The notes: generated by a model from the letters alone, not told the origin. DNA of 64,000 nucleotides from Terriglobia bacterium (GCA_020073085.1 JAIQFV010000019.1:1-64000); one strand, 5' to 3'; positions 1 to 64,000 are shown, counted from the stretch's first letter. Translations and numbers: made by a program.

Positions 1-2
1 AG

Positions 3-407
3 CGACGGGCCTTCTGTCCGGCCGCTCAGGAGAGTACCCAATCGAGCCGCCTGGTAGAAAAGGAGACAGGCAAAGTCAGTTATCGTTTCGAATGGAGTTG
101 GCGGTGCAAGAGTTGCGCGCTGCGGGGGGCGTGTGTGCCGCCGGACCAGAAGCATCGCACCCTGGTGGTGGGTGAGTATCACACCGCGCTCGAGCGGAGA
201 CGGCGCGAGATGAAGACTGAGGCGTTTGAGCAGCGCAAGAAACACCGCAACGCCATTGAAGGCGCGCGCTACCGGGGATTGAAGAAAGTGCAGCTACAGA
301 ATTACTTTATCGGGGCGGCCTGCAATGTCAAACGATGGATTCGGAGAGTGCAGTGGGAGATGAAGCAGGCTATCCCTGCGGTTCCCACGGTGCTGGAAAG
401 TTCCTAA
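3..407 (+). pseudogene. IS1182-type transposase, C-terminal remnant
   Basis: The frame is open from the window's left edge to a stop at 405-407. The translated end carries the features of an IS1182-type DDE transposase tail: a Cys-rich stretch (FCPAAQEST, then WRCKSC and CVPP), HRTLVVGEY, then RNAIEG and LQNYFIGAACNVKRW. In family members as I recall them, RNAIEG is followed by about a dozen residues (TQSELVR-like, holding the last catalytic Glu) before ARYRGL. Here RNAIEG runs straight into ARYRGL, which suggests an in-frame internal deletion. I infer a dead copy. The 5' part lies outside the window, so overall truncation cannot be judged. Confidence 0.75.
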
Positions 408-567
408 CGGAGGAGACCCGTGGCCCGGCACGGAACAAAGCCGGGCCAGAGCAAAACAAATCGCTGAAAAAACGTGAAGTCTTGAGGAAATCCTCGCTTG
501 GTTGGGATGGATTCCCTCTTCCGCCAAAACTCGTCGCCGAAAAACAGGGGGTTTTGCAGCAGAATCT

Positions 568-826
568 CCAATCTCCAATTGAGATCTGGCGTTTCAGAAG
601 GGCTTGGCTAAGTGCTGGTCCGTCTCCATTTAGGGTTCGAGCCGCTGGATGGCCCCGGAGACGGTGACTTGGCCCAAATATGTCGTAGTGAATAACATTG
701 GGGTCTTTCCAATCTCCATTTGAGACTTAGCGTTCTGGAAGCTCTCGGCTAAGTGCTGGTCTGTCTCCATCTTTTCTTCGAATCGGTGGATGGCGCCGGA
801 GACGGTGACATGATCCAAGTCTATCG
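568..826 (-). pseudogene. Two tandem remnants of a REP-associated-type transposase C-terminus
   Basis: On the minus strand two degenerate copies lie 141 bp apart. The better one (about 700-818) reads VTVSGAIHRFEEKMETD followed by QHLAESFQNAK. The other (about 568-670) shows QVTVSGAIQRLEP and then breaks. The pattern resembles the C-terminal DnaA-like helix-turn-helix tail of Y1-type (RAYT) transposases. Neither copy has a catalytic domain. A third copy lies at 1118-1317. These are gene fossils or a repeat derived from one. Confidence 0.5.
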
Positions 827-870
827 TACGGTTGAAAATGGAGATTGGGAAGGCGCGACCCTATTCGTCT

Positions 871-1070
871 GAGCACCCCGATTCATCGGGGTGACAACGA
901 GTTCAAGAGAATGAAAGGGGAACCGTTTTCAACGGTTTCCTAAGAGCGGCCCAGTGCAATGGAAAAGCGGCCATCCTGTATGCGACTCGAGCCAACCATC
1001 GCAAACCGATAAATCGGTTCAAAGACCGAAGGAGGAAGAGCCGCGAACACCCCGATGAATCGGGGTGCTC
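871..1070. repeat. Nested REP-like hairpins in inverted arrangement
   Basis: A 23-bp hairpin at 871-893 (arms ACCCCGAT/ATCGGGGT) recurs as its exact reverse complement at 1048-1070. Between them are two more hairpins, 921-937 (AACCGTT-TTC-AACGGTT) and 1004-1019 (AACCGAT-AA-ATCGGTT). The outer pair in opposite orientation is the layout of a REPIN or BIME. The segment separates transposase-tail remnants on both sides. Confidence 0.7.
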
Positions 1071-1117
1071 TGAAGATTCGACCAAGGAAGATTTCAGGAC
1101 GAAAATCATTGGAGTAT

Positions 1118-1317
1118 GATCTTTCTAATCTCCAACTGACATTTGGCGTTCTGGAAGCTCTCGGCTAAGTGCTGGTCTGTCTCCATCTTTTGTTCGAATC
1201 GATGAATGGCGCCTGAGACGGTGACATAGTCCAACCCCCCTGCTAGAGCGCCCAACTGTTTGAGTCCCAGCCCCCCATAACGGAATGCCAGAGTCAAGAC
1301 CAGGTTGCGGCCCCAGC
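1118..1317 (-). pseudogene. Third REP-associated-type transposase C-terminal remnant
   Basis: The minus strand reads LTLAFRYGGLGLKQLGALAGG, then LDYVTVSGAIHRFEQKMETD and QHLAESFQNAKCQLEI. This is the best-preserved copy of the element seen at 568-826 and extends further upstream. The Y-G-G-L-x-L-x-x-L-G...VTVSGAIHRFE pattern fits the C-terminal helix-turn-helix of RAYT-like transposases. There is no start, no catalytic HUH domain and no ribosome-binding site, so it is a remnant. Confidence 0.55.
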
Positions 1318-1330
1318 CTCAAAAGAGCAA

Positions 1331-1390
1331 ACTCCAAATTCCAAAATCCAAAATCCAGATAAAATCCAAGATCCAAATTCCAAATTCCAC
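1331..1390. repeat. AT-rich short direct repeats (AAATTCCA/AAATCCA type)
   Basis: The heptamer-to-octamer units CAAATTCCA, AAATCCA and AGATCCA recur several times in about 60 bp. This is low-complexity intergenic sequence. No gene reads through it. Confidence 0.6.
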
Positions 1391-1618
1391 GTACGACCGA
1401 GACTGTGAAATGGACGCTGTCCATCACAGGCATGCGAGAATTCGAGAAGTTGAGGTCGCGAGAATTTAGTCCTCGAGAATTTAGGTCTGCACTTTTCTAC
1501 AATTCAAGTTGGCCTATCCCTCCTGCCCGCTCTGTTTTCAATCCATGAAAATTAGATTCTGAAATTTGTCCGGCGGCCGGCGGTTCTTCCTTGACGGCAG
1601 GCCTTGGCCGGTTTAGGA

Positions 1619-1659
1619 TATGCAGATGTTCGCAAATGCATCAACATAGAAATGCATAT
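1619..1659. promoter_or_regulatory. Candidate ArsR operator with repeated ATGCAT boxes
   Basis: TATGCA at 1619-1624, ATGCAT at 1636-1641 and ATGCATA at 1653-1659 sit 16-56 bp before the ATG of the ArsR gene. The outer pair is an inverted repeat. The position fits self-control of the regulator and of the complex operon behind it. No protein-binding evidence exists here. Confidence 0.4.
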
Positions 1660-1674
1660 AATTGCGGGAACTTC

Positions 1675-2025
1675 ATGCGACAACAGCTCAGTCAGTTCAA
1701 GGCGGAGTTCTTTAAGGCGCTGGCCCACCCCCTGCGTGTTTCCATTCTCGATGCGCTGCGCGAGGGCGAGCTCACCGTCAATGAAATCAGCCGGCAGTTT
1801 AGCGTGGAGCCGGCCAACGCGTCGCAGCAACTGAAGATCTTGCGGAGCAAGAACATCGTCGAGACCCACAAGGAAGGATCAAACGTTTATTACGGCGTCG
1901 GGGATCCCACCCTGTTTAAGCTGCTCGATGTGGCGAGGGAGATCTTCAACCGCCAGCTTCTCGGGGTTCGGGGCATGCTGGAGGAGTTGGAAGCCCAGCC
2001 GACCGGACGGCGGAAGAGACGTTGA
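1675..2025 (+). CDS. ArsR-family winged-helix transcriptional regulator
   Basis: The product has 116 aa and binds DNA as a probable dimer. The FFKALAHPLRVSILDAL opening, the ELTVNEISRQF helix and the NASQQLKILRSKNIV recognition helix are typical of ArsR/SmtB winged helices, and a beta-hairpin (EGSNVYYGVGDP) follows. I see no Cys in the DNA-binding region, so a classical metal-thiolate sensor site is not apparent. The longer reading from 1591 adds 28 residues that look unlike the family and overlap the candidate operator, so the ATG at 1675 is preferred. The gene lies 18 bp before the hydrogenase-like operon and in the same direction, which suggests it controls that operon. A basic C-terminal tail (GRRKRR) is present. 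Confidence 0.85.
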   Translation: MRQQLSQFKAEFFKALAHPLRVSILDALREGELTVNEISRQFSVEPANASQQLKILRSKNIVETHKEGSNVYYGVGDPTLFKLLDVAREIFNRQLLGVRGMLEELEAQPTGRRKRR

Positions 2026-2043
2026 CCGGGACCATCAGATACG

Positions 2044-2562
2044 ATGACGACCTTATGGAAGAAGATTCTTAAGACGCCGCTGGTACTTGAGCCCGTGGCC
2101 CCCTCACCGGGAGATGCCTCCATCGAAATTCTGGGCCGGTCCGTCAAAGAACGCGTGTCGGATCGGTTGGGTCGTTCTCTGCACATCCGGCAGGTGGATG
2201 CGGGATCCTGCAATGGCTGCGAACTGGAGATCGCCGCCTTGAATAACCCTTACTATGACCTGGAACGGTTTGGGCTCCACTTTGTGGCCTCGCCTCGCCA
2301 TGCGGATTGTTTACTGGTGACCGGTCCCGTGACCCGCAATATGGCCGATCCACTCAAGCGGACTTATGAGGCCACCCCCGACCCCAAGCTCGTTGTGGCC
2401 ATTGGCGATTGCGCGAGGGATTGTGGCATCTTTGCAGGAGGATACGGAGTCCTGGGATCGGTGTCATCCGTTATCCCGGTGGACATCGTCGTCAGCGGTT
2501 GTCCTCCCACTCCTCGAATGATTTTGTTGGGGATCTTTGCGGCGCTGGAGCGCGGTGATTAG
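2044..2562 (+). CDS. hyfI: Hydrogenase-4/complex I-like small subunit (HyfI/HycG/NuoB type)
   Basis: The 172-aa protein is the membrane-proximal iron-sulfur subunit that would hold the single 4Fe-4S cluster equivalent to N2 of complex I. The ligands are visible: C56 and C59 in SCNGCELE, C123 in GDCARDCG and C153 in SGCPPTP. The DAGSCNGCE form is that of group 4 hydrogenases (HycG/HyfI) rather than the tandem CC of NuoB. It is the first structural gene of the operon, 18 bp after the ArsR gene. An extra Cys (C127) sits beside the third ligand. All cluster ligands are intact although the partner large subunit has lost its NiFe ligands. Confidence 0.88.
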   Translation: MTTLWKKILKTPLVLEPVAPSPGDASIEILGRSVKERVSDRLGRSLHIRQVDAGSCNGCELEIAALNNPYYDLERFGLHFVASPRHADCLLVTGPVTRNMADPLKRTYEATPDPKLVVAIGDCARDCGIFAGGYGVLGSVSSVIPVDIVVSGCPPTPRMILLGIFAALERGD

Positions 2563-2601
2563 TTCTTCATATTTGAATCGGCGCCTTCGGAAATATCGAA
2601 C

Positions 2602-4638
2602 ATGATCCAAATCGGCGAGGCACAGTTACTCCGTTTATTGGCGGTGGCCCTGGCGTGTTTTATGGCTGGCGCCGTGGGAGTGCTGGTGTGCGCCCGCTCG
2701 CCCCGTTTTGCACGCCGGGTTGGACATCTGGTGGCTATGCTGGGAGGGTTGTGTATTCTGCTCCTCAGCCTGGCCGGTTTGGCCGGGAACACGTTTGGCC
2801 TCTTCCTCCCGCGCCTCCTTCCCACGGGCGGCTTCGCTTTGGGGATGGATCGGTTGAGTGCGTTCTTCTTGTTGGTGATTGCGATCGGCGCCCTCACCGC
2901 CTCGATCTATGGATTGGCCTATACCCGGGAATATGAGGGGAAGTATTCACTGGCGGCCTACGGGTTCGCCTTTAACTTCTTCCTTGCGGCCATGGTCCTG
3001 GTCGTCCTGGCTCGCAATGGGCTGACCTTCCTGATCCTGTGGGAGGCTATGTCATTGGCGTCGTACATTCTCGTCATGACGGAAAGCGACCGCGAAGAGA
3101 CGCAACGCGCCGGGTGGACTTATCTGGTCATGACGCACGCAGGGTTTGTCTGCCTCCTCGCGGGGTTTTTGTTGATGGGCCGTTATGCGGGTACGATGGA
3201 TTTTGCACGCTGGCATGCACTCGCCGCAGGCTGGCATGGAGCCGCGCCTCACGCCGTCTTCCTGCTTCTGGGCATAGGGTTCGGCTCCAAGGCGGGGGTC
3301 ATTCCGCTCCACATCTGGCTGCCGCAGGCGCACCCGGCCGCTCCCACACCCGTTTCCGCTTTAATGTCCGGAGTCATGATTAAGCTGGGCATTTACGGGC
3401 TGGTGCGCCTCGGGTTCGACTGGCTCGGCCCGGGACCGGCGTGGTGGGGAGGAGCTGTGCTGATCGTCGCGGCCATCTCGGCCGTGCTGGGCGTACTGTA
3501 CGCCTTGGTCGAGCATGACCTGAAGCGGCTACTTGCTTATCATAGCGTCGAAAATATCGGCATCATCTTACTCGGGGTGGGCGCGGGAATGTTGTTTCAG
3601 ACATATGGATTTCCCGCGCTTGCTGCCCTTGCACTTGTAGCCGGGCTCTATCACACGTTGAACCATGCCATCTTTAAGAGCCTGTTGTTCATGGGTTCCG
3701 GCGCCGTCCTGCAAGCGACTCATACCCGGAACATGGAAGAGATGGGCGGACTCATCAAACGCATGCCCCAAACCGCCGCCTGTTTTCTGGTCGGCTCAGT
3801 GGCGATTGCCGCGCTGCCTCCGTTCAACGGCTTCATCAGCGAGTGGTTGACATTTCAATCCCTGTTGCTCAGCTTTCAGATTCCCGCACGCGCTACCAAC
3901 CTCATTTTTGTCCTCGCTGTCGCGGCGCTCGCCCTCACGAGCGGGCTTGCTGCGGCCTGCTTCGTCAAGGCGTTCGGCATCACGTTTCTGGCGTTGCCGC
4001 GCAGCGAGCACGCCGAACGCGCCCATGAAGTGAGCTTCAGTATGCGCGCGGCGATGGCCCTGCTGGCGATTGCTTGTCTCGGACTGGGCGTCGCCCCCTT
4101 TCCCTTATTGTCCTTTTTGAACCGGGCGACGTCGGACTTGATCGGCGCCCAGGCGGACGTGCAATTCCATTGGACGTCGATAGCGGCCCATGGAACGTTC
4201 GCGACGGTGTCGCCGCTTTGGGTGGCTGCCGCGCTGCTGGTGCTGCTGGCAGCGGTACCGGTCGGCCTGCGGCTCAGCCGTGCCAATCGGCGCGGTCGCA
4301 CTTTTGAAACCTGGGGGTGCGGACGGGCGTTACAGACAGCGCGGTTTGAGTACACGGCCACCGCGTTTGCCAATCCGTTCAAACGCGTCTTTGGACTGCT
4401 CTATCGTCCAGTCAAGGAGCTTGACATCGAATTTCATCCTGAATCCAGGTTTTTCATGAGGACCATCGCTTACCGGAACGAGGCGCGGTCGATTTTTGAA
4501 GATGCCCTCTATCGTCCGCTGACGCGTTTTGCGCAATGGCTCGGAAGGCGGGCGCGCGTTTTTCAGTCGGGCAATGTTCATGTTTATCTTCTCTATATTC
4601 TGATCGCGCTCGTGGTGCTGCTGTTGCTCGCTCGTTAG
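2602..4638 (+). CDS. hyfB: Hydrogenase-4 subunit B-like proton-translocating membrane subunit (ND5/Mrp type)
   Basis: This 678-aa polytopic membrane protein belongs to the proton-conducting transporter family shared by NuoL/M/N, HyfB and HycC. The core motif LPQAHPAAPTPVSALMSG lies in the middle, preceded by GSKAGVIPLHIW and followed by HDLKRLLAYHSVENIGII, with conserved Lys and His residues in membrane helices. ALPPFNGFISEWL marks the later helices. The C-terminal part after the last antiporter helices is long (FETWGCG...RFEYTATAFANPFKRVFG) and is typical of HyfB/HycC. It would pump or conduct ions in the membrane arm. The start is the ATG at 2602, 39 bp after hyfI, with only a weak ribosome-binding site. 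Confidence 0.9.
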   Translation: MIQIGEAQLLRLLAVALACFMAGAVGVLVCARSPRFARRVGHLVAMLGGLCILLLSLAGLAGNTFGLFLPRLLPTGGFALGMDRLSAFFLLVIAIGALTASIYGLAYTREYEGKYSLAAYGFAFNFFLAAMVLVVLARNGLTFLILWEAMSLASYILVMTESDREETQRAGWTYLVMTHAGFVCLLAGFLLMGRYAGTMDFARWHALAAGWHGAAPHAVFLLLGIGFGSKAGVIPLHIWLPQAHPAAPTPVSALMSGVMIKLGIYGLVRLGFDWLGPGPAWWGGAVLIVAAISAVLGVLYALVEHDLKRLLAYHSVENIGIILLGVGAGMLFQTYGFPALAALALVAGLYHTLNHAIFKSLLFMGSGAVLQATHTRNMEEMGGLIKRMPQTAACFLVGSVAIAALPPFNGFISEWLTFQSLLLSFQIPARATNLIFVLAVAALALTSGLAAACFVKAFGITFLALPRSEHAERAHEVSFSMRAAMALLAIACLGLGVAPFPLLSFLNRATSDLIGAQADVQFHWTSIAAHGTFATVSPLWVAAALLVLLAAVPVGLRLSRANRRGRTFETWGCGRALQTARFEYTATAFANPFKRVFGLLYRPVKELDIEFHPESRFFMRTIAYRNEARSIFEDALYRPLTRFAQWLGRRARVFQSGNVHVYLLYILIALVVLLLLAR

Positions 4639-4700
4639 CCGGTTTGAGGAGGTCGGGTGAAAAGACGCTGGAGAAACAAATTTTCCATCCAGAAGGAATC

Positions 4701-5645
4701 ATGCTGATCGGGATCCTGATCGAACTCGCTCAACTCTTGATTGTCGCACTGGGCGCCCCCTTACTGGTGGGTGTGATCCGCAAGGTCAAAGCCCGCTTGC
4801 AGGGAAGACGCGGCGCCGGCCTGCTGCAGCCGTACTTGGACATGCGGAAGTGGCTGGTCAAAGAAGCGGTGGTGTCCGAGAACGCGTCTTGGATCTTCCG
4901 GTTTACACCTTATCTCCAGGCTTCGGTCATGTTGCTTTCGGCGCTTCTGATCCCCCTGCTGACGGTGCAAACCCCGCTCGGATTCACGGGCAATATTATC
5001 GTGTTGATGTATCTTTTTTTGCTGGCGACGTTTTTTCTTGCGCTCGCGGGACTGGATGCGGGGAGCGCCTTCGGCGGGATGGGATCGAGCCGCGAAATGA
5101 CCATCGCCGCCCTGGCCGAGCCGACCGTGATGATCGCGATTTTTGCCATCGCCCTGAGGGTCGGCAGCACCAGCCTCGACGAGATTATCCGGCGGGGAGC
5201 GGCGGAATCGCTGCTGTTATTGAACCCCGGCCACCTGCTCGCGTTCATTGCGCTATTCATTGTGACCCTGGCAGAGACCGGGCGCCTGCCGATCGACAAT
5301 CCGTCCACCCATCTTGAACTGACGATGATCCATGAAGCGATGATCCTGGAGTACTCCGGCCGTCACCTCGCGTTGATCGAGTGGGCATCCGGCATGAAGT
5401 TGTTCCTTTTTCTCTCACTGCTGGCCAATCTGTTCTTTCCCTGGGGCGTGGCCATGAATCGGGATGGGCCGTCGGTTTTGCTGGCCTGTGTCGTTTTGGT
5501 GTTGAAGGTGGGCCTGCTGGCCGCAATCATCGCCGTTTTGGAGACCTCGGTGGCCAAGCTGAGATTATTTCGTGTTCCCGAACTGCTCAGCGGATCGTTT
5601 TTGCTGGCGCTGCTGGCCGTGGCGTCCTTCTTCTTTGTCCGGTGA
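4701..5645 (+). CDS. hyfC: Hydrogenase-4 subunit C-like membrane subunit (NuoH/HycD type)
   Basis: The 314-aa protein is the NuoH-like subunit that anchors the peripheral arm to the membrane arm. The N-terminus carries GVIRKVKARLQGRRGAGLLQ with YLDMRKWLVKE after it, the classical NuoH/HycD loop. Later AGLDAGSAFGGMGSSREM and ETGRLPIDNPSTHLELTMIH, with EYSGRHLALIEW, are the conserved acidic loops facing the quinone-like cavity. About eight membrane helices are expected. The ATG at 4701 follows AGAAGGA with good spacing. A longer frame opening at 4536 overlaps hyfB and was not used. Confidence 0.9.
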   Translation: MLIGILIELAQLLIVALGAPLLVGVIRKVKARLQGRRGAGLLQPYLDMRKWLVKEAVVSENASWIFRFTPYLQASVMLLSALLIPLLTVQTPLGFTGNIIVLMYLFLLATFFLALAGLDAGSAFGGMGSSREMTIAALAEPTVMIAIFAIALRVGSTSLDEIIRRGAAESLLLLNPGHLLAFIALFIVTLAETGRLPIDNPSTHLELTMIHEAMILEYSGRHLALIEWASGMKLFLFLSLLANLFFPWGVAMNRDGPSVLLACVVLVLKVGLLAAIIAVLETSVAKLRLFRVPELLSGSFLLALLAVASFFFVR

Positions 5646-5723
5646 CGCGAGGGTGAATTCTGGAGAGGTTGTGGGGGGGCTGGGATTTGAATCCCTTGCA
5701 GCACGTGAAATTCTAAGGATTTT

Positions 5724-6386
5724 ATGATGGCATCGATTCTCTTTCCGAAGCTGGTGAATTTACTTTCTTTTATTTTCCTGGGCACCACCTTCCTCTTGAT
5801 CGTGCGCAGGAACTTGGCAGGGCAAGTGCGCTTGTTCGCGGTGCAGTCAATCGTGCTGGCTGTCCTGGCGGCCCTGGTGGCCGGGTTTACGCGGAGTCTT
5901 GAGCTGTTTGCGGTTGCGATCGCGGTCGTGCTCCTCAAAGGGGTTGTGATTCCTCGTGTGCTGAATCGTGCGGTGACGCGGATCGGCCTGCAGCGAAGCG
6001 CGGCGCCCTATCTGGAGACCCCGGCGTCGCTGGCGATTTGCGGTCTGCTGGTGTTGCTGTCCTTTTACGTGATGGCGCCGTTGACGGATACCAATCGCCT
6101 GCCCACGGCCGACGCCATCCCCCTGGCATTCGCCGGCGTTCTGATCGGTATCTTCATCACCATCATCCGGCGCCGTGCCTTGACCCAGATTCTCGGATTC
6201 CTGATGCTGGAGAACGGCATCTTTCTCCTCGCGCTTCTGGCCACATACGGAGTGCCGTTCATCGTGGAGCTGGGAGTTTTTCTCGACGTGCTGGTCGCAG
6301 TGCTCATCATGGAAGTGTTTATCTACAAGATCAAAGAGAATTTCGACTCCATTGAAGTGGATCAACTCGGAAAGTTGAAGGGCTAA
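5724..6386 (+). CDS. hyfE: Hydrogenase-4 subunit E-like membrane protein (NuoK-like)
   Basis: The 220-aa membrane protein has about seven hydrophobic helices. The C-terminal half is NuoK-like: FLMLENGIFLLAL and GVPFIVELGVFLDVLVAVLI carry the membrane-embedded Glu residues (in MLEN and VELG) conserved in HyfE/NuoK. It is part of the ion-conducting arm. The gene lies 78 bp after hyfC, a gap that contains a small perfect inverted repeat (GGGATT-TG-AATCCC, 5682-5695). Two ATG codons stand together at 5724 and 5727 after AAGGA. Its stop overlaps the start of the next gene by one base (TAATG), so translation is probably coupled. Confidence 0.88.
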   Translation: MMASILFPKLVNLLSFIFLGTTFLLIVRRNLAGQVRLFAVQSIVLAVLAALVAGFTRSLELFAVAIAVVLLKGVVIPRVLNRAVTRIGLQRSAAPYLETPASLAICGLLVLLSFYVMAPLTDTNRLPTADAIPLAFAGVLIGIFITIIRRRALTQILGFLMLENGIFLLALLATYGVPFIVELGVFLDVLVAVLIMEVFIYKIKENFDSIEVDQLGKLKG

Positions 6387-7858
6387 TGCTGGTTGCTTTG
6401 CTGATAACCCCTCTTATTGTGACTGCGGCGATGGCCGTGCTTCGTCACCGACGAGTGCTGGAGTTCATCTACGTTGCCGGAGCGCTTGCCGGACTGGGAA
6501 TGGGAGGGGTGGTTTCGCTGCGGGTGTTTCGGATGGGTTCCCTGACGGTCGCGACGCCCATGGCGCTCCATGCCCTGGCCGGGATTCTCCGCGTGGACGC
6601 CCTTTCCGCCCTGATGATCCTGGTGGTGACGTTTTTAGGGGCGATTGCAGCCATTTACAGCATCGGTTATATGCGAGCCGAGTCCAGCGACGGATTTCAC
6701 TCCCCGGCCAGAACCTTCTTTGCACTTTTTCACCTTTTTCTATTTACCATGTTGTTGGCGGTGACCACCGACAACCTGGGGGTCATGTGGGTGGCCATTG
6801 AAGGGACGACCCTGGCCACTGTGTTTCTGGTCAATCTTCATAACACCCGGACCTCCCTGGAAGCCGCGTACAAATATCTGATCGTGTCTTCGATCGGCAT
6901 TGCGCTGGCTTTCATCGGCACGGTCCTGATGTACTATGCGGGCACCTCGCGGGCCGGGGTGATCGGCTCGAACTGGACATCCCTTCGGGCCATGGCCGGC
7001 CAGCTCGATCCTTCGCTGGTGCGCCTGGCCTTCGCCTTCATCCTGATCGGCTATGGGACCAAGGCCGGTCTTTCGCCCATGCACACCTGGCTTCCTGACG
7101 CTCACAGCGAGGCGCCGGCCCCGATCAGCGCTTTGATGTCGGGGGTCCTGCTGAATGTCGGCTTGTATGCCCTCATCCGCTTTAAGATCGTCGCCGATCT
7201 CGCCATCGGGCCGGGATTCTCATCGCGTTGTCTGCTGGGGCTGGGGCTGTTGTCGCTGGCCGTGGCGGCCGCCTTTCTCCTCTCGCAGCGGAATTACAAA
7301 CGCATTCTCGCTTATTCCAGTGTCGAGCACATGGGGATCATCTGCCTGGGTCTCGGGTTTGGCGGAGCGTGGGGTATCCTGGGGGCACTGCTTCACGTCC
7401 TCAACCATGCGTTCTCGAAGTCGATGCTGTTCATCCTGTCCGGAAATATTTATTTGAAATACCAGACGACCGATATCCGCCGGGTGCGGGGTTTGTTGCG
7501 GACCCTGCCCGTGACGGGAATCGCGTTTCTTATGGGGACCTTGGCGCTGGTTGGACTGCCTCCTTTTGGACTGTTCATCAGCGAGTTTCTGATCTTTCGG
7601 GCGGGAGTGGACGCGGGAATGATGGCCGTTGTGGCAATCGCGATCTCCCTGCTCGTGGTGGTATTCGCCGGAATGATGGCAAGTGTTAACTCGATGCTGT
7701 ACGGGCCCACCCCCGAGTCCTTGGAGCGGGGCGACCCGCTGGCGTGGTCTCTCGCGCCGCTGGCCATCAATGGCGGACTGCTTCTGCTGCTCGGACTTGT
7801 TTTGCCGGTGGCGGTGATGCGAGTCCTTGACCAGATCATCAAGATCTTTGGAGTTTAA
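6386..7858 (+). CDS. hyfF: Hydrogenase-4 subunit F-like membrane subunit (ND4/ND2 type)
   Basis: The 490-aa protein is the second antiporter-like subunit of the complex. GYGTKAGLSPMHTWLPDAHS with EAPAPISALMSG after it is the family signature, and QRNYKRILAYSSVEHMGII follows. GLPPFGLFISEFLIF marks the later helices. The length fits HyfF. It is translationally coupled to hyfE and followed one base later by the GTG start of the large-subunit gene. With HyfB it supplies two candidate ion channels to the membrane arm. Confidence 0.9.
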   Translation: MLVALLITPLIVTAAMAVLRHRRVLEFIYVAGALAGLGMGGVVSLRVFRMGSLTVATPMALHALAGILRVDALSALMILVVTFLGAIAAIYSIGYMRAESSDGFHSPARTFFALFHLFLFTMLLAVTTDNLGVMWVAIEGTTLATVFLVNLHNTRTSLEAAYKYLIVSSIGIALAFIGTVLMYYAGTSRAGVIGSNWTSLRAMAGQLDPSLVRLAFAFILIGYGTKAGLSPMHTWLPDAHSEAPAPISALMSGVLLNVGLYALIRFKIVADLAIGPGFSSRCLLGLGLLSLAVAAAFLLSQRNYKRILAYSSVEHMGIICLGLGFGGAWGILGALLHVLNHAFSKSMLFILSGNIYLKYQTTDIRRVRGLLRTLPVTGIAFLMGTLALVGLPPFGLFISEFLIFRAGVDAGMMAVVAIAISLLVVVFAGMMASVNSMLYGPTPESLERGDPLAWSLAPLAINGGLLLLLGLVLPVAVMRVLDQIIKIFGV

Positions 7859-7859
7859 G

Positions 7860-9443
7860 GTGGCCGACACAGAGACGATTACCCGGGAACTGCAAGGCGC
7901 AAATTTGGGGCTGACCGCGATCGAGCAGGTCACAGCGCGGGAGGTCCGCATCACAGGAGGGAGAGACCTCATCGTCCCGGTCGCCGAGTGGCTGCGGGAT
8001 CGATATCAAGCCCGTCCTGAAATGATTTGGGCCGAGGACACGCGCGCGGAGGAAGGGTCATTCACTCTGCGTTATCTTTTCGAAGTGGAGGGCGCGGATG
8101 CCTTCATCCTCCTATCAGTATCCGTTCCGGCAGGCGATCGCACTTTCCCTTCACTGGCCACGCGGTGGTATTTAGCCAGCCGGTTCGAGCGTGAAATCCA
8201 CGACCTGTTTGGACTGGTCCCGCTGGAACACCCCGACCTCCGGCGCTTGCCCCTCCATCAATTCTGGCCTGCGGATTTCCATCCGCTGCTCAAAGATTCC
8301 TCCCCGCCCTCCCGGTTCATCGACGACGGCTCGCCGTTTCCGTTCCGTCGCGTGGAGGGAGAGGGAATTTATGAGATCACGGTCGGGCCGGTTCATGCGG
8401 GGATCATTGAGCCCGGCCATTTCCGGTTCAGCGTGGAAGGCGAAACGATTATCAATCTCGAATCGCGCTTTTACTTTGTCCACAAGGGGATTGAAAAGCT
8501 CTTCGAAACGCTTCCGTGGGAACGTGGCGTCGAGCTGGCGGAACGGATTTCGGGGGATTCCAGCGTGGCACACGCTATGGCTTTTTGCCAGGCCGTGGAA
8601 GCCATCGCCGGGACAACCCTTCCTCAGAGGGCGGCCTGGTTGCGCGTGGTCGTGCTGGAGCTCGAGCGGCTCTACAACCACATCGCGGATGTGGGCGCCA
8701 TCTGCACCGATACCGGGTTTGCGTTCGCCAACGCGCATGCGATGCGCCTGCGTGAAGATCTCTTACGCTTGAATGATCGGCTTTTCGCGCACCGCCTGTT
8801 GCGGGGTGTATTGACCCCGGGTGGTGTCCTTAAGGACTTGAACGACGTACAAAGGGCAGAGGCACAAGCCGTCCTTTTTCGAGTGTTGAAGGATTTCGAA
8901 GAGATCGTCGAGATCGCCCGGACCAACGCCCTAGTCATGGATCGATTGATCGGGACGGGCCTGTTGACGCGTCGCACGGCACAAGAGATGCAGGTCGTTG
9001 GAATGGTGGCCCGTGCCAGCGGCATTGACGCTGATGTCCGGCGTGACCACCCCTTTGCGGCCTATCCACAACTCGAGGTTCGGGTGGCCGTGAGGGCTGA
9101 GGGAGACGTCTGGGCGCGAATGATGGTCCGCGTGGAAGAGGTGCGCGAATCGGTTCGGCTCATCGAAGAAGCTTTGCAGAAGTTGCCGGAAGGAAAGCTC
9201 TGTGAAGCGGTGGCAGGGGAAGGGATAGAAGGAGGGGCTCTTGGCCTTGTGGAAGGCTGGCGCGGGCCGGTGGCGCATTGGGTCGTCGGTGCTCGGAGGG
9301 CTTCTCCGTCGCGGGTGAAGATCAAAGATCCTTCCTTCGCCAATTGGCCTGCCTTGAATTATGCCATCTTGAGAAATATCGTTCCCGATTTTCCACTGAT
9401 CAATAAGAGTTTCAATCTCTCTTATGCCGGAAACGACCTGTAA
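7860..9443 (+). CDS. hyfG: NuoCD/HyfG-like large subunit lacking NiFe ligands
   Basis: The 527-aa protein fuses a NuoC-like N-terminus (about residues 1-160, FEREIHDLFGL near 115) to a NuoD/hydrogenase large-subunit domain (PVHAGIIEPGHFRF onward). In NiFe hydrogenases two CxxC pairs bind the metal. Here the first pair position reads ERISGDSSVAHA (S231-S234 where CGIC is expected) and the second reads DPSFANW (residues 490-496 where DPCxxC is expected). All four cysteines are absent, so no NiFe site can form. This is the hallmark of energy-converting hydrogenase-related (Ehr) proteins. The preferred start is GTG at 7860, one base after the hyfF stop; a longer frame from 7827 would overlap hyfF. 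Electron donor and acceptor are unknown. Confidence 0.87.
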   Translation: MADTETITRELQGANLGLTAIEQVTAREVRITGGRDLIVPVAEWLRDRYQARPEMIWAEDTRAEEGSFTLRYLFEVEGADAFILLSVSVPAGDRTFPSLATRWYLASRFEREIHDLFGLVPLEHPDLRRLPLHQFWPADFHPLLKDSSPPSRFIDDGSPFPFRRVEGEGIYEITVGPVHAGIIEPGHFRFSVEGETIINLESRFYFVHKGIEKLFETLPWERGVELAERISGDSSVAHAMAFCQAVEAIAGTTLPQRAAWLRVVVLELERLYNHIADVGAICTDTGFAFANAHAMRLREDLLRLNDRLFAHRLLRGVLTPGGVLKDLNDVQRAEAQAVLFRVLKDFEEIVEIARTNALVMDRLIGTGLLTRRTAQEMQVVGMVARASGIDADVRRDHPFAAYPQLEVRVAVRAEGDVWARMMVRVEEVRESVRLIEEALQKLPEGKLCEAVAGEGIEGGALGLVEGWRGPVAHWVVGARRASPSRVKIKDPSFANWPALNYAILRNIVPDFPLINKSFNLSYAGNDL

Positions 9444-9489
9444 GGATCCTTCGATTTAAGCAACCCATATTTCCATAAGGAGACCTGAT

Positions 9490-9711
9490 ATGAAAAAATT
9501 GCTGGTTTGCGCGTTCTTCCTGCTGGTCGCAACACCGCTGTTTGCGGCCAAGGCTTGTGAAGAGCTGAAGTCGGAGATCGATGCCAAGCTCCAGGCCAAA
9601 GGGGTAAAGAACTACACCCTGGAAATTGTCGCCAATGAAGACGTCAAGGATGGAAAGGTCGTTGGAAGTTGTGATGGTGGGACAAAGAAGATTGTTTATA
9701 CACGGAAGTAA
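9490..9711 (+). CDS. DUF1161 small secreted protein
   Basis: The 73-aa product has an N-terminal signal peptide (MKKLLVCAFFLLVATPLFA) and a mature domain of about 53 residues. CEELKSEIDAKLQAKGVKNY and VVGSCDGGTKKIVYTR match the DUF1161 (YnfD-like) pattern, with two cysteines that could pair in the periplasm. A strong AAGGAG site precedes the ATG by 8 bp. It follows the large-subunit gene by 46 bp, but a link to the complex is not supported. The molecular function of the family is not known. Confidence 0.85.
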   Translation: MKKLLVCAFFLLVATPLFAAKACEELKSEIDAKLQAKGVKNYTLEIVANEDVKDGKVVGSCDGGTKKIVYTRK

Positions 9712-9765
9712 CTGGCCATCCCGCATCAGATGACTCACACACATTCCGCCAAGGCGGACGATGTA

Positions 9766-10023
9766 TGCGCCAGCCACAATCTCGACGGGAACAGAGATTC
9801 GGGCCAAGCTTGCCGGCCGGAAGGCGGGTCCGAGCGCCGGCGCCATGGCGAAGACGGCTCGAACGCGCGGATCACGATAGGAATCGCTCGCATGTCGGAG
9901 AGCGGCCTGAAAGTCCGGGTCCGTCTTTGAGAGCCGATCGAAGTCCTCAAACAGTTGAGGGAATTCAGGCGGACTCTTGGAGATGCCGTCGGCGCGCGGC
10001 GACTTGCAGAATTCAGTGAAGGC
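9766..10023 (-). pseudogene. Dienelactone hydrolase-like (alpha/beta hydrolase) fragment
   Basis: On the minus strand about 86 codons encode FTEFCKSPRADG, then DPDFQAALRHASDSYRDPRV and RAVFAMAPALGPAFRPASLA, ending in ISVPVEIVAGA. This is the middle-to-late part of a secreted alpha/beta hydrolase of the dienelactone-hydrolase group. The nucleophile region, the last catalytic residues and a proper start are missing. After VAGA the frame runs on without similarity. It lies between two plus-strand genes. Confidence 0.6.
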
Positions 10024-10032
10024 CGCACATAC

Positions 10033-10647
10033 ATGATCGTTTACCTGATTCTCGGAGCGACTTACGCCTTTGCGGCGGCGGTACAACCCGGCGCGCTTCA
10101 AACCTATCTCGTTTCTCAAACCCTGAGCAATGGCTGGCGCCGTACAATGCCGGCCGCCCTTTCGCCACTGATCAGTGATGGACCGATCATCTTGTTAGTG
10201 CTTCTCGTCCTGAGCCGTGTACCGGCGGGGCTCCAACAGGTGCTGCGGTTTGCGGGCGGGGTGTTTCTTCTTTACCTGGCGGCCAGTGCGTGGAAGACAT
10301 GGCGGAACTACGCAGGAACAGTCCCGGCAGCCGCTCAATCTCCACGACAAAGTCTGTTCCGGGCCGCGGTTGTCAATCTGCTGAACCCGAATCCTTATCT
10401 GGGCTGGAGCCTGGTGTTGGGCCCTCTCCTGCTGAAGGGATGGCACGAGACCCCGGCGCATGGGATCGCCCTGGTGGCAGGCTTCTATCTCACCATGGTC
10501 CTGACCTTGGCCGGATTCATTATGCTTTTTGCTGCTGCCCGGAATCTTGGGCCACGAGTGAGCCGCACCCTGATCGGTGTGTCGGCCATTGGCCTGGCTT
10601 GCTTCGGCCTCTATCAATTATGGGCAGGGACGAGGGGATTGTGGTAG
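10033..10647 (+). CDS. LysE-family translocator
   Basis: The 204-aa inner-membrane protein has about six hydrophobic helices. Family features are the N-terminal AAAVQPGALQTYLVSQTLSN stretch (in place of the usual GPD), FAGGVFLLYLAASAW and NLLNPNPYLGW. LysE/RhtB members export amino acids or related small molecules; the substrate here is not predictable. The ATG at 10033 is chosen because the 26 residues of the longer frame are hydrophilic and overlap the hydrolase remnant. Single gene, no clear operon partner. Confidence 0.82.
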   Translation: MIVYLILGATYAFAAAVQPGALQTYLVSQTLSNGWRRTMPAALSPLISDGPIILLVLLVLSRVPAGLQQVLRFAGGVFLLYLAASAWKTWRNYAGTVPAAAQSPRQSLFRAAVVNLLNPNPYLGWSLVLGPLLLKGWHETPAHGIALVAGFYLTMVLTLAGFIMLFAAARNLGPRVSRTLIGVSAIGLACFGLYQLWAGTRGLW

Positions 10648-10865
10648 GACGAAAATTCGAAGGAGGACAGTTTTAATGAGTTAGCCACGAGGACATTTCT
10701 AATGAGTCCAAGCGAGGACTTGATCAAAGAGTCTCGACAGGTTTGAGGCTGCACCTTGACTGGCCATTCGCATAGTTTTAAACTTGGGTTCGGAGAGTTA
10801 ATCGCACACCACACCCCTGACGGATTTCATCAAGACATTCCGAGTTTGGATCAATGGAGGCTATT

Positions 10866-11492
10866 ATGCGGAGATCATCTTCTTTTTGGATTTTCTTCTT
10901 TTCCTTGTCCATCTCTATGGCTGGCCAGGAGGTTCCGAGGCTTGAAATCTTTGGAGGCTATTCACATTTTCGAACCCCCAGCGGATCCTTCAGCCGCCAG
11001 ATTGGGGGGACAAGTGCCTCGATCCTTGACAATGCAAACGTGAACGGTTGGGAGGCGTCGATCACCGGGAACGCAAACCGGTGGTTGGGAATCGAAGGTG
11101 ATTTTGCGGGCTACTATGGGAAAGTGACAACGCAAGTAGTGATTTTTCATGTCAACCCGCCAGGAGTCACTTCGACGCCATTCAACGACACGGCGAAGGT
11201 CAGATACTACTCTTATCTGCTTGGGCCTCGGCTTTCTTACCGAGGAGATGAAAGGTTCACCCCGTTTGTCCATGCGCTCTTTGGGGGTATCCGCCAGACC
11301 ATCGAAGGTCCTCAGATCTCAACCGGAGGGGCACAGACCTCGTTCGGCATGGCACTGGGAGGAGGTCTGGATGTCAAAGTCGCGGAGCATGTGGCCCTCC
11401 GTATTTTTCAGGCTGACTATGTGAGGACCCGATTCGGATTTAAGGCGGAGAACGACCTTCGGTTGTCGTTTGGTGCGGTCTTCCGGTTTTGA
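10866..11492 (+). CDS. Secreted outer-membrane beta-barrel protein
   Basis: The 208-aa product has a signal peptide (RRSSSFWIFFFSLSISMAG) followed by alternating strands that start with PRLEIFGGYSHFR and end in a terminal aromatic (LRLSFGAVFRF). The terminal Phe and the small size fit an eight-stranded OmpA/OmpW-like porin or adhesin barrel. ANRWLGIEGDFAGYYG and LLGPRLSYRGDERFTPFVHA are typical of these barrels in Acidobacteriota. The ATG at 10866 is preferred over that at 10854, because GGAGG ends 5 bp before it and the earlier ATG overlaps this site. Function unknown. Confidence 0.8.
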   Translation: MRRSSSFWIFFFSLSISMAGQEVPRLEIFGGYSHFRTPSGSFSRQIGGTSASILDNANVNGWEASITGNANRWLGIEGDFAGYYGKVTTQVVIFHVNPPGVTSTPFNDTAKVRYYSYLLGPRLSYRGDERFTPFVHALFGGIRQTIEGPQISTGGAQTSFGMALGGGLDVKVAEHVALRIFQADYVRTRFGFKAENDLRLSFGAVFRF

Positions 11493-11718
11493 GGCAGATT
11501 GACCCGTCAATACCTGCCGGGAGGACGAACCTCTTATGATTGAGTTCAGCAGTGGGTCCATCGAATCCTCCTGACACCTCATCGCCCGCCGCCAGGGAGT
11601 GGGACAGCCACTCTATCCAGGCTGGCAACACAGTTTTTCCGCAGCAGCATGTAGAATCCCCGTTATACTCGGCTTACACTCGGGGCTTTCTTATCTTCAT
11701 TTCGAAGGAAAACCAGCC

Positions 11719-13791
11719 ATGGAAGAAAAGAAATTCGAGCCGGTCGTCCGGGCGGACAGCGACATGAGGGAATTCACTCCACGAGCGGTGGTGCTGGGTG
11801 TAATCATGGCGATGTTCATGGGAGCGGCCAATGCCTACCTGGGCTTGAAGGCCGGGATGACGATTGCCGCCACCTATACGACCGCTGTCATTGGCATGGC
11901 CATCATTAAGGCGCTCAAGGGGACCCTGCTGGAGGAGAACTGTGCCCGCACGGTCGGCTCCATTGGCGGCAACATCGCCACGGGCGCCATCTTTACTCTT
12001 CCGGCTTTTTTCATCTCCGGGATCTGGCTGCCGTTTTTTAGCAGCCAGCATTACCTGTTTTCGACGGTGATCCTTGTGGTGGGCGGGGTGCTCGGCATTA
12101 TGTTCGTCACCATTACGCGCCGAATCCTGGTGAGCAACGTGGAACTCCCTTTTCCCGAGTCGGTCGCAGCCGCGGAGATACACAAGGCCGGCCAGAAAGG
12201 CTCGGGCGGCTCCCGGTATCTGCTTTCGGGAATGGCGGTGGGTGCCCTCTTCACCCTGCTGACCGAATTCAAGATCATCGCCTCGAAATGGCAGAAGGTT
12301 CTTTCCGTCGGGAAAGGGTCGGTGTTGTTGCGCGGCCCGGAAATGAGCCCGGCTTTTCTCGGCGTGGGTTATATCATCGGCCCCAAACTGGCTGGGATCA
12401 ACTTCAGCGGCGGGGTGCTGGCCTGGGGGCTGTTGGCGCCGGCAATCGCTTTTTTCCTGCATTACCATGAGCTTTCCGCGGTTGCCAACTGGGCGGATGA
12501 GATTACCCTGATCTGGAAAAACTATGTTCGGTACATTGCCATTGGGGGCATGCTGGTGGGGGCCTTTTACACGCTCTTCAAGATGAGAAAGAACCTGGTG
12601 GAAGGCATCTCCCGCTCTTTCTCCACGCTGACACACACCCGGGACGCCGGGGATGCGGTCGTGCCGCGCACGGACCGGGACATCCACGCCAAGTGGGCCC
12701 TGACGGCCATTGTCGCCATCGCCATCCTCGTTTTCTTTATCTTCAATGCGTTTGCTCACAATGCCGCCGCCGCGGTGGTTGCCGCGGTCATGACGTTGAT
12801 CCTGGGATTCGTATTCGCCGCGGTGTCCGGCTACCTGGTCGGCATCATCGGGGTGAGCAGCAATCCGACCAGCGGCCTGACCGTGTCGGTCTTGATTGCG
12901 GTCGCCTTCGTCAGGGTGCTGATGGGACTCAACGGAAGCAGCGGCGTCGCGGCGGTCATTGGCGTCGCCGCCTTCACTTGTGTGTCGGTCTCGGTGGCGG
13001 GCGAGATGATGCAAGATTTGAAGGCGGGGCACATCCTCGGCTGCACTCCGTGGCGCATGCAGCTCGGCGATATCTTCGGAGTCCTTGCGGCCGCGGTCGT
13101 CATGTTTCTGGTGCTCTCGGTGCTTCACCTGGGCGACATCAAGCAGCAGGTTTCCGAAACGCTGACCCATCTTGAAAAAAGTAACATCCAGGAGGTGACC
13201 TACAAGGGCAGTAGTCCCGGCATTAATCGACGAGCTTACACGCTGGCGGAAATCAGGGTCCTCGCGCCCGAGAAACAGAACGAAATCCTAGGGACGAACG
13301 CCGGCTTCGGGGGTGAAAGAATACCTGCCCCGCAGGCGAGCCTGATGGCGGTTGTGGCCGGCAGCATCATGCAGGGGAAGACCGAGTGGATTCTCATCCT
13401 CATCGGCATGTTCATGGGACTCGCATTCATCCTGATGCAGGTCAAAAGCCCCATGCTCATCGCCGTTGGCATGTACCTGCCGATCGACACCTCCTTCGCC
13501 ATTTTTCTGGGAGGGGTCTTTAAAGGGATCGTGGAGCGCTACACGGAAGGGCGGAAGCTGTCGGGAGAAGAAAAAGAAAAGATCGGCAATACCGGCACCC
13601 TGCTTGCTTCGGGACTCATTGCCGGCGAAGCCCTTATCGGCATCCTTTTTGCGGCCCTCGCCTTTGCCGAAATAAAACTCCCCAAAGTATTTTCCAACCC
13701 GGGTTACCGACTGAGTCTTTTCGGCATGGCATTGATCGGATCGATCCTGGTCGTTACGTCTTTACGGAGATTGAAGAACACCAGGGGATGA
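11719..13791 (+). CDS. OPT-family oligopeptide transporter
   Basis: The 690-aa polytopic protein is a prokaryotic OPT-family transporter, expected to import peptides or metal chelates with protons. AANAYLGLKAGMTIAATY near the N-terminus and NCARTVGSIGGNIATGAIFT are the conserved helices, and GVSSNPTSGLTVSVLI and QVKSPMLIAVGMYLPIDTSF occur later. About 15 membrane segments are visible. The ATG at 11719 is preferred, with GAAGGA 9 bp before it; the upstream extension to 11599 is unlike the family. It stands alone. Confidence 0.9.
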   Translation: MEEKKFEPVVRADSDMREFTPRAVVLGVIMAMFMGAANAYLGLKAGMTIAATYTTAVIGMAIIKALKGTLLEENCARTVGSIGGNIATGAIFTLPAFFISGIWLPFFSSQHYLFSTVILVVGGVLGIMFVTITRRILVSNVELPFPESVAAAEIHKAGQKGSGGSRYLLSGMAVGALFTLLTEFKIIASKWQKVLSVGKGSVLLRGPEMSPAFLGVGYIIGPKLAGINFSGGVLAWGLLAPAIAFFLHYHELSAVANWADEITLIWKNYVRYIAIGGMLVGAFYTLFKMRKNLVEGISRSFSTLTHTRDAGDAVVPRTDRDIHAKWALTAIVAIAILVFFIFNAFAHNAAAAVVAAVMTLILGFVFAAVSGYLVGIIGVSSNPTSGLTVSVLIAVAFVRVLMGLNGSSGVAAVIGVAAFTCVSVSVAGEMMQDLKAGHILGCTPWRMQLGDIFGVLAAAVVMFLVLSVLHLGDIKQQVSETLTHLEKSNIQEVTYKGSSPGINRRAYTLAEIRVLAPEKQNEILGTNAGFGGERIPAPQASLMAVVAGSIMQGKTEWILILIGMFMGLAFILMQVKSPMLIAVGMYLPIDTSFAIFLGGVFKGIVERYTEGRKLSGEEKEKIGNTGTLLASGLIAGEALIGILFAALAFAEIKLPKVFSNPGYRLSLFGMALIGSILVVTSLRRLKNTRG

Positions 13792-14297
13792 GCCCACAAG
13801 AAACCTCCCGTGGGACGTTTGGATCGCCCCGCCACGATGGCAATACTGCCGCCCGCGTGACATCTCGCGGGATTATTGTGAATTCCGCTTGAATTCACAT
13901 CAGTCAAGGTCTAGACTTTTTATCGGCCAGACGACCTGCCCCTGAAAATCGTCCTACGGCCAATCGCCTGACCCAAACGGGCCCTTTCCACTGAACATCA
14001 CTAATATGATTTTCTCCGGTTGTTGGTTCTAGGAGTTGGCGTTTTCCGTTGCGGGGGTTCTTTCACTTTCGCGGGGAGTAGTCCAGTTTGACGTTGACCC
14101 AAAGTACCTCATCTCTGGCTGTGAAAGGGGTGTTGTGTGCGGGGTTATCGACCGACCGCCAGTGCTCACCACGAAGGATTGGAGTGAGATTTCGACCCCA
14201 AGGAAACATCGATCTGAGTGAAGCGGGAACTACAAAGTAATACGCAATCTGACGTGTGTGCGGATTGCACAAAGAGCAAGCTAACCCAATCCCCTCC
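13792..14297. other. Gene-free stretch with two hairpins after the OPT gene
   Basis: Two hairpins follow in series: 13852-13871 (CCCGCG/CGCGGG) and 13878-13898 (GTGAATTC-CGCTT-GAATTCAC). Neither has a clean T-run, so termination is possible but not shown. The rest to 14297 shows no supportable gene and presumably holds the promoter of the radical SAM gene. Confidence 0.5.
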
Positions 14298-16550
14298 ATG
14301 AAACCCAATCGGCCCGACATTGTTTTTGTCTTCCCGCCTGCCTACGGGAGTCTGGGCGCGTTTAGAAGTCATTTGGGAGTTGCGTATTTACGAGGTGCGC
14401 TCGCCAGGGACGGTATCGTTACGGCCCAATACCACAATGACAATCCGGGACCCGTGGATGCGGTTGCAGCCGAGATACTTGCGCTCAAGCCGCAAATCGT
14501 CGGCTTCACCGTGTACGACACCAACTTTCCAACCGCTCTGGCCTTGGCCCGAAGCATCAAGCGGCGACGCCCTGGCGTCCGCGTGGTGTTGGGCGGACCT
14601 ACTGCCACCTTCTGTTCCAAGCAGATTCTTGAGCGTCATCAGGTGATTGATGCCTGCCTCCTGGGGGAGGCTGAGGAAACAGGGGCGCGGATATTTGCGA
14701 AACTCCTGGAGGGCGGCTCTTTCGATACTCTGCAGCCAGGGGTCGCTGTCCGTAGGGAAGGATTGGTTTTCAGTACCGGTTTGCCGCCCCTGGTCGGATC
14801 AAAGGGTGGGGTTGCGCAATCGGCGCTCGACACAACGCCGTCACCCTATCTTTCAGGCATACTGACCGATGGACGCGCGGGCATTCTCACGGGGCGTGGC
14901 TGCACCCACCATTGTCAGTATTGTGCCTTCGCGGCGCTGGGGAGGAAGAAGCTGCGGCTGCATTCGATCGATCGCGTGGTCGCGGAACTTGAATACATCG
15001 CCGCACACCAAAAGCGAACGGGCGAACACTACATCGTTTCAGTTCATGACGACGCCTTCACCCTCTTGCCAGCCCGGGCAAAAGCCTTGTGCCAGGCGAT
15101 TGCCGAGAGAAAGCTGAGCTTGGCCCTGATGGGTATCACTCGGGCCGACGCGGTTGATGAGGAACTGCTTCGCCTCATGCGAAAGGCGGGTTTCATTAGT
15201 CTGGCCTTCGGCCTGGAAAGCTCTGTGCCGTCAGTGCTGCGCGCCACGGGAAAAGTAAGGCCGCCTGACTGGCCCGACCCGGATCTTGGGCCCGAGAGGC
15301 GATTTGTTGAGCAGGTCAGGACGAGCGTCCTCGCCGCCAAGAAGCAGGGGTTCAGTGTAGGCGTGAGCATTATTCTGGGTCTGCCGACCGAAACAGCCGA
15401 AGACGGCGCCGCCACGCTCCGGTTTGTCAAAGAGCTCCCTATTGATTACTACACGCACAACCTTCTTTGGGTTTTTCCCGGGACGCCGCTGTGGGAATCA
15501 CACAGCCGATATGGCATCGAGTGCGAGACCAACTCTCAGGGCCTGCCGAATACAACCGGATATGCATACGACCTCGCCCGGGTCAAGCCGCGGCCAAAGT
15601 GCACGCGTGAACGGGACGCACGATTCATCAGGTTGCTCACGGCTGACACTCTTTACGGCTGCGAGGCGAGTTTCTCAAGGGGGAAGGGAGCGGAAGTTGT
15701 TGTGGTGAACGCGCCGGAACTTACAGCGCCGACGGCTGAATGGCTTTCCCGGGTCTTGAGAATCGGAGGATTTGTGGTCCAGACTTACCCACCGCTCCGG
15801 CGAAACGAACTGGACTCCAGGCTCTACCGCGATCGGCGCTTGCTCATCGACAGTCTGGTGCCCGCTCGCTACTACGTCCAGGCCCTGCGAAAGCGGGACA
15901 GAATCGCCGATGAACGATGGCTTGCCGGTTGTTTGGCCGTCGATCTCTACCGCAAGCTGAAACCCGGGATCCTTTCAGTCCTATCGTCAAATGGACCGGC
16001 CCCTCTTGTCGATTGGGTTAATGGGATATCCACACCATTCGCCCTCTGCGAGGTGACCGAATACCTGCAGCAACCCGACGCGCTGGAACATTTTCTGGAT
16101 CAGATGGATGAACGCGACCTCGGCGCGCGCCTTCAGCAGATGCCCGTTCCACCCGGTGTGAGATATTCGGGGAGATGGCAAAAGAGAAGGGCTCCGTGCC
16201 GGCGATTGACGCGGATGGAAGTCGATTCGCAAGGGATGGTGCGCACCTGTCGCCACGGCGAACCCATCGGCACGGTGGGAGACACCCGAGACAGGCTTTC
16301 CCGGCGGCTGGCCGGGGTCGTCCACGAAGTAGAACAACGGCGGGGGTGCGCGAAGTGTCCCAACACGCATTGTCCCCGTTGTCCGTTTCCCGGAGTTAAG
16401 GATCAGGTCTATTGCCGCATCATGACTAAACAGCCTCGAATCCTGCGCTTCCTGGACTTGACGGAGTTGTACTCCAGGTTGCCCATCATTCTTGAAAGTC
16501 AAGCTGATCGAATGGAGAGCAGTGAGTCGTTCACTAAACCGCAAGGATAA
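14298..16550 (+). CDS. B12-binding-domain radical SAM protein with C-terminal Cys cluster
   Basis: The 750-aa enzyme has an N-terminal cobalamin-binding-type Rossmann domain (about 1-140: LGVAYLRGALARDG, KPQIVGFTVYD, VVLGGPTA, LLGEAEET), then a radical SAM core whose cluster motif is C202-C206-C209 in GRGCTHHCQYCAF. Later motifs (FGLESSVPSVLRATGK, GVSIILGLPTET) fit the TIM barrel. The last about 100 residues carry a second Cys set (TCRHGEP, GCAKCPNTHCPRCPFPG, YCRI) that could hold an auxiliary Fe-S cluster, as in SPASM-like enzymes. Such enzymes modify peptides, lipids or cofactors; the substrate is unknown. The ATG at 14298 is chosen because the longer frame adds 14 atypical residues. An 87-aa gene follows 20 bp downstream. 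Confidence 0.85.
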   Translation: MKPNRPDIVFVFPPAYGSLGAFRSHLGVAYLRGALARDGIVTAQYHNDNPGPVDAVAAEILALKPQIVGFTVYDTNFPTALALARSIKRRRPGVRVVLGGPTATFCSKQILERHQVIDACLLGEAEETGARIFAKLLEGGSFDTLQPGVAVRREGLVFSTGLPPLVGSKGGVAQSALDTTPSPYLSGILTDGRAGILTGRGCTHHCQYCAFAALGRKKLRLHSIDRVVAELEYIAAHQKRTGEHYIVSVHDDAFTLLPARAKALCQAIAERKLSLALMGITRADAVDEELLRLMRKAGFISLAFGLESSVPSVLRATGKVRPPDWPDPDLGPERRFVEQVRTSVLAAKKQGFSVGVSIILGLPTETAEDGAATLRFVKELPIDYYTHNLLWVFPGTPLWESHSRYGIECETNSQGLPNTTGYAYDLARVKPRPKCTRERDARFIRLLTADTLYGCEASFSRGKGAEVVVVNAPELTAPTAEWLSRVLRIGGFVVQTYPPLRRNELDSRLYRDRRLLIDSLVPARYYVQALRKRDRIADERWLAGCLAVDLYRKLKPGILSVLSSNGPAPLVDWVNGISTPFALCEVTEYLQQPDALEHFLDQMDERDLGARLQQMPVPPGVRYSGRWQKRRAPCRRLTRMEVDSQGMVRTCRHGEPIGTVGDTRDRLSRRLAGVVHEVEQRRGCAKCPNTHCPRCPFPGVKDQVYCRIMTKQPRILRFLDLTELYSRLPIILESQADRMESSESFTKPQG

Positions 16551-16570
16551 CCAACCCAAGGAGGCGCTCT

Positions 16571-16834
16571 ATGCCATCAAAACCAAGTATTGAGAAGTTG
16601 GTGAGAAAACACCTGGGAAAAGAATCCGCTGGCAAGCTGCTGAAAAAGATCGATGCGATGGGCAAGCAGGGTGTGGCCCGAGCGAAGGTCGAAAAAATGA
16701 TCTCCGCACAAATCGAGAAGGAGATCTGTGCTGTCATTGCCAAGATCTCAAGCTCAAAACAGATCAGCGGAAAACTCAAACTAGCCCTGAAAGCGGGTAC
16801 AGAGGCTGTCGCTGCAGTCACGCCGAGCACTTAG
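16571..16834 (+). CDS. Small lysine-rich protein next to the radical SAM gene
   Basis: The 87-aa product has a near-consensus ribosome-binding site (AAGGAGG, 16558-16564) 6 bp before the ATG. It begins 20 bp after the radical SAM stop, so the two genes are likely co-transcribed. The sequence is helical and basic in its first 70 residues (SIEKLVRKHLGKESAGKLLK, KVEKMISAQIEKEICAVIAK), with one Cys, and ends in a small, Ala/Thr-rich tail (AGTEAVAAVTPST). I do not recognise the family. A leader-plus-core RiPP precursor or a partner protein is possible but unproven. Confidence 0.6.
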   Translation: MPSKPSIEKLVRKHLGKESAGKLLKKIDAMGKQGVARAKVEKMISAQIEKEICAVIAKISSSKQISGKLKLALKAGTEAVAAVTPST

Positions 16835-17487
16835 ATCAGGGAATCCGGAGTCAGGAGAATCAAGAAGTCACGTCACCACAGTGAAGGGGTTTTGACGGCT
16901 AGTGGTGCCGGTGGAACGGCTCCCTCTGGGCCGTCTCCCCTTCTCTATGGGATTGAGGTGGAACTGCTCACACAAGGCTGGAGTTTGTTTGGATCAATCG
17001 GGTCAAGCCTTTATGAAGCCCGGAGGTGAGCAATCTCGCTAAAGGCGGGCGTCTGACTACAAAAGCGTTCAGATCGAGCACGCTCCAAGATCCTTCAAGC
17101 CATTGGACTCCGATCCCCCTCTTCTACAGAATCCACTCCATTCCGCCCTTCGCTCAGTCGAGAATCTCCTGTTTATTGTCAGAGGGGTTGCACGCTTGGA
17201 CTGTTGGGCGAACAATTCCGGTGTCCTCCGGACCTGCCTGTTGAACGGCACAGGCAAGTAAGTTGGCAAGCAACAGAACACCAAGTGCTGTCCATCCTTC
17301 GGATTGACTTTCGGCGTGCCGCTCATTAAGGTTCCTGTTTCTTCATCGTCTGCCTCCGAGGCGGAAAGGTCAGCGATAAGGGTGAAAGGCTTAGAAGTGT
17401 TGGTGCCCCAATCCTTCGGCTCTGTCCCGAACAGGTGTATAATGAAGATAATTCTTGGGCTTGTTCTTCTCCAGCCAAGGAGTCTTC
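16835..17487. other. Gene-free region before the ECF sigma gene, with -10-like box
   Basis: No frame in this 650-bp stretch has a convincing start, ribosome-binding site or family pattern. A TATAAT hexamer lies at 17438-17443, 44 bp before the sigma gene's GTG; no good -35 box is seen at the usual spacing. A CGGTGTCCTCCGG palindrome-like stretch near 17218 is short and probably chance. Confidence 0.4.
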
Positions 17488-18060
17488 GTGAAGTGGTCCT
17501 CCCCGCAAGAAATTTCACTCCTGCTTCAGGCCTGGCGCGCCGGGGATGAAGCGGCGCTCGACCAACTGATGCCCCTGGTTTACGGGGAGCTGCACCGGCT
17601 GGCACATCGCTTCATGGTGAACGAGCGAGAGGAACACACGTTGCAAACCACGGCCCTGGTCAACGAGGCCTACCTGCGGCTCGTCGATGTGAACCGGGTG
17701 GATTGGCAGGACCGCGCCCACTTCTTCGCCATTTGCGCCCAACTGATGCGTCGCATCCTGGTGGATTTTGCCCGGTCGCGCGGATATCAGAAGAGGGGCG
17801 GCGCCGTGAGAAAGGAGCTGCTTGATGAGGTACAGATCGTCTCGCCTGAGCCGGAAGTCGATCTCGTCAGACTCGATGACGCGCTCAACACCCTGGCTGG
17901 ATTTGACTCCAGAAAGGCAAAAGTGGTCGAGCTGCGGTTTTTTGGCGGCTTGAGTGAGGAAGAAGCTGCGGAGGTCTTGAAGGTCTCGCGCAACACCGTC
18001 AAGCGCGACTGGAGGTTGGCCAAGGTTTGGCTACTCGAGGAATTGAGTGATGAAGGGTGA
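17488..18060 (+). CDS. ECF-type RNA polymerase sigma factor (Sig-70_X6 type)
   Basis: The 190-aa protein resembles the ECF group common in Acidobacteriota and Planctomycetes. LLLQAWRAGDEAALDQLMPL with VYGELHRLAHRFM is region 2 start, TLQTTALVNEAYLRL and DRAHFFAICAQLMRRILVDF the group hallmarks, and LSEEEAAEVLKVSRNTVKRD the region 4 helix-turn-helix. The start is GTG at 17488, with AAGGAG 5 bp upstream. The stop overlaps the kinase gene start (ATGAAGGGTGA), so sigma factor and kinase are translationally coupled. The kinase may replace a classical anti-sigma factor as regulator; this is inference from the arrangement. Confidence 0.9.
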   Translation: MKWSSPQEISLLLQAWRAGDEAALDQLMPLVYGELHRLAHRFMVNEREEHTLQTTALVNEAYLRLVDVNRVDWQDRAHFFAICAQLMRRILVDFARSRGYQKRGGAVRKELLDEVQIVSPEPEVDLVRLDDALNTLAGFDSRKAKVVELRFFGGLSEEEAAEVLKVSRNTVKRDWRLAKVWLLEELSDEG

Positions 18061-20686
18061 GATAAAGCCTGAGCGCTGGCAGCAAATCGAACAACTCTTT
18101 AACTCGGTTCTGGAGCTGGAACCGGAGCAGCGGGAGGGGTTTCTCAAGGAAGCCTGTGCCGGCGATGGATCTCTTCAGAAGGAGGTCGAACGCCTGCTCG
18201 GGCGCCAGCAGCAAGCGGAGGAGTTCATCGAATCCCCGGCTTTGGAAGTGGCGGCCAGGGCCTTGGCGAAGGATCCACGAGGCAAGCTGAATCCCGACCT
18301 GAGCGGCCAGTCCCTGTCACACTACCGGGTCAAAGAGAAGATCGGGGAAGGAGGGATGGGCCAGGTCTATCGTGCCTTTGATGATCACCTCCAGCGGGAT
18401 GTCGCTATCAAGGTCCTGCCCACCGGCACCCTTGCCGACGAGACTTCCCGCCAGCGTTTCCACCAGGAAGCCCTGGCACTCTCGAAGCTTAACCATCCCA
18501 ACATCGCTACCATTCACGATTTTGACACCCAGCAGGGGGTGGACTACCTGGTCATGGAGTACATCTCCGGCATGACACTCAGCGAGAGGCTCGCCACCGG
18601 ACCCCTGCCCGAAAAAGAGATCGCCGTTCTGGGCGCCCAACTGGCTATGGGGCTGGAGGCAGCGCATCTGGAGGGGGTGATTCACCGCGACCTCAAGCCG
18701 GGGAATCTGCGACTTACCCCCGATGGCCGGTTAAAGATTCTCGACTTCGGATTGGCAAAGCTGATTCATCCCGACAAGCCGGACAAGGCCGCAGAGAGCG
18801 AGGCCCCGACCCAGGGCGTGGCCGGCACCCTGCCTTACATGGCCCCGGAACAATTGCGTGCAGAACCTCTGGATGCGCGCACCGATCTCTACTCCGCAGG
18901 CGTTGTGCTTTATGAGATGATCACCGGGGAAAGAGCCTTTCAGGAGACGGTCACTCCTCGCCTTATTGACGCCATTCTGCACCAAGCGCTCCCACCCCCT
19001 TCCGCTCTCAATCGTCATGTGTCCGCGGGGCTCGAGAATATCATCCTGAAATGTGTCGAGAAAGACCCGGAGAACCGCTACCAGTCTGCCAAGGAATTTG
19101 CGGTGGATTTGCGCCGGCTGCTGTCCCCCACTTCCACCACGCACCAAGTCTCCTTTAGAAGGAGAACCATCAAGAAAAGAGTGGTAATCGGCGCGGTACT
19201 CTTTGTATCCCTTTTTCTGGCACTGGGACTGGGCCTGGATCTGGGAGGGCTGCGCGATAGATTTTTGAGAGGAATGGGCCGTCAGACGATCCACTCCTTG
19301 GCTGTGCTGCCGCTGGTGAATTTTTCCCACGATCCCGAGCAGGAGTACTTTGCCGACGGCATGACCGAATCGCTGATCACCGAATTATCGAAGATCAAGT
19401 CACTGAACAAGGTGATTTCGAGAACCTCCGTGATGCAATATAAAGGCACCAAGAGACCGATCCCCCAGATTGCCAAGGAACTGGGCGTGGATGCGGTGAT
19501 TGAAGGGTCGGCAATGAGAGATGGCAACATGGTGCGTATCTCGGTGCAATTGATTCAAGGCTCCACGGATGCCCATCTCTGGGCTGACAGTTTTGACCGG
19601 GAATACAAGAACATTCTCGCGCTTCATACCGATGTGGCCCGAAAAATAGCACAGCAAGTCAATGTCACACTTTCTCCCGAGGAAGCGGCAGGAGGCCCGA
19701 CGCGGGTGTCCGTGGTCGACCCGGCAGCTTACGACCTGTACCTTCAGGGCCGCTTTTGTTTGAACAAACGCAACAAAGGGGAGATGGAGAAAGCATGGGG
19801 TTACTTCCAGCAGGCGATTGACAAAGAGCCGACCTATGCCCCCGCCTGGGCCGGACTGGCAGACACATTGAGCCTGCTGCGAAGTGTGGGCTACTGGGAG
19901 ATGAAGCCAGAGGAAGTCCAGGAGAAATCCCTGCAAGCAGCGATGAAGGCGGTGGAATTGGATGACAGTTTGGCGGAAGGACATGCCGCCCTGGGCCGGA
20001 TCTATTTTATTCAAAGGAAATGGACCGCTGCCGGGAAGGAGTTGCAGCGGGCCATCGCCTTGAATCCCAATGAACCGACGGCGCACCAACGGTATGCCTT
20101 TTTCCTGCTCAGTGTGGGCCGGCAGGACGAAGGCCTCTCCGAGATCCGGAAGGCAGAGCAAGTGGACCCGAGGTCCATGGTCATTCAAGTCAACCTGGCG
20201 AATCATCTATGGTGTCTCCATCGCGGCGATGAGGCCATCTCGGTGTTGCGGCGGGCCATTGAATTGGATCCCCAATTTGCCAACACGCACGGTTTTTTGA
20301 AGGTGATCTACGAGGACCGGGGAAGGTTCCGTGAAGCGATCCAGGAATTCGAAAAATTCCATCTTCTCCTAGGGGAGAAGCCGGAGCAGGTGCAGCGCAT
20401 GGCCACCTCGCTCCGCGACGCCTATAAAGCTGGAGGGGCTCGGGGCTACTGGTTGAAATCAATGGAACTGGTCACGCAGGGACGCCAGGAAGGGGAGGAT
20501 GTCACCGTTGAGTTTGCCACCACTTATGCTCAACTGGGTGACGTGGAGCAGGCCTTGCAGTGGTTGATGAAAGGCTGTCGCCAAGGGGAAGATATTGCCG
20601 TTACGATGCGTGGACCCGAGATGGACAATGTGCGGGCCCACCCGCGTTTCCGGGAGATTCTCGACTGTCTGGGACTCGAGCGGTGA
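18050..20686 (+). CDS. Ser/Thr protein kinase with TolB-like and TPR domains
   Basis: The 878-aa protein has an N-terminal helical stretch (1-90), a Hanks-type kinase domain (about 92-365), one membrane helix (VVIGAVLFVSLFLALGLGL) and an outside region. Kinase residues are intact: GEGGMG loop near 99-104, K121 in VAIKVL, HRDLKPGN with D214, and DFG at 232-234. After the membrane come a TolB/FlgO-like domain (LAVLPLVNFSHDPEQEYFAD, then GMTESLITELSKI and ELGVDAVIEGS) and TPR repeats to the end. It is coupled to the ECF sigma gene by an 11-bp overlap, so it may sense an envelope signal and act on that sigma factor. ATG 18050 or GTG 18047 could start it. Confidence 0.9.
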   Translation: MKGEIKPERWQQIEQLFNSVLELEPEQREGFLKEACAGDGSLQKEVERLLGRQQQAEEFIESPALEVAARALAKDPRGKLNPDLSGQSLSHYRVKEKIGEGGMGQVYRAFDDHLQRDVAIKVLPTGTLADETSRQRFHQEALALSKLNHPNIATIHDFDTQQGVDYLVMEYISGMTLSERLATGPLPEKEIAVLGAQLAMGLEAAHLEGVIHRDLKPGNLRLTPDGRLKILDFGLAKLIHPDKPDKAAESEAPTQGVAGTLPYMAPEQLRAEPLDARTDLYSAGVVLYEMITGERAFQETVTPRLIDAILHQALPPPSALNRHVSAGLENIILKCVEKDPENRYQSAKEFAVDLRRLLSPTSTTHQVSFRRRTIKKRVVIGAVLFVSLFLALGLGLDLGGLRDRFLRGMGRQTIHSLAVLPLVNFSHDPEQEYFADGMTESLITELSKIKSLNKVISRTSVMQYKGTKRPIPQIAKELGVDAVIEGSAMRDGNMVRISVQLIQGSTDAHLWADSFDREYKNILALHTDVARKIAQQVNVTLSPEEAAGGPTRVSVVDPAAYDLYLQGRFCLNKRNKGEMEKAWGYFQQAIDKEPTYAPAWAGLADTLSLLRSVGYWEMKPEEVQEKSLQAAMKAVELDDSLAEGHAALGRIYFIQRKWTAAGKELQRAIALNPNEPTAHQRYAFFLLSVGRQDEGLSEIRKAEQVDPRSMVIQVNLANHLWCLHRGDEAISVLRRAIELDPQFANTHGFLKVIYEDRGRFREAIQEFEKFHLLLGEKPEQVQRMATSLRDAYKAGGARGYWLKSMELVTQGRQEGEDVTVEFATTYAQLGDVEQALQWLMKGCRQGEDIAVTMRGPEMDNVRAHPRFREILDCLGLER

Positions 20687-20900
20687 ATCCGCTTTGGAGC
20701 GTGGGCCGCCCCTGGCCCGCTATGGGTCCCATGGAGTGTCGGCCTTCCGGCCCGAAGTAGGCCCGGAGGTATTTTGCCTCCAAGCCTCGCATCAATTGCC
20801 CGTCCCCACATTCCCGGCATTTGAATTTCGCTCTATAAACCAATCCAGACAATCCTCCGGTTTCCGTGACATCTCACCCGGCATCGATGCCCTCTTCTCC

Positions 20901-20948
20901 TTGACAGCTTAGGAGAGAGCCGGTATCCGTTTCCTAACTTGGTTAGGA
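20901..20948 (+). promoter_or_regulatory. Promoter and operator palindrome before the PadR remnant
   Basis: TTGACA at 20901-20906 and TATCCG at 20924-20929 are separated by 17 bp. A perfect palindrome, TCCTAAC-TTG-GTTAGGA (20932-20948), lies over the probable transcript start and overlaps the ribosome-binding site AGGAGA. Its position suits autorepression by the PadR protein that was once encoded behind it. Confidence 0.5.
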
Positions 20949-20955
20949 GAATCTT

Positions 20956-21180
20956 ATGGCCGGCCCCGCCAGTTTGTTGCCCGGTACCCTCGACCTCCTC
21001 ATCCTGAAGGCGGTCTCCCTGGAACCGATGCATGGCTACGGCGTGCTGTGGGGATTGGGCAGATTTCCCGGGCTGCACTCACCATTGAACAGGGGGCGCT
21101 CTATCCCGCGCTTTACCTCCTGGAGCATCAGGGGGTGCTCAAATCCGAATGGGGAACAACTGAAAACAATCGCATTTCAG
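20956..21180 (+). pseudogene. PadR-family regulator, frameshifted and truncated
   Basis: The ATG at 20956 opens with LLPGTLDLLILKAVSLEPMH and GYGVLWGL, the start of a PadR winged helix. Near 21050 the match moves to another frame, where IGQISRAALTIEQGALYPAL, YLLEHQGVLKSEWG and TTENNR continue the family pattern. Similarity stops after NNR, so the wing end and the C-terminal dimerisation helix are missing. At least one frameshift and a truncation make a stable product unlikely. PadR genes often sit beside ADOP permeases in Acidobacteriota; an intact permease lies 1.2 kb downstream on the other strand. Confidence 0.8.
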
Positions 21181-21362
21181 GTTCATCGGGGCCTCCCTCG
21201 CATGAAGACAAGAGCGTTGGGAGTCCGCCGGGGGGCGATTCGAGAGTCCAAAGAATAAGGGACGTCCGTAAGATTCTCGTAACAGTCTTCTGATTCAATC
21301 GAGTCGGCAGTCGCACTGTACCTGCGTCCTGGATTTATTCGCGGAATGGGAAGGAGAGACGA

Positions 21363-21575
21363 ATGAAGCAAGAATACTGTGAGAACTTAGATATCTGTGG
21401 CTTCTTTATTAAATTCAAAGGAAATTCGGAGATCGTAAAGCAAGGCTGGATTCGGTTGTACTGCGAGGACTTGGAAAAATCAGAGAAGTGCGTCAGGAAG
21501 CAGATCAAACGGGACACCGGCAGGCCTCCGGTGGACAACATGGCCCCGACGGGGGACTTGATTCCGGTCTTCTGA
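21363..21575 (+). CDS. Small cysteine-containing protein
   Basis: The 70-aa product starts at an ATG preceded by GGAAGGAGA. Cys residues are spaced C6-C12-C34-C43 (YCENLDICGFF, RLYCEDLEKSEKC), followed by a charged stretch and a Pro/Gly-rich end (GRPPVDNMAPTGDLIP). The pattern of paired Cys around a Y-C and a closing G-x-PP-x3-M-x-P resembles small uncharacterised cytosolic proteins of many soil bacteria, possibly metal-binding. Function unknown. It stands alone between a PadR remnant and a Sel1 remnant. Confidence 0.65.
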   Translation: MKQEYCENLDICGFFIKFKGNSEIVKQGWIRLYCEDLEKSEKCVRKQIKRDTGRPPVDNMAPTGDLIPVF

Positions 21576-21628
21576 AGGTTACCGCAGCCCTCTGAGCGGA
21601 AGCCGAACTTCCTCCTGCTCAACTCCGT

Positions 21629-21748
21629 TTACCCCAGATGTACGAAAAGGGCCAGGGAGTGCCGGCGGATGAAACCGGGGCGATGCGATGGTACCGCCGG
21701 GCCGCCGAGGGAGGAGATCGCAAAGCGCAGTCGGTGATCCAAAAATAG
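21629..21748 (+). pseudogene. Sel1-like repeat protein, C-terminal remnant
   Basis: The frame reads QMYEKGQGVPADETGAMRWY, then RRAAEGGDRKAQSVIQK and a TAG stop at 21746-21748. This is one Sel1-type (TPR-like) repeat. There is no upstream open frame with further repeats and no start signal, so it is the tail of a lost gene. Confidence 0.65.
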
Positions 21749-21823
21749 AGTGTCTTCTCCAATCCGGTTTCCTGTTTCAGAATTGTCCCTACCTTATCCC
21801 CTTGTATTCTTGAGCGAAGTTTT

Positions 21824-22374
21824 GGTAGCCCCGCCATGTTTTTGTGGCGGGGGCCTTTGGGACCGGGGTGCGTAGGAACCAGCGATCGTGCACAACTGGA
21901 GGGAAAAAGCCCCCGCCGGCAGAGAACGCCGGCGAGGCTACCCAAGCGTTGCCTTGAGGAAAGTTTTGGTAGCCCCGCCATGTTTTTGTGGCGGGGGCCT
22001 TTGGGACCGGGGTGCGTAGGACCCAGCGGTCGTGCACAACTGGAGGGAAAAGGCCCCCGCCTGCAGAAAACGCCGGCGAGGCTACCCAAGCGTTGCCTTG
22101 AGGAAAGTTTTGGTAGCCCCGCCACGTTTTTGTGGCGGGGGCCTTTGGGACCGGGGTGCGTAGGAACCAGCGATCGTGCACAACTGGAGGGAAAAAGCCC
22201 CCGCCGGCAGAAAACGCCGGCGAGGCTACCCAAGCGTTGCCTTGAGGATAGTTTTGGTAGCCCCGCCATGTTTTTGTGGCGGGGGCCTTTGGGACCGGGG
22301 TGCGTAGGAACCAACGATCGTGCACAACTCGAGGGAAAAAGCCCCCGCCGGCAGAGAACGCCGGCGAGGCTACC
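21824..22374. repeat. Four tandem copies of a 119-bp palindromic-ended element (144-bp period)
   Basis: Copies lie at 21824-21942, 21968-22086, 22112-22230 and 22256-22374. Each begins GGTAGCC and ends GGCTACC, has a hairpin near the left end (CCCCGCCA/TGGCGGGG) and one near the right end (CGCCGGC/GCCGGCG). Copies are separated by a conserved 25-bp spacer. The period of 144 bp is exactly 48 codons, so all frames stay open and spurious repeat ORFs appear on both strands. Two single copies of the same 119-120 bp element occur at 25005 and 26839. Confidence 0.9.
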
Positions 22375-22393
22375 CAAGCAATGCTTTAATGCA

Positions 22394-24907
22394 CTATTCC
22401 GCGCGGAGTGCGCCGGCCGGATCGACGCGCATGGCGCGGCGGGCAGGCCGATAGCTGGCCACAAGGGCAACCGCCGTGAATAAGAACGCACTGGCGACAA
22501 AGGTAATTGGGTCGGTGGTCTTGGTTTCAAAAAGAAGGCTCTTCATCATCCGGGTCAACGCCCAGGACACGCCCAGGCCAATCCCGATCCCACTGGCCGC
22601 CAGGATCAATCCCTGGTCCAGGACGAGTCTCAAGATATCGCGCGGCGCCGCGCCGAGGGCCAAACGGATTCCTATCTCCTGCGTGCGTTGCGCGACGGAA
22701 TAGGCGACCACCCCATAAATCCCTACCACGGCCAGGATGAGTGCCGTGCCGGCGAAGACGCCCAACAGGAACATGGTGAACCGCGGTGACGCCCGGGCCG
22801 AATCCACCAATTCCTCCAGGGTCTGCACGTGGGTAATCGGTTGATCCTTGTCAATCCCCGAAATCTCACGACGAACCGGGGAGACGATGCTGTGCGGATC
22901 AACATCCGTCCGCACGCTCAGGTTCAACGACGACCAGGGTAATTGCGGGAATGGCAAGAAAACCTCAGGGTTGGTGTCGGCGGTGAGGCTGATGTTCTTC
23001 TCGTTGCCCAGCACACCGACCACCTCCGTAGGAGCCGTTTGCCGGCCGAGCCAGAGGCGTTTGCCAATCGGCTCTTCGTTCGGCCAGAAGCGGCGCGCGA
23101 GCGCCTGGTTGATCAATGCGACCGGCGGTGCATGCGCGTCATCCTGCGCCGTGAACGGGCGGCCGCGCAGAAGCGGGGTCCGCATCACCTTGGTATAGTC
23201 CGGGCTGATGGTCCGAATGCTCAAGATGGGCCGCTGCGCGAGGGGAACCACTGGTTGCCCTTCGACCAGCACGGGTGAGAATCGTGAGGGGGTGACTGGA
23301 AGTGCGGAGGAGATGGTTGCGGCTTCCACTCCCGGCAGCGACGACATCCTTCGCAAGGTCTCGTCATAAAAGGCAATCAGCTGTGTCGCCGTCCCGTACC
23401 TTGAAGGAGGCAATGACATCTGCAGTGTCAGGATATTTCTCGCATCGAAGCCGGGGTACGCGGTCAATAAGCGGATAAAACTGCGGATCAACAACCCCGA
23501 AAAGACCAGCAGAACCATCGATAACGCCACCTGTGACACCACCAGGAGACTCCGGGCCCGGCTGCGAGTCCGGCTGCCGATGCTGCCCCGCCCTTCGTCG
23601 TGCAGAACCGTGCCGACGTCAGTCCTCGCCATTTGAAGTGCCGGCATGAGGCCAAAGAACACACCACTCAAAAGGGAAATGAGTGCGGTGAATGTAAGCA
23701 CCCGCCAATCCATGCGCAAGTCGGTGGAGCCAGGAAGATTGCCCCCGCCAAGAACCGACAGCAACTGTGTGCCTGCAAATGCAACCAGGATTCCCAGCAC
23801 TCCGCCCAGGAACGCGAGCACCAGAGTTTCGGTCAAGAGTTGGCGAACGATCGTCGTCCGGCTCGCGCCGAGCGCGGTGCGCACGGCGATCTCTCTCCTC
23901 CGCACCAGGGCCCGTGAGAGGAGAAGGCTGGCGACGTTGGCACAGGCAATCAACAACACCAGCCCAACCGCTCCCAACAGCAGGAACAGGGCGGGACGGA
24001 AGCCCTCCACCAACGCCTCCTCGACGGCCTTGAGCAGGATCGTGAGCTTCGGATCCGCATCGGCCTTGGTGGGATTGTCCTTTTGATAGCGCTCCGTCAA
24101 CACATTCATCTCCGCCTGCGCCTGATCTTCGGTGACACCGTCGCGGAGGCGCGCGACCGCGTCCAGGTACCCCGCTCCTGCTTGAATGCGCTCAGGGGTT
24201 GCAAGATTCAATTCAAACTCCCGGGGCACCCAGAGGTCGACGTCCGGGCCGATCAGATTGAATATAAAATCCCCCGGGAGGACGCCGACAATGGTGTAGG
24301 CGCGGGAGTCCAATGTCAGCGCTTGGCCGACCACCTGGGGATTGCCGCCGAACCGCCTCCACAATGAATGGCTGATGAGGGCGACCTCCTTCCCGCCCGG
24401 CTGCCCTTCTCCAGGAATAAATGTCCGGCCAAGCGAGGGGTTCACCCCCAGGACATTAAAGAAATTCCAGGAGACTCGGGCTGAAGAAATCTGCTCCGGA
24501 TCACCGCGGCCGGTCAGATTGAACGTCTCGTTTGAAAATGCGGCCACCCCCGAAAACGAGCGGTTGGCGTCGCGGAGCAACGTGAATCGCGGGTAGGAAA
24601 AAGGTCCCGCCTGGTCCGCTGTATCGGGCCGCGCCGCGTACACGTAGACCAATCGGCTGGAGTCGCCATAGGGGAGCGGACGCAGCAAAAGCGCATTGAC
24701 GACCGTGAAAATGGCCGTATTGGCCCCGATACCGAGCGCCAGCGTCAAGACGGCGATTGCCGAAAAGGCCGGATTCTTCACCACCATTCGCAGGCCGTAG
24801 CGAAAATCGCGAAGCAATTGCCCGGCCGCGCGCACGGCCCATGCCTCGGCAGAATGACCGTCTCCAAACCGTGAAGAAGAAATCGCGGGGTCGCTCGTTT
24901 GGTTCAT
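22394..24907 (-). CDS. ADOP-family ABC permease (MacB/FtsX type, duplicated)
   Basis: The 837-aa inner-membrane protein has the two-halved layout of acidobacterial duplicated orphan permeases. DFRYGLRMVVKNPAFSAIAV with LTLALGIGANTAIFTVVNAL forms the first helix, a periplasmic MacB-PCD-type domain follows (GVNPSLGRTFIPGEGQPGG), then FtsX-type helices with RRREIAVRTALGASR. The second half repeats the plan (SRARSLLVVSQVALSMVLLV and RTQEIGIRLALGAAPRDILR). It is expected to extrude small molecules or peptides with a separate ATPase, which is not encoded here. ATG 24907 is preferred: the 37 further residues to 25018 come from a repeat element. Repeat copies bracket the gene on both sides. Confidence 0.9.
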   Translation of the reverse strand: MNQTSDPAISSSRFGDGHSAEAWAVRAAGQLLRDFRYGLRMVVKNPAFSAIAVLTLALGIGANTAIFTVVNALLLRPLPYGDSSRLVYVYAARPDTADQAGPFSYPRFTLLRDANRSFSGVAAFSNETFNLTGRGDPEQISSARVSWNFFNVLGVNPSLGRTFIPGEGQPGGKEVALISHSLWRRFGGNPQVVGQALTLDSRAYTIVGVLPGDFIFNLIGPDVDLWVPREFELNLATPERIQAGAGYLDAVARLRDGVTEDQAQAEMNVLTERYQKDNPTKADADPKLTILLKAVEEALVEGFRPALFLLLGAVGLVLLIACANVASLLLSRALVRRREIAVRTALGASRTTIVRQLLTETLVLAFLGGVLGILVAFAGTQLLSVLGGGNLPGSTDLRMDWRVLTFTALISLLSGVFFGLMPALQMARTDVGTVLHDEGRGSIGSRTRSRARSLLVVSQVALSMVLLVFSGLLIRSFIRLLTAYPGFDARNILTLQMSLPPSRYGTATQLIAFYDETLRRMSSLPGVEAATISSALPVTPSRFSPVLVEGQPVVPLAQRPILSIRTISPDYTKVMRTPLLRGRPFTAQDDAHAPPVALINQALARRFWPNEEPIGKRLWLGRQTAPTEVVGVLGNEKNISLTADTNPEVFLPFPQLPWSSLNLSVRTDVDPHSIVSPVRREISGIDKDQPITHVQTLEELVDSARASPRFTMFLLGVFAGTALILAVVGIYGVVAYSVAQRTQEIGIRLALGAAPRDILRLVLDQGLILAASGIGIGLGVSWALTRMMKSLLFETKTTDPITFVASAFLFTAVALVASYRPARRAMRVDPAGALRAE

Positions 24908-25004
24908 GATTCTTTTCCCGCCGGACACTCGCCTGAAGGTGCGATTGTGAACGGTGAAATCTCGCCAGATGGTAGCATGGCGGTATAGCCGCGAGGAAAG
25001 TTTT

Positions 25005-25123
25005 GGCAGCCTCGCCACGGGGTGGGTGGCGGGGGCATTCGGGGGCAGGGTGGACAGAACCAGCGGCGGTGCGCGCGCCGAGGGAAAAGCCCCCCGCCGG
25101 CAAAGAACGCCGGCGAGGCTACC
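25005..25123. repeat. Single copy of the 119-bp palindromic-ended element
   Basis: It begins GGCAGCC and ends GGCTACC, with the same end hairpins and the same length as the tandem copies at 21824-22374. The flanks GAGGAAAGTTTTGG before it and GAGGAAAGCTT after it match the array spacer, so it may descend from a shrunken array. It lies 98 bp upstream of the ADOP permease start. Confidence 0.85.
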
Positions 25124-25171
25124 AAAGCATTCCCTAGAGGAAAGCTTAGCTCGCTTGGTTGACGTGTATGG

Positions 25172-25645
25172 TCAGGGGCGTTTCACAAGGCAATTGAAAC
25201 AACCGGCGCCTGCGTTGTGGAGGTGCAAATAGGCAACGTCTCTGTCGGAGAAGAAATGCCTGATCGCTTCTTCCAGAGACCGCCCTTCAACGACCTTTGC
25301 CCCTCTCATCATCGCGGTGTTGTCGTAGGCGCGAGCGGAGAGAAGCCGGTGATGGAACATCAACGGAATCTCGTTGACTTCGGGCCTTGCGGTTTGTGCC
25401 GTCTCGCGAACAAAAACAGGTCCTGCAGATTGATACGGAGAATCAACATTATGGTGCTTAAAAGGCGTCAGAATAACACCTTCCCCTATGGGGGCGTCCA
25501 TTAGACTGACTCTGCATGGATAACCCGGATCTTCATCAACGCGCAGTCGTCGAGCGCCCTGTGCAGCTAACTCGGCGTCATTCATTGAGAAAAGATGCAC
25601 GAAATTCTCGCGTGAAAGAGCAACGATTTGAAAATCAGATGTCAT
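25172..25645 (-). CDS. DUF1203 domain protein
   Basis: The 157-aa protein fits DUF1203 over its full length. Family-like blocks are DAELAAQGARRLRVDEDPGY, PCRVSLMDAPIGEGVILTPF and HHNVDSPYQSAGPVFVRE, then LLSARAYDNTAMM, VAYLHLHNAGAGCFNCLV. The paired C-x-x-C near the end is conserved in the family and could bind metal or form a disulfide. A GGAGG site precedes the ATG by 9 bp. No operon partner. The biochemical role of DUF1203 is not known. Confidence 0.87.
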   Translation of the reverse strand: MTSDFQIVALSRENFVHLFSMNDAELAAQGARRLRVDEDPGYPCRVSLMDAPIGEGVILTPFKHHNVDSPYQSAGPVFVRETAQTARPEVNEIPLMFHHRLLSARAYDNTAMMRGAKVVEGRSLEEAIRHFFSDRDVAYLHLHNAGAGCFNCLVKRP

Positions 25646-25810
25646 GGTCTTGAACCTCCGCAGGCGCAGGTTTTTGGTTTTTCTGAAATCTGCCCAACAC
25701 GAAGAGTTTAGTCAAGTGTATGCGTTGTTTTCTATCCGAATCTTGCGGTCGAATTAGCAGCGGCAGAGAGGTTTCTCCGAACCATCTCTCCGCTCGACAA
25801 ATGAAAGCGC

Positions 25811-26692
25811 TTACGGCCTTATGTTTGCGACGGCGCTGTGAAACCTAGACACTTCGATCATGTCGCGTCCGGTGAACAGGATCGTGTTCCCGTTCACGCG
25901 CTCGACTCCCGGAAGATAAGACGCCACCTCCGCCATGACGATATCTTTGAAGGTTATTTCCAGTTTGATGGGATGCGACAATTTGAAGGCGGCTATTTCT
26001 TTCCTCCGGTCGATGCCTTGCTTTACTCCTTCCCTTATCAACCGCCTGGACTCCTCCGGGGATAGCATCGTCGCCGATGCAAAGCCCGTTGCCTGCTTGA
26101 CCACCGCGCCCTCAATGTTTCCAAACATTCGCTTGGCGTCCGTAACGATCGTCTGGTCGCCGGAGACGAACACGACCGGGACGCCGAATTCGCCGGCAAT
26201 GGCGGCGTTGAAACCGGCTTCGGGCACCGGTTGACCATTGAGCTTGATGGTCTCTTTTCCGGAGAATGTATGGGCAAGGACCGCATCCGCTTCGCCCTCG
26301 CCGGCGTGGTAGCCGATGAACACGACCGCATCAAAAGTGCCGTCGATTCCCTGCATCATTTGGAGCGGACGAGGCCAGGCGCGAATCAGCCGCGCGCGGG
26401 GGTCAAGCTTCTCGACATCGATGTTTTGACCGTCTCCGTGTCCATCGCTCACCAGCACCTCGGATGCCCCTGCATCATAAGCGCCCTGGATGGCGGCATT
26501 GACTTCGTTAGTCATGAGATGGCGGAACTGCTCGTACTCGCGACCGGGGGGCAGGCCCTGGACGTTCCAGGTGCTGACCCCCGCCACGCCTTCCATGTCG
26601 GCGGAGATATACACTTTTAACTTCTTGACCTGCGCATTGACGCTCAAGGTTAACAGAGCGACGACAGCCAATACATGGACAATTCGTTTCAT
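25811..26692 (-). CDS. M55-family D-aminopeptidase-like protein, secreted (DppA type)
   Basis: The 293-aa product has a signal peptide (MKRIVHVLAVVALLTLSVNA) and an M55 domain. Metal ligands of DppA are recognisable: Asp and Glu in YISADMEGVAGV, His in VSDGHGDGQNI, His in IGYHAGEG. PEAGFNAAIAGEFGVPVVFV follows, as in the family. DppA-type enzymes release D-amino acids from short peptides as a zinc decamer. A signal peptide suggests a periplasmic role here, perhaps in peptidoglycan peptide turnover (inference). AAAGGGGAA precedes the ATG. It is divergent from the FAD oxidoreductase gene at 27063. Confidence 0.87.
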   Translation of the reverse strand: MKRIVHVLAVVALLTLSVNAQVKKLKVYISADMEGVAGVSTWNVQGLPPGREYEQFRHLMTNEVNAAIQGAYDAGASEVLVSDGHGDGQNIDVEKLDPRARLIRAWPRPLQMMQGIDGTFDAVVFIGYHAGEGEADAVLAHTFSGKETIKLNGQPVPEAGFNAAIAGEFGVPVVFVSGDQTIVTDAKRMFGNIEGAVVKQATGFASATMLSPEESRRLIREGVKQGIDRRKEIAAFKLSHPIKLEITFKDIVMAEVASYLPGVERVNGNTILFTGRDMIEVSRFHSAVANIRP

Positions 26693-26838
26693 TCATTCCC
26701 CTTTCAATAAGAGGTTCGCCGGAGCTGTGATGGAAGCTATTCAAGCGCGATCACTCTACCAAATTCGTCGCCGACTGAGAAGTTCCGCGGACCTGCGGCG
26801 GGGCGGTGGGCATGTCAGTCGAAGTGGTCGCAATTCCC

Positions 26839-26958
26839 GGTACCCCCGCCACGGGGTGGGCGGCGGGATCGTTTGACCGCAAGGTGGAGGCGATTCGATG
26901 TTGTGCGCGCATCCAGGCAAGAACCCCCGCCGGGCAAAGAGCGCCCGGCGAGGCTACC
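26839..26958. repeat. Diverged copy of the 119-bp palindromic-ended element
   Basis: It begins GGTACCCCCGCC and ends GGCGAGGCTACC, with right-end hairpin GCCGGGC/GCCCGGC and length 120 bp. The interior differs from the other copies, while both ends and the end hairpins are kept. It lies in the divergent promoter region between the M55 peptidase and the FAD oxidoreductase. The rest of 26693-27062 shows no gene. Confidence 0.8.
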
Positions 26959-27062
26959 AAAGCTGACGAAACCGTGACGTTTGATGAAATTTGTGAATTA
27001 ATTCTTGAATTCCTGTGGATCGGCTTCTACACTTTTCAATTTCTGGAAGGAGGCCACGCGCC

Positions 27063-28700
27063 ATGTCAAACACCGAGTGGAAACGCAGGGATTTCATCAG
27101 GACAGTGATGGGAGCAATGACGGTAGGGGTGCTCGACTGGGATTCACTTCCCATCGGCCAGGCTGCCACCCTGCCCGAGGGACATTTCGATGCGGTGATC
27201 ATTGGATCAGGGCTTGGCGGGTTGAGTTGTGCGGCGGCCTTTGCACGGCAAGGATTCAAGCCGCTGGTGCTGGAGCAACATGACAAACCCGGCGGGTACG
27301 CCACCAGGTTCACACGTCCCGGAGGGTTTGAGTTTGACGTCTCGTTGCACTCGACGGGCGTCGGTGAAAGAAACGGAGTTCATAACCTCATCCCCGGATT
27401 TCCGGAAATCACCGACGTCGAATTCGTTCCTCATCCGACACTCTATCGCGCCATCTTTCCAAACCACGATATCCGGGTCCCCAACCGGAACCTGCCGGCT
27501 TACATTGATACCCTGACAAAGAGTTTCCCGGCCGAAGCAGAAGGAATCAAAGCTCTATTTGAGGATATGAAGGGAGTAACACAAGACATTCTCGGGCTTT
27601 CCAGTAAGAAGGGCAATGTGGATATGATGCATTTCCCTCAGGACTACCCGTATTTATTCCGATTCTCCGGCAGCACGTGGGGACAGATTGTTGATTCCCG
27701 GATCAAGGACCCGAAGCTCAAGGCCGTCATCTCATCGCTGTGGGGATACTTCGGCTTGCCTCCGTCGAAGCTGGCGAGCATCTATTACGGTCTTCCGACG
27801 TACTCGTATTTGACCGGGGGCGGCTTCTATCCCAAGGGTCGATCCCAAACCATCAGCAATGCGCTGGTAAGCTTCATCGAGGCGCGGGGGGGCAAGGTGC
27901 TGCTCTCGAACCGTGTCACAAAGATTCTGATGAAGGATGAAACCGCTTATGGCGTGAGCACGGCCGACGGACATGAATACAAGGGCAAGGTTGTCGTGTC
28001 GAACGCGAATGCCTACGACACTTTCCATACGCTGCTCGACAAGGACGAGCACCTGAAGGATTACCTGGCCCGGATGGATACATTCAGTGTCAGTTTGTCA
28101 TCGTTCCAGATTTTCCTGGGATTAAAGCGCGACCTGGTGCGCGAGGCAGGCCTCACCGACACAGAAATCTTCTATGACCCGGGCTACGACATCGAAGCCA
28201 GCTACGAGGGGGCACGGAAGGCCGATTTCAGCAATCCGGGTTTCTGCATCACCCTCTACGATAATCTGTACCCCGGATATTCACCCAAAGGGAAGAACAC
28301 CGTCAGCTTGCTGACCCTCCAGGGATTTGATCACTGGAAGCTGTATGAGAGTGATTACTGGAAGGGAAACAAGGCGGCATACCGAGCCGAGAAAGAGCGG
28401 ATGGCCAATCTGCTCATCCGGCAGGCCGAAAAGATCATTTTGCCGGGACTGTCGAAAGCCATTGAGGTGCAAGAGATCGGGACGCCGTTGACCAACGTCC
28501 GCTACACGGGGAATTATCGAGGGGCGATTTATGGATGGGACCAGACGCTCGATAACTCGAACCCGCGGAGGCTGCCGCATACAACGCCCATCAAGAACCT
28601 GTACCTTGCCGGGGCCTGGACCGCCCCAGGGCATGGTTACGGCGCCGTCATTCCGAGCGGGCTAGAGTGCTTTGGAGAGATCATGAAGCACTGGACGTAA
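27063..28700 (+). CDS. Tat-exported FAD oxidoreductase (phytoene desaturase/CrtISO-like)
   Basis: The 545-aa protein starts with a twin-arginine signal (KRRDFIRTVMGAMTVGVLDW). The FAD-binding dinucleotide fold follows: DAVIIGSGLGGLSCAAAFAR, then LEQHDKPGGYATRF. The C-terminal FAD motif is NLYLAGAWTAPGHGYGAVIP. The overall plan is that of phytoene desaturases, carotenoid isomerases and retinol-saturase-like enzymes. Substrate not predictable; no carotenoid synthesis genes are nearby, and export through Tat is unusual for such enzymes. GGAGG lies 10 bp before the ATG at 27063. The longer frame from 27015 has a hydrophobic false N-terminus. Confidence 0.85.
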   Translation: MSNTEWKRRDFIRTVMGAMTVGVLDWDSLPIGQAATLPEGHFDAVIIGSGLGGLSCAAAFARQGFKPLVLEQHDKPGGYATRFTRPGGFEFDVSLHSTGVGERNGVHNLIPGFPEITDVEFVPHPTLYRAIFPNHDIRVPNRNLPAYIDTLTKSFPAEAEGIKALFEDMKGVTQDILGLSSKKGNVDMMHFPQDYPYLFRFSGSTWGQIVDSRIKDPKLKAVISSLWGYFGLPPSKLASIYYGLPTYSYLTGGGFYPKGRSQTISNALVSFIEARGGKVLLSNRVTKILMKDETAYGVSTADGHEYKGKVVVSNANAYDTFHTLLDKDEHLKDYLARMDTFSVSLSSFQIFLGLKRDLVREAGLTDTEIFYDPGYDIEASYEGARKADFSNPGFCITLYDNLYPGYSPKGKNTVSLLTLQGFDHWKLYESDYWKGNKAAYRAEKERMANLLIRQAEKIILPGLSKAIEVQEIGTPLTNVRYTGNYRGAIYGWDQTLDNSNPRRLPHTTPIKNLYLAGAWTAPGHGYGAVIPSGLECFGEIMKHWT

Positions 28701-28714
28701 TGGGCGTCGCCGTG

Positions 28715-28864
28715 CCGCTGGCTACCCTCCGCGATATTCTGCACGCTTGATCGCGCCGCCTGCGCCATCTGATCGCGCGTGCGACTGCGCTTCTCAACGT
28801 ACCGATCGCAGAACCGCACCGTCATGTCATACAGCAACTGCGCCACCCGAAAGCGGAATTCCAA
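28715..28864 (-). pseudogene. Four-helix bundle (S23-type) protein, N-terminal remnant
   Basis: The minus strand reads FRVAQLLYDMTVRFCDRYVE, then KRSRTRDQMAQAARSSVQNI and AEGSQ, the first two helices of the four-helix bundle family once called S23 (TIGR02436). The rest is missing; the frame runs into the end of the FAD oxidoreductase gene. These genes often sit in intervening sequences or beside mobile elements. No function is expected. Confidence 0.65.
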
Positions 28865-28903
28865 CTCTTAAATCCAATGATGCGCAATGGTGATACGAGC
28901 GAG

Positions 28904-28909
28904 TATAAT
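28904..28909 (+). promoter_or_regulatory. -10-like hexamer before the M13 peptidase
   Basis: TATAAT lies 27 bp before the ATG at 28937. The -35 position shows no good match, so this is a weak call based on one box and its position. Confidence 0.35.
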
Positions 28910-28936
28910 CTCCCGACTCTTTCAGTGAGGTGAAGA

Positions 28937-30961
28937 ATGGGCAAAACACTCATCATGCTTTTCAGCATTCTTTTGACCACAGTGAGCTTGGTGGCTCAAC
29001 CCTCGAAGGCGATTGATCCCGCAAACATGGACACGAGCGCCAAGGCATGCGAGAACTTCTATCAATACGCAGACGGAGGCTGGGTCAAGGCCAATCCGGT
29101 GCCCGCGGACAAGGGCTCGTGGGGCAGCTTCGCGCAGTTGGCCGACCACAACCGCGACATCCTGAAGTCCATTTTGGACGAGGTCAGTGCGAAGAAAAAC
29201 TGGCCGAAAGGGAGCATCGAGCAGAAGGTCGGAGATTTCTATGCGAGCGGCATGGACGAGGCGGCCATCGAGAAGGCCGGCATCGCGCCGCTCAAGCCCT
29301 GGCTTACGAAGGTGGATGCTCTCAAGAGCGACCGGGATCTCGCGGTGCTTCTGGGTGAACTGCGGCTGAATGGCCTCGCCGGCGCCTTCAACTTCATCGT
29401 CGCCCAGGATGCCAAGGAAAGCACACGCTACATCGGCATCCTCAACCAGGGTGGCCTGGGACTGCCAGACCGGGATTACTACCTGAAAGAAGATCCAAAG
29501 ACCAAAGAGATCCGTGACAAATATGTCGATCACGTGACGAAGATGCTGGAGCTCGCCGGCGAGAAACCCGAGGCTGCCACCGCCGGCGCCAAAGCGGTGA
29601 TGAATATAGAAACACAGCTCGCCAAAGCCAGCTTCACTCGCGTGGAGAATCGCGATCCGCAAAAAACCTACCACAAGATGACCCTTGCGGAACTTGAGAG
29701 GATGGGTCCCCCCTTCGGTTGGAAAGCTTACTTCGTTGAACTTGGCGTGAAGCAGGTTCCGGACCTGAACGTGCGCCAGCCAGAGTTCTTCAAGGCCTTC
29801 GCGGAGATGAGCACGACCGTGCAGCCGGAACAATGGCGCGCCTATCTGCGGTGGCATGTCATCAACGCGATGGCGGATATGCTGACCAAAGCCTTCCAGG
29901 ATGAATCGTTTGCCTTCCGCGGAAAGGTGTTGAACGGCATTCCCGAACAGGAAGAGCGCTGGAAGCGCGTGCAAGCGGCGACGGACCGTAGCCTGGGAGA
30001 GGCGCTGGGCCAGCTCTACGTGAAGAGGGCCTTCAGTCCGGAGGCCAAGGCCAGGATGATTGAGATGGTGAAAAACCTCCGCGGCGCCCTGGAAGACCGG
30101 ATCCAGGGATTAGAGTGGATGAGTCCCGAAACCAAGGCCCAGGCGCTTCGAAAGCTCGCGGCCTTCGGCGTGAAGGTGGGCTACCCCGACAAGTGGCGGG
30201 ATTATTCCAAGCTCGAGATTACCCCGACTTCTTATTCAGAGAATCTCATGCGGGCCCGGCGGTTCGAGAGCGCCCGTAACCTTGCAAAGCTCGGCAAGCC
30301 CATCGATCGAACTGAATGGGGTATGACAACCCCCACGGTGAACGCTTATTACACCTCCACCTTGAACGAGATCGTCTTTCCCGCGGGCATCCTTCAGCCG
30401 CCCTTCTTCGACCCGCAGGCGGATGATGCCGTGAATTACGGCGGCATCGGGGCGGTGATCGGTCACGAGATGAGTCACGGCTTCGACGACAGTGGAAGCC
30501 AGTTCGACGCTGACGGGAATCTTAAGAACTGGTGGACCGAGGCCGACCGCGCCGCCTACAAGTCCAGGACCGACCTGATCGTGAAACAGTTCGACGCGTA
30601 TGAACCCCTGCCCGGAGAGCACGTCAACGGCAAACTCACGCTCGGTGAGAACATCGGCGACCTGGGCGGACTCAAGATCGCTTATGCAGCGTTCCAAAAG
30701 GCGCTGGCGAAAAAGGGACGGCCGGGCGCGATTGACGGCTTTACCCCGGAGCAGCGATTCTTCCTGAACTGGGCGCAGGTCTGGCGCACGGCCTTCCGCG
30801 ACAAGGCATTGAGCGTGCAGCTCAATACCAATCCGCATAGCCCCGGGATGTACCGGGTGATTGGGCCGCTGAGCGACCTTCCGGAGTTCTATGAAGCCTT
30901 TGGCTGTAACGCGGGTGAGGCCATGGTCCGGCCCGCGGAACTCAGACCGAGTATCTGGTAA
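28937..30961 (+). CDS. M13-family zinc metallopeptidase (neprilysin/PepO-like)
   Basis: The 674-aa product has a signal peptide (MGKTLIMLFSILLTTVSLVA) and the full M13 layout. The N-terminal domain starts with DPANMDTSAKACENFYQYAD. The zinc site is H510-E511-x-x-H514 in GHEMSHGFD, and the third ligand is E571 in GENIGDLGG, with Asp575. The NAYY substrate-binding motif is present as VNAYYTS. The end (MYRVIGPLSDLPEFYEAFGC and RPSIW) is complete. It would cut oligopeptides outside the cytoplasm. The gene stands alone. Confidence 0.93.
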   Translation: MGKTLIMLFSILLTTVSLVAQPSKAIDPANMDTSAKACENFYQYADGGWVKANPVPADKGSWGSFAQLADHNRDILKSILDEVSAKKNWPKGSIEQKVGDFYASGMDEAAIEKAGIAPLKPWLTKVDALKSDRDLAVLLGELRLNGLAGAFNFIVAQDAKESTRYIGILNQGGLGLPDRDYYLKEDPKTKEIRDKYVDHVTKMLELAGEKPEAATAGAKAVMNIETQLAKASFTRVENRDPQKTYHKMTLAELERMGPPFGWKAYFVELGVKQVPDLNVRQPEFFKAFAEMSTTVQPEQWRAYLRWHVINAMADMLTKAFQDESFAFRGKVLNGIPEQEERWKRVQAATDRSLGEALGQLYVKRAFSPEAKARMIEMVKNLRGALEDRIQGLEWMSPETKAQALRKLAAFGVKVGYPDKWRDYSKLEITPTSYSENLMRARRFESARNLAKLGKPIDRTEWGMTTPTVNAYYTSTLNEIVFPAGILQPPFFDPQADDAVNYGGIGAVIGHEMSHGFDDSGSQFDADGNLKNWWTEADRAAYKSRTDLIVKQFDAYEPLPGEHVNGKLTLGENIGDLGGLKIAYAAFQKALAKKGRPGAIDGFTPEQRFFLNWAQVWRTAFRDKALSVQLNTNPHSPGMYRVIGPLSDLPEFYEAFGCNAGEAMVRPAELRPSIW

Positions 30962-31027
30962 TTAGCATTGATGTGGAGCCCAGACGGAATTCAACGGAGA
31001 GCTTCAAGGAATCGCAAACATGAGGGT

Positions 31028-31067
31028 GGGACAGGTCTCAAGATTCTCGGTGGATGAGACCTGTTAC
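31028..31067. repeat. Ten-bp perfect inverted repeat (REP-like)
   Basis: ACAGGTCTCA at 31031-31040 and TGAGACCTGT at 31055-31064 are separated by 14 bp. It lies 70 bp after the M13 gene and lacks a T-run, so it fits a REP-like palindrome better than a terminator. The rest of 30962-31350 shows no gene. Confidence 0.55.
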
Positions 31068-31350
31068 ACCATCAAATTCGGAAAAACGGATCAGTCGCTT
31101 TTGACATCGTTCGCAATCTTCAAAAATTCCTCTTGCTTCCGCATCGGCCTAGTCATACACTTTTCATCGGCCAGCTGCCCCCATCTTGGCTTCTAGTCCA
31201 CAAATGAGCTCAACTGGCCTTAAGAGGCTTTGTCCCCTTTCTCCCTCGTCTCAGTAGCGGTATAAACCCGGTCCTGAATGAAGCAGCACTTGCAGTGGTG
31301 TTTGTCCTTGATCCGCTAACACATAACGCCTGGAAGTCGGCGAGGTATCT

Positions 31351-34300
31351 ATGGTGTCCACAATAAAGACTCTCTCATTCACTGCTTTTGTTTTTTTTCT
31401 GACAATGAACAGCATCCTGGTCGCAGGGCAGAAGGAGTGGACCACAAATGGCCCACAGGGGGGAGGGCTGACTACGCTTGCCGTCGACCCAACAAACTCC
31501 AGTGTGTTGTATGCGGGAAGTCAAACGGCTGGGCTATTCAAGAGCACGGATGGTGGAACCACCTGGCAATCGATTAACGATGGAACTCTTGACGCGTTCG
31601 GGTCACTTCCCATGATCCAAGCCTTGGCGGTGGATCCCAAAACTCCCGCCACAATTTACGCTGCGAGTCTAAACGGAGTTTATAGGAGCATGAATGCGGG
31701 CGGCCATTGGGATTTCATCTCCTTGCATGCGACTGATATGCACATTCTCAATTTGCTCTCAATTGCAATTAATCCGCTTACACCAACCACCATTTATATC
31801 GCCGGCGGACTGGATGTATCTGACTCTCGGATTTACAGAAGCCTCGATGGCGGGCAGACATGGAGCCAACTCAGTGCGGGCCTCACCGGGCTTGGTGTTC
31901 TTGCGGTCGCCGTGGATCCAATTAATCCACTAAACGTTTATGTTGGGGATTATGGTGGAGGAGTCTACAGGAGTTCCAATGGTGGGGACACCTGGCAAAC
32001 CGCCAATGTTGGTTTGTCTACCCTGGAAGTAACGACAATGAGGTTTGATCCAGGTAACCCGGGTAATCTATACCTGGCGGTGGACCGGAGTAATGGTGTG
32101 GGAGGAGTATTTAGGAGTGCTGATGGAGGCGCCACATGGCAGCCTCTGAGTTCAGACGGTCTTCCGGCAAGTCTTTCTATCGTTTCGATTACTTTTGCCG
32201 ACCGAACCCTCTTAGCTGGATCAGAGCAAGGAATCTACAAGCGGGAAGAGAGCGCCACCCGTTGGACTTTAATTGGCAATGGCATTTCGGGAGTCCCCAT
32301 TCGACGCCTGCTAGCCGTTGACACACACACAATTTATGCGGCTTCCGATATGGACGGACTCTTTAAGAGCACAGATGGCGGCGCCAGTTGGTCACCCTCC
32401 AATGGAGGCTTGTTTGCGACCAGTGTCACGGGTATCGCTGTCGATACCCGGGGGCATCTCTTTGCAAGTGCGAATTTTGGCGGGGTGTTCGAAAGTCAGG
32501 ATGCGGGTGAAACCTGGACCCAGCAAACGCCTGGCTTGACTGGATCCGGGGGTGCGGTCGCGGTTGATCCGATCAACCCTGCAAGACTTTTTCTGGCAGT
32601 CTCGGATTCATTCGGCTTTTATCGGAGTACGGACGGCGGTGTAACCTGGTCTCCCACCGGCACTGATCTTGCGGGCACCGTGGTCACTCAAATCGCGATC
32701 GATCCCTCCAGCCCGGACATCCTCTATACCGGCACATTTTTTGGGGGGATATTCAAGAGCCTTGACGCAGGGAAGACCTGGACAGGCGCTAACACGGGTT
32801 ATCCTTCCGGCTTCAACGGCTATACCCCTGCCCTGGTCATCGACCCAATGCGACCGAACATACTTTACGCCGCCGCGAATCAAGGGCTATACAAATCCAT
32901 CGATGCCGGGGGGAGTTGGAGTTCTTCCGGGAGTGGCATTTCGGGACTCTTAGGACCCTTTGTCCGAAGTCTCGCCATTGATCCAATCTCGCCCGATGTA
33001 TTGTATGCCGGGACATTGAGTGGAATCTTTAAGAGCACCAACAGCGCCGCCAGCTGGTCTCGCATCGACGCCAATTTGCCGGGGCTTATCCCCCTGAATC
33101 CCCCCAACGTGCTGGCAGTGCTGGTCGACCCCACGCCCCCGAATACGATCCTTATCGGGGTGGCCGGCGCAGGCGTCTTCAAACAGACAGTTGGGAGCGG
33201 ATCCTGGATCCCCATGAACACGGGTCTGCAGAACTCTCGGGTCATCGCTTTGGCAAAGGATCCCACCCGCCCGGGAGTCTATTACGCAGCGACCGACTTC
33301 GGGGTCTTCACCATTTCCACGCTCGATGTGGGTCACAGCCAGGTGAATCTGAGCCTCGGCGGCAATGCCGCAAGTTCCACGACGAGCTTAGGGACGAGCA
33401 ACCCGCTCGCCGTCGGCTATGCCACGGTCGACGTGAATTCGGGTTCGACACCTTATGGCACGGCCGTGTTCAGCTTTACTCAAAACGGACAGGCCATCTC
33501 AGAAGCCGGCGTGCCTGCATCGCCTCCCACCACCCACGCCGAGGTGTTCATCGATCTTCGGACCAATGTTGCTGCCAAATCGGGCGAGCGCGACGCCAAT
33601 GTAATCAATATCAACACCGGAGTTGCGGCGGTCAATCGGGGAAGCGCCCTGGCGCACATTCAAATGATCCTGCGTGATCTGACCGGGACCATTATCCGTC
33701 AAGGCGCGACGACCCTGGCGGCCAATGGCCATTTCGCCAAATTCATCGATCAGTTTGCTCCCGACCTGGTGTTGCCCCCGGACTTTGCCACCGCCACCCG
33801 GAACGCCACGTTGGAATTGATCAGCGACCAGCCCCTCTCGTTGCTGGCCTTGCGCGTCACGGAAAACCAACGTCAGGAAAGCCTGATTACCACGACACCC
33901 ATTGCGGATCTGACCCAACCCGATCCTCAAGACATGGTCCTGTTCCCACAGATAGTCGATGGGGGCGGCTACCAAACGACTCTCTTCCTCTTGAATACAA
34001 CCGGCACGGTAGAAACCGGTACCATTCAAATCTTTGATGACGACGGTGCGCCTCTGCCCAGTTTTCTCAACGAAGGGGGCCAGGCCGCCGCATCGATTTC
34101 CTATACGCTCCCGCCTCGGGGCGCGCGGCTCTTGACGACCGGAGGAGGTCAAAGTGCCATTCGGGCTGGATCGGTACGCGTGGTTCCGAATGCCGGAAGC
34201 ATCACCCCGATTGGTGCCGGGGTTTTTGGTTTCACGAGTGCGGGTATCTTGATCACCGAATCCGGGATTCCATCCTCGACGCTGACCACCCGGGCCCGCA

Positions 34301-34758
34301 TTTACGTGGACAAATCAGGCGGGCACAATACCGGCCTGGCCCTCGCGGATGCCTCGGGGGTACCTCGAACGTTTCAGTTCAGTGTCACGAACTCTGATGG
34401 GACAACGCAGGTCGCGAATATTTCCCTGCCCGCCAACGGGCACACGGCCCGGTTTGCCGATCAGTTGCTGAGTGGTCTGTCGAACGGATTTCAGGGAGTC
34501 ATGGACATTACCTCAAACGTTCCCTTTGCTGCCTTGACGCTTCGGTCCCTCAATAACGCCCGGGGAGACGGCTTGTTGACGACGTTCCCGACTGCCGATC
34601 TGACGCGTCCGGCGCCGAGCCCGGTCATTTTTCCACAGATCGCCGACGGCGGAGGCTACAGCACGCAGATCATTTTGATCAATTCCACTAGCGGCGCATC
34701 GAGTGCCGCCGTGAGCTTCTTCGGCGAGAGCGGATCCCCCTTGCCTGTCGGAAAATGA
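31351..34758 (+). CDS. Secreted BNR/sortilin-type repeat protein
   Basis: The 1135-aa product has a signal peptide (about residues 1-26) and some dozen beta-propeller repeats in its first about 650 residues. Each unit carries a form of VLYAGSQTAGLFKSTDGGTT with W after it, the Asp-box (S-x-D-G-G-x-x-W) of BNR and VPS10/sortilin folds. From about 660 two similar beta-rich modules follow, each with GVPASPPTTHAEVFIDL- or IPSSTLTTRARIYVDK-like starts and VLFPQIVDGGGYQTTLFLLN or VIFPQIADGGGYSTQIILIN blocks. The second module breaks off at GESGSPLPVGK, where the first one continues for about 40 residues, so the C-terminus may be truncated. Extracellular binding is likely; function unknown. Confidence 0.85.
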   Translation: MVSTIKTLSFTAFVFFLTMNSILVAGQKEWTTNGPQGGGLTTLAVDPTNSSVLYAGSQTAGLFKSTDGGTTWQSINDGTLDAFGSLPMIQALAVDPKTPATIYAASLNGVYRSMNAGGHWDFISLHATDMHILNLLSIAINPLTPTTIYIAGGLDVSDSRIYRSLDGGQTWSQLSAGLTGLGVLAVAVDPINPLNVYVGDYGGGVYRSSNGGDTWQTANVGLSTLEVTTMRFDPGNPGNLYLAVDRSNGVGGVFRSADGGATWQPLSSDGLPASLSIVSITFADRTLLAGSEQGIYKREESATRWTLIGNGISGVPIRRLLAVDTHTIYAASDMDGLFKSTDGGASWSPSNGGLFATSVTGIAVDTRGHLFASANFGGVFESQDAGETWTQQTPGLTGSGGAVAVDPINPARLFLAVSDSFGFYRSTDGGVTWSPTGTDLAGTVVTQIAIDPSSPDILYTGTFFGGIFKSLDAGKTWTGANTGYPSGFNGYTPALVIDPMRPNILYAAANQGLYKSIDAGGSWSSSGSGISGLLGPFVRSLAIDPISPDVLYAGTLSGIFKSTNSAASWSRIDANLPGLIPLNPPNVLAVLVDPTPPNTILIGVAGAGVFKQTVGSGSWIPMNTGLQNSRVIALAKDPTRPGVYYAATDFGVFTISTLDVGHSQVNLSLGGNAASSTTSLGTSNPLAVGYATVDVNSGSTPYGTAVFSFTQNGQAISEAGVPASPPTTHAEVFIDLRTNVAAKSGERDANVININTGVAAVNRGSALAHIQMILRDLTGTIIRQGATTLAANGHFAKFIDQFAPDLVLPPDFATATRNATLELISDQPLSLLALRVTENQRQESLITTTPIADLTQPDPQDMVLFPQIVDGGGYQTTLFLLNTTGTVETGTIQIFDDDGAPLPSFLNEGGQAAASISYTLPPRGARLLTTGGGQSAIRAGSVRVVPNAGSITPIGAGVFGFTSAGILITESGIPSSTLTTRARIYVDKSGGHNTGLALADASGVPRTFQFSVTNSDGTTQVANISLPANGHTARFADQLLSGLSNGFQGVMDITSNVPFAALTLRSLNNARGDGLLTTFPTADLTRPAPSPVIFPQIADGGGYSTQIILINSTSGASSAAVSFFGESGSPLPVGK

Positions 34759-35110
34759 ATTCAAGGGTAATGCCCTGGGCTCACATCGACATCCCGTTCA
34801 GGGATGGGGTTGATTCTTGTCCCAGCGGGTTCGACTTCCTATCATTCGGGGCAGTTCCGAACTCCAGATTTCTCATCGAAGGTCGAACTGAGTTTGTCCG
34901 CAGTAAGAATCCCACGGCGCGCTCCCCGCGTGGATTTCGGAATCGCGCTGAACAGGCCGGCACTAACGAGGAAGCCGGAAGTCTGGCCTTTACATCGGTC
35001 CTTCTCCAACTCATTTTTCTGGTTGACTGGACCATTGCCTCAGGGTAATCTCAATCCCCTTCAGGATTCATAACAGTTACTCCTTCTTGGATTATCCATC
35101 AGGAACATCG
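34759..35110. other. Gene-free stretch before the first of three kinases
   Basis: No frame shows family similarity or a credible ribosome-binding site. No continuation of the second beta module of the preceding gene was found in the three plus-strand frames. Confidence 0.4.
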
Positions 35111-37690
35111 ATGCCGTTGGCCACAGGCAGTCGTCTCGGACCGTACGAAATCCTCTCGCTTCTCGGCGCGGGCGGAATGGGTGAGGTGTACCGGGCCCGG
35201 GACACGCGCCTGGGACGTGATGTTGCCGTCAAGATTCTCCCCTCCTCGTTCGCGGGAGAAGCCGACCGCCTGCGCCGTTTTGAGCAGGAGGCCCGTGCGG
35301 TTGCGGCCCTGAACCATCCCAACATTCTGGCGGTCCACGATATTGGCAACGAAAACGGCTCCCCCTACCTTGTCTCGGAGCTGCTCGAAGGAAGCACCCT
35401 GCGCGAGCGAATCAAGGGGGGAGCGCTGCCTTCCCGAAAGGCGATCGAGTACGCACTCCAGGTCGCCAGAGGCCTGGCCGTCGCGCACGAAAAGGGCGTT
35501 GTTCATCGCGACTTAAAGCCCGACAACCTCTTCATTACCAAGGATGGCCGCGTCAAGATTCTTGATTTCGGGCTCGCCAAGCTCACCCGCATTGAGCCCC
35601 TCAGTGGAAGTGGATCTCAGACCTTCGCACAGACGGAAAACACCGGCACCTCGCCGGGAGTGGTCATGGGAACCATCGGATATCTTTCGCCCGAACTCGT
35701 TCGTGGTCAGCCGGCGGATCATCGTTCCGACATTTTTTCGTTTGGGGCGATCCTGTATGAAATGCTCTCCGGGGAACGGGCCTTCAAACATGACTCGGCC
35801 GCCGAGACCATGACCGCCATCCTGAAGGAAGACCCGCCGGATCTGGCGAAGCTGAACCCAAAAGTTTCGCCCGGGCTGGAACGAATCGTTCGCCACTGCC
35901 TGGAAAAGAATCCCGAGGAGCGCTTCCAGTCAGCGCGCGATCTGGCTTTTGATCTTGAATCCCTCTCCGATCTGTCGGCTTCATCCCTGGCCACCGCAGC
36001 GTCCGTTCCGAAGAGGCGCAATCGTTTTCTGGGACTCGTGCTCATAATTGCTGCCGCTGTTGTCCTGCTTGGCATCGGATATTTTGCAGGCAGGCAGGGG
36101 GAGCAAAAGCCGCCGCTGTATCACCAGCTTACCTTCCGCAGAGGCACCATCCGCATGGCACGATTTGCCCCTGACGGACAGACCGTTGTCTATGGCGCCG
36201 CCTGGGAAGGGAACCCCATTGAAATATTCGCATCGCGGCCCGAAAGTCCGGAGTCGCGTCTGCTAGGGCTTGCACGCACCGAGATTCTCGCAATTTCTTC
36301 GACAGGAGAGATGGCCGTCACTCTGGCTCCCCGCCTTTCCGGCCCTTACACCAGTATCGGGACCCTCGCCCGTTTGCCACTGGCAGGCGGGGCTCCCCGC
36401 GAAATGCTGGAGGAAGTTCAATGGGCGGATTGGTCTCCGGACGGCACCAATCTCGCGGTGGTGCGCAATGTGGGTGGGTTGAATCGCCTTGAGTTTCCGA
36501 TCGGAAAGGTGCTTTACGAAACCAACGGATGGATCAGCCACCCGCGAATCTCCCCCCAGGGAGACCGCATTGCCTTTCTCGATCATCCTCTTCCCGGGGA
36601 CGATGGAGGTCTGGTCTCGGTCGTTGATCTGGAAGGCCACAAGCAAGCCCTTTCCGTGGGACAAATCAGCACTCAAGGCCTGGCCTGGTCCGCTAACGGG
36701 AAAGAGATCTGGTTTACCGCAACGCGGCAAGGGAGCGCGCGGGCAGTGTTTGCCATCAGCTTGACCGGACACGAACGGCTGGTGGCGCGAATGCCCGGCA
36801 CCTTGACGCTCCAGGATATCTACAAGGACGGGCGTGTCCTCTTGGCGCGAGACAGCTGGCGCCGGGAACTCAAAGGCCTCCCTGCAGGTGAAACAAAGGA
36901 ACGCGATCTCTCCTGGCTCGATTACTCTTACCCGGCGGCCCTCTCCCGGGACGGGAAAACACTTCTGTTTGATGAGGAGGGCGAAGGGGGCGGATGGACT
37001 TACGCGGTTTACCTCCGCAAGACGGATGGGTCTCCCGCGATCCGACTCGGGCCAGGTCAGGCCATGGCGTTGTCTCCCGATGAAAAGTGGGTGATTTCAC
37101 TTCCTTCGAGTTCCAGTGGACAATTTGTTCTTTTGCCCACTAAGGCGGGGGAGGCGAAACCTCTGACCAATGAATCCATCAATCATATCTGGGCATGCTG
37201 GTTCCCCGACAGCAAGCGATTCCTTTTCTCTGGAAATGCACCCAGCCAGGGGGTTCGGCTCTTTGTTCAGGACATGGCGGGTGGAAAGCCGCAGGGTATC
37301 ACGCCGGAAGGAATCAACAGTTCTGCCTTCACTCTTTCTCCTGATGGACAGCTCGTGGCAGGGATCGGACCAGACCAGAAGGGCTACCTCTATCCCGTGG
37401 CCGGCGGTGAGCCGCGTCCGATATCCGGCCTTGAACCCGGTGAAGAGCCCATCAGTTGGGGGGCAGATGGTCGCTCCTTATTTATCTATCGCCCGGGGGA
37501 CCTGCCCGCCAAGGTCTACCGGCTAGAGTTGGGCATCGGCCGAAGAACCCTATTGGAGCAACTCATGCCCTCCGATCCCGCCGGGGTGAATCACATCGGC
37601 CCCATCGTTTTAACGCCCGACGGAAAGACCTATGTGTACGGTTACCATCGGACCCTCACCGACCTGTACCTTGTCGAAGGATTGAAATGA
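35111..37690 (+). CDS. Membrane Ser/Thr protein kinase with TolB/WD40-like propeller (copy 1)
   Basis: The 859-aa protein has a Hanks-type kinase domain (about 12-285), one membrane helix (about 307-327) and a large outside propeller. Kinase residues are complete: GAGGMGEVY loop, K41 in VAVKIL, HRDLKPDN with D134, and DFG 152-154. The C-terminal part shows repeated RFAPDGQT-, LSPDGQLV- and SWGADGRS-like units as in TolB-type propellers, and ends in LTDLYLVEGLK. ATG 35111 follows AGGA by 7 bp and gives the PYEIL start shared with the two neighbours. It is a close paralogue of the protein at 40758-43340. Confidence 0.92.
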   Translation: MPLATGSRLGPYEILSLLGAGGMGEVYRARDTRLGRDVAVKILPSSFAGEADRLRRFEQEARAVAALNHPNILAVHDIGNENGSPYLVSELLEGSTLRERIKGGALPSRKAIEYALQVARGLAVAHEKGVVHRDLKPDNLFITKDGRVKILDFGLAKLTRIEPLSGSGSQTFAQTENTGTSPGVVMGTIGYLSPELVRGQPADHRSDIFSFGAILYEMLSGERAFKHDSAAETMTAILKEDPPDLAKLNPKVSPGLERIVRHCLEKNPEERFQSARDLAFDLESLSDLSASSLATAASVPKRRNRFLGLVLIIAAAVVLLGIGYFAGRQGEQKPPLYHQLTFRRGTIRMARFAPDGQTVVYGAAWEGNPIEIFASRPESPESRLLGLARTEILAISSTGEMAVTLAPRLSGPYTSIGTLARLPLAGGAPREMLEEVQWADWSPDGTNLAVVRNVGGLNRLEFPIGKVLYETNGWISHPRISPQGDRIAFLDHPLPGDDGGLVSVVDLEGHKQALSVGQISTQGLAWSANGKEIWFTATRQGSARAVFAISLTGHERLVARMPGTLTLQDIYKDGRVLLARDSWRRELKGLPAGETKERDLSWLDYSYPAALSRDGKTLLFDEEGEGGGWTYAVYLRKTDGSPAIRLGPGQAMALSPDEKWVISLPSSSSGQFVLLPTKAGEAKPLTNESINHIWACWFPDSKRFLFSGNAPSQGVRLFVQDMAGGKPQGITPEGINSSAFTLSPDGQLVAGIGPDQKGYLYPVAGGEPRPISGLEPGEEPISWGADGRSLFIYRPGDLPAKVYRLELGIGRRTLLEQLMPSDPAGVNHIGPIVLTPDGKTYVYGYHRTLTDLYLVEGLK

Positions 37691-37695
37691 AAGAC

Positions 37696-37892
37696 AGGGA
37701 CAGACACCAACTCGCTCCACTCCAGTGAAGATCGGCAGAGATTAGGTGTCTGTCCCTTAAGTCCAGGAATTGAGCCGTCGCTAAAATCGGAGTGCCGCGT
37801 ACATGCGTTCTTTGCATGTGTGCGAATCACAGGGACAGACACCGGCTCGATCGGCCGCAGTGAAGATCATCGTCGTTTAAGTGCCTGTCCCT
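37696..37892. repeat. Two 62-bp palindromic elements (AGGGACAGACACC type)
   Basis: Element 1 covers 37696-37757 and element 2 37831-37892. Both start with AGGGACAGACACC and end with its reverse complement (GGTGTCTGTCCCT, or AGTGCCTGTCCCT in element 2). Both have the same length. Between them is a small hairpin at 37801-37819 (ACATGC/GCATGT). Element 2 ends 12 bp before the ATG of the next kinase and so occupies its leader. Confidence 0.8.
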
Positions 37893-37904
37893 CACGTCAA
37901 TGAA

Positions 37905-40613
37905 ATGCTCCCACAGGGTACGACGCTCGGACCTTATGAAATCCTCTCACCGCTCGGCGCAGGCGGCATGGGCGAGGTGTATCGCGCCCGTGATGTAAGG
38001 CTTAATCGCGACGTGGCGATTAAGGTGTTGCCGCCTGAGTTTTCAAACGATGCCGAGCGCATGGCACGTTTCCAGCGGGAAGCGGAACTGCTGGCCTCGC
38101 TGAATCATCCCCACATCGCATCAATTTATGGACTCGAGGAAGCGGAGGGGACACGCGCCCTGGTGATGGAGCTGGTGGAAGGACAAACGCTTGAGGACCG
38201 CCTCGCGGACCCTGTAGGGGCGCATAGCATGCGCCCCAGCCAGAAAGCAGACATGAAAGAGAGCGGGCGCTGTGCGCCCCTCCCATTAGAAGAGGCATTG
38301 CCCATCGCCCGGCAAATCGCGGAGGCCCTTGAATACGCCCATGAGAAAGGCATCATCCACCGCGACCTGAAGCCGGCCAACGTGAAAGTGACGCCGGCCG
38401 GGGATGTAAAAATTCTGGATTTTGGTCTGGCAAAGGCGCTGGAAGATTCACCCGTCGCTTCTGACACCTCCAATTCGCCCACGTTTACGTTGGGAGGGAC
38501 AAAGTCAGGCGTCATCCTGGGCACTGCAGCGTACATGAGTCCGGAGCAGGCACGGGGGAAGTCCGTCGATCGACGGACCGATGTTTGGGGCTTCGGGGCC
38601 GTTCTGTATGAACTCCTCACTGGACATCAAGCCTTCCACGGTGAGACCGCCTCGGACACACTGGCGGCGGTGATCAAGGATGAACCCGGCTGGATTCTTC
38701 TGCCCGCAAACATCCCATCCGCGATTGAAAAACTACTGCGGCGCTGTCTCGAAAAAGATCCCAAGCGACGCCTGCAAGCCATCGGCGAAGCACGCATCGT
38801 TATTGGAGATGTCCTCGACGGAAAGGCTGAAGATAAAACAGTCATTCCCCCCGTTCCACACCCGATCTCTTCCTCGCGTCGCTTTCCCATTCGCTTGACC
38901 GCTGCGGTATTCGTGTTCGCCCTGGCCGCAGTTCTATGGTGGCAGAATTCGCGACCTTCCCTGGATCAAAAGTGGACAGGCGAATTGCTGGGCGGATCTT
39001 CTGTCGCCTTCGGACCGCGAATCTCACCGGATGGACAAATACTGGCCTTCCAGGCGATGGTCAACGGTCTGAACCAGGTGGCGGTGATGAAGCCCGATTC
39101 GGGGAATTGGACGGTCCTGACCCATGACCGGTCGCGCGGTCAGATTTTGGAAATGAGTTGGTCGCCGGATGGGACAAGGATTTACTTCGACCGTTACCTG
39201 GACGTTCCAACCGGAATCTACAGCGTCCCGGTGTTGGGGGGAGAAGAGCGTCCGGTTCTGGAAGATTCGATGTACCCGGAGAGCCTGCACGACGGAAGCT
39301 TCCTGGTCGTCCGGCTCAACGCGGAACGTCTTCTTCAACTCCACCGGTTCTGGCCCGACACAGGACGCCTTCAACCCTTGGGAGCCATTTGGATCCCGGA
39401 TCAAGGGACGCCACTGGTGCGCGTGTTTCCCGACGGTAAGGAGGCAGTATTTTATGGAAGACTCCTCGAAGGCCCGCCCGAGGGAGCTAATTCCTTGTAC
39501 GTAATCGATCTGCATTCGGGACGCACTCGCCATTTGGCTTCCATTACTCCGATTAACCAGGGGGCTCTTCCCGGTGGCATGGCTGTTACGCCGGATGGAC
39601 GCTCCGTTCTTGTCAATCTGTCTTCGGGAAATCTAAGTACCATTGTCTCGGTCCCCCGGGATGGGTCCAGCTCCCAAAAAACGCTGCTTACGCTGACGAT
39701 GCTGACGGGCTTCATGGACGTGGGTTCCGACGGCAGCCTTTACTTGGACCAGATAGATCGTGTGGGGGAAGTGCTTCGCTATCCCTCTTCCGGGGGAGTT
39801 CCCGAGAAGGTCGCGACGGTTGTCGGCTCCTCGGGTGATGGCCGGGGAGCCCTCGTCCTTCCCGATGGCCGCGTTCTGGTCCCTTCTCGCCTTGCCGGGC
39901 GGGACCGGCTTCTCCTTGTCGCTCCCGGCAAGGATCCTGTGCCCATGTTTGACGCGGTGGAGGATACAGCCTCTCCCGCCACCCTGCTCGGGGAAAGTGA
40001 GATAGCATTTCTTGCGGGTCGGCCGCCGAATCAGACCATTGCGGTCGCGTCGCTGAGTGGGGGCCGGATTCTTCGCCGGCTCCAGGGGTCCCAAGGTGCC
40101 GACATTCAAAGCCTGACGGCATTTCCTGATGGCAGAACGCTCTACTATGCCGCCAATGGAAATGTATGGGCGATCCCCGCAGTTGATGGAGAGCCACGAA
40201 AGATTCACCCCGGCGATGGGGTTGCAGTCGATCGCGGCAAACAGGATTTGATCATCCAGCTCTTTGAAATGAATGGCGCCCGTCTGGTGCGGGTTCCTCT
40301 CTCGGGCGGGCCGGATATTCCCATTCCGTACAAAAGTGAAATGCGCCTCGCCCTTTTTCCACTGGCGGGCGATGCGGTTCGGAAGGACGGGCGGATCCTC
40401 GTGCAGGTGACGACAAAGGATTCCTGGTTCTGGAAACCGGCGGTGCTCGATCCCTCCACAGGGAAACTGGAGATGGTCCCTTTGAACTATGAGGGCGATG
40501 CCCTGATGCCCGCTTGGACGAGCGATGACCGCATCCTTAGCATCGGCATCCCGCTGCGGTCTACCATCTGGCGTTTTCGACAGGCGGCTGGAAGCGGAAG
40601 CGTGAAGCCGTGA
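37905..40613 (+). CDS. Membrane Ser/Thr protein kinase with propeller domain and in-frame repeat insert (copy 2)
   Basis: The 902-aa protein has a kinase domain (about 10-310), a membrane helix (RLTAAVFVFALAAVLWW) and a C-terminal beta-propeller-like region with PDGKEAVF- and TPDGRSVLV-type units. Kinase residues are complete: GAGGMGEVY, K40, HRDLKPAN with D154, DFG 172-174. Between LEDRLA and LPLEEALPIARQIAEALEYA an extra about 25 residues (102-126) are encoded by a palindromic DNA repeat (see 38215-38282). It is less similar to its neighbours than they are to each other. ATG 37905 is chosen; the frame upstream is encoded by the 62-bp repeat. No good ribosome-binding site is visible. Confidence 0.9.
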   Translation: MLPQGTTLGPYEILSPLGAGGMGEVYRARDVRLNRDVAIKVLPPEFSNDAERMARFQREAELLASLNHPHIASIYGLEEAEGTRALVMELVEGQTLEDRLADPVGAHSMRPSQKADMKESGRCAPLPLEEALPIARQIAEALEYAHEKGIIHRDLKPANVKVTPAGDVKILDFGLAKALEDSPVASDTSNSPTFTLGGTKSGVILGTAAYMSPEQARGKSVDRRTDVWGFGAVLYELLTGHQAFHGETASDTLAAVIKDEPGWILLPANIPSAIEKLLRRCLEKDPKRRLQAIGEARIVIGDVLDGKAEDKTVIPPVPHPISSSRRFPIRLTAAVFVFALAAVLWWQNSRPSLDQKWTGELLGGSSVAFGPRISPDGQILAFQAMVNGLNQVAVMKPDSGNWTVLTHDRSRGQILEMSWSPDGTRIYFDRYLDVPTGIYSVPVLGGEERPVLEDSMYPESLHDGSFLVVRLNAERLLQLHRFWPDTGRLQPLGAIWIPDQGTPLVRVFPDGKEAVFYGRLLEGPPEGANSLYVIDLHSGRTRHLASITPINQGALPGGMAVTPDGRSVLVNLSSGNLSTIVSVPRDGSSSQKTLLTLTMLTGFMDVGSDGSLYLDQIDRVGEVLRYPSSGGVPEKVATVVGSSGDGRGALVLPDGRVLVPSRLAGRDRLLLVAPGKDPVPMFDAVEDTASPATLLGESEIAFLAGRPPNQTIAVASLSGGRILRRLQGSQGADIQSLTAFPDGRTLYYAANGNVWAIPAVDGEPRKIHPGDGVAVDRGKQDLIIQLFEMNGARLVRVPLSGGPDIPIPYKSEMRLALFPLAGDAVRKDGRILVQVTTKDSWFWKPAVLDPSTGKLEMVPLNYEGDALMPAWTSDDRILSIGIPLRSTIWRFRQAAGSGSVKP
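38215..38282. repeat. REPIN-like element inserted in the kinase reading frame
   Basis: The left hairpin GGGGCGCAT-AGC-ATGCGCCCC occupies 38217-38237. The right hairpin GGGCGC-TGT-GCGCCC occupies 38265-38279. The two halves are inverted relative to each other (AGGGGCGCA at the left, TGCGCCCCT at the right). The element adds about 25 codons without stop to the kinase gene at 37905. Confidence 0.75.
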
Positions 40614-40757
40614 CTCACACCAAGGCTAACGATGAAGCCCGGCGCCACACATGTTGCGTTCTCCGCGATTCTGCGGTGAAGATTCACGGAGCCTCATGGC
40701 CTAATCTCTGCAATTCCTGGTTTTGAATTTTTTTCGAACTTGGGGGAAAATCACAAC

Positions 40758-43340
40758 ATGTCCATTGCCGCAGGCGCCAAAATTGGTCCCTACGAGATCC
40801 TTTCCATCCTGGGTGCTGGAGGCATGGGGGAGGTTTACCGGGCGCGAGATTCGCGGCTGAATCGAGACGTCGCTATCAAGATTCTGCCCGATTCGTTCTC
40901 CAGCGATCCCGATCGCCTCCGCCGTTTTGAAGGAGAAGCCCGGGCCATCGCGGCGCTCAGTCACCCCAACATTGTCGCCATTTTCGATACCGGCTCCTGC
41001 GAGAACAGCCCCTACATTGTGTCTGAATTGCTGGAAGGACAAAGTCTGCGTGAACGGATCGCCCATGGCGCGGTTCCTTCCCGAAAGGCCATTGAATACG
41101 CCTTGCAGGCCGCCCACGGCCTCGCGGCGGCTCATGAAAAAGGCATCGTTCACCGCGATTTAAAACCCGATAATATATTCCTCACCCGGGATGGGCGGGT
41201 AAAAATACTCGACTTCGGGTTGGCGAAACTGACCCGGTCGGAGACGCTTCCGGTCAGCGGGACGCATACCGTCGGGGGAGTCGACAGCGGTGTGACGTCG
41301 CCGGGGATGGTTATCGGCACTCTCGGCTATATCTCTCCCGAACAAGTGCGCGGACAGCCTGCCGACCATCGCTCCGATATTTTTTCGTTTGGGGCCATTC
41401 TCTATGAAATGCTCTCGGGCCAGCGCGCCTTCAAGCATGACTCCGCCCCCGAAACCCTGACGGCCATTTTGAAAGAGGATCCTCCGGACCTGACGAAACT
41501 GGATCAGAAGATCTCTCCCGGGCTGGAGCGGATTGTGCGTCACTGCCTCGAGAAGAACCCGGAAGAACGCTTCCAGTCAGCCCGTGATCTGGCGTTTGGC
41601 CTGGATTCGCTTTCTAATCTATCCGGACTGAGCACTCCCCCTCTCGAAGTCTCCCCGAAGAGACGCTATCAAGTCTTTCTTCCCTGGCTCTTGCCTCTTC
41701 TGGCACTGGTGGTCGTGTTGAGTGCCGGATTCCTGAAGTGGAACCGTGGAGAACCTTCGCAGCCCTTGTATCACCAGCTCACTTTTCGTCGCGGCAACTT
41801 ACACATGGCGCGATTTGCACCCGACGGACAAACCATTGTTTACGGTGCGGCCTGGGAGGGGAATCCTATCGAAATTTTCACCACCCGCCCCGAGAGTCCC
41901 GAATCGCGATCTCTGGGGTTGAACCGCGCGGAGATCCTCGGGATTTCTCCGGGGGGCGAGATGGCGCTTCTCTTGAACAGCCGTCCCGCCGGCACGTGGA
42001 TTAATAGCGGCACACTGGCCCGGGCGCCGCTCGCGGGGATGGCGCCTCGTGAAATTCTTGAAAATGTGCAGGGGGCGGAGTGGGACCCGAAGGGCGCCAA
42101 TCTCGTCGCGATCCGCGACATCATGGGTCACAACCGTTTGGAGTACCCCATCGGAAAGGTGCTTTACGAAACCGGGGGCTGGACCAGCTATCCACGGGTT
42201 TCCCCGGGAGGCGACCTGATTGCCTTCCTCGATCATCCGTTGCAGGGAGACGATGGCGGATCGGTCGCTGTGGTGGACCTGTCGGGAAAGAAAAAGACGA
42301 TTTCGAGCAATTGGGGCACCATGGAAGGTTTGGCCTGGTCTCCCGCGGGGGATGAGATTTGGTTCACGGCAAACAAGGCGGGAGGGGACCGCGCCCTCTA
42401 CGCGGTGACGCTTTCAGGTCGGGAGCGGCTCGTCGCCCGGGTTCCCGGTGCCCTGATAATACAGGACATTTGGCGCGACGGTCGCGTGCTCATGACCCGT
42501 AACAATGAGCGGCGGGGAATGATCGGGCTTTCCGCCGGCGAATCGAAAGACCGGGATTTATCGTGGCTCGACTGGTCTCGTCCCGCGGGGATTTCCGCGG
42601 ATGGCAAGACAGTCCTCTTCTCTGAAGAAGGAGAAGGCGGCGGCGCCAGTTACTCCGTTTGCATTCGTAAAATGGATGGGACCCCTGCGACCCGGCTGGG
42701 CGAGGGCACCGGACTGGCATTGTCACCCGATGGGGCCTGGGTGCTCGCGACTCGTGCCGATTCGGTCGGACTTCTCACTCTTCTTCCCACCAAGGCAGGA
42801 GAAGCAAGGATCCTGTCACAGGACCAACTGAATCATATCCGGGCCATTTGGTTTTTCGATGGAGGGCGCTTTCTTTTTTCAGGAAATGAACCGGGTCGTG
42901 GTGTGCGGCTCTACGTTCAAGCGGTGGACGGGAAGAAACCACAACCCATCACGCCCGAAGGAACGAACGCCTTTTCGTTCTCGCTATCCCCGGATGGCAA
43001 AATGGTTGCCGCCGTAGGGCCTGACCAGAAAGGATATCTTTTCCCCGTCGAGGGTGGCCAGCCCCGCCTCATCCCGGGCCTGGCGTCCGACGAACTGCCC
43101 GTCTCCTGGAGTGCCGATGGCCGCGCCCTGTTGATTTACCGTCTCGGGGAATTGCCCGCCAAGGTTTATCGCCTGGAATTGAGCAATGGACAAAAATCCG
43201 TTTTAAAGGAGCTCCTGCCTTCCGATTCTGCCGGCATCAATGTCATCGGTCCCATCTTTGCAACTCCCGACGGCAAGAACTTCGTCTACGGCTACGTGCG
43301 CAGCCTCTCGGACCTCTACCTCGTCGAAGGATTGAAATGA
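40758..43340 (+). CDS. Membrane Ser/Thr protein kinase with TolB/WD40-like propeller (copy 3)
   Basis: The 860-aa protein matches the layout of the one at 35111: PYEILSILGAGGMGEVYRAR start, VAIKIL lysine, HRDLKPDN, DFGLAKL, a membrane helix (FLPWLLPLLALVVVLSAGFL) and a propeller that ends in LSDLYLVEGLK. Shared blocks such as PLYHQLTFRRG, MARFAPDGQT, EWEGNPIE-like WEGNPIEIF and IGKVLYET run along the whole length. Copies 1 and 3 are therefore recent duplicates, with copy 2 between them. Both have the same expected topology: kinase inside, propeller outside. The targets are unknown. Confidence 0.92.
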   Translation: MSIAAGAKIGPYEILSILGAGGMGEVYRARDSRLNRDVAIKILPDSFSSDPDRLRRFEGEARAIAALSHPNIVAIFDTGSCENSPYIVSELLEGQSLRERIAHGAVPSRKAIEYALQAAHGLAAAHEKGIVHRDLKPDNIFLTRDGRVKILDFGLAKLTRSETLPVSGTHTVGGVDSGVTSPGMVIGTLGYISPEQVRGQPADHRSDIFSFGAILYEMLSGQRAFKHDSAPETLTAILKEDPPDLTKLDQKISPGLERIVRHCLEKNPEERFQSARDLAFGLDSLSNLSGLSTPPLEVSPKRRYQVFLPWLLPLLALVVVLSAGFLKWNRGEPSQPLYHQLTFRRGNLHMARFAPDGQTIVYGAAWEGNPIEIFTTRPESPESRSLGLNRAEILGISPGGEMALLLNSRPAGTWINSGTLARAPLAGMAPREILENVQGAEWDPKGANLVAIRDIMGHNRLEYPIGKVLYETGGWTSYPRVSPGGDLIAFLDHPLQGDDGGSVAVVDLSGKKKTISSNWGTMEGLAWSPAGDEIWFTANKAGGDRALYAVTLSGRERLVARVPGALIIQDIWRDGRVLMTRNNERRGMIGLSAGESKDRDLSWLDWSRPAGISADGKTVLFSEEGEGGGASYSVCIRKMDGTPATRLGEGTGLALSPDGAWVLATRADSVGLLTLLPTKAGEARILSQDQLNHIRAIWFFDGGRFLFSGNEPGRGVRLYVQAVDGKKPQPITPEGTNAFSFSLSPDGKMVAAVGPDQKGYLFPVEGGQPRLIPGLASDELPVSWSADGRALLIYRLGELPAKVYRLELSNGQKSVLKELLPSDSAGINVIGPIFATPDGKNFVYGYVRSLSDLYLVEGLK

Positions 43341-43667
43341 GGGCCGGGCACGAGGGATTGGCGCTGTTTTTGCTATCCCCCATCACCTGAAAGCTCTGTC
43401 CTCAGCGTCCCTTGCGCCCCTGCGGTAGGAAACATCAAGGTCGCATCTCCGTATTCCATTTTGGAATTCCCCGGAAGCGGGCCGGATCTCAGGTGCTCAA
43501 CTCAAGGTGACGTGAGTCCCGGGTCTGGACATCAAGTGTGTCCAACTTGAGGGATCGCCACGTAGTCTCAGCACGAAAAATGGATTCTGGAGGTGCGACC
43601 CTAATCATGCTAATCATGCGATGATGAGTTGACTGGCCTCCGTAAAACGAAGGAAGGGAGATGGCTC
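43341..43667. other. Gene-free stretch with a short sequence repeated at 46440
   Basis: The segment near 43369-43425 (CCCATCACCTGAAAG, CTCTGTCCTCAGCGTC) recurs with few changes at about 46448-46495. The direct repeat CTAATCATG occurs twice at 43601-43619. No supportable gene; the promoter of the TonB-type gene should lie here. Confidence 0.4.
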
Positions 43668-44030
43668 ATGAAGAATCTACAAACGCTGGGTGTGTTGGCC
43701 ATGTTGTTGGCCATCAATCCAGTCGGGGGCAGTCGGATTCGCGGTATGTCTGACCCCGCTCTTTCATTGGGGCAGCAAACGGAATCCTTGAACCCCAAAC
43801 GGGTCCAGGTGGATCAAGCTTTCCTGGAACGAAATCTGCTTTTCGAACACATTCCCACTTTCCCGATGCAGAACCAGTTGGTACGAATAGAAGGTGAGGT
43901 TGTGGTTCACGTCGTCGTATCCACCGGTGGGCGGGTGATCGATGCCAGGCTGGAGAATGGGGATCCAAGGCTTGCTCTGAGGGCCCTTGAAGCGGCCAAG
44001 TCTTATCGTTATTACCCCCATGGTCATTGA
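43668..44030 (+). CDS. TonB C-terminal-like domain protein, 5' part of a frameshifted gene
   Basis: The 120-aa reading has a hydrophobic N-terminus (MKNLQTLGVLAMLLAINPVG) and then a TonB-C-like fold: RIEGEVVVHVVVSTGGRVID, RLENGDPRLALRALEAAKSY and RYYP. The usual last strand is missing from this frame, which ends at PHGH. It continues in the next frame as MVIDGVPVEMEGLIRMYFN. A run of five C at 44015-44019 lies exactly at the switch. One C fewer would join both parts, so this is the 5' half of one gene. The start at 43668 has GGGAG 8 bp upstream. Confidence 0.7.
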   Translation: MKNLQTLGVLAMLLAINPVGGSRIRGMSDPALSLGQQTESLNPKRVQVDQAFLERNLLFEHIPTFPMQNQLVRIEGEVVVHVVVSTGGRVIDARLENGDPRLALRALEAAKSYRYYPHGH

Positions 44031-45744
44031 CGGAGTTCCCGTGGAGATGGAGGGTCTCATCAGGATGTACTTTAACTGGGATCCTCTTGTCAGCCTGGGC
44101 CAGTATTTGGGGAGCTGGAAAGGCGAACGCTCAAATACCCTGCCGATTTCCCGAATCGATATACATCACGATTTGGAGAAAGGGCTGTCCGCGCATTTCT
44201 GGAATCATTGCGGGGGGAATGAGTGCGATGCCGGCGAGGCTCGTTTCTTCTACTCGGCGTATGAAGAGGGAACGATCCAAGTGGAAAAGGACCTCCGTTT
44301 CGGCACGGGAAATGCCTGGAAGTTCATATTGCAGCCCGATGGCCGGCTCAAGGTCCTCCCGGTCCAGTTGTCCACTGACGATGCCATCAATCCGTCAACG
44401 AGAGGAGAGCCGCAATTCTTCACACAGGAGTTTTCCCTGGAGCGCGCAACAGTCTTGGCTTACGAGGGCCGGTACTTGAACGCAAACCAGGCCGAACTGG
44501 CGGAAGAGAATCTGAAGCAATTTCCTGAGAACCTGGCGGCGAGAACGCTTTTGCTTGGCTTTTACTACTGGCAGGTTGAAAAACAGGTTGACCTTCAACC
44601 CGTAATTGCGGCGCGGCAGCGACACATTCTCTGGTTGATCGAGCACGCCCCGGAATCGGAGATTACTCGCATCGACGAGGCGCTGATTGCACCGCGGCAC
44701 AGTCCCTTGGCCGATGCGGCCGGCTTCAAACAGGCCGAACAACTTTGGCGGCAGAAGTTGAAAGCAAATAAATGTGATTTCTGTGTGTACGTGCATTCTT
44801 ATTTGTTCGTTCAACTCCACGACAAGCCCCTTGCAGAGGAAATTCTGAGAGGCTATTACCGCGGCAAGCCCGCCGACCCGCACTTTCAGGAGAACTTGAG
44901 CCGGCTGTATGCTTACGGGATCTTAGGTCTGACCGGTCTGACCATCAACGCGTTTCCCGAAGCCACCGATCCCAGTGATGCTCAGAGTCCGTTTGCACGG
45001 AAGGCCAAGGCTTTTTTGCTCCATACCCATCAAGTTCCGATAATTGAAAACGCCGCCGCTGTGCTTGTTGATTTCGGAATCCGCATGCGTGAGAAAGATG
45101 CCACAGGCGATTTTACCGTCGATTTCGAAAGCTTTTCTCGACAGCTCATTCAAAGAGGTGAGCGCCTCAGTCCGGAGCGAGCGGCGTGGAATCGGCTCCG
45201 ACGACAGTTGGAGAGGTATTACGGAAAACTGAGCTTGTCCAGCGACTACCTTCCTCAACTCAAGAAGGTTCTTGAGGGTCAGGAAGCGGCTCTCCAAAAG
45301 ATGGGGACTGTACCCTATCGGATATCTTATCTGTCGGGATGCGCGCTGATGGCTCTTCAAGTAGGCGAACTTGACAAAGCCCAAGAATACGCCCAGGAGG
45401 GTTTGGACCTCACGAGAGGCCAGGACATCGTTTCCAGCATCTATCGGGCGAAGATGAAGATGATACTGGGCCGGGTGGCGCTTCGGCGAGGCGATATGGA
45501 CTCCGCCAGGTCCTTTCTGATTCAAGCAGGCAACGAGCCCATAGGACAATGGCTCGAGAGGATGTTTCCAAGTATGGCATTGGCCAAGGAGCTCTTGGAA
45601 CATGGCGAACGAGCCGCAGTCCTCGAGTATTTGAAAATCTGCGCCGACCACTGGAACAAGGGGAAGGAAGCCCTGCTCAGATGGCGAGAGTCGATTGAAC
45701 AAGGCCAGGCGCCAAAATTTTCTTACGCCACTTTGGTAGAATGA
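44020..45744 (+). CDS. 3' part of the frameshifted TonB-C/TPR-like gene
   Basis: The 574-aa reading starts inside a TonB-C domain (MVIDGVPVEMEGLIRMYFN), continues with a beta-rich domain of about 110 residues (SRIDIHHDLEKGLSAHFWNH, then CGGNECDAGEARFF and QPDGRLKVLPVQ) and then a long helical part with TPR-like pairs (LAEENLKQFPENLAARTLLL, ALQVGELDKAQEYAQEGLDL, GRVALRRGDMDSARSFLIQA). The ATG at 44020 lies in the frameshift site and has no ribosome-binding site, so independent translation is doubtful. Either a real inactivating or programmed frameshift or a sequencing error in C5 explains the split. Confidence 0.7.
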   Translation: MVIDGVPVEMEGLIRMYFNWDPLVSLGQYLGSWKGERSNTLPISRIDIHHDLEKGLSAHFWNHCGGNECDAGEARFFYSAYEEGTIQVEKDLRFGTGNAWKFILQPDGRLKVLPVQLSTDDAINPSTRGEPQFFTQEFSLERATVLAYEGRYLNANQAELAEENLKQFPENLAARTLLLGFYYWQVEKQVDLQPVIAARQRHILWLIEHAPESEITRIDEALIAPRHSPLADAAGFKQAEQLWRQKLKANKCDFCVYVHSYLFVQLHDKPLAEEILRGYYRGKPADPHFQENLSRLYAYGILGLTGLTINAFPEATDPSDAQSPFARKAKAFLLHTHQVPIIENAAAVLVDFGIRMREKDATGDFTVDFESFSRQLIQRGERLSPERAAWNRLRRQLERYYGKLSLSSDYLPQLKKVLEGQEAALQKMGTVPYRISYLSGCALMALQVGELDKAQEYAQEGLDLTRGQDIVSSIYRAKMKMILGRVALRRGDMDSARSFLIQAGNEPIGQWLERMFPSMALAKELLEHGERAAVLEYLKICADHWNKGKEALLRWRESIEQGQAPKFSYATLVE

Positions 45745-45995
45745 ATTTTGTGGAAATCGGAAAGGTCTGAGCCTGGCTTTGCTTGGAGCCGATGGAGGGG
45801 CAACCTTCCCCCAACTCCGCGTTGACGGCCGGCAGGGGTGACGGTATCAGCATTGGTGGACGGTCGTAGTCTTTCGTTGGGACTTAACGCACCGCTCGAA
45901 TACGGGTGGCACCTGCGGGCGGTCGTGTCCGACCTGATGAATCGAAGCTCATCCCCTCGTAGGACGAGAAGAGGCTCTTTCGAGTCACTGGGTTA

Positions 45996-46337
45996 TCAGG
46001 CTTTGATTTTCTTGATCGTGGTGTTCGCGCGACCCGTTTTGATGGCGACCTTCACAGCATCCTCCATGGGATCTTTGAAGGGCACCTCGATTCGGAGCAG
46101 GCCGTGCTCGTAGATCGCTTCGGCTTTGTCAGGTTTCACTGCCCAAGCTAGAGCCAGTGCTGAAACATACTCGATGTCCCTTGCTGGCGCGGTCAGGTGG
46201 ACGCTGTCTTCTAGGATCTTCAGATCGATGATATCCGTTGGCGCTCCTGGGATGGCGAACTCCACTACTAGCTTCAGGTTCTCCTCGTCAGCATACGCTA
46301 CTGTGTTGGGCGCAACCCTAATCCGATTTTCCGGCAT
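45996..46337 (-). CDS. Small heat-shock protein (Hsp20/alpha-crystallin-like)
   Basis: The 113-aa protein carries a compact alpha-crystallin-type domain: ADEENLKLVVEFAIPGAPTD opens it and HGLLRIEVPFKDP closes it with the G-x-L pattern. The usual A-x-x-x-n-G-v-L motif reads AIYEHGLLRIEVP. The N-terminal arm is short and no C-terminal I-x-I tail is obvious, so higher-order assembly may differ from classical Hsp20. A purine-rich AAGGGGG precedes the ATG. It would bind unfolding proteins in the cytosol. Confidence 0.78.
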   Translation of the reverse strand: MPENRIRVAPNTVAYADEENLKLVVEFAIPGAPTDIIDLKILEDSVHLTAPARDIEYVSALALAWAVKPDKAEAIYEHGLLRIEVPFKDPMEDAVKVAIKTGRANTTIKKIKA

Positions 46338-46530
46338 ACTGGCAACCCCCTTGTTGCTGGGAACAACTCAGCCTCGTTAACCCTATAACATGGTTGACTT
46401 TGCAGGTCAAGTACGACGGCCGCGGGCTGAGAGCCCGTCGCTGCTTCTGCTACCACCCATCACCTGAAACCTCTGTCCTCCGCGTCTTTTGCGATCCATA
46501 TCATGCTAAACAAGTAGAGTTACTCTTGCC

Positions 46531-47214
46531 TCAACTGGAAATCCTGTGCGCGCGGACGACAAATCGCTTGGGTGCCGGACCCACATAATAGAAAGGGTAA
46601 CAAGTCACGAGGGTAAGAACTGCATCCTCGGAATCGTCCAGCACTGAAACGTTATCGGAGCTGACCACTGCGGTAAAGTCGACGCGATAGCGGAAGGAGC
46701 CGTCCAACGTCGTCAACGTGATTTCATCATCCTTGGTGACCTTGCGCAACTCTCTGAAGAACGTGTCCCGGTGTCCCGTAATCACAACGTTCCCTTGCTG
46801 ACCCGGCAGCGGGGTACCCGAAAGATGCCCGACAGCGCGTCGCAGGGTCTTTCCGTCGGTGCCTTCCATGATCATTGCCTCAAGACCGATTGTGCTGATC
46901 TCGATCTTCCCCACGGGGAAGCCCCTGGGAACAGGCTTGCCGGGGCTCGCGGACTTCACGCCGTTTGTTTCCTCCAGGGGAGCTGCAAGGGGCGACGGCG
47001 GAATATTCTTATCCCCGTCGGTGGAGATCCTCAAATCTTTCGATGCTTGCTCGAATCGCCACTTTTCGTGAGACTGATAAATCCTCGTGTCGATCATCAC
47101 GTAGCCGACGTAAACCAACAGAAGAGTGCCGATGACAAGAAAGAGGTTTCGGCTCCAATGGAAGATCGAATGGCCTCGTCGACGAGAATTTGGCGCTCCG
47201 ATTCTGGGGATCAT
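46531..47214 (-). CDS. Sortase (class D-like transpeptidase)
   Basis: The 227-aa protein has an N-terminal membrane anchor (LFLVIGTLLLVYVGYVMI, about 24-41), a linker and a sortase domain (about 100-225). The catalytic triad is visible: H148 in VITGHRDTFF, C205 in LTLVTCYPF and R217 in PAPKRFVVRAH. The TLVTCYPF form fits class D. It would join proteins with an LPxTx-type signal to a nucleophile at the cell surface. Its start overlaps the stop of the VWFA gene (ATGA), so the two are co-translated. A candidate substrate with LPQTA lies 1.6 kb upstream in the same direction. Sortases are uncommon in Gram-negative bacteria. Confidence 0.9.
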   Translation of the reverse strand: MIPRIGAPNSRRRGHSIFHWSRNLFLVIGTLLLVYVGYVMIDTRIYQSHEKWRFEQASKDLRISTDGDKNIPPSPLAAPLEETNGVKSASPGKPVPRGFPVGKIEISTIGLEAMIMEGTDGKTLRRAVGHLSGTPLPGQQGNVVITGHRDTFFRELRKVTKDDEITLTTLDGSFRYRVDFTAVVSSDNVSVLDDSEDAVLTLVTCYPFYYVGPAPKRFVVRAHRISS

Positions 47215-48230
47215 GGTTTGTTGCTCAGTTTGGCTGGCGAGGATTCGGGTTTGTTGGGCGCATAATAACCGGGACGAGTTCGAACGATGAGGCGTCCACC
47301 CCCTGCCACGGCCTTCACCGTCACGGCCCGATAATTCCCATCTCGTTTTTCATTGGTAGACTCATAAGCGATGGTGTATTGGTTACGAATATCATGCGCG
47401 ATTTGCTCACAAATGGGGATCACGTCCTTTAACCTCTCCGGCAAAAAAGCCTTTCCACCCGTGGCCTTTGCAAACCGATGGAGGACATGTGGGTTCTTGT
47501 CGGGATCATCCGGTTCAACGAGACCCAGGGTATAGATGATGACGTCGGACTTCATCGCCAATGCCATGACCTGGTCCAGGGTGTGCTTGCTGGCGTTGTC
47601 GGCCCCATCGCTGACGACGATGAGGACTTTCTTGTCCCGATTACCTTTCTTCAGGTGTTCGAGCGCAGCCGCGATGGCGTCGTAGAGCGCCGTCTCGCCG
47701 TTTGCGGCAATTCGGGAGAGGGCGACCGCCAATTGATCCGGTTGGTCGGTGAACGCCGTGTCGGGGGGAAGGCCAAAGGAAACGTGTTCGTTGAAATTGA
47801 CCACGAACATTTGGTCCTGCGGGTTACTGGACCGTGCGAAGGCCAAAGCGGCGGCAATCACTTCAGCGCGCCTCGGTTTCATGCTTCCACTGTTATCGAC
47901 AACCAAGCCGACCGTGACCGGAATATCCTGGTGGGTGAAATACGTGATTTGTTGGAGAACCCCGTCCTCGTAAACCTGAAAGTGGTCTTTGCCCAATCCT
48001 GAAACAAGAACACCCTTGTGGGTCTGCACGGTTGCGCGCAGGATCACCATTTCCACGTCCATCCGAATCGTGTAGGGATCGGTTTGGCGGCTCTCTGCCG
48101 GTGGACTCTCTTGAGGGCAGACAACGCTCGACAGAAGAATCAGGAAGAACAGTGCGGCCAGACACCGGCAAATGGCGATACAATCCCTCTTGTGGCGTGC
48201 TCCAATTCTGATTGATCCCAAGGCCCTCAA
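47211..48230 (-). CDS. VWFA-related acidobacterial protein, secreted
   Basis: The product has up to 339 aa with a hydrophobic signal segment (CLAALFFLILLSSVVCPQ). An N-terminal module (VILRATVQTHKGVLVSGLGK, DHFQVYEDGVLQQITYF) precedes a von Willebrand A domain with MIDAS residues D-x-S-x-S in VDNSGSMKP, a Thr in GETALYDAI and Asp in VSDGADNASKH. This combination defines the VWFA-related Acidobacterial family (TIGR03436). It would bind a partner through a metal ion outside the cell. The start is unsure: TTG 48230 opens the longest frame, and other non-ATG codons follow. It overlaps the sortase gene by 4 bp. Confidence 0.87.
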   Translation of the reverse strand: MRALGSIRIGARHKRDCIAICRCLAALFFLILLSSVVCPQESPPAESRQTDPYTIRMDVEMVILRATVQTHKGVLVSGLGKDHFQVYEDGVLQQITYFTHQDIPVTVGLVVDNSGSMKPRRAEVIAAALAFARSSNPQDQMFVVNFNEHVSFGLPPDTAFTDQPDQLAVALSRIAANGETALYDAIAAALEHLKKGNRDKKVLIVVSDGADNASKHTLDQVMALAMKSDVIIYTLGLVEPDDPDKNPHVLHRFAKATGGKAFLPERLKDVIPICEQIAHDIRNQYTIAYESTNEKRDGNYRAVTVKAVAGGGRLIVRTRPGYYAPNKPESSPAKLSNKP

Positions 48231-48257
48231 CTTCCACCCCCCTGTAAAGGCGAACTG

Positions 48258-48455
48258 TTACTCGGGTGAAGAGACTCGATCGGCCACCCATCTGCCTTTC
48301 AGTTGAAGGGCACTACTCGCAAGCGCTTGCGCTCCGCGTCCCAGGAGACTGCCACCCCGTTTGAGGACGAGGCACATCACATAGGCACCAAAGAGTAGCG
48401 CTACAACGAAAAAACCTGCAAGCAGGCAAACGGCGAATTCACCAAGAGTGAGCAT
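48258..48455 (-). CDS. Small single-pass membrane protein
   Basis: The 65-aa reading has one strong hydrophobic helix (FAVCLLAGFFVVALLFGAYV) followed by a basic, probably cytosolic part (LKRGGSLLGRG). It lies 27 bp upstream of the VWFA gene in the same direction and between the LPQTA protein gene and the VWFA-sortase pair. No family is recognised and no clear ribosome-binding site is seen, so the call rests on topology and context. Confidence 0.45.
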   Translation of the reverse strand: MLTLGEFAVCLLAGFFVVALLFGAYVMCLVLKRGGSLLGRGAQALASSALQLKGRWVADRVSSPE

Positions 48456-48772
48456 ATTCTTTGAGTCTTTGTCATCATATCAAGTTGTACCGCTGATTAG
48501 TCTTGAACCTGTCCTTGGTTATCCAGGTTGTAGCGTTGCAGGTTTATTCCTGATCGGCCCTGTCCGTAGAAGGAATCGGACCCGTAGTTCAAGGGCCCAT
48601 GTTCGGGTGAGGACGGACTCTGTCGCCCGCCAGGGGAGGTTGTCCTCGTGTAGCCGCCTCCCCCCCGCAATCTCCCGGAGTCCCGTCGAGTCCACTCCGG
48701 TTAAGAAGGTGCTCCCGAAACGTCCTCAGGGGACCCCGACGCGTGGCCCACACAACCACAGACTTGCCTGAC

Positions 48773-49480
48773 TTAAGCAGCTCGCTTCCCAATAACCAGG
48801 AGCGCGAGGCCTGTCCCCAGCGAAAGCAGCCCAATCAATCCCGCGAGCGGCAATAAACTGGCCGTTTGGGGCAAGCTCTTTGCGGCGACCTCAACCGGCG
48901 CGGGCTCAACCACCTTCGGCGGTGTCTCAACCACCTTAGTTACTTCGACCACTTCTCCTGTAGGTGCAACAGCGATGACCGGCGCCGTCTTCAAAGCCTC
49001 GATGGGCGCTGCATCCAGCTCGATCGGCGTCGCGAGTATGGGCTGATTGGTTATCTTCGCCAGCTCGATGGCCCTTGACTTGGGGTACACAAATTCCTCG
49101 CCCCATTGACGCCCTGGATAAAACCATGCCCGGATGGCTTCCGGCTGCCCCTCCGCCCTCTCCTTGAACGTCATGACCGTTTTGTCGGTCGCCTTCAAAC
49201 GGTAGTTGGGGATGGCGAGAATGGTTGTAAACACATGTGTTTCGTCTTCGCTGAAGATCTGGACGATGTGGCGGTCTGCCAGTGAGTCAAAGATCTTGAA
49301 GACATAGGTGCCCGCCGGCAAATTGTGAGCGCCCACACCTGGAACTTCGATTGGCGCGTTGAAGGTCACAATGGTTTTCCTGTCCCACTCGCCTGCCCTC
49401 GAACTGGTGGACAGAAACGTTAGAGCCAGGCTGATGCAGAAAATTATCGCTATTGCTGTGTATAAGTTTGTCCTTTTCAT
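48773..49480 (-). CDS. Secreted protein with LPQTA sorting signal
   Basis: The 235-aa product has a signal peptide (NLYTAIAIIFCISLALTFLS), a beta-rich domain (KTIVTFNAPIEVPGVGAHNL, PAGTYVFKIFD, HVFTTILAIPNYRL), a Pro/Val-rich stalk (VVETPPKVVEPAPVE) and a sorting signal: LPQTA at 203-207, a hydrophobic helix (about 211-230) and the basic tail GKRAA. This three-part C-terminus is what sortases cleave, although the usual G of LPxTG is A. The gene is oriented as the sortase gene and lies 1.6 kb upstream, so it is the likely substrate. The folded domain matches small secreted proteins common in Acidobacteriota; its role is unknown. Confidence 0.85.
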   Translation of the reverse strand: MKRTNLYTAIAIIFCISLALTFLSTSSRAGEWDRKTIVTFNAPIEVPGVGAHNLPAGTYVFKIFDSLADRHIVQIFSEDETHVFTTILAIPNYRLKATDKTVMTFKERAEGQPEAIRAWFYPGRQWGEEFVYPKSRAIELAKITNQPILATPIELDAAPIEALKTAPVIAVAPTGEVVEVTKVVETPPKVVEPAPVEVAAKSLPQTASLLPLAGLIGLLSLGTGLALLVIGKRAA

Positions 49481-49579
49481 GGGTATTCCCTCTGTCTTTC
49501 TTGGGGCGATCGGTTCTGCCCCGGAGCAAACATAATCGGATTACCTATCAAGTGAACTGATGAGACTCCAGACCTGCCT

Positions 49580-49712
49580 CCCAGGCAAATCCGGCTGGGA
49601 ATTTCAAGCACATCTCTTATACCCCGGAGGTGATTGGCGTGTCAGTTCAGTCCTGCTCATACCTCTGGTCACAATTGCTCAGGCCAGTTATTGAGGGGAG
49701 GTTCCAGGCAGG
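49580..49712 (+). repeat. Dispersed intergenic repeat, copy A
   Basis: About 130 bp with marks CCAGGCAAATCCGGCTGG, CTCTTATACCCCGGAGG, GTCAGTTCAGTCCTGCTCA and ACAATTGCTCA. Related copies lie at 53638-53762 (same strand), 60425-60555 (opposite strand) and partly at 62825-62890. No encoded product is supported. Confidence 0.65.
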
Positions 49713-49717
49713 GTCGG

Positions 49718-49906
49718 TCACGAGTTGGCGGGGGAGCCAGAATTCTCGTCCGGGTAGTAGATTTCGTTGACGATGCCGTGGCTGAGTGTAAACCAGAGCC
49801 GGCAGCTGGTGTGATAGGCGGTGCCGAGACCTTCTTTGGCCCTGGACGTCCAACGCGGTTCGATTCCGGGCGCGCCGAATGCGATCAAGTGTTCAGTTGG
49901 ATTCAT
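49718..49906 (-). pseudogene. GH15 glucoamylase, N-terminal remnant
   Basis: Sixty-two codons read MNPTEHLIAFGAPGIEPRWT, then SRAKEGLGTAYHTSCRLWFT and LSHGIVNEIYYP. This is the conserved opening of bacterial family 15 glucan 1,4-alpha-glucosidases of about 800 residues. After IYYP similarity ends and a stop follows. The start lies 9 bp after the HAD gene stop, so it was the next gene of that operon. Catalytic residues are all lost. Confidence 0.78.
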
Positions 49907-49915
49907 ATCAGGATG

Positions 49916-50638
49916 TCAAACGCTTCCGCGAGCAACCTGGACAGCCCGTGGAACAAAGTCTTGCCGGTCGTAGTTCAACAAAGCGCCGATCCGATCGATA
50001 CTCACGTCAGCAGCCGGGTAGGTCCCCAGAATCTTCGGATCCAGCGCGTAGTGCCCCTGCCGCACGAAGACAGTCGTCACCCGCCGGCCCCAGATTTTCT
50101 TGATGGCGGCGAGAATGCGCAGCTTATCATCCACCATGACATAATGATCCGCTGGGTACTGCGCTTCCACGTCGGCCAACTCGTGCTCTTTATGCACGTA
50201 AATCAACGTGCGCCCATCGACCGCTTCATAAAGTCCGGAGCGGTCCACTTTGCGGGGTTGGAAAACGACGTCGCCGTCAGTCAGAAGTACGGCCGCTCCC
50301 CATTGCTTGACGCGCTCGATGACGTCAAGCGAGTTGGGGAAGAGGCGGTTAGCAAAGGGATAGTTTATGAGGAAACGCGAAACGGCCAGCAGACCCAGGT
50401 CATGCGGATACTCGCTTCGGTAACGCTGCAAGGCGCCCAAGTAATCGGCGTAACCCAGCTGGCTTCGCAACTGCTCGAAAATGGTCCAGTAGCACCGCGC
50501 CCGCCTGGGGCCGACTTCCCGCTTGAGATATTTGCTGAGGTCGGCGATGACCTGGTCGTTGTCGAGCAACGTGTTGTCCACGTCGAAAAGGAAAACGATT
50601 TTCGCGGGAACTGAACGTCTGGGAGTTTTTCTTTTCAT
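49916..50638 (-). CDS. HAD-superfamily hydrolase
   Basis: The 240-aa protein carries the HAD motifs in order: I, FLFDVDNTLLDND (nucleophile Asp and second Asp); II, AAVLLTDGDVV (T); III/IV, Lys in QPRKVDRSG and the acidic HYVMVDDKLRI. The cap between motif I and II is helical. Substrates of this branch are phosphorylated small molecules, not predictable here. It sits in a run of glucose-metabolism genes and gene remnants (zwf upstream, polyphosphate glucokinase and glucoamylase remnants on either side), so a sugar phosphate is a reasonable guess. No clear ribosome-binding site before the ATG at 50638. Confidence 0.83.
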   Translation of the reverse strand: MKRKTPRRSVPAKIVFLFDVDNTLLDNDQVIADLSKYLKREVGPRRARCYWTIFEQLRSQLGYADYLGALQRYRSEYPHDLGLLAVSRFLINYPFANRLFPNSLDVIERVKQWGAAVLLTDGDVVFQPRKVDRSGLYEAVDGRTLIYVHKEHELADVEAQYPADHYVMVDDKLRILAAIKKIWGRRVTTVFVRQGHYALDPKILGTYPAADVSIDRIGALLNYDRQDFVPRAVQVARGSV

Positions 50639-50719
50639 AAGTTAATGGACGAACTGCTTATGAGTTGAACCCCTATAAGGCTTGGTCCAAAGGCGATATC
50701 CGCCTTGGAATACGTTGGA

Positions 50720-50827
50720 GTTGGTTCCCGGGCACGTGCCGGATGAAAGTTTCTTGAGCAGTCTGGCACTGCCTCCCTCCAGCATCTTCACATGGGTGCC
50801 GCCAGCGTCGATGACGAGAATTCTCAT
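50720..50827 (-). pseudogene. Polyphosphate glucokinase (ROK type), N-terminal remnant
   Basis: About 36 codons read MRILVIDAGGTHVKMLEGGS and ARLLKKLSSGT, the phosphate-binding opening of ROK-type polyphosphate glucokinases. Similarity then stops. It begins 28 bp after the zwf stop. No sugar-binding or catalytic part remains. Confidence 0.65.
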
Positions 50828-50854
50828 GGCATCAAATATTTCAGATTGTGTCAA

Positions 50855-52390
50855 TCACGAATTCTTTCCCTTTTTCTTGCGCAGGCCCACCAATTCGGTC
50901 GGCTCGGGCCAACTGTGTCCGTGAGCCAGCAGTCCCTGAGTATCCTCGGGTCCCCAAGTGCCGGCGGCGTAATTGGGAAAATCACTGGGCGGAGCTACCG
51001 CCCAGGCGTCGAGGACCGGCATCAACAGCCGCCAGGCCGCCTCAACCTGATCGGCCCGCATGAACAACGTGGGGTCGTTCTTCATGACGTCCCAGAGCAA
51101 CGTCTCATACGCATTGGGAGATGGTGCGGCAAAGCTCTCACGATAATTGAACCGTAAGTCCACCGGTCGCAGTCGCATCTTTGGCCCCGGATATTTGGCT
51201 TGAAATCCCAATACGATTCCTTCCTCCGGTTGGATCGACAGGACGAGCCGAGATGGATGCCAATCGCGGCCCGACTCGGGCGGAAACGACTGATGCGGGA
51301 CGCCGCGGAACTGGATGGCAATTTCGGAGGCCTGCCGGGCGAGCCGCTTTCCGGTCCGGAGGTAGAAAGGCACGTCCTGCCAGCGCCAATTGTCAAGGAA
51401 CAGCTTTAACGCCACAAATGTCTCCGTCTGGGAATCAGGCGATACGCCGTCTTCTTCGCGGTAACCAGGCGCTTTCTTGCCGCCGACCCAACCCGCGCCG
51501 TATTGCCCGCGCACCACGCAATGATGGACGGCGTCAGCGTGAATCGGACGAACGGCGTGGAGGACGTCTACTTTCTTGTTGCGAATCTCGTCGGCCTCGA
51601 AGGAGACCATCGGTTCCATGGCGACGAGACAAAGGAGTTGCATGAGGTGATTCTGCACCATGTCGCGCAGGGCTCCGGCGTGGTCGTAATAGCCGCCGCG
51701 ATGTTCGACACCGACAGCTTCGACAGCGGTGATAGTCACGTAATCCACATAACGCCGGTTCCAGAGCGGCTCGAAAAGTGGATTGGCAAAGCGGAAAGCC
51801 AGAATATTCTGCACCGTTTCCTTGCCCAAATAATGGTCGATGCGAAAGATTTGAGATTCCTCGAAATTGGCGGCGAGGATGGCATTCAGGGCGCGGGCGG
51901 ATTCCAGGTCATAGCCGATCGGTTTCTCGACCACAATCCGCGCCCATTCCCGGTCACGCGCCAGTCCGGCCTTGCCGAGGTATTTTGGGATTTCGCCGAA
52001 CATGCTCGGCGGTGTGGCCATGTAAAAGACGCGGTGGACTTTGGCGCCCCATTCCTTTTCCAGCTTCGCGCATTGTTCGCCCAGGTCCGTATAAGTTTGC
52101 AGCTTCTTGAAATCGCCCTGCTGGTAATGGAGATGCCGGGCAAACTCGCCCCATTCGCCGGTTTTCACCTTTCCTTGGCGCGAGAATTCCTTGACGCCGT
52201 CGTGGAGACGCCGGCGCAGCTTTTCGTCGCTCAAGTCAACGCGATCCACCGCGATGACCGAAAAATGAGCGGGCATACTTCGGTCGCGTGAGAGGTCAAA
52301 CAAGGCCGGCACAAGTTTCCGCCAGGTCAAGTCACCGGCCCCGCCAAAAATGACGAACACCGTCGGTTCGAGTTGGTCATTCTTTTCCAT
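50855..52390 (-). CDS. zwf: Glucose-6-phosphate 1-dehydrogenase
   Basis: The 511-aa cytosolic enzyme oxidises glucose 6-phosphate to 6-phosphogluconolactone with NAD(P). The N-terminal nucleotide motif is VFVIFGGAGDLTWRKLVPAL. The catalytic region reads EKPIGYDLESARALN and RIDHYLGKETVQNILAFRFA with the active His. FANPLFEPLWNRRYVDYVTI and GGYYDHAGALRDMVQNHLMQ follow as in all family members. Length is normal. ATG 52390 is preferred to GTG 52399; AAGAAGTGAG lies just upstream, inside the end of the gnd remnant. No intact gnd or lactonase gene lies in the window. Confidence 0.95.
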   Translation of the reverse strand: MEKNDQLEPTVFVIFGGAGDLTWRKLVPALFDLSRDRSMPAHFSVIAVDRVDLSDEKLRRRLHDGVKEFSRQGKVKTGEWGEFARHLHYQQGDFKKLQTYTDLGEQCAKLEKEWGAKVHRVFYMATPPSMFGEIPKYLGKAGLARDREWARIVVEKPIGYDLESARALNAILAANFEESQIFRIDHYLGKETVQNILAFRFANPLFEPLWNRRYVDYVTITAVEAVGVEHRGGYYDHAGALRDMVQNHLMQLLCLVAMEPMVSFEADEIRNKKVDVLHAVRPIHADAVHHCVVRGQYGAGWVGGKKAPGYREEDGVSPDSQTETFVALKLFLDNWRWQDVPFYLRTGKRLARQASEIAIQFRGVPHQSFPPESGRDWHPSRLVLSIQPEEGIVLGFQAKYPGPKMRLRPVDLRFNYRESFAAPSPNAYETLLWDVMKNDPTLFMRADQVEAAWRLLMPVLDAWAVAPPSDFPNYAAGTWGPEDTQGLLAHGHSWPEPTELVGLRKKKGKNS

Positions 52391-52395
52391 GATTC

Positions 52396-52510
52396 TCACT
52401 TCTTCACCTGTTCCGGGTGAGACGTGCCCTTGGCATCGATCCGCTCATAAGCGTGTGCGCCGAAGTGATCCCTACGGGCCTGGATGAGATTGAGTGGCAG
52501 CCTGGCGCTT
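52396..52510 (-). pseudogene. 6-phosphogluconate dehydrogenase, C-terminal remnant
   Basis: The minus strand reads [20 protein letters not shown], then [15 protein letters not shown] and a TGA at 52398-52396. This is the C-terminal end of bacterial gnd products (NLIQAQRDxFGAHTYER). Upstream of it the frame is closed by stops. It ends 6 bp before the zwf ATG, so gnd and zwf were once adjacent. Confidence 0.75.
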
Positions 52511-52545
52511 CAACTTGATTCCACTCATCAAGTCCTTTCACGACG

Positions 52546-53304
52546 TCACGCTTGCGGAGATCGATCTAAACAAGCGATGATTGCTTCGGTAACCTGCTTG
52601 GTCTCATCGGGACCTCGAACTGGGATAGAAAACACCCCTGCTTCTTCCGCCGGATAGTCGTTCCCTCCGACGAACAGGGCATCCCCTATGAAAATCATCT
52701 CTTCCAGTGGAATGCCCAGAAGGTCTCGCAGCTTTCTGAGTCCGTAGGCTTTGTCAATGCCCGGTTTAGTGACATCAATGGATGTCGCGCCACCCATTCG
52801 GACCGAAAACTCGGGAATAAAGGTATCAAGGATCGCTTTGATCTTCTTCCGCTTGGTGAAATCGGAGTCCCATTTGTTCTTTTCTCCCAAGGGGGCCTGC
52901 TGACCTAACGCGGAAAATGTGATCTGGCTTCCCCGGTCTTCAATGACCTCTCCCCAGACTTTTTCGACCTTGAACCCTGCTACTCCGAGCGCCTTCTTTA
53001 AAGAACTGACGATTTTCTCTTTTTCATCCGCGGTGAAATCTTCTGAATAGATCTTCTTCCAATCCCCTGCGTATTGGAAGAACTTTGTTCCACATGTAGG
53101 AAGGAGGGATAGATTCGCCAGGCGTTCGTCATGGGGAAGATTGGAGAGCATTTGTTTTTCAAACTGCGGCCAATCGCCTCCGGAAATCACGGCCACTTTG
53201 ACGACACCGAGAAGGTCATGCAGCAGTGCCGACATTTCGGCATCAAGAGACGATTTACTCTCGGCCAGTGTGCCGTCCAGATCATAAACAATTAGCTTTT
53301 TCAC
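52546..53304 (-). CDS. HAD-IIB-type sugar phosphatase/phosphomannomutase-like protein
   Basis: The 252-aa protein starts with VKKLIVYDLDGTLAESKSSL, HAD motif I, has VKVAVISGGDWPQF as motif II and the end motif IFIGDALFVGGNDYPA. The alpha/beta cap between (about 85-185, with TSIDVTKPGIDKAYGLRKL after it) is of type IIB, as in phosphomannomutase of the eukaryotic type and sucrose-phosphate phosphatases. A sugar phosphate is the likely substrate. The start is GTG 53304 behind GGGGGAAGGA; the longer frame to 53337 adds only atypical residues. It is upstream of the gnd remnant and zwf on the same strand. Confidence 0.82.
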   Translation of the reverse strand: MKKLIVYDLDGTLAESKSSLDAEMSALLHDLLGVVKVAVISGGDWPQFEKQMLSNLPHDERLANLSLLPTCGTKFFQYAGDWKKIYSEDFTADEKEKIVSSLKKALGVAGFKVEKVWGEVIEDRGSQITFSALGQQAPLGEKNKWDSDFTKRKKIKAILDTFIPEFSVRMGGATSIDVTKPGIDKAYGLRKLRDLLGIPLEEMIFIGDALFVGGNDYPAEEAGVFSIPVRGPDETKQVTEAIIACLDRSPQA

Positions 53305-53637
53305 TATCCTTCCCCCTCTGAATTCTTGCGCTCTCAATTGCAGTCTCCGGCCCTGCCAACCCTCCCGTTGCTGGCCCGGATGTAAACTATTCCGGTAGCG
53401 CCATTGTTAACAAGCTCACGGCCCTCGGCGGCCGAAAAGCACGCGCTCCGACCAGCTCCGGCAAGAGCAATGGCGTCGCCCTGCCCCGTGCCCTCGATGC
53501 ATATCAGCACGCGCCGCACACCCGCGGGATCACTTCCTGTTCGAAGATCCTGGTATGCCCCGCTTCACAACCAGGCGTCACCATGATGGAAACCGTTCGT
53601 GCGAGCATAGTACGCCCACGACGTCCGTCTGCCACTG

Positions 53638-53762
53638 AATTCTGACGGGCTGGTGGGGACGCTTTTCTTATACCTTGGAGGCAATTCGGGGTCAGTTCAA
53701 TCCTGCTCAAGGCGGTGGCTAGAATTGCTCATCCCTGTTAATGAAGGGGAGCCACAGTCTGG
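53638..53762 (+). repeat. Dispersed intergenic repeat, copy B
   Basis: It shares CTTATACCTTGGAGG, GGTCAGTTCAATCCTGCTCA and AATTGCTCATCCCTGTTAAT with copies A and C. The surrounding 53305-53969 has no supportable gene; the minus-strand frames between 53334 and 53710 show no family pattern. Confidence 0.6.
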
Positions 53763-53969
53763 GACTGATGGGAATTACCGGGGGCTTGATAGGGATACGG
53801 GTGCTGGGTGACGTAAGAAAGTGGGACGATGCGGGGGCTGTTTTGCGGAGTCGGAGCGAAGGGTCTCCCTTTTGGAGCACCCCATCTAGACAAGATGCTT
53901 ATCTCCGCGATACACCGCTCACCAGTGCAGGTTGGGTGCGCCTGTAACACTTATTTCCGATACCTAGGA

Positions 53970-54629
53970 TTAATCGTGCAGGACCACGCTGAGGAGGCCA
54001 CTGTTAACCGTCAACCCGCCATCACCAGTATATTCGACAAAACCAAGCGTCCTGAACTTGTTCATGAAATGACTGACCCGCGATCGCGTGGTGCCGACCA
54101 TTTGTGCCAGGTGTTCCTGATTGATTTTCGGATGCACGATTTCGGCCCGGCTCTCCTTGCCAAAATTAGCCAGCAGCAAGAGAATCCGAGCCAGGCGCTT
54201 CTCACTGGAGTTGAAGAGCTGGTCGACGAGATCCCCTTCGAATCGAATGTTGCGTGAAAGTAGATGCACGACGAACAGTTCCGAGATCTCGTGCCGTTCG
54301 TGCAGTACGCGCGTCATCAGCGACTTCTCAATCCGGGAAAGAGCGCAATCCGTCCTCGCGACGGCCGTTGAGATGCGCAACGGCTGACCTGCGAGACATC
54401 CCTCGCCGAAGAATTCGTTGGCGTCCAAAATGGCGACGATCGCTTCCTTACCCTGTTGGGATGTCACCGAAAGCTTCACCTTGCCTCGGCGGATATAAAA
54501 CACGGCATCCGCAGGATCTCCCTGACGGAAGATTTTACGACCCGCATGGTATTCTGTGTCGGTTTTGCCGCGGGAAAATCCAGCGAGGAAGGCCTCCCAA
54601 TCGACAGGCTGCTGTTTCTTACTTGCCAT
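53970..54629 (-). CDS. Crp/Fnr-family transcriptional regulator (copy 1)
   Basis: The 219-aa protein has a cyclic-nucleotide-type beta-barrel (about 25-120: IFRQGDPADAVFYIRRGKVK, GKEAIVAILDANEFFGEGCL) and a C-terminal winged helix (INQEHLAQMVGTTRSRVSHF recognition part). The N-terminus lacks the Cys set of FNR, so an oxygen-labile Fe-S cluster is unlikely. Residues contacting cAMP in CRP are not conserved, so the ligand is unknown. AAGGAG precedes the ATG. It lies 375 bp downstream of a close paralogue on the same strand. Confidence 0.9.
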   Translation of the reverse strand: MASKKQQPVDWEAFLAGFSRGKTDTEYHAGRKIFRQGDPADAVFYIRRGKVKLSVTSQQGKEAIVAILDANEFFGEGCLAGQPLRISTAVARTDCALSRIEKSLMTRVLHERHEISELFVVHLLSRNIRFEGDLVDQLFNSSEKRLARILLLLANFGKESRAEIVHPKINQEHLAQMVGTTRSRVSHFMNKFRTLGFVEYTGDGGLTVNSGLLSVVLHD

Positions 54630-54970
54630 TACAATCTCCTTCTGTTTGCTGGTGAGGGGCGTCGCGACGCGGGGTAGATTGCCGCTTTGTCATCGACAAT
54701 CAGGCGATTCTCCGGCACAGTGAACCCTCTTCGTAACTTATCAATAGAACTTGTGCCGACGAGGGCAAAAAAAATCAATAGGAGGCCAGGAATACAGGAA
54801 GTCAGAAACCTTCCATTGGAAGAGAATGAGAGGGTCCCTCCGCGGTGTGTCTTCCATCGAGGACCGATTCTCCGGGTTCCTGGATTCGTAATAAAATCCG
54901 GTTTCGGTTCCGGCTCGTCCGGATTAGGGATTATATACTCCAACCGGAGCCGATACAATTCTTCAGACTA
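54630..54970 (-). promoter_or_regulatory. Leader/promoter region of Crp copy 1, shared with copy 2
   Basis: Two blocks are kept in both paralogue leaders: GATTGCCGCTTTGTCATCGA at 54677 onward and CCGATACAATTCTTCAGA at 54949 onward (plus-strand reading). In the copy 2 leader the same blocks lie about 190 bp closer together. The blocks are candidate regulator sites or parts of the promoter; a TGATTGTCGATGACA-like half palindrome occurs on the minus strand. Confidence 0.45.
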
Positions 54971-55004
54971 ATTATGCATTGACTCAAACTTGGGTTACAC
55001 AAGC

Positions 55005-55760
55005 CTAGTCGTGCAGGATCACGCTGAGCAGTCCACTATGGACCATCAACCCGCCGGTGGGGCCGTCGTAATCGACAAAGCCAAGGTCCCTGAACTTGTT
55101 CATGAAATGACTGACCCGCGACCGGGTGGTGCCCACCATTTGCGCCAAATTCTCCTGATTGATTCTGGGAACGACCGTTTCGGAGCGACCCTCCTTGCCA
55201 AAATGAGCCAGGAGTAACAGAATCCGTGCCAGGCGCTTCTCGCTGGAGTTGAAAAGCTGGTCGACGAGGTCCTCTTCATAGCGGATGTTGCGTGAAAGCA
55301 GGTGCGTGACGAACAACTCCGAAATGTCGTGCTGCTTGTGGAGCATGCGCGCCATCCGCGCCTTCTCAATCCTGGCAAAGGTGCAATCCGTCATTGCGAT
55401 AACCGTTGAAACGCGCAACGGTTGGCCTGCCAGGCATCCTTCGCCGAAGAACTCACCGGCGCCCAGGATGGCGACGATCGCTTCCTTGCCTTCTTGTGAA
55501 GTAACCGTGAGTTTCACCTTGCCTCGCCGGAGGTAGAAGATGGAATCCGCGGGGTCTCCTTGCCGGTAGATGGTGCGGTTCGCGGTGTACTCCAGAACGG
55601 TCTTCCCCCCGTTGATTCCAGCGAGAAGGACTTCCCAATCGATCGGCTGGTTTTTCTGATTTGTCTTAATAACCGCGGGGCGGCTTTTGTTGCGCGCCAT
55701 CACAGCATCCCCCATCTTGCTGAAGGTGGGTCCGTCGATAGGAATTCTCTTGCTTGCCAT
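55005..55760 (-). CDS. Crp/Fnr-family transcriptional regulator (copy 2)
   Basis: The 251-aa protein matches copy 1 in most of its length (FFGEGCLAGQPLR, LLSRNIR, DLVDQLFNSSEKRLARILLL, AQMVGTTRSRVSHFMNKFR) and adds about 30 N-terminal residues (MASKRIPIDGPTFSKMGDAV). The nucleotide-binding-like barrel, dimer helix and winged helix are intact. AGAAGG precedes the ATG at 55760. Since leader blocks are shared too, the pair came from a tandem duplication that included the promoter. Divergent from the histidine kinase gene at 56168, so it may control that cluster (inference). Confidence 0.9.
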   Translation of the reverse strand: MASKRIPIDGPTFSKMGDAVMARNKSRPAVIKTNQKNQPIDWEVLLAGINGGKTVLEYTANRTIYRQGDPADSIFYLRRGKVKLTVTSQEGKEAIVAILGAGEFFGEGCLAGQPLRVSTVIAMTDCTFARIEKARMARMLHKQHDISELFVTHLLSRNIRYEEDLVDQLFNSSEKRLARILLLLAHFGKEGRSETVVPRINQENLAQMVGTTRSRVSHFMNKFRDLGFVDYDGPTGGLMVHSGLLSVILHD

Positions 55761-55806
55761 GACAACCTTCTTCTGCTTGCTGGAGAGGAGCTGAGGATTG
55801 CAAGGG

Positions 55807-55908
55807 GGATTGCCGCTTTATCATCGACGATCAGGGTACTCCCCGGACGATAGACGCTCCTCTGAGTGGAGGCTATACCTTAACGGCAGCCGATGCAATT
55901 CTTCAGAT
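55807..55908 (-). promoter_or_regulatory. Leader/promoter blocks of Crp copy 2
   Basis: GATTGCCGCTTTATCATCGA begins at 55807 and CCGATGCAATTCTTCAGA at 55887 (plus-strand reading); both match the leader of copy 1. The remainder up to 56167 shows no gene and is the divergent intergenic region before the histidine kinase. Confidence 0.45.
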
Positions 55909-56167
55909 TGAGTATCCGACAGTACATTTGAGGGCTAGGACGCTGAAGGTTTCTACAGAATCCACAGTAGAGGCGAAGGGCTGGATTGATCCGAGCTGAA
56001 GCCAGATCAGGGTCATATAGAACCTCAAGCTGCCACTCGGCCCCCGGTATTTGAGAATCCTTCCGAGAAAGTTTCTTACCGGGTCTGAGTGTGCTATTTT
56101 AGGCGAATAGGACGGGGTTCAGGCATCACCAATCGCAGTGGTAAAGACAGGAGGCTTCTGAACTCTG

Positions 56168-57292
56168 ATGAATGTTGTCACTCGGGGCAAGCGGGCGCAT
56201 GCAGAGAGGATTTCAGCAGCACCCCAAATCCTTGCACAGACTATCCTCGATACGATGCGGGAGCCGATCTTGATTCTCGATGTTGCTTTCCGGGTGAAAA
56301 TGGCAAACAGGTCTTTCTACCGAACCTTTGATGTCAAGCCCGAGGAGACCGGGAACAAACTCATCTATGAACTGGGGGACGGCCAGTGGAACATTCCCGA
56401 GCTTCGCGTTCTTCTGGATGAGGTTTGCGGTGACGACATGCCGATCGAGGACTTCAAGGTAGAGCGCGAATTCGCCGGCATCGGCCGGAGGTTCATGGTT
56501 CTCAATGCCCGCCGGATCCAGCCCGAGACAGGCCAGCCGATGATTCTCCTCGCCATAGAAGACATCACTGAGCGCACGGAAGTTAGAAGGGAGCTCGAAC
56601 TTCATGCGAAGGAATTGGAGCGATCCAATGCGGACCTCGAACAGTTTGCGTATGTGGCCTCCCACGACCTCCAGGAACCACTGCGCATGGTGACGAGTTT
56701 CACGCAGCTTCTGGCAAAACGCTATAAGGGAAGACTCGATTCCGATGCCGATGAGTTCATCACCTATATCGTAGACGGCGCTGCTCGAATGCATCGACTG
56801 ATTAACGACTTGCTGGCGTATGCACGCCTGGGTTCCCGGGGCGCGGAATTTGCGCCCTCCGACTGCGAGGAGATCCTGACTGCTGCTGTCTCGAATCTGG
56901 GAAGCGCGATGGGGGAAAACGGAGCGACAGTGACCCACGACCCGTTGCCGACCGTGATGGCCGACCGGGACCAACTGAGCCGCCTGTTCCAAAACTTGCT
57001 CAGCAATGCGATCAAGTTTCGCTCGGTGGCACCGCCCGTCATTCATGTTTCAGCCCGGCGAAATGAGAACGAATGGCTCTTCTCGGTGCGGGATAATGGC
57101 ATCGGCATGGACCCCGAGCACTTCGATCGCGTTTTCTTGATATTTCAGCGCCTGCACGGCAAGGGTGAGCATTCCGGCACAGGGATCGGCTTGGCGATTT
57201 GCAAGAAGATTGTCGAGCGGCACGGAGGAAAGATCTGGATCGAGTCGCAAGCGGGGAAGGGATCGACATTTTACTTTACGATACCGGCTTGA
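56168..57292 (+). CDS. PAS-domain sensor histidine kinase
   Basis: The 374-aa cytosolic protein has a PAS-type domain (about 20-140: [20 protein letters not shown] with ANRSFYRTF, and [18 protein letters not shown]), a HisKA domain with H166 in [12 protein letters not shown], and an HATPase domain ([43 protein letters not shown]). The QEPLR form and following order are those of bacteriophytochrome-like kinases, but no chromophore domain is present. No membrane helix, so the signal is internal. A response regulator follows 33 bp downstream. The ribosome-binding site AGGAGG lies 12 bp before the ATG, a rather long spacing. Confidence 0.92.
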
Positions 57293-57325
57293 CCCCGCCA
57301 TGGCCATGGGTCGGAGGAGGCGAAA

Positions 57326-57760
57326 ATGGAGACCGCTGGAAGGCCCATTGAAATCTTGCTCGTTGAGGATAATCCCGCCGATGTACGACTGACGGTGGAA
57401 ATCTTGAAGGAAACCAAGGTTCGCAATACCTTGAGCGTCGCCGCCGACGGCGTTGAAGCACTGGATCTGCTTCGCCGGACCGGCAGATATGCCCACGCTA
57501 CGCGACCAGACCTCATTTTGCTCGACCTGAACTTGCCCAGGAAGGATGGCAGGCAAGTCCTGGCGGAAATCAAAGCCGACCCCGTCTTACGGCTCATCCC
57601 GGTCGTGATACTGACCTCATCGAAGGCCGAAGAAGACATCGCCAAGAGCTACAGCCTGTATGCCAATTGTTACGTGACCAAGCCGGTCGACCTGGAACAG
57701 TTTGTCAAGGTTGTGAAGTCGATCGAAGATTTTTGGCTGACGATCGTGAAACTTCCGTAA
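57326..57760 (+). CDS. Single-domain response regulator (Rcp1-like)
   Basis: The 144-aa protein is a receiver domain only. [20 protein letters not shown] holds the acidic pocket, D67 in [15 protein letters not shown] is the phosphate acceptor, and [15 protein letters not shown] and [16 protein letters not shown] carry the conserved Thr/Ser and Lys. The NPADVRL start and long alpha-4 insert are those of Rcp1-type regulators that partner phytochrome-like kinases. It has no output domain, so it probably passes phosphate on or binds a partner protein. It lies between the kinase at 56168 and the hybrid protein at 57773. Confidence 0.92.
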
Positions 57761-57772
57761 GGTAAGGATGCC

Positions 57773-59590
57773 ATGACTTCCGAGCCGATTAAGGTTTTGC
57801 TGGTGGAGGACAATCCGGGAGATGTCCGCCTGATCCGGGAAATGTTGAAGGATTCGAAGACCGCCTTGGCTGCCCTGGAGGATACCTCAAGCCTGACGAC
57901 GGCGGTCGAGCGCCTGGCGAAGGGGGGAATCGACGCGGTGTTATTGGATCTCGGCCTCCCCGATAGCCAGGGCATGAGCACTTTTGTGAAGTTGCACAGT
58001 CAATTTCCCCACACTCCGATTGTCGTCCTGACTGGCCTTACCGATGAGGTGCTGGGCCTTCAAGCAGTCCGGGAAGGGGCGCAGGATTACTTGATCAAAG
58101 GAAAGGTCGATAGTCAGTGGCTTTGCCGTGCCATCCTCTATGCGGTTGAGCGGGTGCAAGGGAAGGAAGCTTTGGAGAGAAGCGAGGAGCAGTATCGCCT
58201 GCTCTTTGAAAAAAACCTTGCGGGGGTATACCGGACTGCCTTGGACCGCCGCATCACGGACTGTAATGAGGCTTTCGTCAAAGTCTTCGGATATGCCTCT
58301 CGTGAAGAGATCTTAGCCCATCCCGTGCAGGACCTCTACTTTGATCCCCGCGAGCCGGAAGCGATCGTGGCCCGCATCCGGTCGGAAAGGACCCTCTCGA
58401 ATTTGGAGATGCGCCTGAAGCGAAAAGACGGCAGCCCGGTTTGGGTTCTGGTCAACGAGAATCTGATCGAAGGGGAGGCCGGCCGACAACCGTTCATCCT
58501 GGGGACCATCATCGATATTACCCCGCGCAAGGAGGCGGAAGAGGCGCTGCGGCAAAGTGAAGGTCACCTGCGTGCCATCGTTGAAACCGAGCCGGAATGT
58601 GTCGCGAAAGTCGCGGCGAACGGCGACCTTCTTCAAATAAACCCGGCGGGCCTGGCCATGATCGAGGCTGATAACTTTGCCGAAGTTCGTGGAAAGTCAG
58701 TCCTTCCCTTGATTGTCCCTGAGCATACGCCGGCGTTCAAAGCTTTCTTGCGAGCAGTGTGCGGCGGCAACCGAACCAATTTGGAATTCGAGATTGTCGG
58801 GATCAAAGGGACGCGGAGGTGGGTCGAGTCTTATGCGGCCCCCATAGCTGATGAGACGGGATCAAGTTGCATGTTAGCCGTCATGAGAGACCTCACCGAA
58901 CGCAAGCAAGGTGAAAAGGCCCTCCGCGGGCTGTCTACACGTCTGCTGCAGTTGCAGGATGAGGAGCGGCGGCGTGTTGCCCGGGAACTCCACGACGCCA
59001 TCGGCCAGAACCTCGTTGGTTTGGTGACGAACCTCACCCTGGCGCAAAGGTCGGCTGGCCGGCTTAATCCAAAAGCACGGAAGGCTCTATCGGGAAGCCT
59101 TGAGGTGGCAGAGCGGTCGTTGAATGAGATGCGTACCCTCTCCTACTTGTTACACCCGCCGCTGCTTGATGAAGATGGCTTGGCCTCAGCCTTGGCATGG
59201 TATGTCAAAGGGTTTGCCGAGCGAAGCGGAATCAAGGTTGACCTCAAAGTGTCTCCCGATTTTGGCCGGCTCCCCCAGGAGGTCGAGACGACCCTCTTTC
59301 GGGTCGTGCAGGAAAGCCTGACGAATGTCCATCGTCACTCCAAGAGTCCCACCGCCAGGATACGGCTTTCGCGGCGCTCGACTGGGGTGGAGTTAGAAAT
59401 AGCAGACAAAGGCCAGGGAATGTCCACAAAGGCCCTCTACCTGGGCAATTCGAATGCCGGACAGCTTGGAGTGGGCATTATGGGTATGCGGGAACGGGCC
59501 ATCCAACTCGGGGGCCGGCTGGAAATCGCTTCAAGCCGGCGAGGCACGACCGTTCGTGTCGTGATCCCGCGTCCCGAGGTCACTCCATGA
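57773..59590 (+). CDS. Hybrid receiver-PAS-PAS-histidine kinase (HisKA_3 type)
   Basis: The 605-aa cytosolic protein starts with a receiver domain (D59 in DAVLLDLGLPDSQGM), followed by two PAS domains (about 135-265, LLFEKNLAGVYRTALDRRIT; about 268-390, LRAIVETEPECVAKVAANGD) and a NarX-type transmitter. H407 in RRRVARELHDAIGQNLVGLV is the phosphorylation site, and the ATPase region reads QESLTNVHRHSKSPTARIRL with DKGQGM and GVGIMGMRERAIQLGG. An N-terminal receiver before the kinase suggests input from another kinase, perhaps the one at 56168. The stop overlaps the LuxR-type regulator start by 4 bp (ATGA). Confidence 0.92.
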   Translation: MTSEPIKVLLVEDNPGDVRLIREMLKDSKTALAALEDTSSLTTAVERLAKGGIDAVLLDLGLPDSQGMSTFVKLHSQFPHTPIVVLTGLTDEVLGLQAVREGAQDYLIKGKVDSQWLCRAILYAVERVQGKEALERSEEQYRLLFEKNLAGVYRTALDRRITDCNEAFVKVFGYASREEILAHPVQDLYFDPREPEAIVARIRSERTLSNLEMRLKRKDGSPVWVLVNENLIEGEAGRQPFILGTIIDITPRKEAEEALRQSEGHLRAIVETEPECVAKVAANGDLLQINPAGLAMIEADNFAEVRGKSVLPLIVPEHTPAFKAFLRAVCGGNRTNLEFEIVGIKGTRRWVESYAAPIADETGSSCMLAVMRDLTERKQGEKALRGLSTRLLQLQDEERRRVARELHDAIGQNLVGLVTNLTLAQRSAGRLNPKARKALSGSLEVAERSLNEMRTLSYLLHPPLLDEDGLASALAWYVKGFAERSGIKVDLKVSPDFGRLPQEVETTLFRVVQESLTNVHRHSKSPTARIRLSRRSTGVELEIADKGQGMSTKALYLGNSNAGQLGVGIMGMRERAIQLGGRLEIASSRRGTTVRVVIPRPEVTP

Positions 59591-60243
59591 AAACGCTTCG
59601 TATCCTGGTGGCAGATGATCACGAGGTCGTGCGGCAGGGAATGCGCGCCCTTCTGGAAGTCCGTCCGGGATGGGAAGTTTGCGCGGAGGCGGCCAACGGC
59701 CGGGAGGCTGTTGAGCGGGCTAAACAGACGAAGCCGGACGTCGTGGTGATGGACCTCAGCATGCCGGAACTGAATGGCTTGGAAGCCACGCGACAAATCC
59801 TGAAAGCCCTCCCCAGAACCGAGGTGCTTATCCTGACGCTTCATGAGTCCGAACAGTTAGTCCGGAGGGTGGTCGAATCAGGCGCTCGTGCCTACGTCCT
59901 GAAGTCCGACGCGGGACGAAGCCTGGTGGAGGGCGTGGCGGCGCTTAGCCGGCACAAAGGTTTTTTCTCATCCAACGTCGCCACGCTCGTTGTGGAGAGC
60001 CACCTGAAAAGGGGTAAGACTACCGACAGAACGAACCGCCATCGTGACTTGCTGACCCCTCGCGAGCGGGAAGTTGTCCAGCTTCTGGCAGAAGGGAAGA
60101 GCAATAAAGAGGTCGGGGTAACCCTGGGGCTCAGTGTTCACACGGTCGAAACCCACCGAAGCAACATCATGCGCAAGCTCGGCACCCATTCCTTAAGCAG
60201 CCTGATTCGATACGCCCTTCGCAATAAGATTGTGCAGTTCTAG
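59587..60243 (+). CDS. NarL/LuxR-type response regulator
   Basis: The 218-aa regulator has a receiver domain (D56 in DVVVMDLSMPELNGLEATRQ, Lys in GARAYVLKSDAGRSL) and a C-terminal LuxR helix-turn-helix (LTPREREVVQLLAEGKSNKE, VGVTLGLSVHTVETHRSNIM). It is translationally coupled to the HisKA_3 hybrid kinase at 57773, its expected phosphate donor. It is the only DNA-binding output of the four-gene cluster. Targets unknown. Confidence 0.94.
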   Translation: MKTLRILVADDHEVVRQGMRALLEVRPGWEVCAEAANGREAVERAKQTKPDVVVMDLSMPELNGLEATRQILKALPRTEVLILTLHESEQLVRRVVESGARAYVLKSDAGRSLVEGVAALSRHKGFFSSNVATLVVESHLKRGKTTDRTNRHRDLLTPREREVVQLLAEGKSNKEVGVTLGLSVHTVETHRSNIMRKLGTHSLSSLIRYALRNKIVQF

Positions 60244-60424
60244 AACGTTCTCAAATGCCACACTGGCAGCTGCCAATCTAAAGCTGCTTCAAATCACAAA
60301 ATCGAATTTCAATCCCCAACGCCTACAACGGGTGAATAGCGCCCAATTTCGCCTTTGCCAGCTGCCCAAAGATTGCACTCGCCCGTCTCCATGTTGAACC
60401 CTTCGTAATTTCCACCGCCCCCCT

Positions 60425-60555
60425 GTAGTTCCCTTCATTAAGCGGGATGAGCAAATATGACCAGACGTGTGAGCCGTACTGGGCTGACACCCGTATTCCG
60501 GCCAGGGTATAAGAGGTGTGCCTCTAACTTCCAGCCAGGATCTGCCTGGAGACGG
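60425..60555 (-). repeat. Dispersed intergenic repeat, copy C
   Basis: Read on the minus strand it has CCAGGCAGATCCTGGCTGG, CTCTTATACCCTGGCCGG, GTCAGCCCAGTACGGCTCA, CACGTCTGGTCATATTTGCT and CATCCCGCTTAATGAAGGG, matching copies A (49580) and B (53638). It lies between the LuxR regulator and the lmo0937-type gene; the rest of 60244-60576 shows no gene. Confidence 0.65.
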
Positions 60556-60576
60556 AAGTTGGGGAGGAGGATCAAA

Positions 60577-60726
60577 ATGCTTTGGACAATTTTCGTGATT
60601 CTGATGATTTTGTGGCTGCTGGGCTTTGGACTTCACATTGGCGGAGGCCTCATCCACACATTGCTCGTGGTTGCCGTGGTTGTGTTGCTGTGGAACCTGC
60701 TCACCGGTCGAAGATCTGCGGCATAA
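60577..60726 (+). CDS. lmo0937-family small membrane protein
   Basis: The 49-aa protein consists of two short hydrophobic helices (MLWTIFVILMILWLLGFGLH and LLVVAVVVLLWNLLTG) and a basic end (RRSAA). This matches the lmo0937 family in length and pattern. GGGGAGGAGG stands 6 bp before the ATG at 60577, a very strong site. The longer frame from 60457 runs through a repeat and is rejected. The family has no known biochemical role and often accompanies envelope-stress genes. Confidence 0.85.
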   Translation: MLWTIFVILMILWLLGFGLHIGGGLIHTLLVVAVVVLLWNLLTGRRSAA

Positions 60727-60938
60727 GGCGGCCGAACCAACCAAACCTGAGAGGGTGGCAAGGATTAACTTTCTGCTGATCCTCTAATTCTGGGCCTGCT
60801 GGCCCTCGCCGGAGTTCTGGGCAGGGTCATTCAGGGCCAGAGCTCTGTCGAATGATCGTAGAGGTGGGCCTTTGCCGCATTACTCGTGGTTCAAGATTTG
60901 CGAAGCCGGACTTAGAGTTCAATCTCACTTTGAGAGAA

Positions 60939-60983
60939 CAAAAAAAGGCTCCTTGGCTGGAGAAATTCAAGCCCAGGAGCCTT
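60939..60983 (-). terminator. Rho-independent terminator for the minus-strand genes
   Basis: The arms AAGGCTCCTTGG (60945-60956) and CCCAGGAGCCTT (60972-60983) pair with one mismatch. On the minus strand the stem is followed by a run of T (A at 60939-60946 on plus). It lies 64 bp behind the stop of the Thivi_2564-type gene. Confidence 0.8.
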
Positions 60984-61046
60984 GGTTAGTCTTATAGGTC
61001 GCAGGCAGACCTACTGACCGATCCCTCCATCGCCGATTTGGGTCCT

Positions 61047-61238
61047 TTACAGCCTCATGTGCATCCGGGAGAGGGAATGGAGAAGTCCAAAGACATTCAG
61101 GAGCCACAAAACCACGAAAATGACCACAACCGCATTCAAGATCGACTTAATGGATCCTGCCATGGGTATGAAGCGATTCACCAGCCAGAGCAGAACACCC
61201 ACTACGATTAGAACCACGAAAACATTAATTAAAGGCAT
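61047..61238 (-). CDS. Thivi_2564-family small membrane protein
   Basis: The 63-aa protein has two hydrophobic helices (NVFVVLIVVGVLLWLVNRFI and ILNAVVVIFVVLWLLNVFGL) joined by PMAGSIKS. This pattern, with V-N-x-x-I-P-M in the loop, is that of the Thivi_2564 family. AAGGAGG precedes the ATG by 8 bp. It lies in a group of small membrane-protein genes and is followed by a strong terminator. Function unknown. Confidence 0.85.
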   Translation of the reverse strand: MPLINVFVVLIVVGVLLWLVNRFIPMAGSIKSILNAVVVIFVVLWLLNVFGLLHSLSRMHMRL

Positions 61239-61307
61239 GATTGTTGACCTCCTTTTCCCTCGAGTCTGCCTTGGGATTCTCGTAATCGTTGGCCAGGTAC
61301 CGGGCCT

Positions 61308-61463
61308 CTAAAGGTGACCCAATAGCAGCAGGATGAGCAGAATCACCAGGACCAGGCCCAGCCCGCTACTGGGTCCATAACCCCAGCTTCGGCTGTGCGA
61401 CCATCTGGGCAGTGCTCCCAAGAGCATCAAAACCACAACGACGATCAAGACCGTTCCGAGCAT
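61308..61463 (-). CDS. DUF3309-family small membrane protein
   Basis: The 51-aa protein reads MLGTVLIVVVVLMLLGALPR, then WSHSRSWGYGPSSGLGLVLV and ILLILLLLGHL, which is the DUF3309 pattern: a helix, an aromatic Gly-rich loop with W-G-Y-x-P-S, and a second helix. The ATG at 61463 is preferred; the longer frame to 61589 has no family fit. GGGGGGTGG precedes it. It probably shares a transcript with the Thivi_2564-type gene 70 bp downstream. Confidence 0.82.
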   Translation of the reverse strand: MLGTVLIVVVVLMLLGALPRWSHSRSWGYGPSSGLGLVLVILLILLLLGHL

Positions 61464-61673
61464 GTTGCCACCCCCCTTTCTTGCCCTTTCGTAATGTCCT
61501 GCCGGTGCGAAACCGCCGGTTTCTCTTCGGCAGGACTGGCTGCGAAACCGAGCGAGGCCAAACTCAGGCCCAACATCCCTTTCCCTCAATCAAACGCCGC
61601 GCGCCACGCGCGTGCACAGTTCAGAGGGCGATGTAGATGATCTCGACAACCGCCCTGCTGCCCTGGTGAGCGT

Positions 61674-62363
61674 TTACAATCGGTCGAACTTTCGCCCACC
61701 CTTGGGGGAGTATTTTGTCAGCGCCCTGTCCAAGCCCCGGGCCGCCGGAGGAGTGCGCACCGTGCCGTCGATCAGAATTTCTTTCGCGGTCACCTTGCGT
61801 CCGTAGAGCTTCTCGTTGTCATCCCTATCTTGCTTGACCACGGCGCCGTCGAGTGACACCCCGGCGAACAAGCCCCGTGTCCGGGAGTAGCTGAGAATCT
61901 CAGCGTGGAGTTGAGCGTCTGTCGCCCCTTCGGCGGAACGACCCACCGGACCGGCCGCTACGGATAATTCCGCGCCCAGCTTGATGCTGTCCTGAACCAG
62001 TTTTTTCATGCCTTCCGGGTTCATCACGAGGAAGACGACGTCGGTCGCCTTACCGCCGATCTGAAATCCAACGCTCGCGGCGCCGAGGGTAAACATGGAA
62101 GGCGCATCCCAGGCCCCGTTCCCGCCCTTGCGGCACACCAGGACACCGCGTCCGTAAGTGCCACCGACTCCCAGCGCAAACTTCACCTGCGAAGGAACGA
62201 TGCCGACACATACGGCCTTTTCCAGCAACTCACCCGGAATGCCCTTATCGGGAGTCCCCATGATCTCGTTGACAACGTTGGTTGCCTTTTGCAGTTGGCT
62301 CTCATCGGCAAATGCCGTTGTACAGAATGCCAGCAACAGAAAAATCAGACACAGTCTTTTCAT
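61674..62363 (-). CDS. SYLF-domain (Ysc84-like) lipid-binding protein
   Basis: The 229-aa product has a signal peptide (MKRLCLIFLLLAFCTTAFAD) and a SYLF domain: ATNVVNEIMGTPDKGIPGEL, AVCVGIVPSQVKFALGVGGT, YGRGVLVCRKGGNGAWDAPS, FQIGGKATDVVFLVMNPEGM and SRTRGLFAGVSLDGAVVKQD. Bacterial members are secreted proteins thought to bind lipids at the envelope. AAGGAGC lies before the ATG at 62363; the frame extends to 62417 without support. Its neighbours are the CsbD gene upstream and the small membrane-protein genes downstream on the same strand. Confidence 0.9.
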   Translation of the reverse strand: MKRLCLIFLLLAFCTTAFADESQLQKATNVVNEIMGTPDKGIPGELLEKAVCVGIVPSQVKFALGVGGTYGRGVLVCRKGGNGAWDAPSMFTLGAASVGFQIGGKATDVVFLVMNPEGMKKLVQDSIKLGAELSVAAGPVGRSAEGATDAQLHAEILSYSRTRGLFAGVSLDGAVVKQDRDDNEKLYGRKVTAKEILIDGTVRTPPAARGLDRALTKYSPKGGRKFDRL

Positions 62364-62447
62364 CTTAAGCTCCTTTTTTCCACTCACGCCCACTGACCGC
62401 GTGTCCAAAGTTCCCATTCAGAACCGTAGGACTACGAGCCGGTGATG

Positions 62448-62630
62448 CTATTGTTGGACTGCTTTCTCCACCTGGCCGATGATCCCTTGAACCCTGCCGG
62501 CCGCGTTTTCAACTGCGCCCTCGGCTTCCAAACCGGGATTGTTCGTCAGTTGTCCCGCTACCTCCTTGACCTTGCCCTTCATTTCGCGAAACTTGCCTTC
62601 GGCTTTATCCTTCGTGCTTCGCTTTATCAC
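62448..62630 (-). CDS. CsbD-family stress protein
   Basis: The 60-aa hydrophilic protein reads STKDKAEGKFREMKGKVKEV, then AGQLTNNPGLEAEGAVENAA and GRVQGIIGQVEKAVQQ, the typical CsbD pattern with two G-x-x-x-x-x-K-G-K repeats. CsbD proteins are abundant under general stress in many bacteria; their action is unknown. The start is GTG at 62630 with AAGGAG 6 bp upstream. It is 85 bp before the SYLF gene in the same direction, probably one transcript. Confidence 0.88.
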   Translation of the reverse strand: MIKRSTKDKAEGKFREMKGKVKEVAGQLTNNPGLEAEGAVENAAGRVQGIIGQVEKAVQQ

Positions 62631-62824
62631 GATTGCTCCTTTGGCAGGAATCCGGGCCGTAGCCCCACAGCGATCCAGCAGAGAAGGTCCGAACGCCTCG
62701 TCGTTTGAGCGAATGATGCAACACCTGTCGTCGCTCTCCTGCCATTTCTTCTCTCGGCTCTTTTCAGCTGGAGACTCTCGCGAGTCCTCTGCCCTTTTTG
62801 TTTATAATGTTTATACTCCGCGCT

Positions 62825-62890
62825 GATTCGCCTGTCTGCTCAGCATGGCTCACGCGTCTGGTCAAGATTGCTCATCCAATTTGCTGGAGC
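62825..62890 (+). repeat. Dispersed intergenic repeat, partial copy D
   Basis: TGCTCAGCATGGCTCACGCG and TCTGGTCAAGATTGCTCATC correspond to the centre of copies A-C (best to copy C read on its minus strand). The left part of the element is absent. The rest of 62631-63040 shows no gene; a TATAAT hexamer at 62803-62808 has no obvious partner box. Confidence 0.5.
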
Positions 62891-63040
62891 TAGCCCGCGG
62901 CTCTGCTGGCTGCGCCAAGACGGGATCTTTTATGGCCGAACTGTCATTCTGCCTTTTCAGAACGATAATGCTCACACAATCGAGATGCTTCCCAGCCCTT
63001 ACAACGAAGGCTGGGACTGCGGTTGGCGTCTGAGCGAGCT

Positions 63041-64000
63041 CTAGGGTTGGTGTGGGACTGGCGCTTGGGCTGGTGGTGGACTGCCCGCGAGAGTCGAAAC
63101 GGGGGTTACCGATTTCAATTGATCCAGCTGAGTCAGCACACTCTGCCATCGAGCCGCGTCCTTCTTCGTCTCCAGCGGAGCAGAGAGGTCAGAATAGAAA
63201 ATCAGGATGTTCGCCTGCAGGTCTGTGGTGGTCAGTTCAAACTTTCGCTCCGACAGCCTGGCCAACAACTTTGCATACGTGTCGTCAGTCAGCGAATAAT
63301 CTCCTGCCTTGGTCCCTTTGCCATCATCCAAATCACGATTGGGAACCAGGAGTACATCCGCGCGTATTTGTTCAAGAAAAGCCCGGTATTGATCGACCGA
63401 CATATTGATGCTTTTGAAATACAGCTCCTCGGTCTGCGGGGTCGGGTTGTTGAACGCCAGCGCCTTGAAGGGGCCAATTTTCGGAAAGTAGTGCAAGAGC
63501 GCCGACAGGAGTCGGATGCCGAATCCGGGCTTCTGGTAGTCCTTTCCCCACTCCTTTTCGTAATCGGAGCGCGAGAGCCGGTACAGGAACTTTCGTTTCG
63601 CGGCAGTGGGCTTCTCGCCCATCATGTCCTTCTTATGGGTCCGCAGTGCAACCTGGGTCATTTCCGGAATCAGCCGACTGATAAAGAAGCGGTACGAGCC
63701 GATCGCCAGGTCCACGTTAGGAAGCACGTCTTTCAACTCCACACCGTACACGATGGGGAAGACCCGCTCCAGCAGGGGCTTGGACACTTTAAACCCGATG
63801 AAATCGTGGTACTGCTCCGACGCATAACGATTCTTCGCGACCTGGACCATGTCGAACCCGAACTCGGTCTTCAGATGGGCCGTCTTGTCCTGCGCATACC
63901 TGACCGACAGGCCATACTTCGCCCGTAGCTTCGGGTAGTGGACCGAGACCGCTGTGTTGACAGCCGGGTGGCCGGCAATGTCCGAAGCATAGTGTGACAG
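63041..64000 (-). CDS. Zinc-dependent phospholipase C-like protein (5' end outside the window)
   Basis: The frame is open from the right edge of the window to the stop at 63041 (319 codons seen). LSHYASDIAGHPAVNTAVSV and HYPKLRAKYGLSVRYAQDKT with AHLKTEFGFDMVQVAKNRY hold the His/Asp set expected for the zinc site of phospholipase C/S1-P1-like folds. The later part is helical (SINMSVDQYRAFLEQIRADV, TYAKLLARLSERKF) and ends in a Pro-rich tail (SPPPAQAPVPHQP). The N-terminal part, with the signal peptide and first ligands, is missing. Substrate not known. Confidence 0.8.
   Translation of the reverse strand: MSHYASDIAGHPAVNTAVSVHYPKLRAKYGLSVRYAQDKTAHLKTEFGFDMVQVAKNRYASEQYHDFIGFKVSKPLLERVFPIVYGVELKDVLPNVDLAIGSYRFFISRLIPEMTQVALRTHKKDMMGEKPTAAKRKFLYRLSRSDYEKEWGKDYQKPGFGIRLLSALLHYFPKIGPFKALAFNNPTPQTEELYFKSINMSVDQYRAFLEQIRADVLLVPNRDLDDGKGTKAGDYSLTDDTYAKLLARLSERKFELTTTDLQANILIFYSDLSAPLETKKDAARWQSVLTQLDQLKSVTPVSTLAGSPPPAQAPVPHQP

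Follow-up and report, generated by a model that had tools for sequence, protein, structure and literature searches.

A class D-like sortase encoded together with a VWFA protein and an LPQTAS-tailed exported protein in Acidobacteriota

Genes and gene products of the sortase locus

The window, which means here the whole stretch of 64,000 nucleotides that was analysed (Terriglobia bacterium, GCA_020073085.1 JAIQFV010000019.1:1-64000), carries a cluster between positions 46531 and 49480 that is transcribed from the minus strand in the order 235-aa protein, 65-aa ORF, VWFA protein and sortase (Table 1). The 235-aa protein consists of an N-terminal signal peptide, a body, a linker rich in proline and valine, LPQTAS, a hydrophobic stretch and KRAA, and the ORF thus reads as an earlier, sequence-only reading of this DNA had stated, namely as a secreted protein ending in LPQTA, a helix and a basic tail. 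Motif, hydrophobic helix and basic end together form a complete sorting signal at residues 203–235. Homologues of the protein are found in 15 of 41 relatives. The body domain matches no family in Pfam or NCBIfam. The structure model of the protein has a mean pLDDT of 71.5; with the body domain from this model of moderate confidence, Foldseek returned nothing at E ≤ 0.001, and the best Z score against the PDB was 3.3. Because the confidence of the model is only moderate, a new fold is not claimed.

Table 1. Features of the sortase locus, in window coordinates
Feature	Position	Strand	Basis
Exported protein, 235 aa, C-terminal sortase signal, predicted substrate	48773..49480	(-)	Read from sequence
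Body domain, about residues 30–137, beta-rich	49070..49393	(-)	Family and fold searches, structure model
LPQTAS sorting motif, residues 203–208	48857..48874	(-)	Sequence; consensus LPxT[A/G]S from 92 related tails
Hydrophobic helix 209–231 and basic end KRAA	48776..48856	(-)	Sequence; helix 210–234 in model
Predicted membrane ORF, 65 aa	48258..48455	(-)	No family match
Secreted VWFA protein, 339 aa (TIGR03436)	47211..48230	(-)	210.3 bits, cut-off 81.25
MIDAS-type motif D-N-S-G-S, VWFA residues 112–116	47883..47897	(-)	Sequence
Four-base overlap ATGA between VWFA stop and sortase start (translational coupling)	47211..47214	(-)	Sequence
Class D-like sortase, 227 aa, N-terminal membrane helix	46531..47214	(-)	Family models and structure model
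Catalytic His148	46771..46773	(-)	H in 108/108 ungapped rows of sortase alignment
Catalytic Cys205 (LVTCYPF)	46600..46602	(-)	C in 100/100 ungapped rows of sortase alignment
Catalytic Arg217	46564..46566	(-)	R in 99/99 ungapped rows of sortase alignment

The sortase matches the Pfam family PF04203 with 112 bits (cut-off 26.6) and passes the NCBIfam model NF058671, named "class D sortase, LPxTATN-specific", with 151.3 bits against a cut-off of 140. It fails the general class D model NF033746 (135.4 bits, cut-off 165), the class C model NF033745 (84.6 bits, cut-off 160) and the class GN model TIGR03784 (101.4 bits, cut-off 158.25). The nearest relative in sequence with a solved structure is 2ln7, a class D enzyme of B. 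anthracis (E 1.2e-18). The structure model (pLDDT 85) has the sortase fold, with 138 PDB chains at Z ≥ 8; the best matches are 3re9, a class C enzyme (Z 21.7), and 4d70, of class D (Z 20.7), and class C and class E enzymes score nearly equally among the structural neighbours. The enzyme is nearest to a class D sortase with a dedicated substrate, but since the score against NF033746 lies below the cut-off, "class D-like" is the safe name, its class assignment being, as judged from these searches, not fully settled. The His-Cys-Arg triad had been described as intact, and none of its three residues is substituted in any of the 108 aligned relatives.

The stop codon of the VWFA gene overlaps the start codon of the sortase gene, and the protein is a member of TIGR03436, so that the overlap of an acidobacterial VWFA gene with the sortase had been recognised correctly. 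The exact ATGA overlap recurs in 63 of 85 distinct cassettes, and the DxSxS motif is kept in 72 of 84 cassette VWFA proteins. The VWFA protein of the window has neither a sorting signal nor a C-terminal membrane anchor, and an LPxT tail is seen on none of the 84 cassette VWFA proteins. TIGR03788, the model of the class GN target, gives 30.7 bits against a cut-off of 551.65 and covers the VWA part only. Nothing on TIGR03436 was found in a literature search that covered few subscription papers.

A phmmer search of the loci with the 65-aa ORF found matches only in the two nearest relatives (family f1), which makes three genomes with the window, and judged by this distribution the ORF probably does not belong to the core unit. 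A unit of four genes had been proposed; the sortase, the VWFA gene and the gene of the LPQTA-tailed protein are indeed conserved together, whereas the four-gene version is rejected, since among the loci searched the small membrane gene is confined to the family of the window.

The LPxT[A/G]S signal and its distribution

It is literally true, as had been pointed out, that LPQTA matches no standard LPxTG, but for sortases of class D ("subfamily 4") LPxTA is the established signal (PMC3208642, PMC3617157, PMC3297441). In B. anthracis, the class D enzyme uses LPNTA (PMC3208642, PMC3297441), and the signals of B. cellulosilyticus are LPxTAT[NST] (PMC3617157). In C. perfringens, the signal is LPQTGS and the substrate gene lies within the sortase operon (PMC4498605). 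From relatives, 92 distinct tails were collected, of which 88 fit the sorting motif. The fifth motif position of these 88 is A in 65, G in 21 and S in two, and a serine follows directly in 80. The published class D motifs and the 92 related tails rule out LPQTA as a non-standard signal. For sortase subfamily 4, LP[NQ]TA[ST] is said to have been predicted by Comfort and Clubb in 2004. About ten changes between A and G at the fifth position, clustered on the sortase tree, show the two residues to be interchangeable and rule out a specificity switch that follows the sortase lineage. The four tails without LPxT read like LPEAGTNLPLYGLLG or near it, with LPxAG in place of LPxT[A/G], and possibly represent a further variant of the signal.

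Species genomes were scanned with the substrate alone, which retrieved 80 loci, nearly all from metagenome-assembled genomes (MAGs). The order tailed protein, VWFA, sortase is found at 56 of them, and several others end too early for the order to be read. The titles of 79 of the 80 name Acidobacteriota, among them Terriglobia, Bryobacter, Candidatus Solibacter, Sulfotelmatobacter, Angelobacter and others. The locus titled Planctomycetota (L248) has a complete cassette of the Acidobacteriota type and probably comes from a mislabelled MAG, otherwise from a transfer. When 81 sortase loci were compared, a tail ORF on the same strand was present within about 4.5 kb at 67, and the commonest order, seen at about 36, was body plus tail, VWFA, sortase. 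A different N-terminal protein with the same tail lies beside the sortase in G027, G029 and G036 and beside a second sortase of G001 (contig C82). The constant elements of the cassette are the tail and the sortase. VWFA is missing at many of the sortase loci and is therefore not required for the sortase reaction. Judged from the sequences, a three-gene sortase cassette is real and widespread in diderm bacteria; a literature search that covered few subscription papers found no published account of a sortase cassette in Acidobacteriota. Scans for promoters and terminators gave results at chance level. Neither a VWFA gene nor a tail of the LPxT[A/G]S type lies near the sortase at L136, L137, L138, L139, L150, L157, L159, L171 and L173, and on the tree most of these sortases group in a branch of their own, where a signal of a different kind is possibly used.

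The genome of the window encodes one sortase and one tail as counted by profile searches, the tail of the 235-aa protein being its sole tail of the sortase-signal type (E ≤ 0.01). Among the 41 relatives, from which the tail profile itself was built, the 17 genomes that have a sortase, and no others, have the tail. A search of 399 genomes of the class with the tail profile found both tail and sortase in 146, the sortase only in 20, the tail only in four and neither in 229; without the 41 training genomes the numbers are 129, 20, four and 205, respectively. In three of the tail-only genomes (G160, G237 and G269), the contig breaks off within the VWFA gene or as soon as the tailed gene has ended, and G072, with four tails and no sortase detected at 95% completeness, is the one unexplained exception. 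The 297 genomes sampled from the phylum comprise 48 with both, 11 with the sortase only, none with the tail only and 238 with neither. Equal frequency of such tails in genomes without a sortase had been named as an observation that would refute the proposed unit, and it is not what is seen, since none of the 238 sortase-less phylum genomes has a tail. In the other classes, which had no part in the training of the tail profile, all 38 tailed genomes have a sortase. Among the tails listed for the phylum genomes, 42 of 53 start within 3.5 kb of a sortase on the same contig. The Fisher values of 1e-69 and 4e-45 overstate independence because the genomes are related to one another, and they cannot be read as probabilities; the pattern of co-occurrence is seen again in many genera. 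A sortase is encoded by about a fifth of the Acidobacteriota species sampled and by two fifths of those in the class, in most cases along with a matching tail.

The body domain is present in 153 of the 399 class genomes, that is, in 134 of the 166 with a sortase and 19 of the 233 without. Those without a sortase mostly encode it as a short, tailless secreted protein or as a broken gene. In one sortase-less genome (G019:C464, L069:5274-6227), the body continues into a coiled-coil-like stretch and then an OmpA domain (PF00691, 43 bits, above the cut-off), a single case in which the contig ends within the gene. The OmpA domain family binds peptidoglycan. The case is no more than a hint that, where there is no sortase, the tail may be replaced by a module that binds the wall non-covalently. 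Tailless body-domain proteins also occur in two sortase-bearing genomes, at L051 (G004:C189) and L070 (G014:C7); at L051 the tailless copy directly adjoins the sortase, and the tailed copy lies on another contig.

Relation to known sorting systems

The SrtC system of B. anthracis, with BasH and BasI, shares with the window cassette the active-site region TCYPFxYxGxAPxR, an LPxTA signal and the small number of dedicated substrates. It differs in that the host is a sporulating monoderm, the role lies in the spore and the signal is LPNTA, whereas the window has LPQTAS and belongs to a cell with an outer membrane. A VWFA partner, present in the window cassette, is not mentioned in the literature consulted on SrtC. 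SrtD of C. perfringens resembles the window system in its LPQT-x-S signal and in the clustering of enzyme and substrate genes (PMC4498605), and also in its close fold (4d70, Z 20.7), roughly a third of the aligned positions being identical. It has G instead of A in the signal and a Gram-positive host, and no VWFA gene is mentioned in the description consulted (PMC4498605). The LPXTA system of B. cellulosilyticus (sortase D subfamily 4) likewise combines LPxTA tails with class D sortases, but it serves 27 substrates, mostly polysaccharide-degrading enzymes, and its signal is LPxTAT[NST] where the window has LPxTAS (PMC3617157).

In cells with an outer membrane, a sortase and a VWFA protein are likewise combined in the class GN sortase and the marine sortase target protein (TIGR03784 and TIGR03788, respectively). 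By the definition of the TIGR03788 family, its VWFA protein is itself the tailed target of the class GN sortase. In the window, in contrast, the VWFA protein lacks a tail, and the signal is found on another protein. The exosortase/PEP-CTERM system of diderm soil bacteria also relies on a C-terminal motif, a helix and a basic end, but the exosortase EpsH is a polytopic membrane protein non-homologous to sortase (PMC1569441). Six sortases were counted in Solibacter usitatus (PMC3174227), and a review of 2020 held that sortase was unknown in any strictly negibacterial phylum (PMC7203096). The role of sortases in outer-membrane cells is largely untested. What is interesting about the cassette is that the sortase is coupled to a VWFA protein without a tail and that the cassette occurs in an outer-membrane phylum, A in place of G being ordinary. 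A tailless VWFA protein coupled to a sortase can be regarded as a candidate accessory factor; the sortase literature searched describes none of this kind.

Proposed mechanism and alternatives

The evidence at the sequence level extends over the export signal, the sorting signal, the enzyme, the gene order, the coupling and the co-occurrence. The locus is likely to be a dedicated one-enzyme, one-substrate cassette of the class D type that serves wall tethering in an outer-membrane bacterium from soil. The 235-aa precursor would be exported via the Sec route, and its C-terminal helix would keep it in the inner membrane. We infer that the membrane-bound sortase acts on this tail, so that it would cut LPQT|AS between Thr206 and Ala207 through Cys205, form a thioester with Thr206 and join the protein to the side-chain amine of meso-diaminopimelate (meso-DAP) in lipid II or peptidoglycan. 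The MurE protein of the same genome has the DNPR motif, the meso-DAP signature. Meso-DAP is proposed on account of this motif and because the B. anthracis class D enzyme, whose cut in LPNTA falls between T and A, takes m-Dpm as the acceptor (PMC3297441). The VWFA protein, translationally coupled to the sortase, would be exported, metal-binding and unanchored, and is probably an accessory that binds the substrate or the acceptor and brings it to the enzyme.

LptD is encoded in the same genome; the cell therefore has an outer membrane, and its wall lies in the periplasm. Since the wall lies there, a wall-tethered product in the periplasm is more likely than display at the surface, and the beta-rich body would most likely end up periplasmic. 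That the genes form a surface-display unit, as had been suggested, is accordingly the less likely reading, the likely acceptor, meso-DAP peptidoglycan, being periplasmic as well. A more specific proposal can be put forward tentatively, and it may well prove wrong: in a large part of Acidobacteriota, a periplasmic beta-domain protein would be tethered covalently by the class D-like sortase to meso-DAP peptidoglycan, and the untethered, coupled VWFA protein would be needed for delivery. If true, this would be a linkage of protein to the wall in diderm bacteria without earlier description. Since one enzyme and one substrate lie side by side, what the C-terminal threonine is attached to can be tested directly.

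Tailless, body-only secreted versions of the protein in related genomes suggest that a soluble form is viable, and the candidate acceptor in a diderm cell is itself a matter of inference. Both points would fit an enzyme that mainly hydrolyses the tail and releases the body to the periplasm or the medium with no covalent anchoring. However, a signal peptide alone suffices to make a soluble protein, so that tail and sortase would be wasteful, the enzyme carries every sortase feature in family models, triad and fold, and the OmpA fusion, found where a sortase is lacking, gives a hint that attachment to the wall is needed, all of which makes such release unlikely.

VWFA domains are found in the tips of Gram-positive pili. 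Together with the class C enzyme among the best structural matches (3re9), this raises the possibility that a class C-like sortase links copies of the tailed protein into a pilus or polymer with the VWFA protein as an adhesin tip. The cassette VWFA proteins have no sorting signal (0/84) and could therefore not be joined as a tip, the genome has a single sortase and a single tail instead of several tailed pilins, and the class C model stays at 84.6 bits against 160, so that a pilus is improbable. It is very improbable that the cassette is a transferred proteobacterial system of the class GN type with the VWFA protein as the true target: the proteobacterial system does pair VWFA with a sortase (TIGR03784 and TIGR03788, NCBIfam), but the sortase model reaches 101 bits against 158 and the target model 31 against 552 over the VWA part only, and the tail is borne by the neighbouring protein, not by VWFA. 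By itself the tail could serve as a simple transmembrane anchor, but a chance neighbourhood of the genes, with the tail as no more than such an anchor, is contradicted by the gene order, the ATGA coupling and the co-occurrence across class and phylum, and hardly deserves further consideration.

Elsewhere in the window, on the plus strand at 35087–43340, three consecutive ORFs of 866–910 aa read as serine/threonine protein kinases followed by a region of beta-propeller-like repeats, and this tandem expansion adjoins the gene of a TPR-like protein at 43987–45744.
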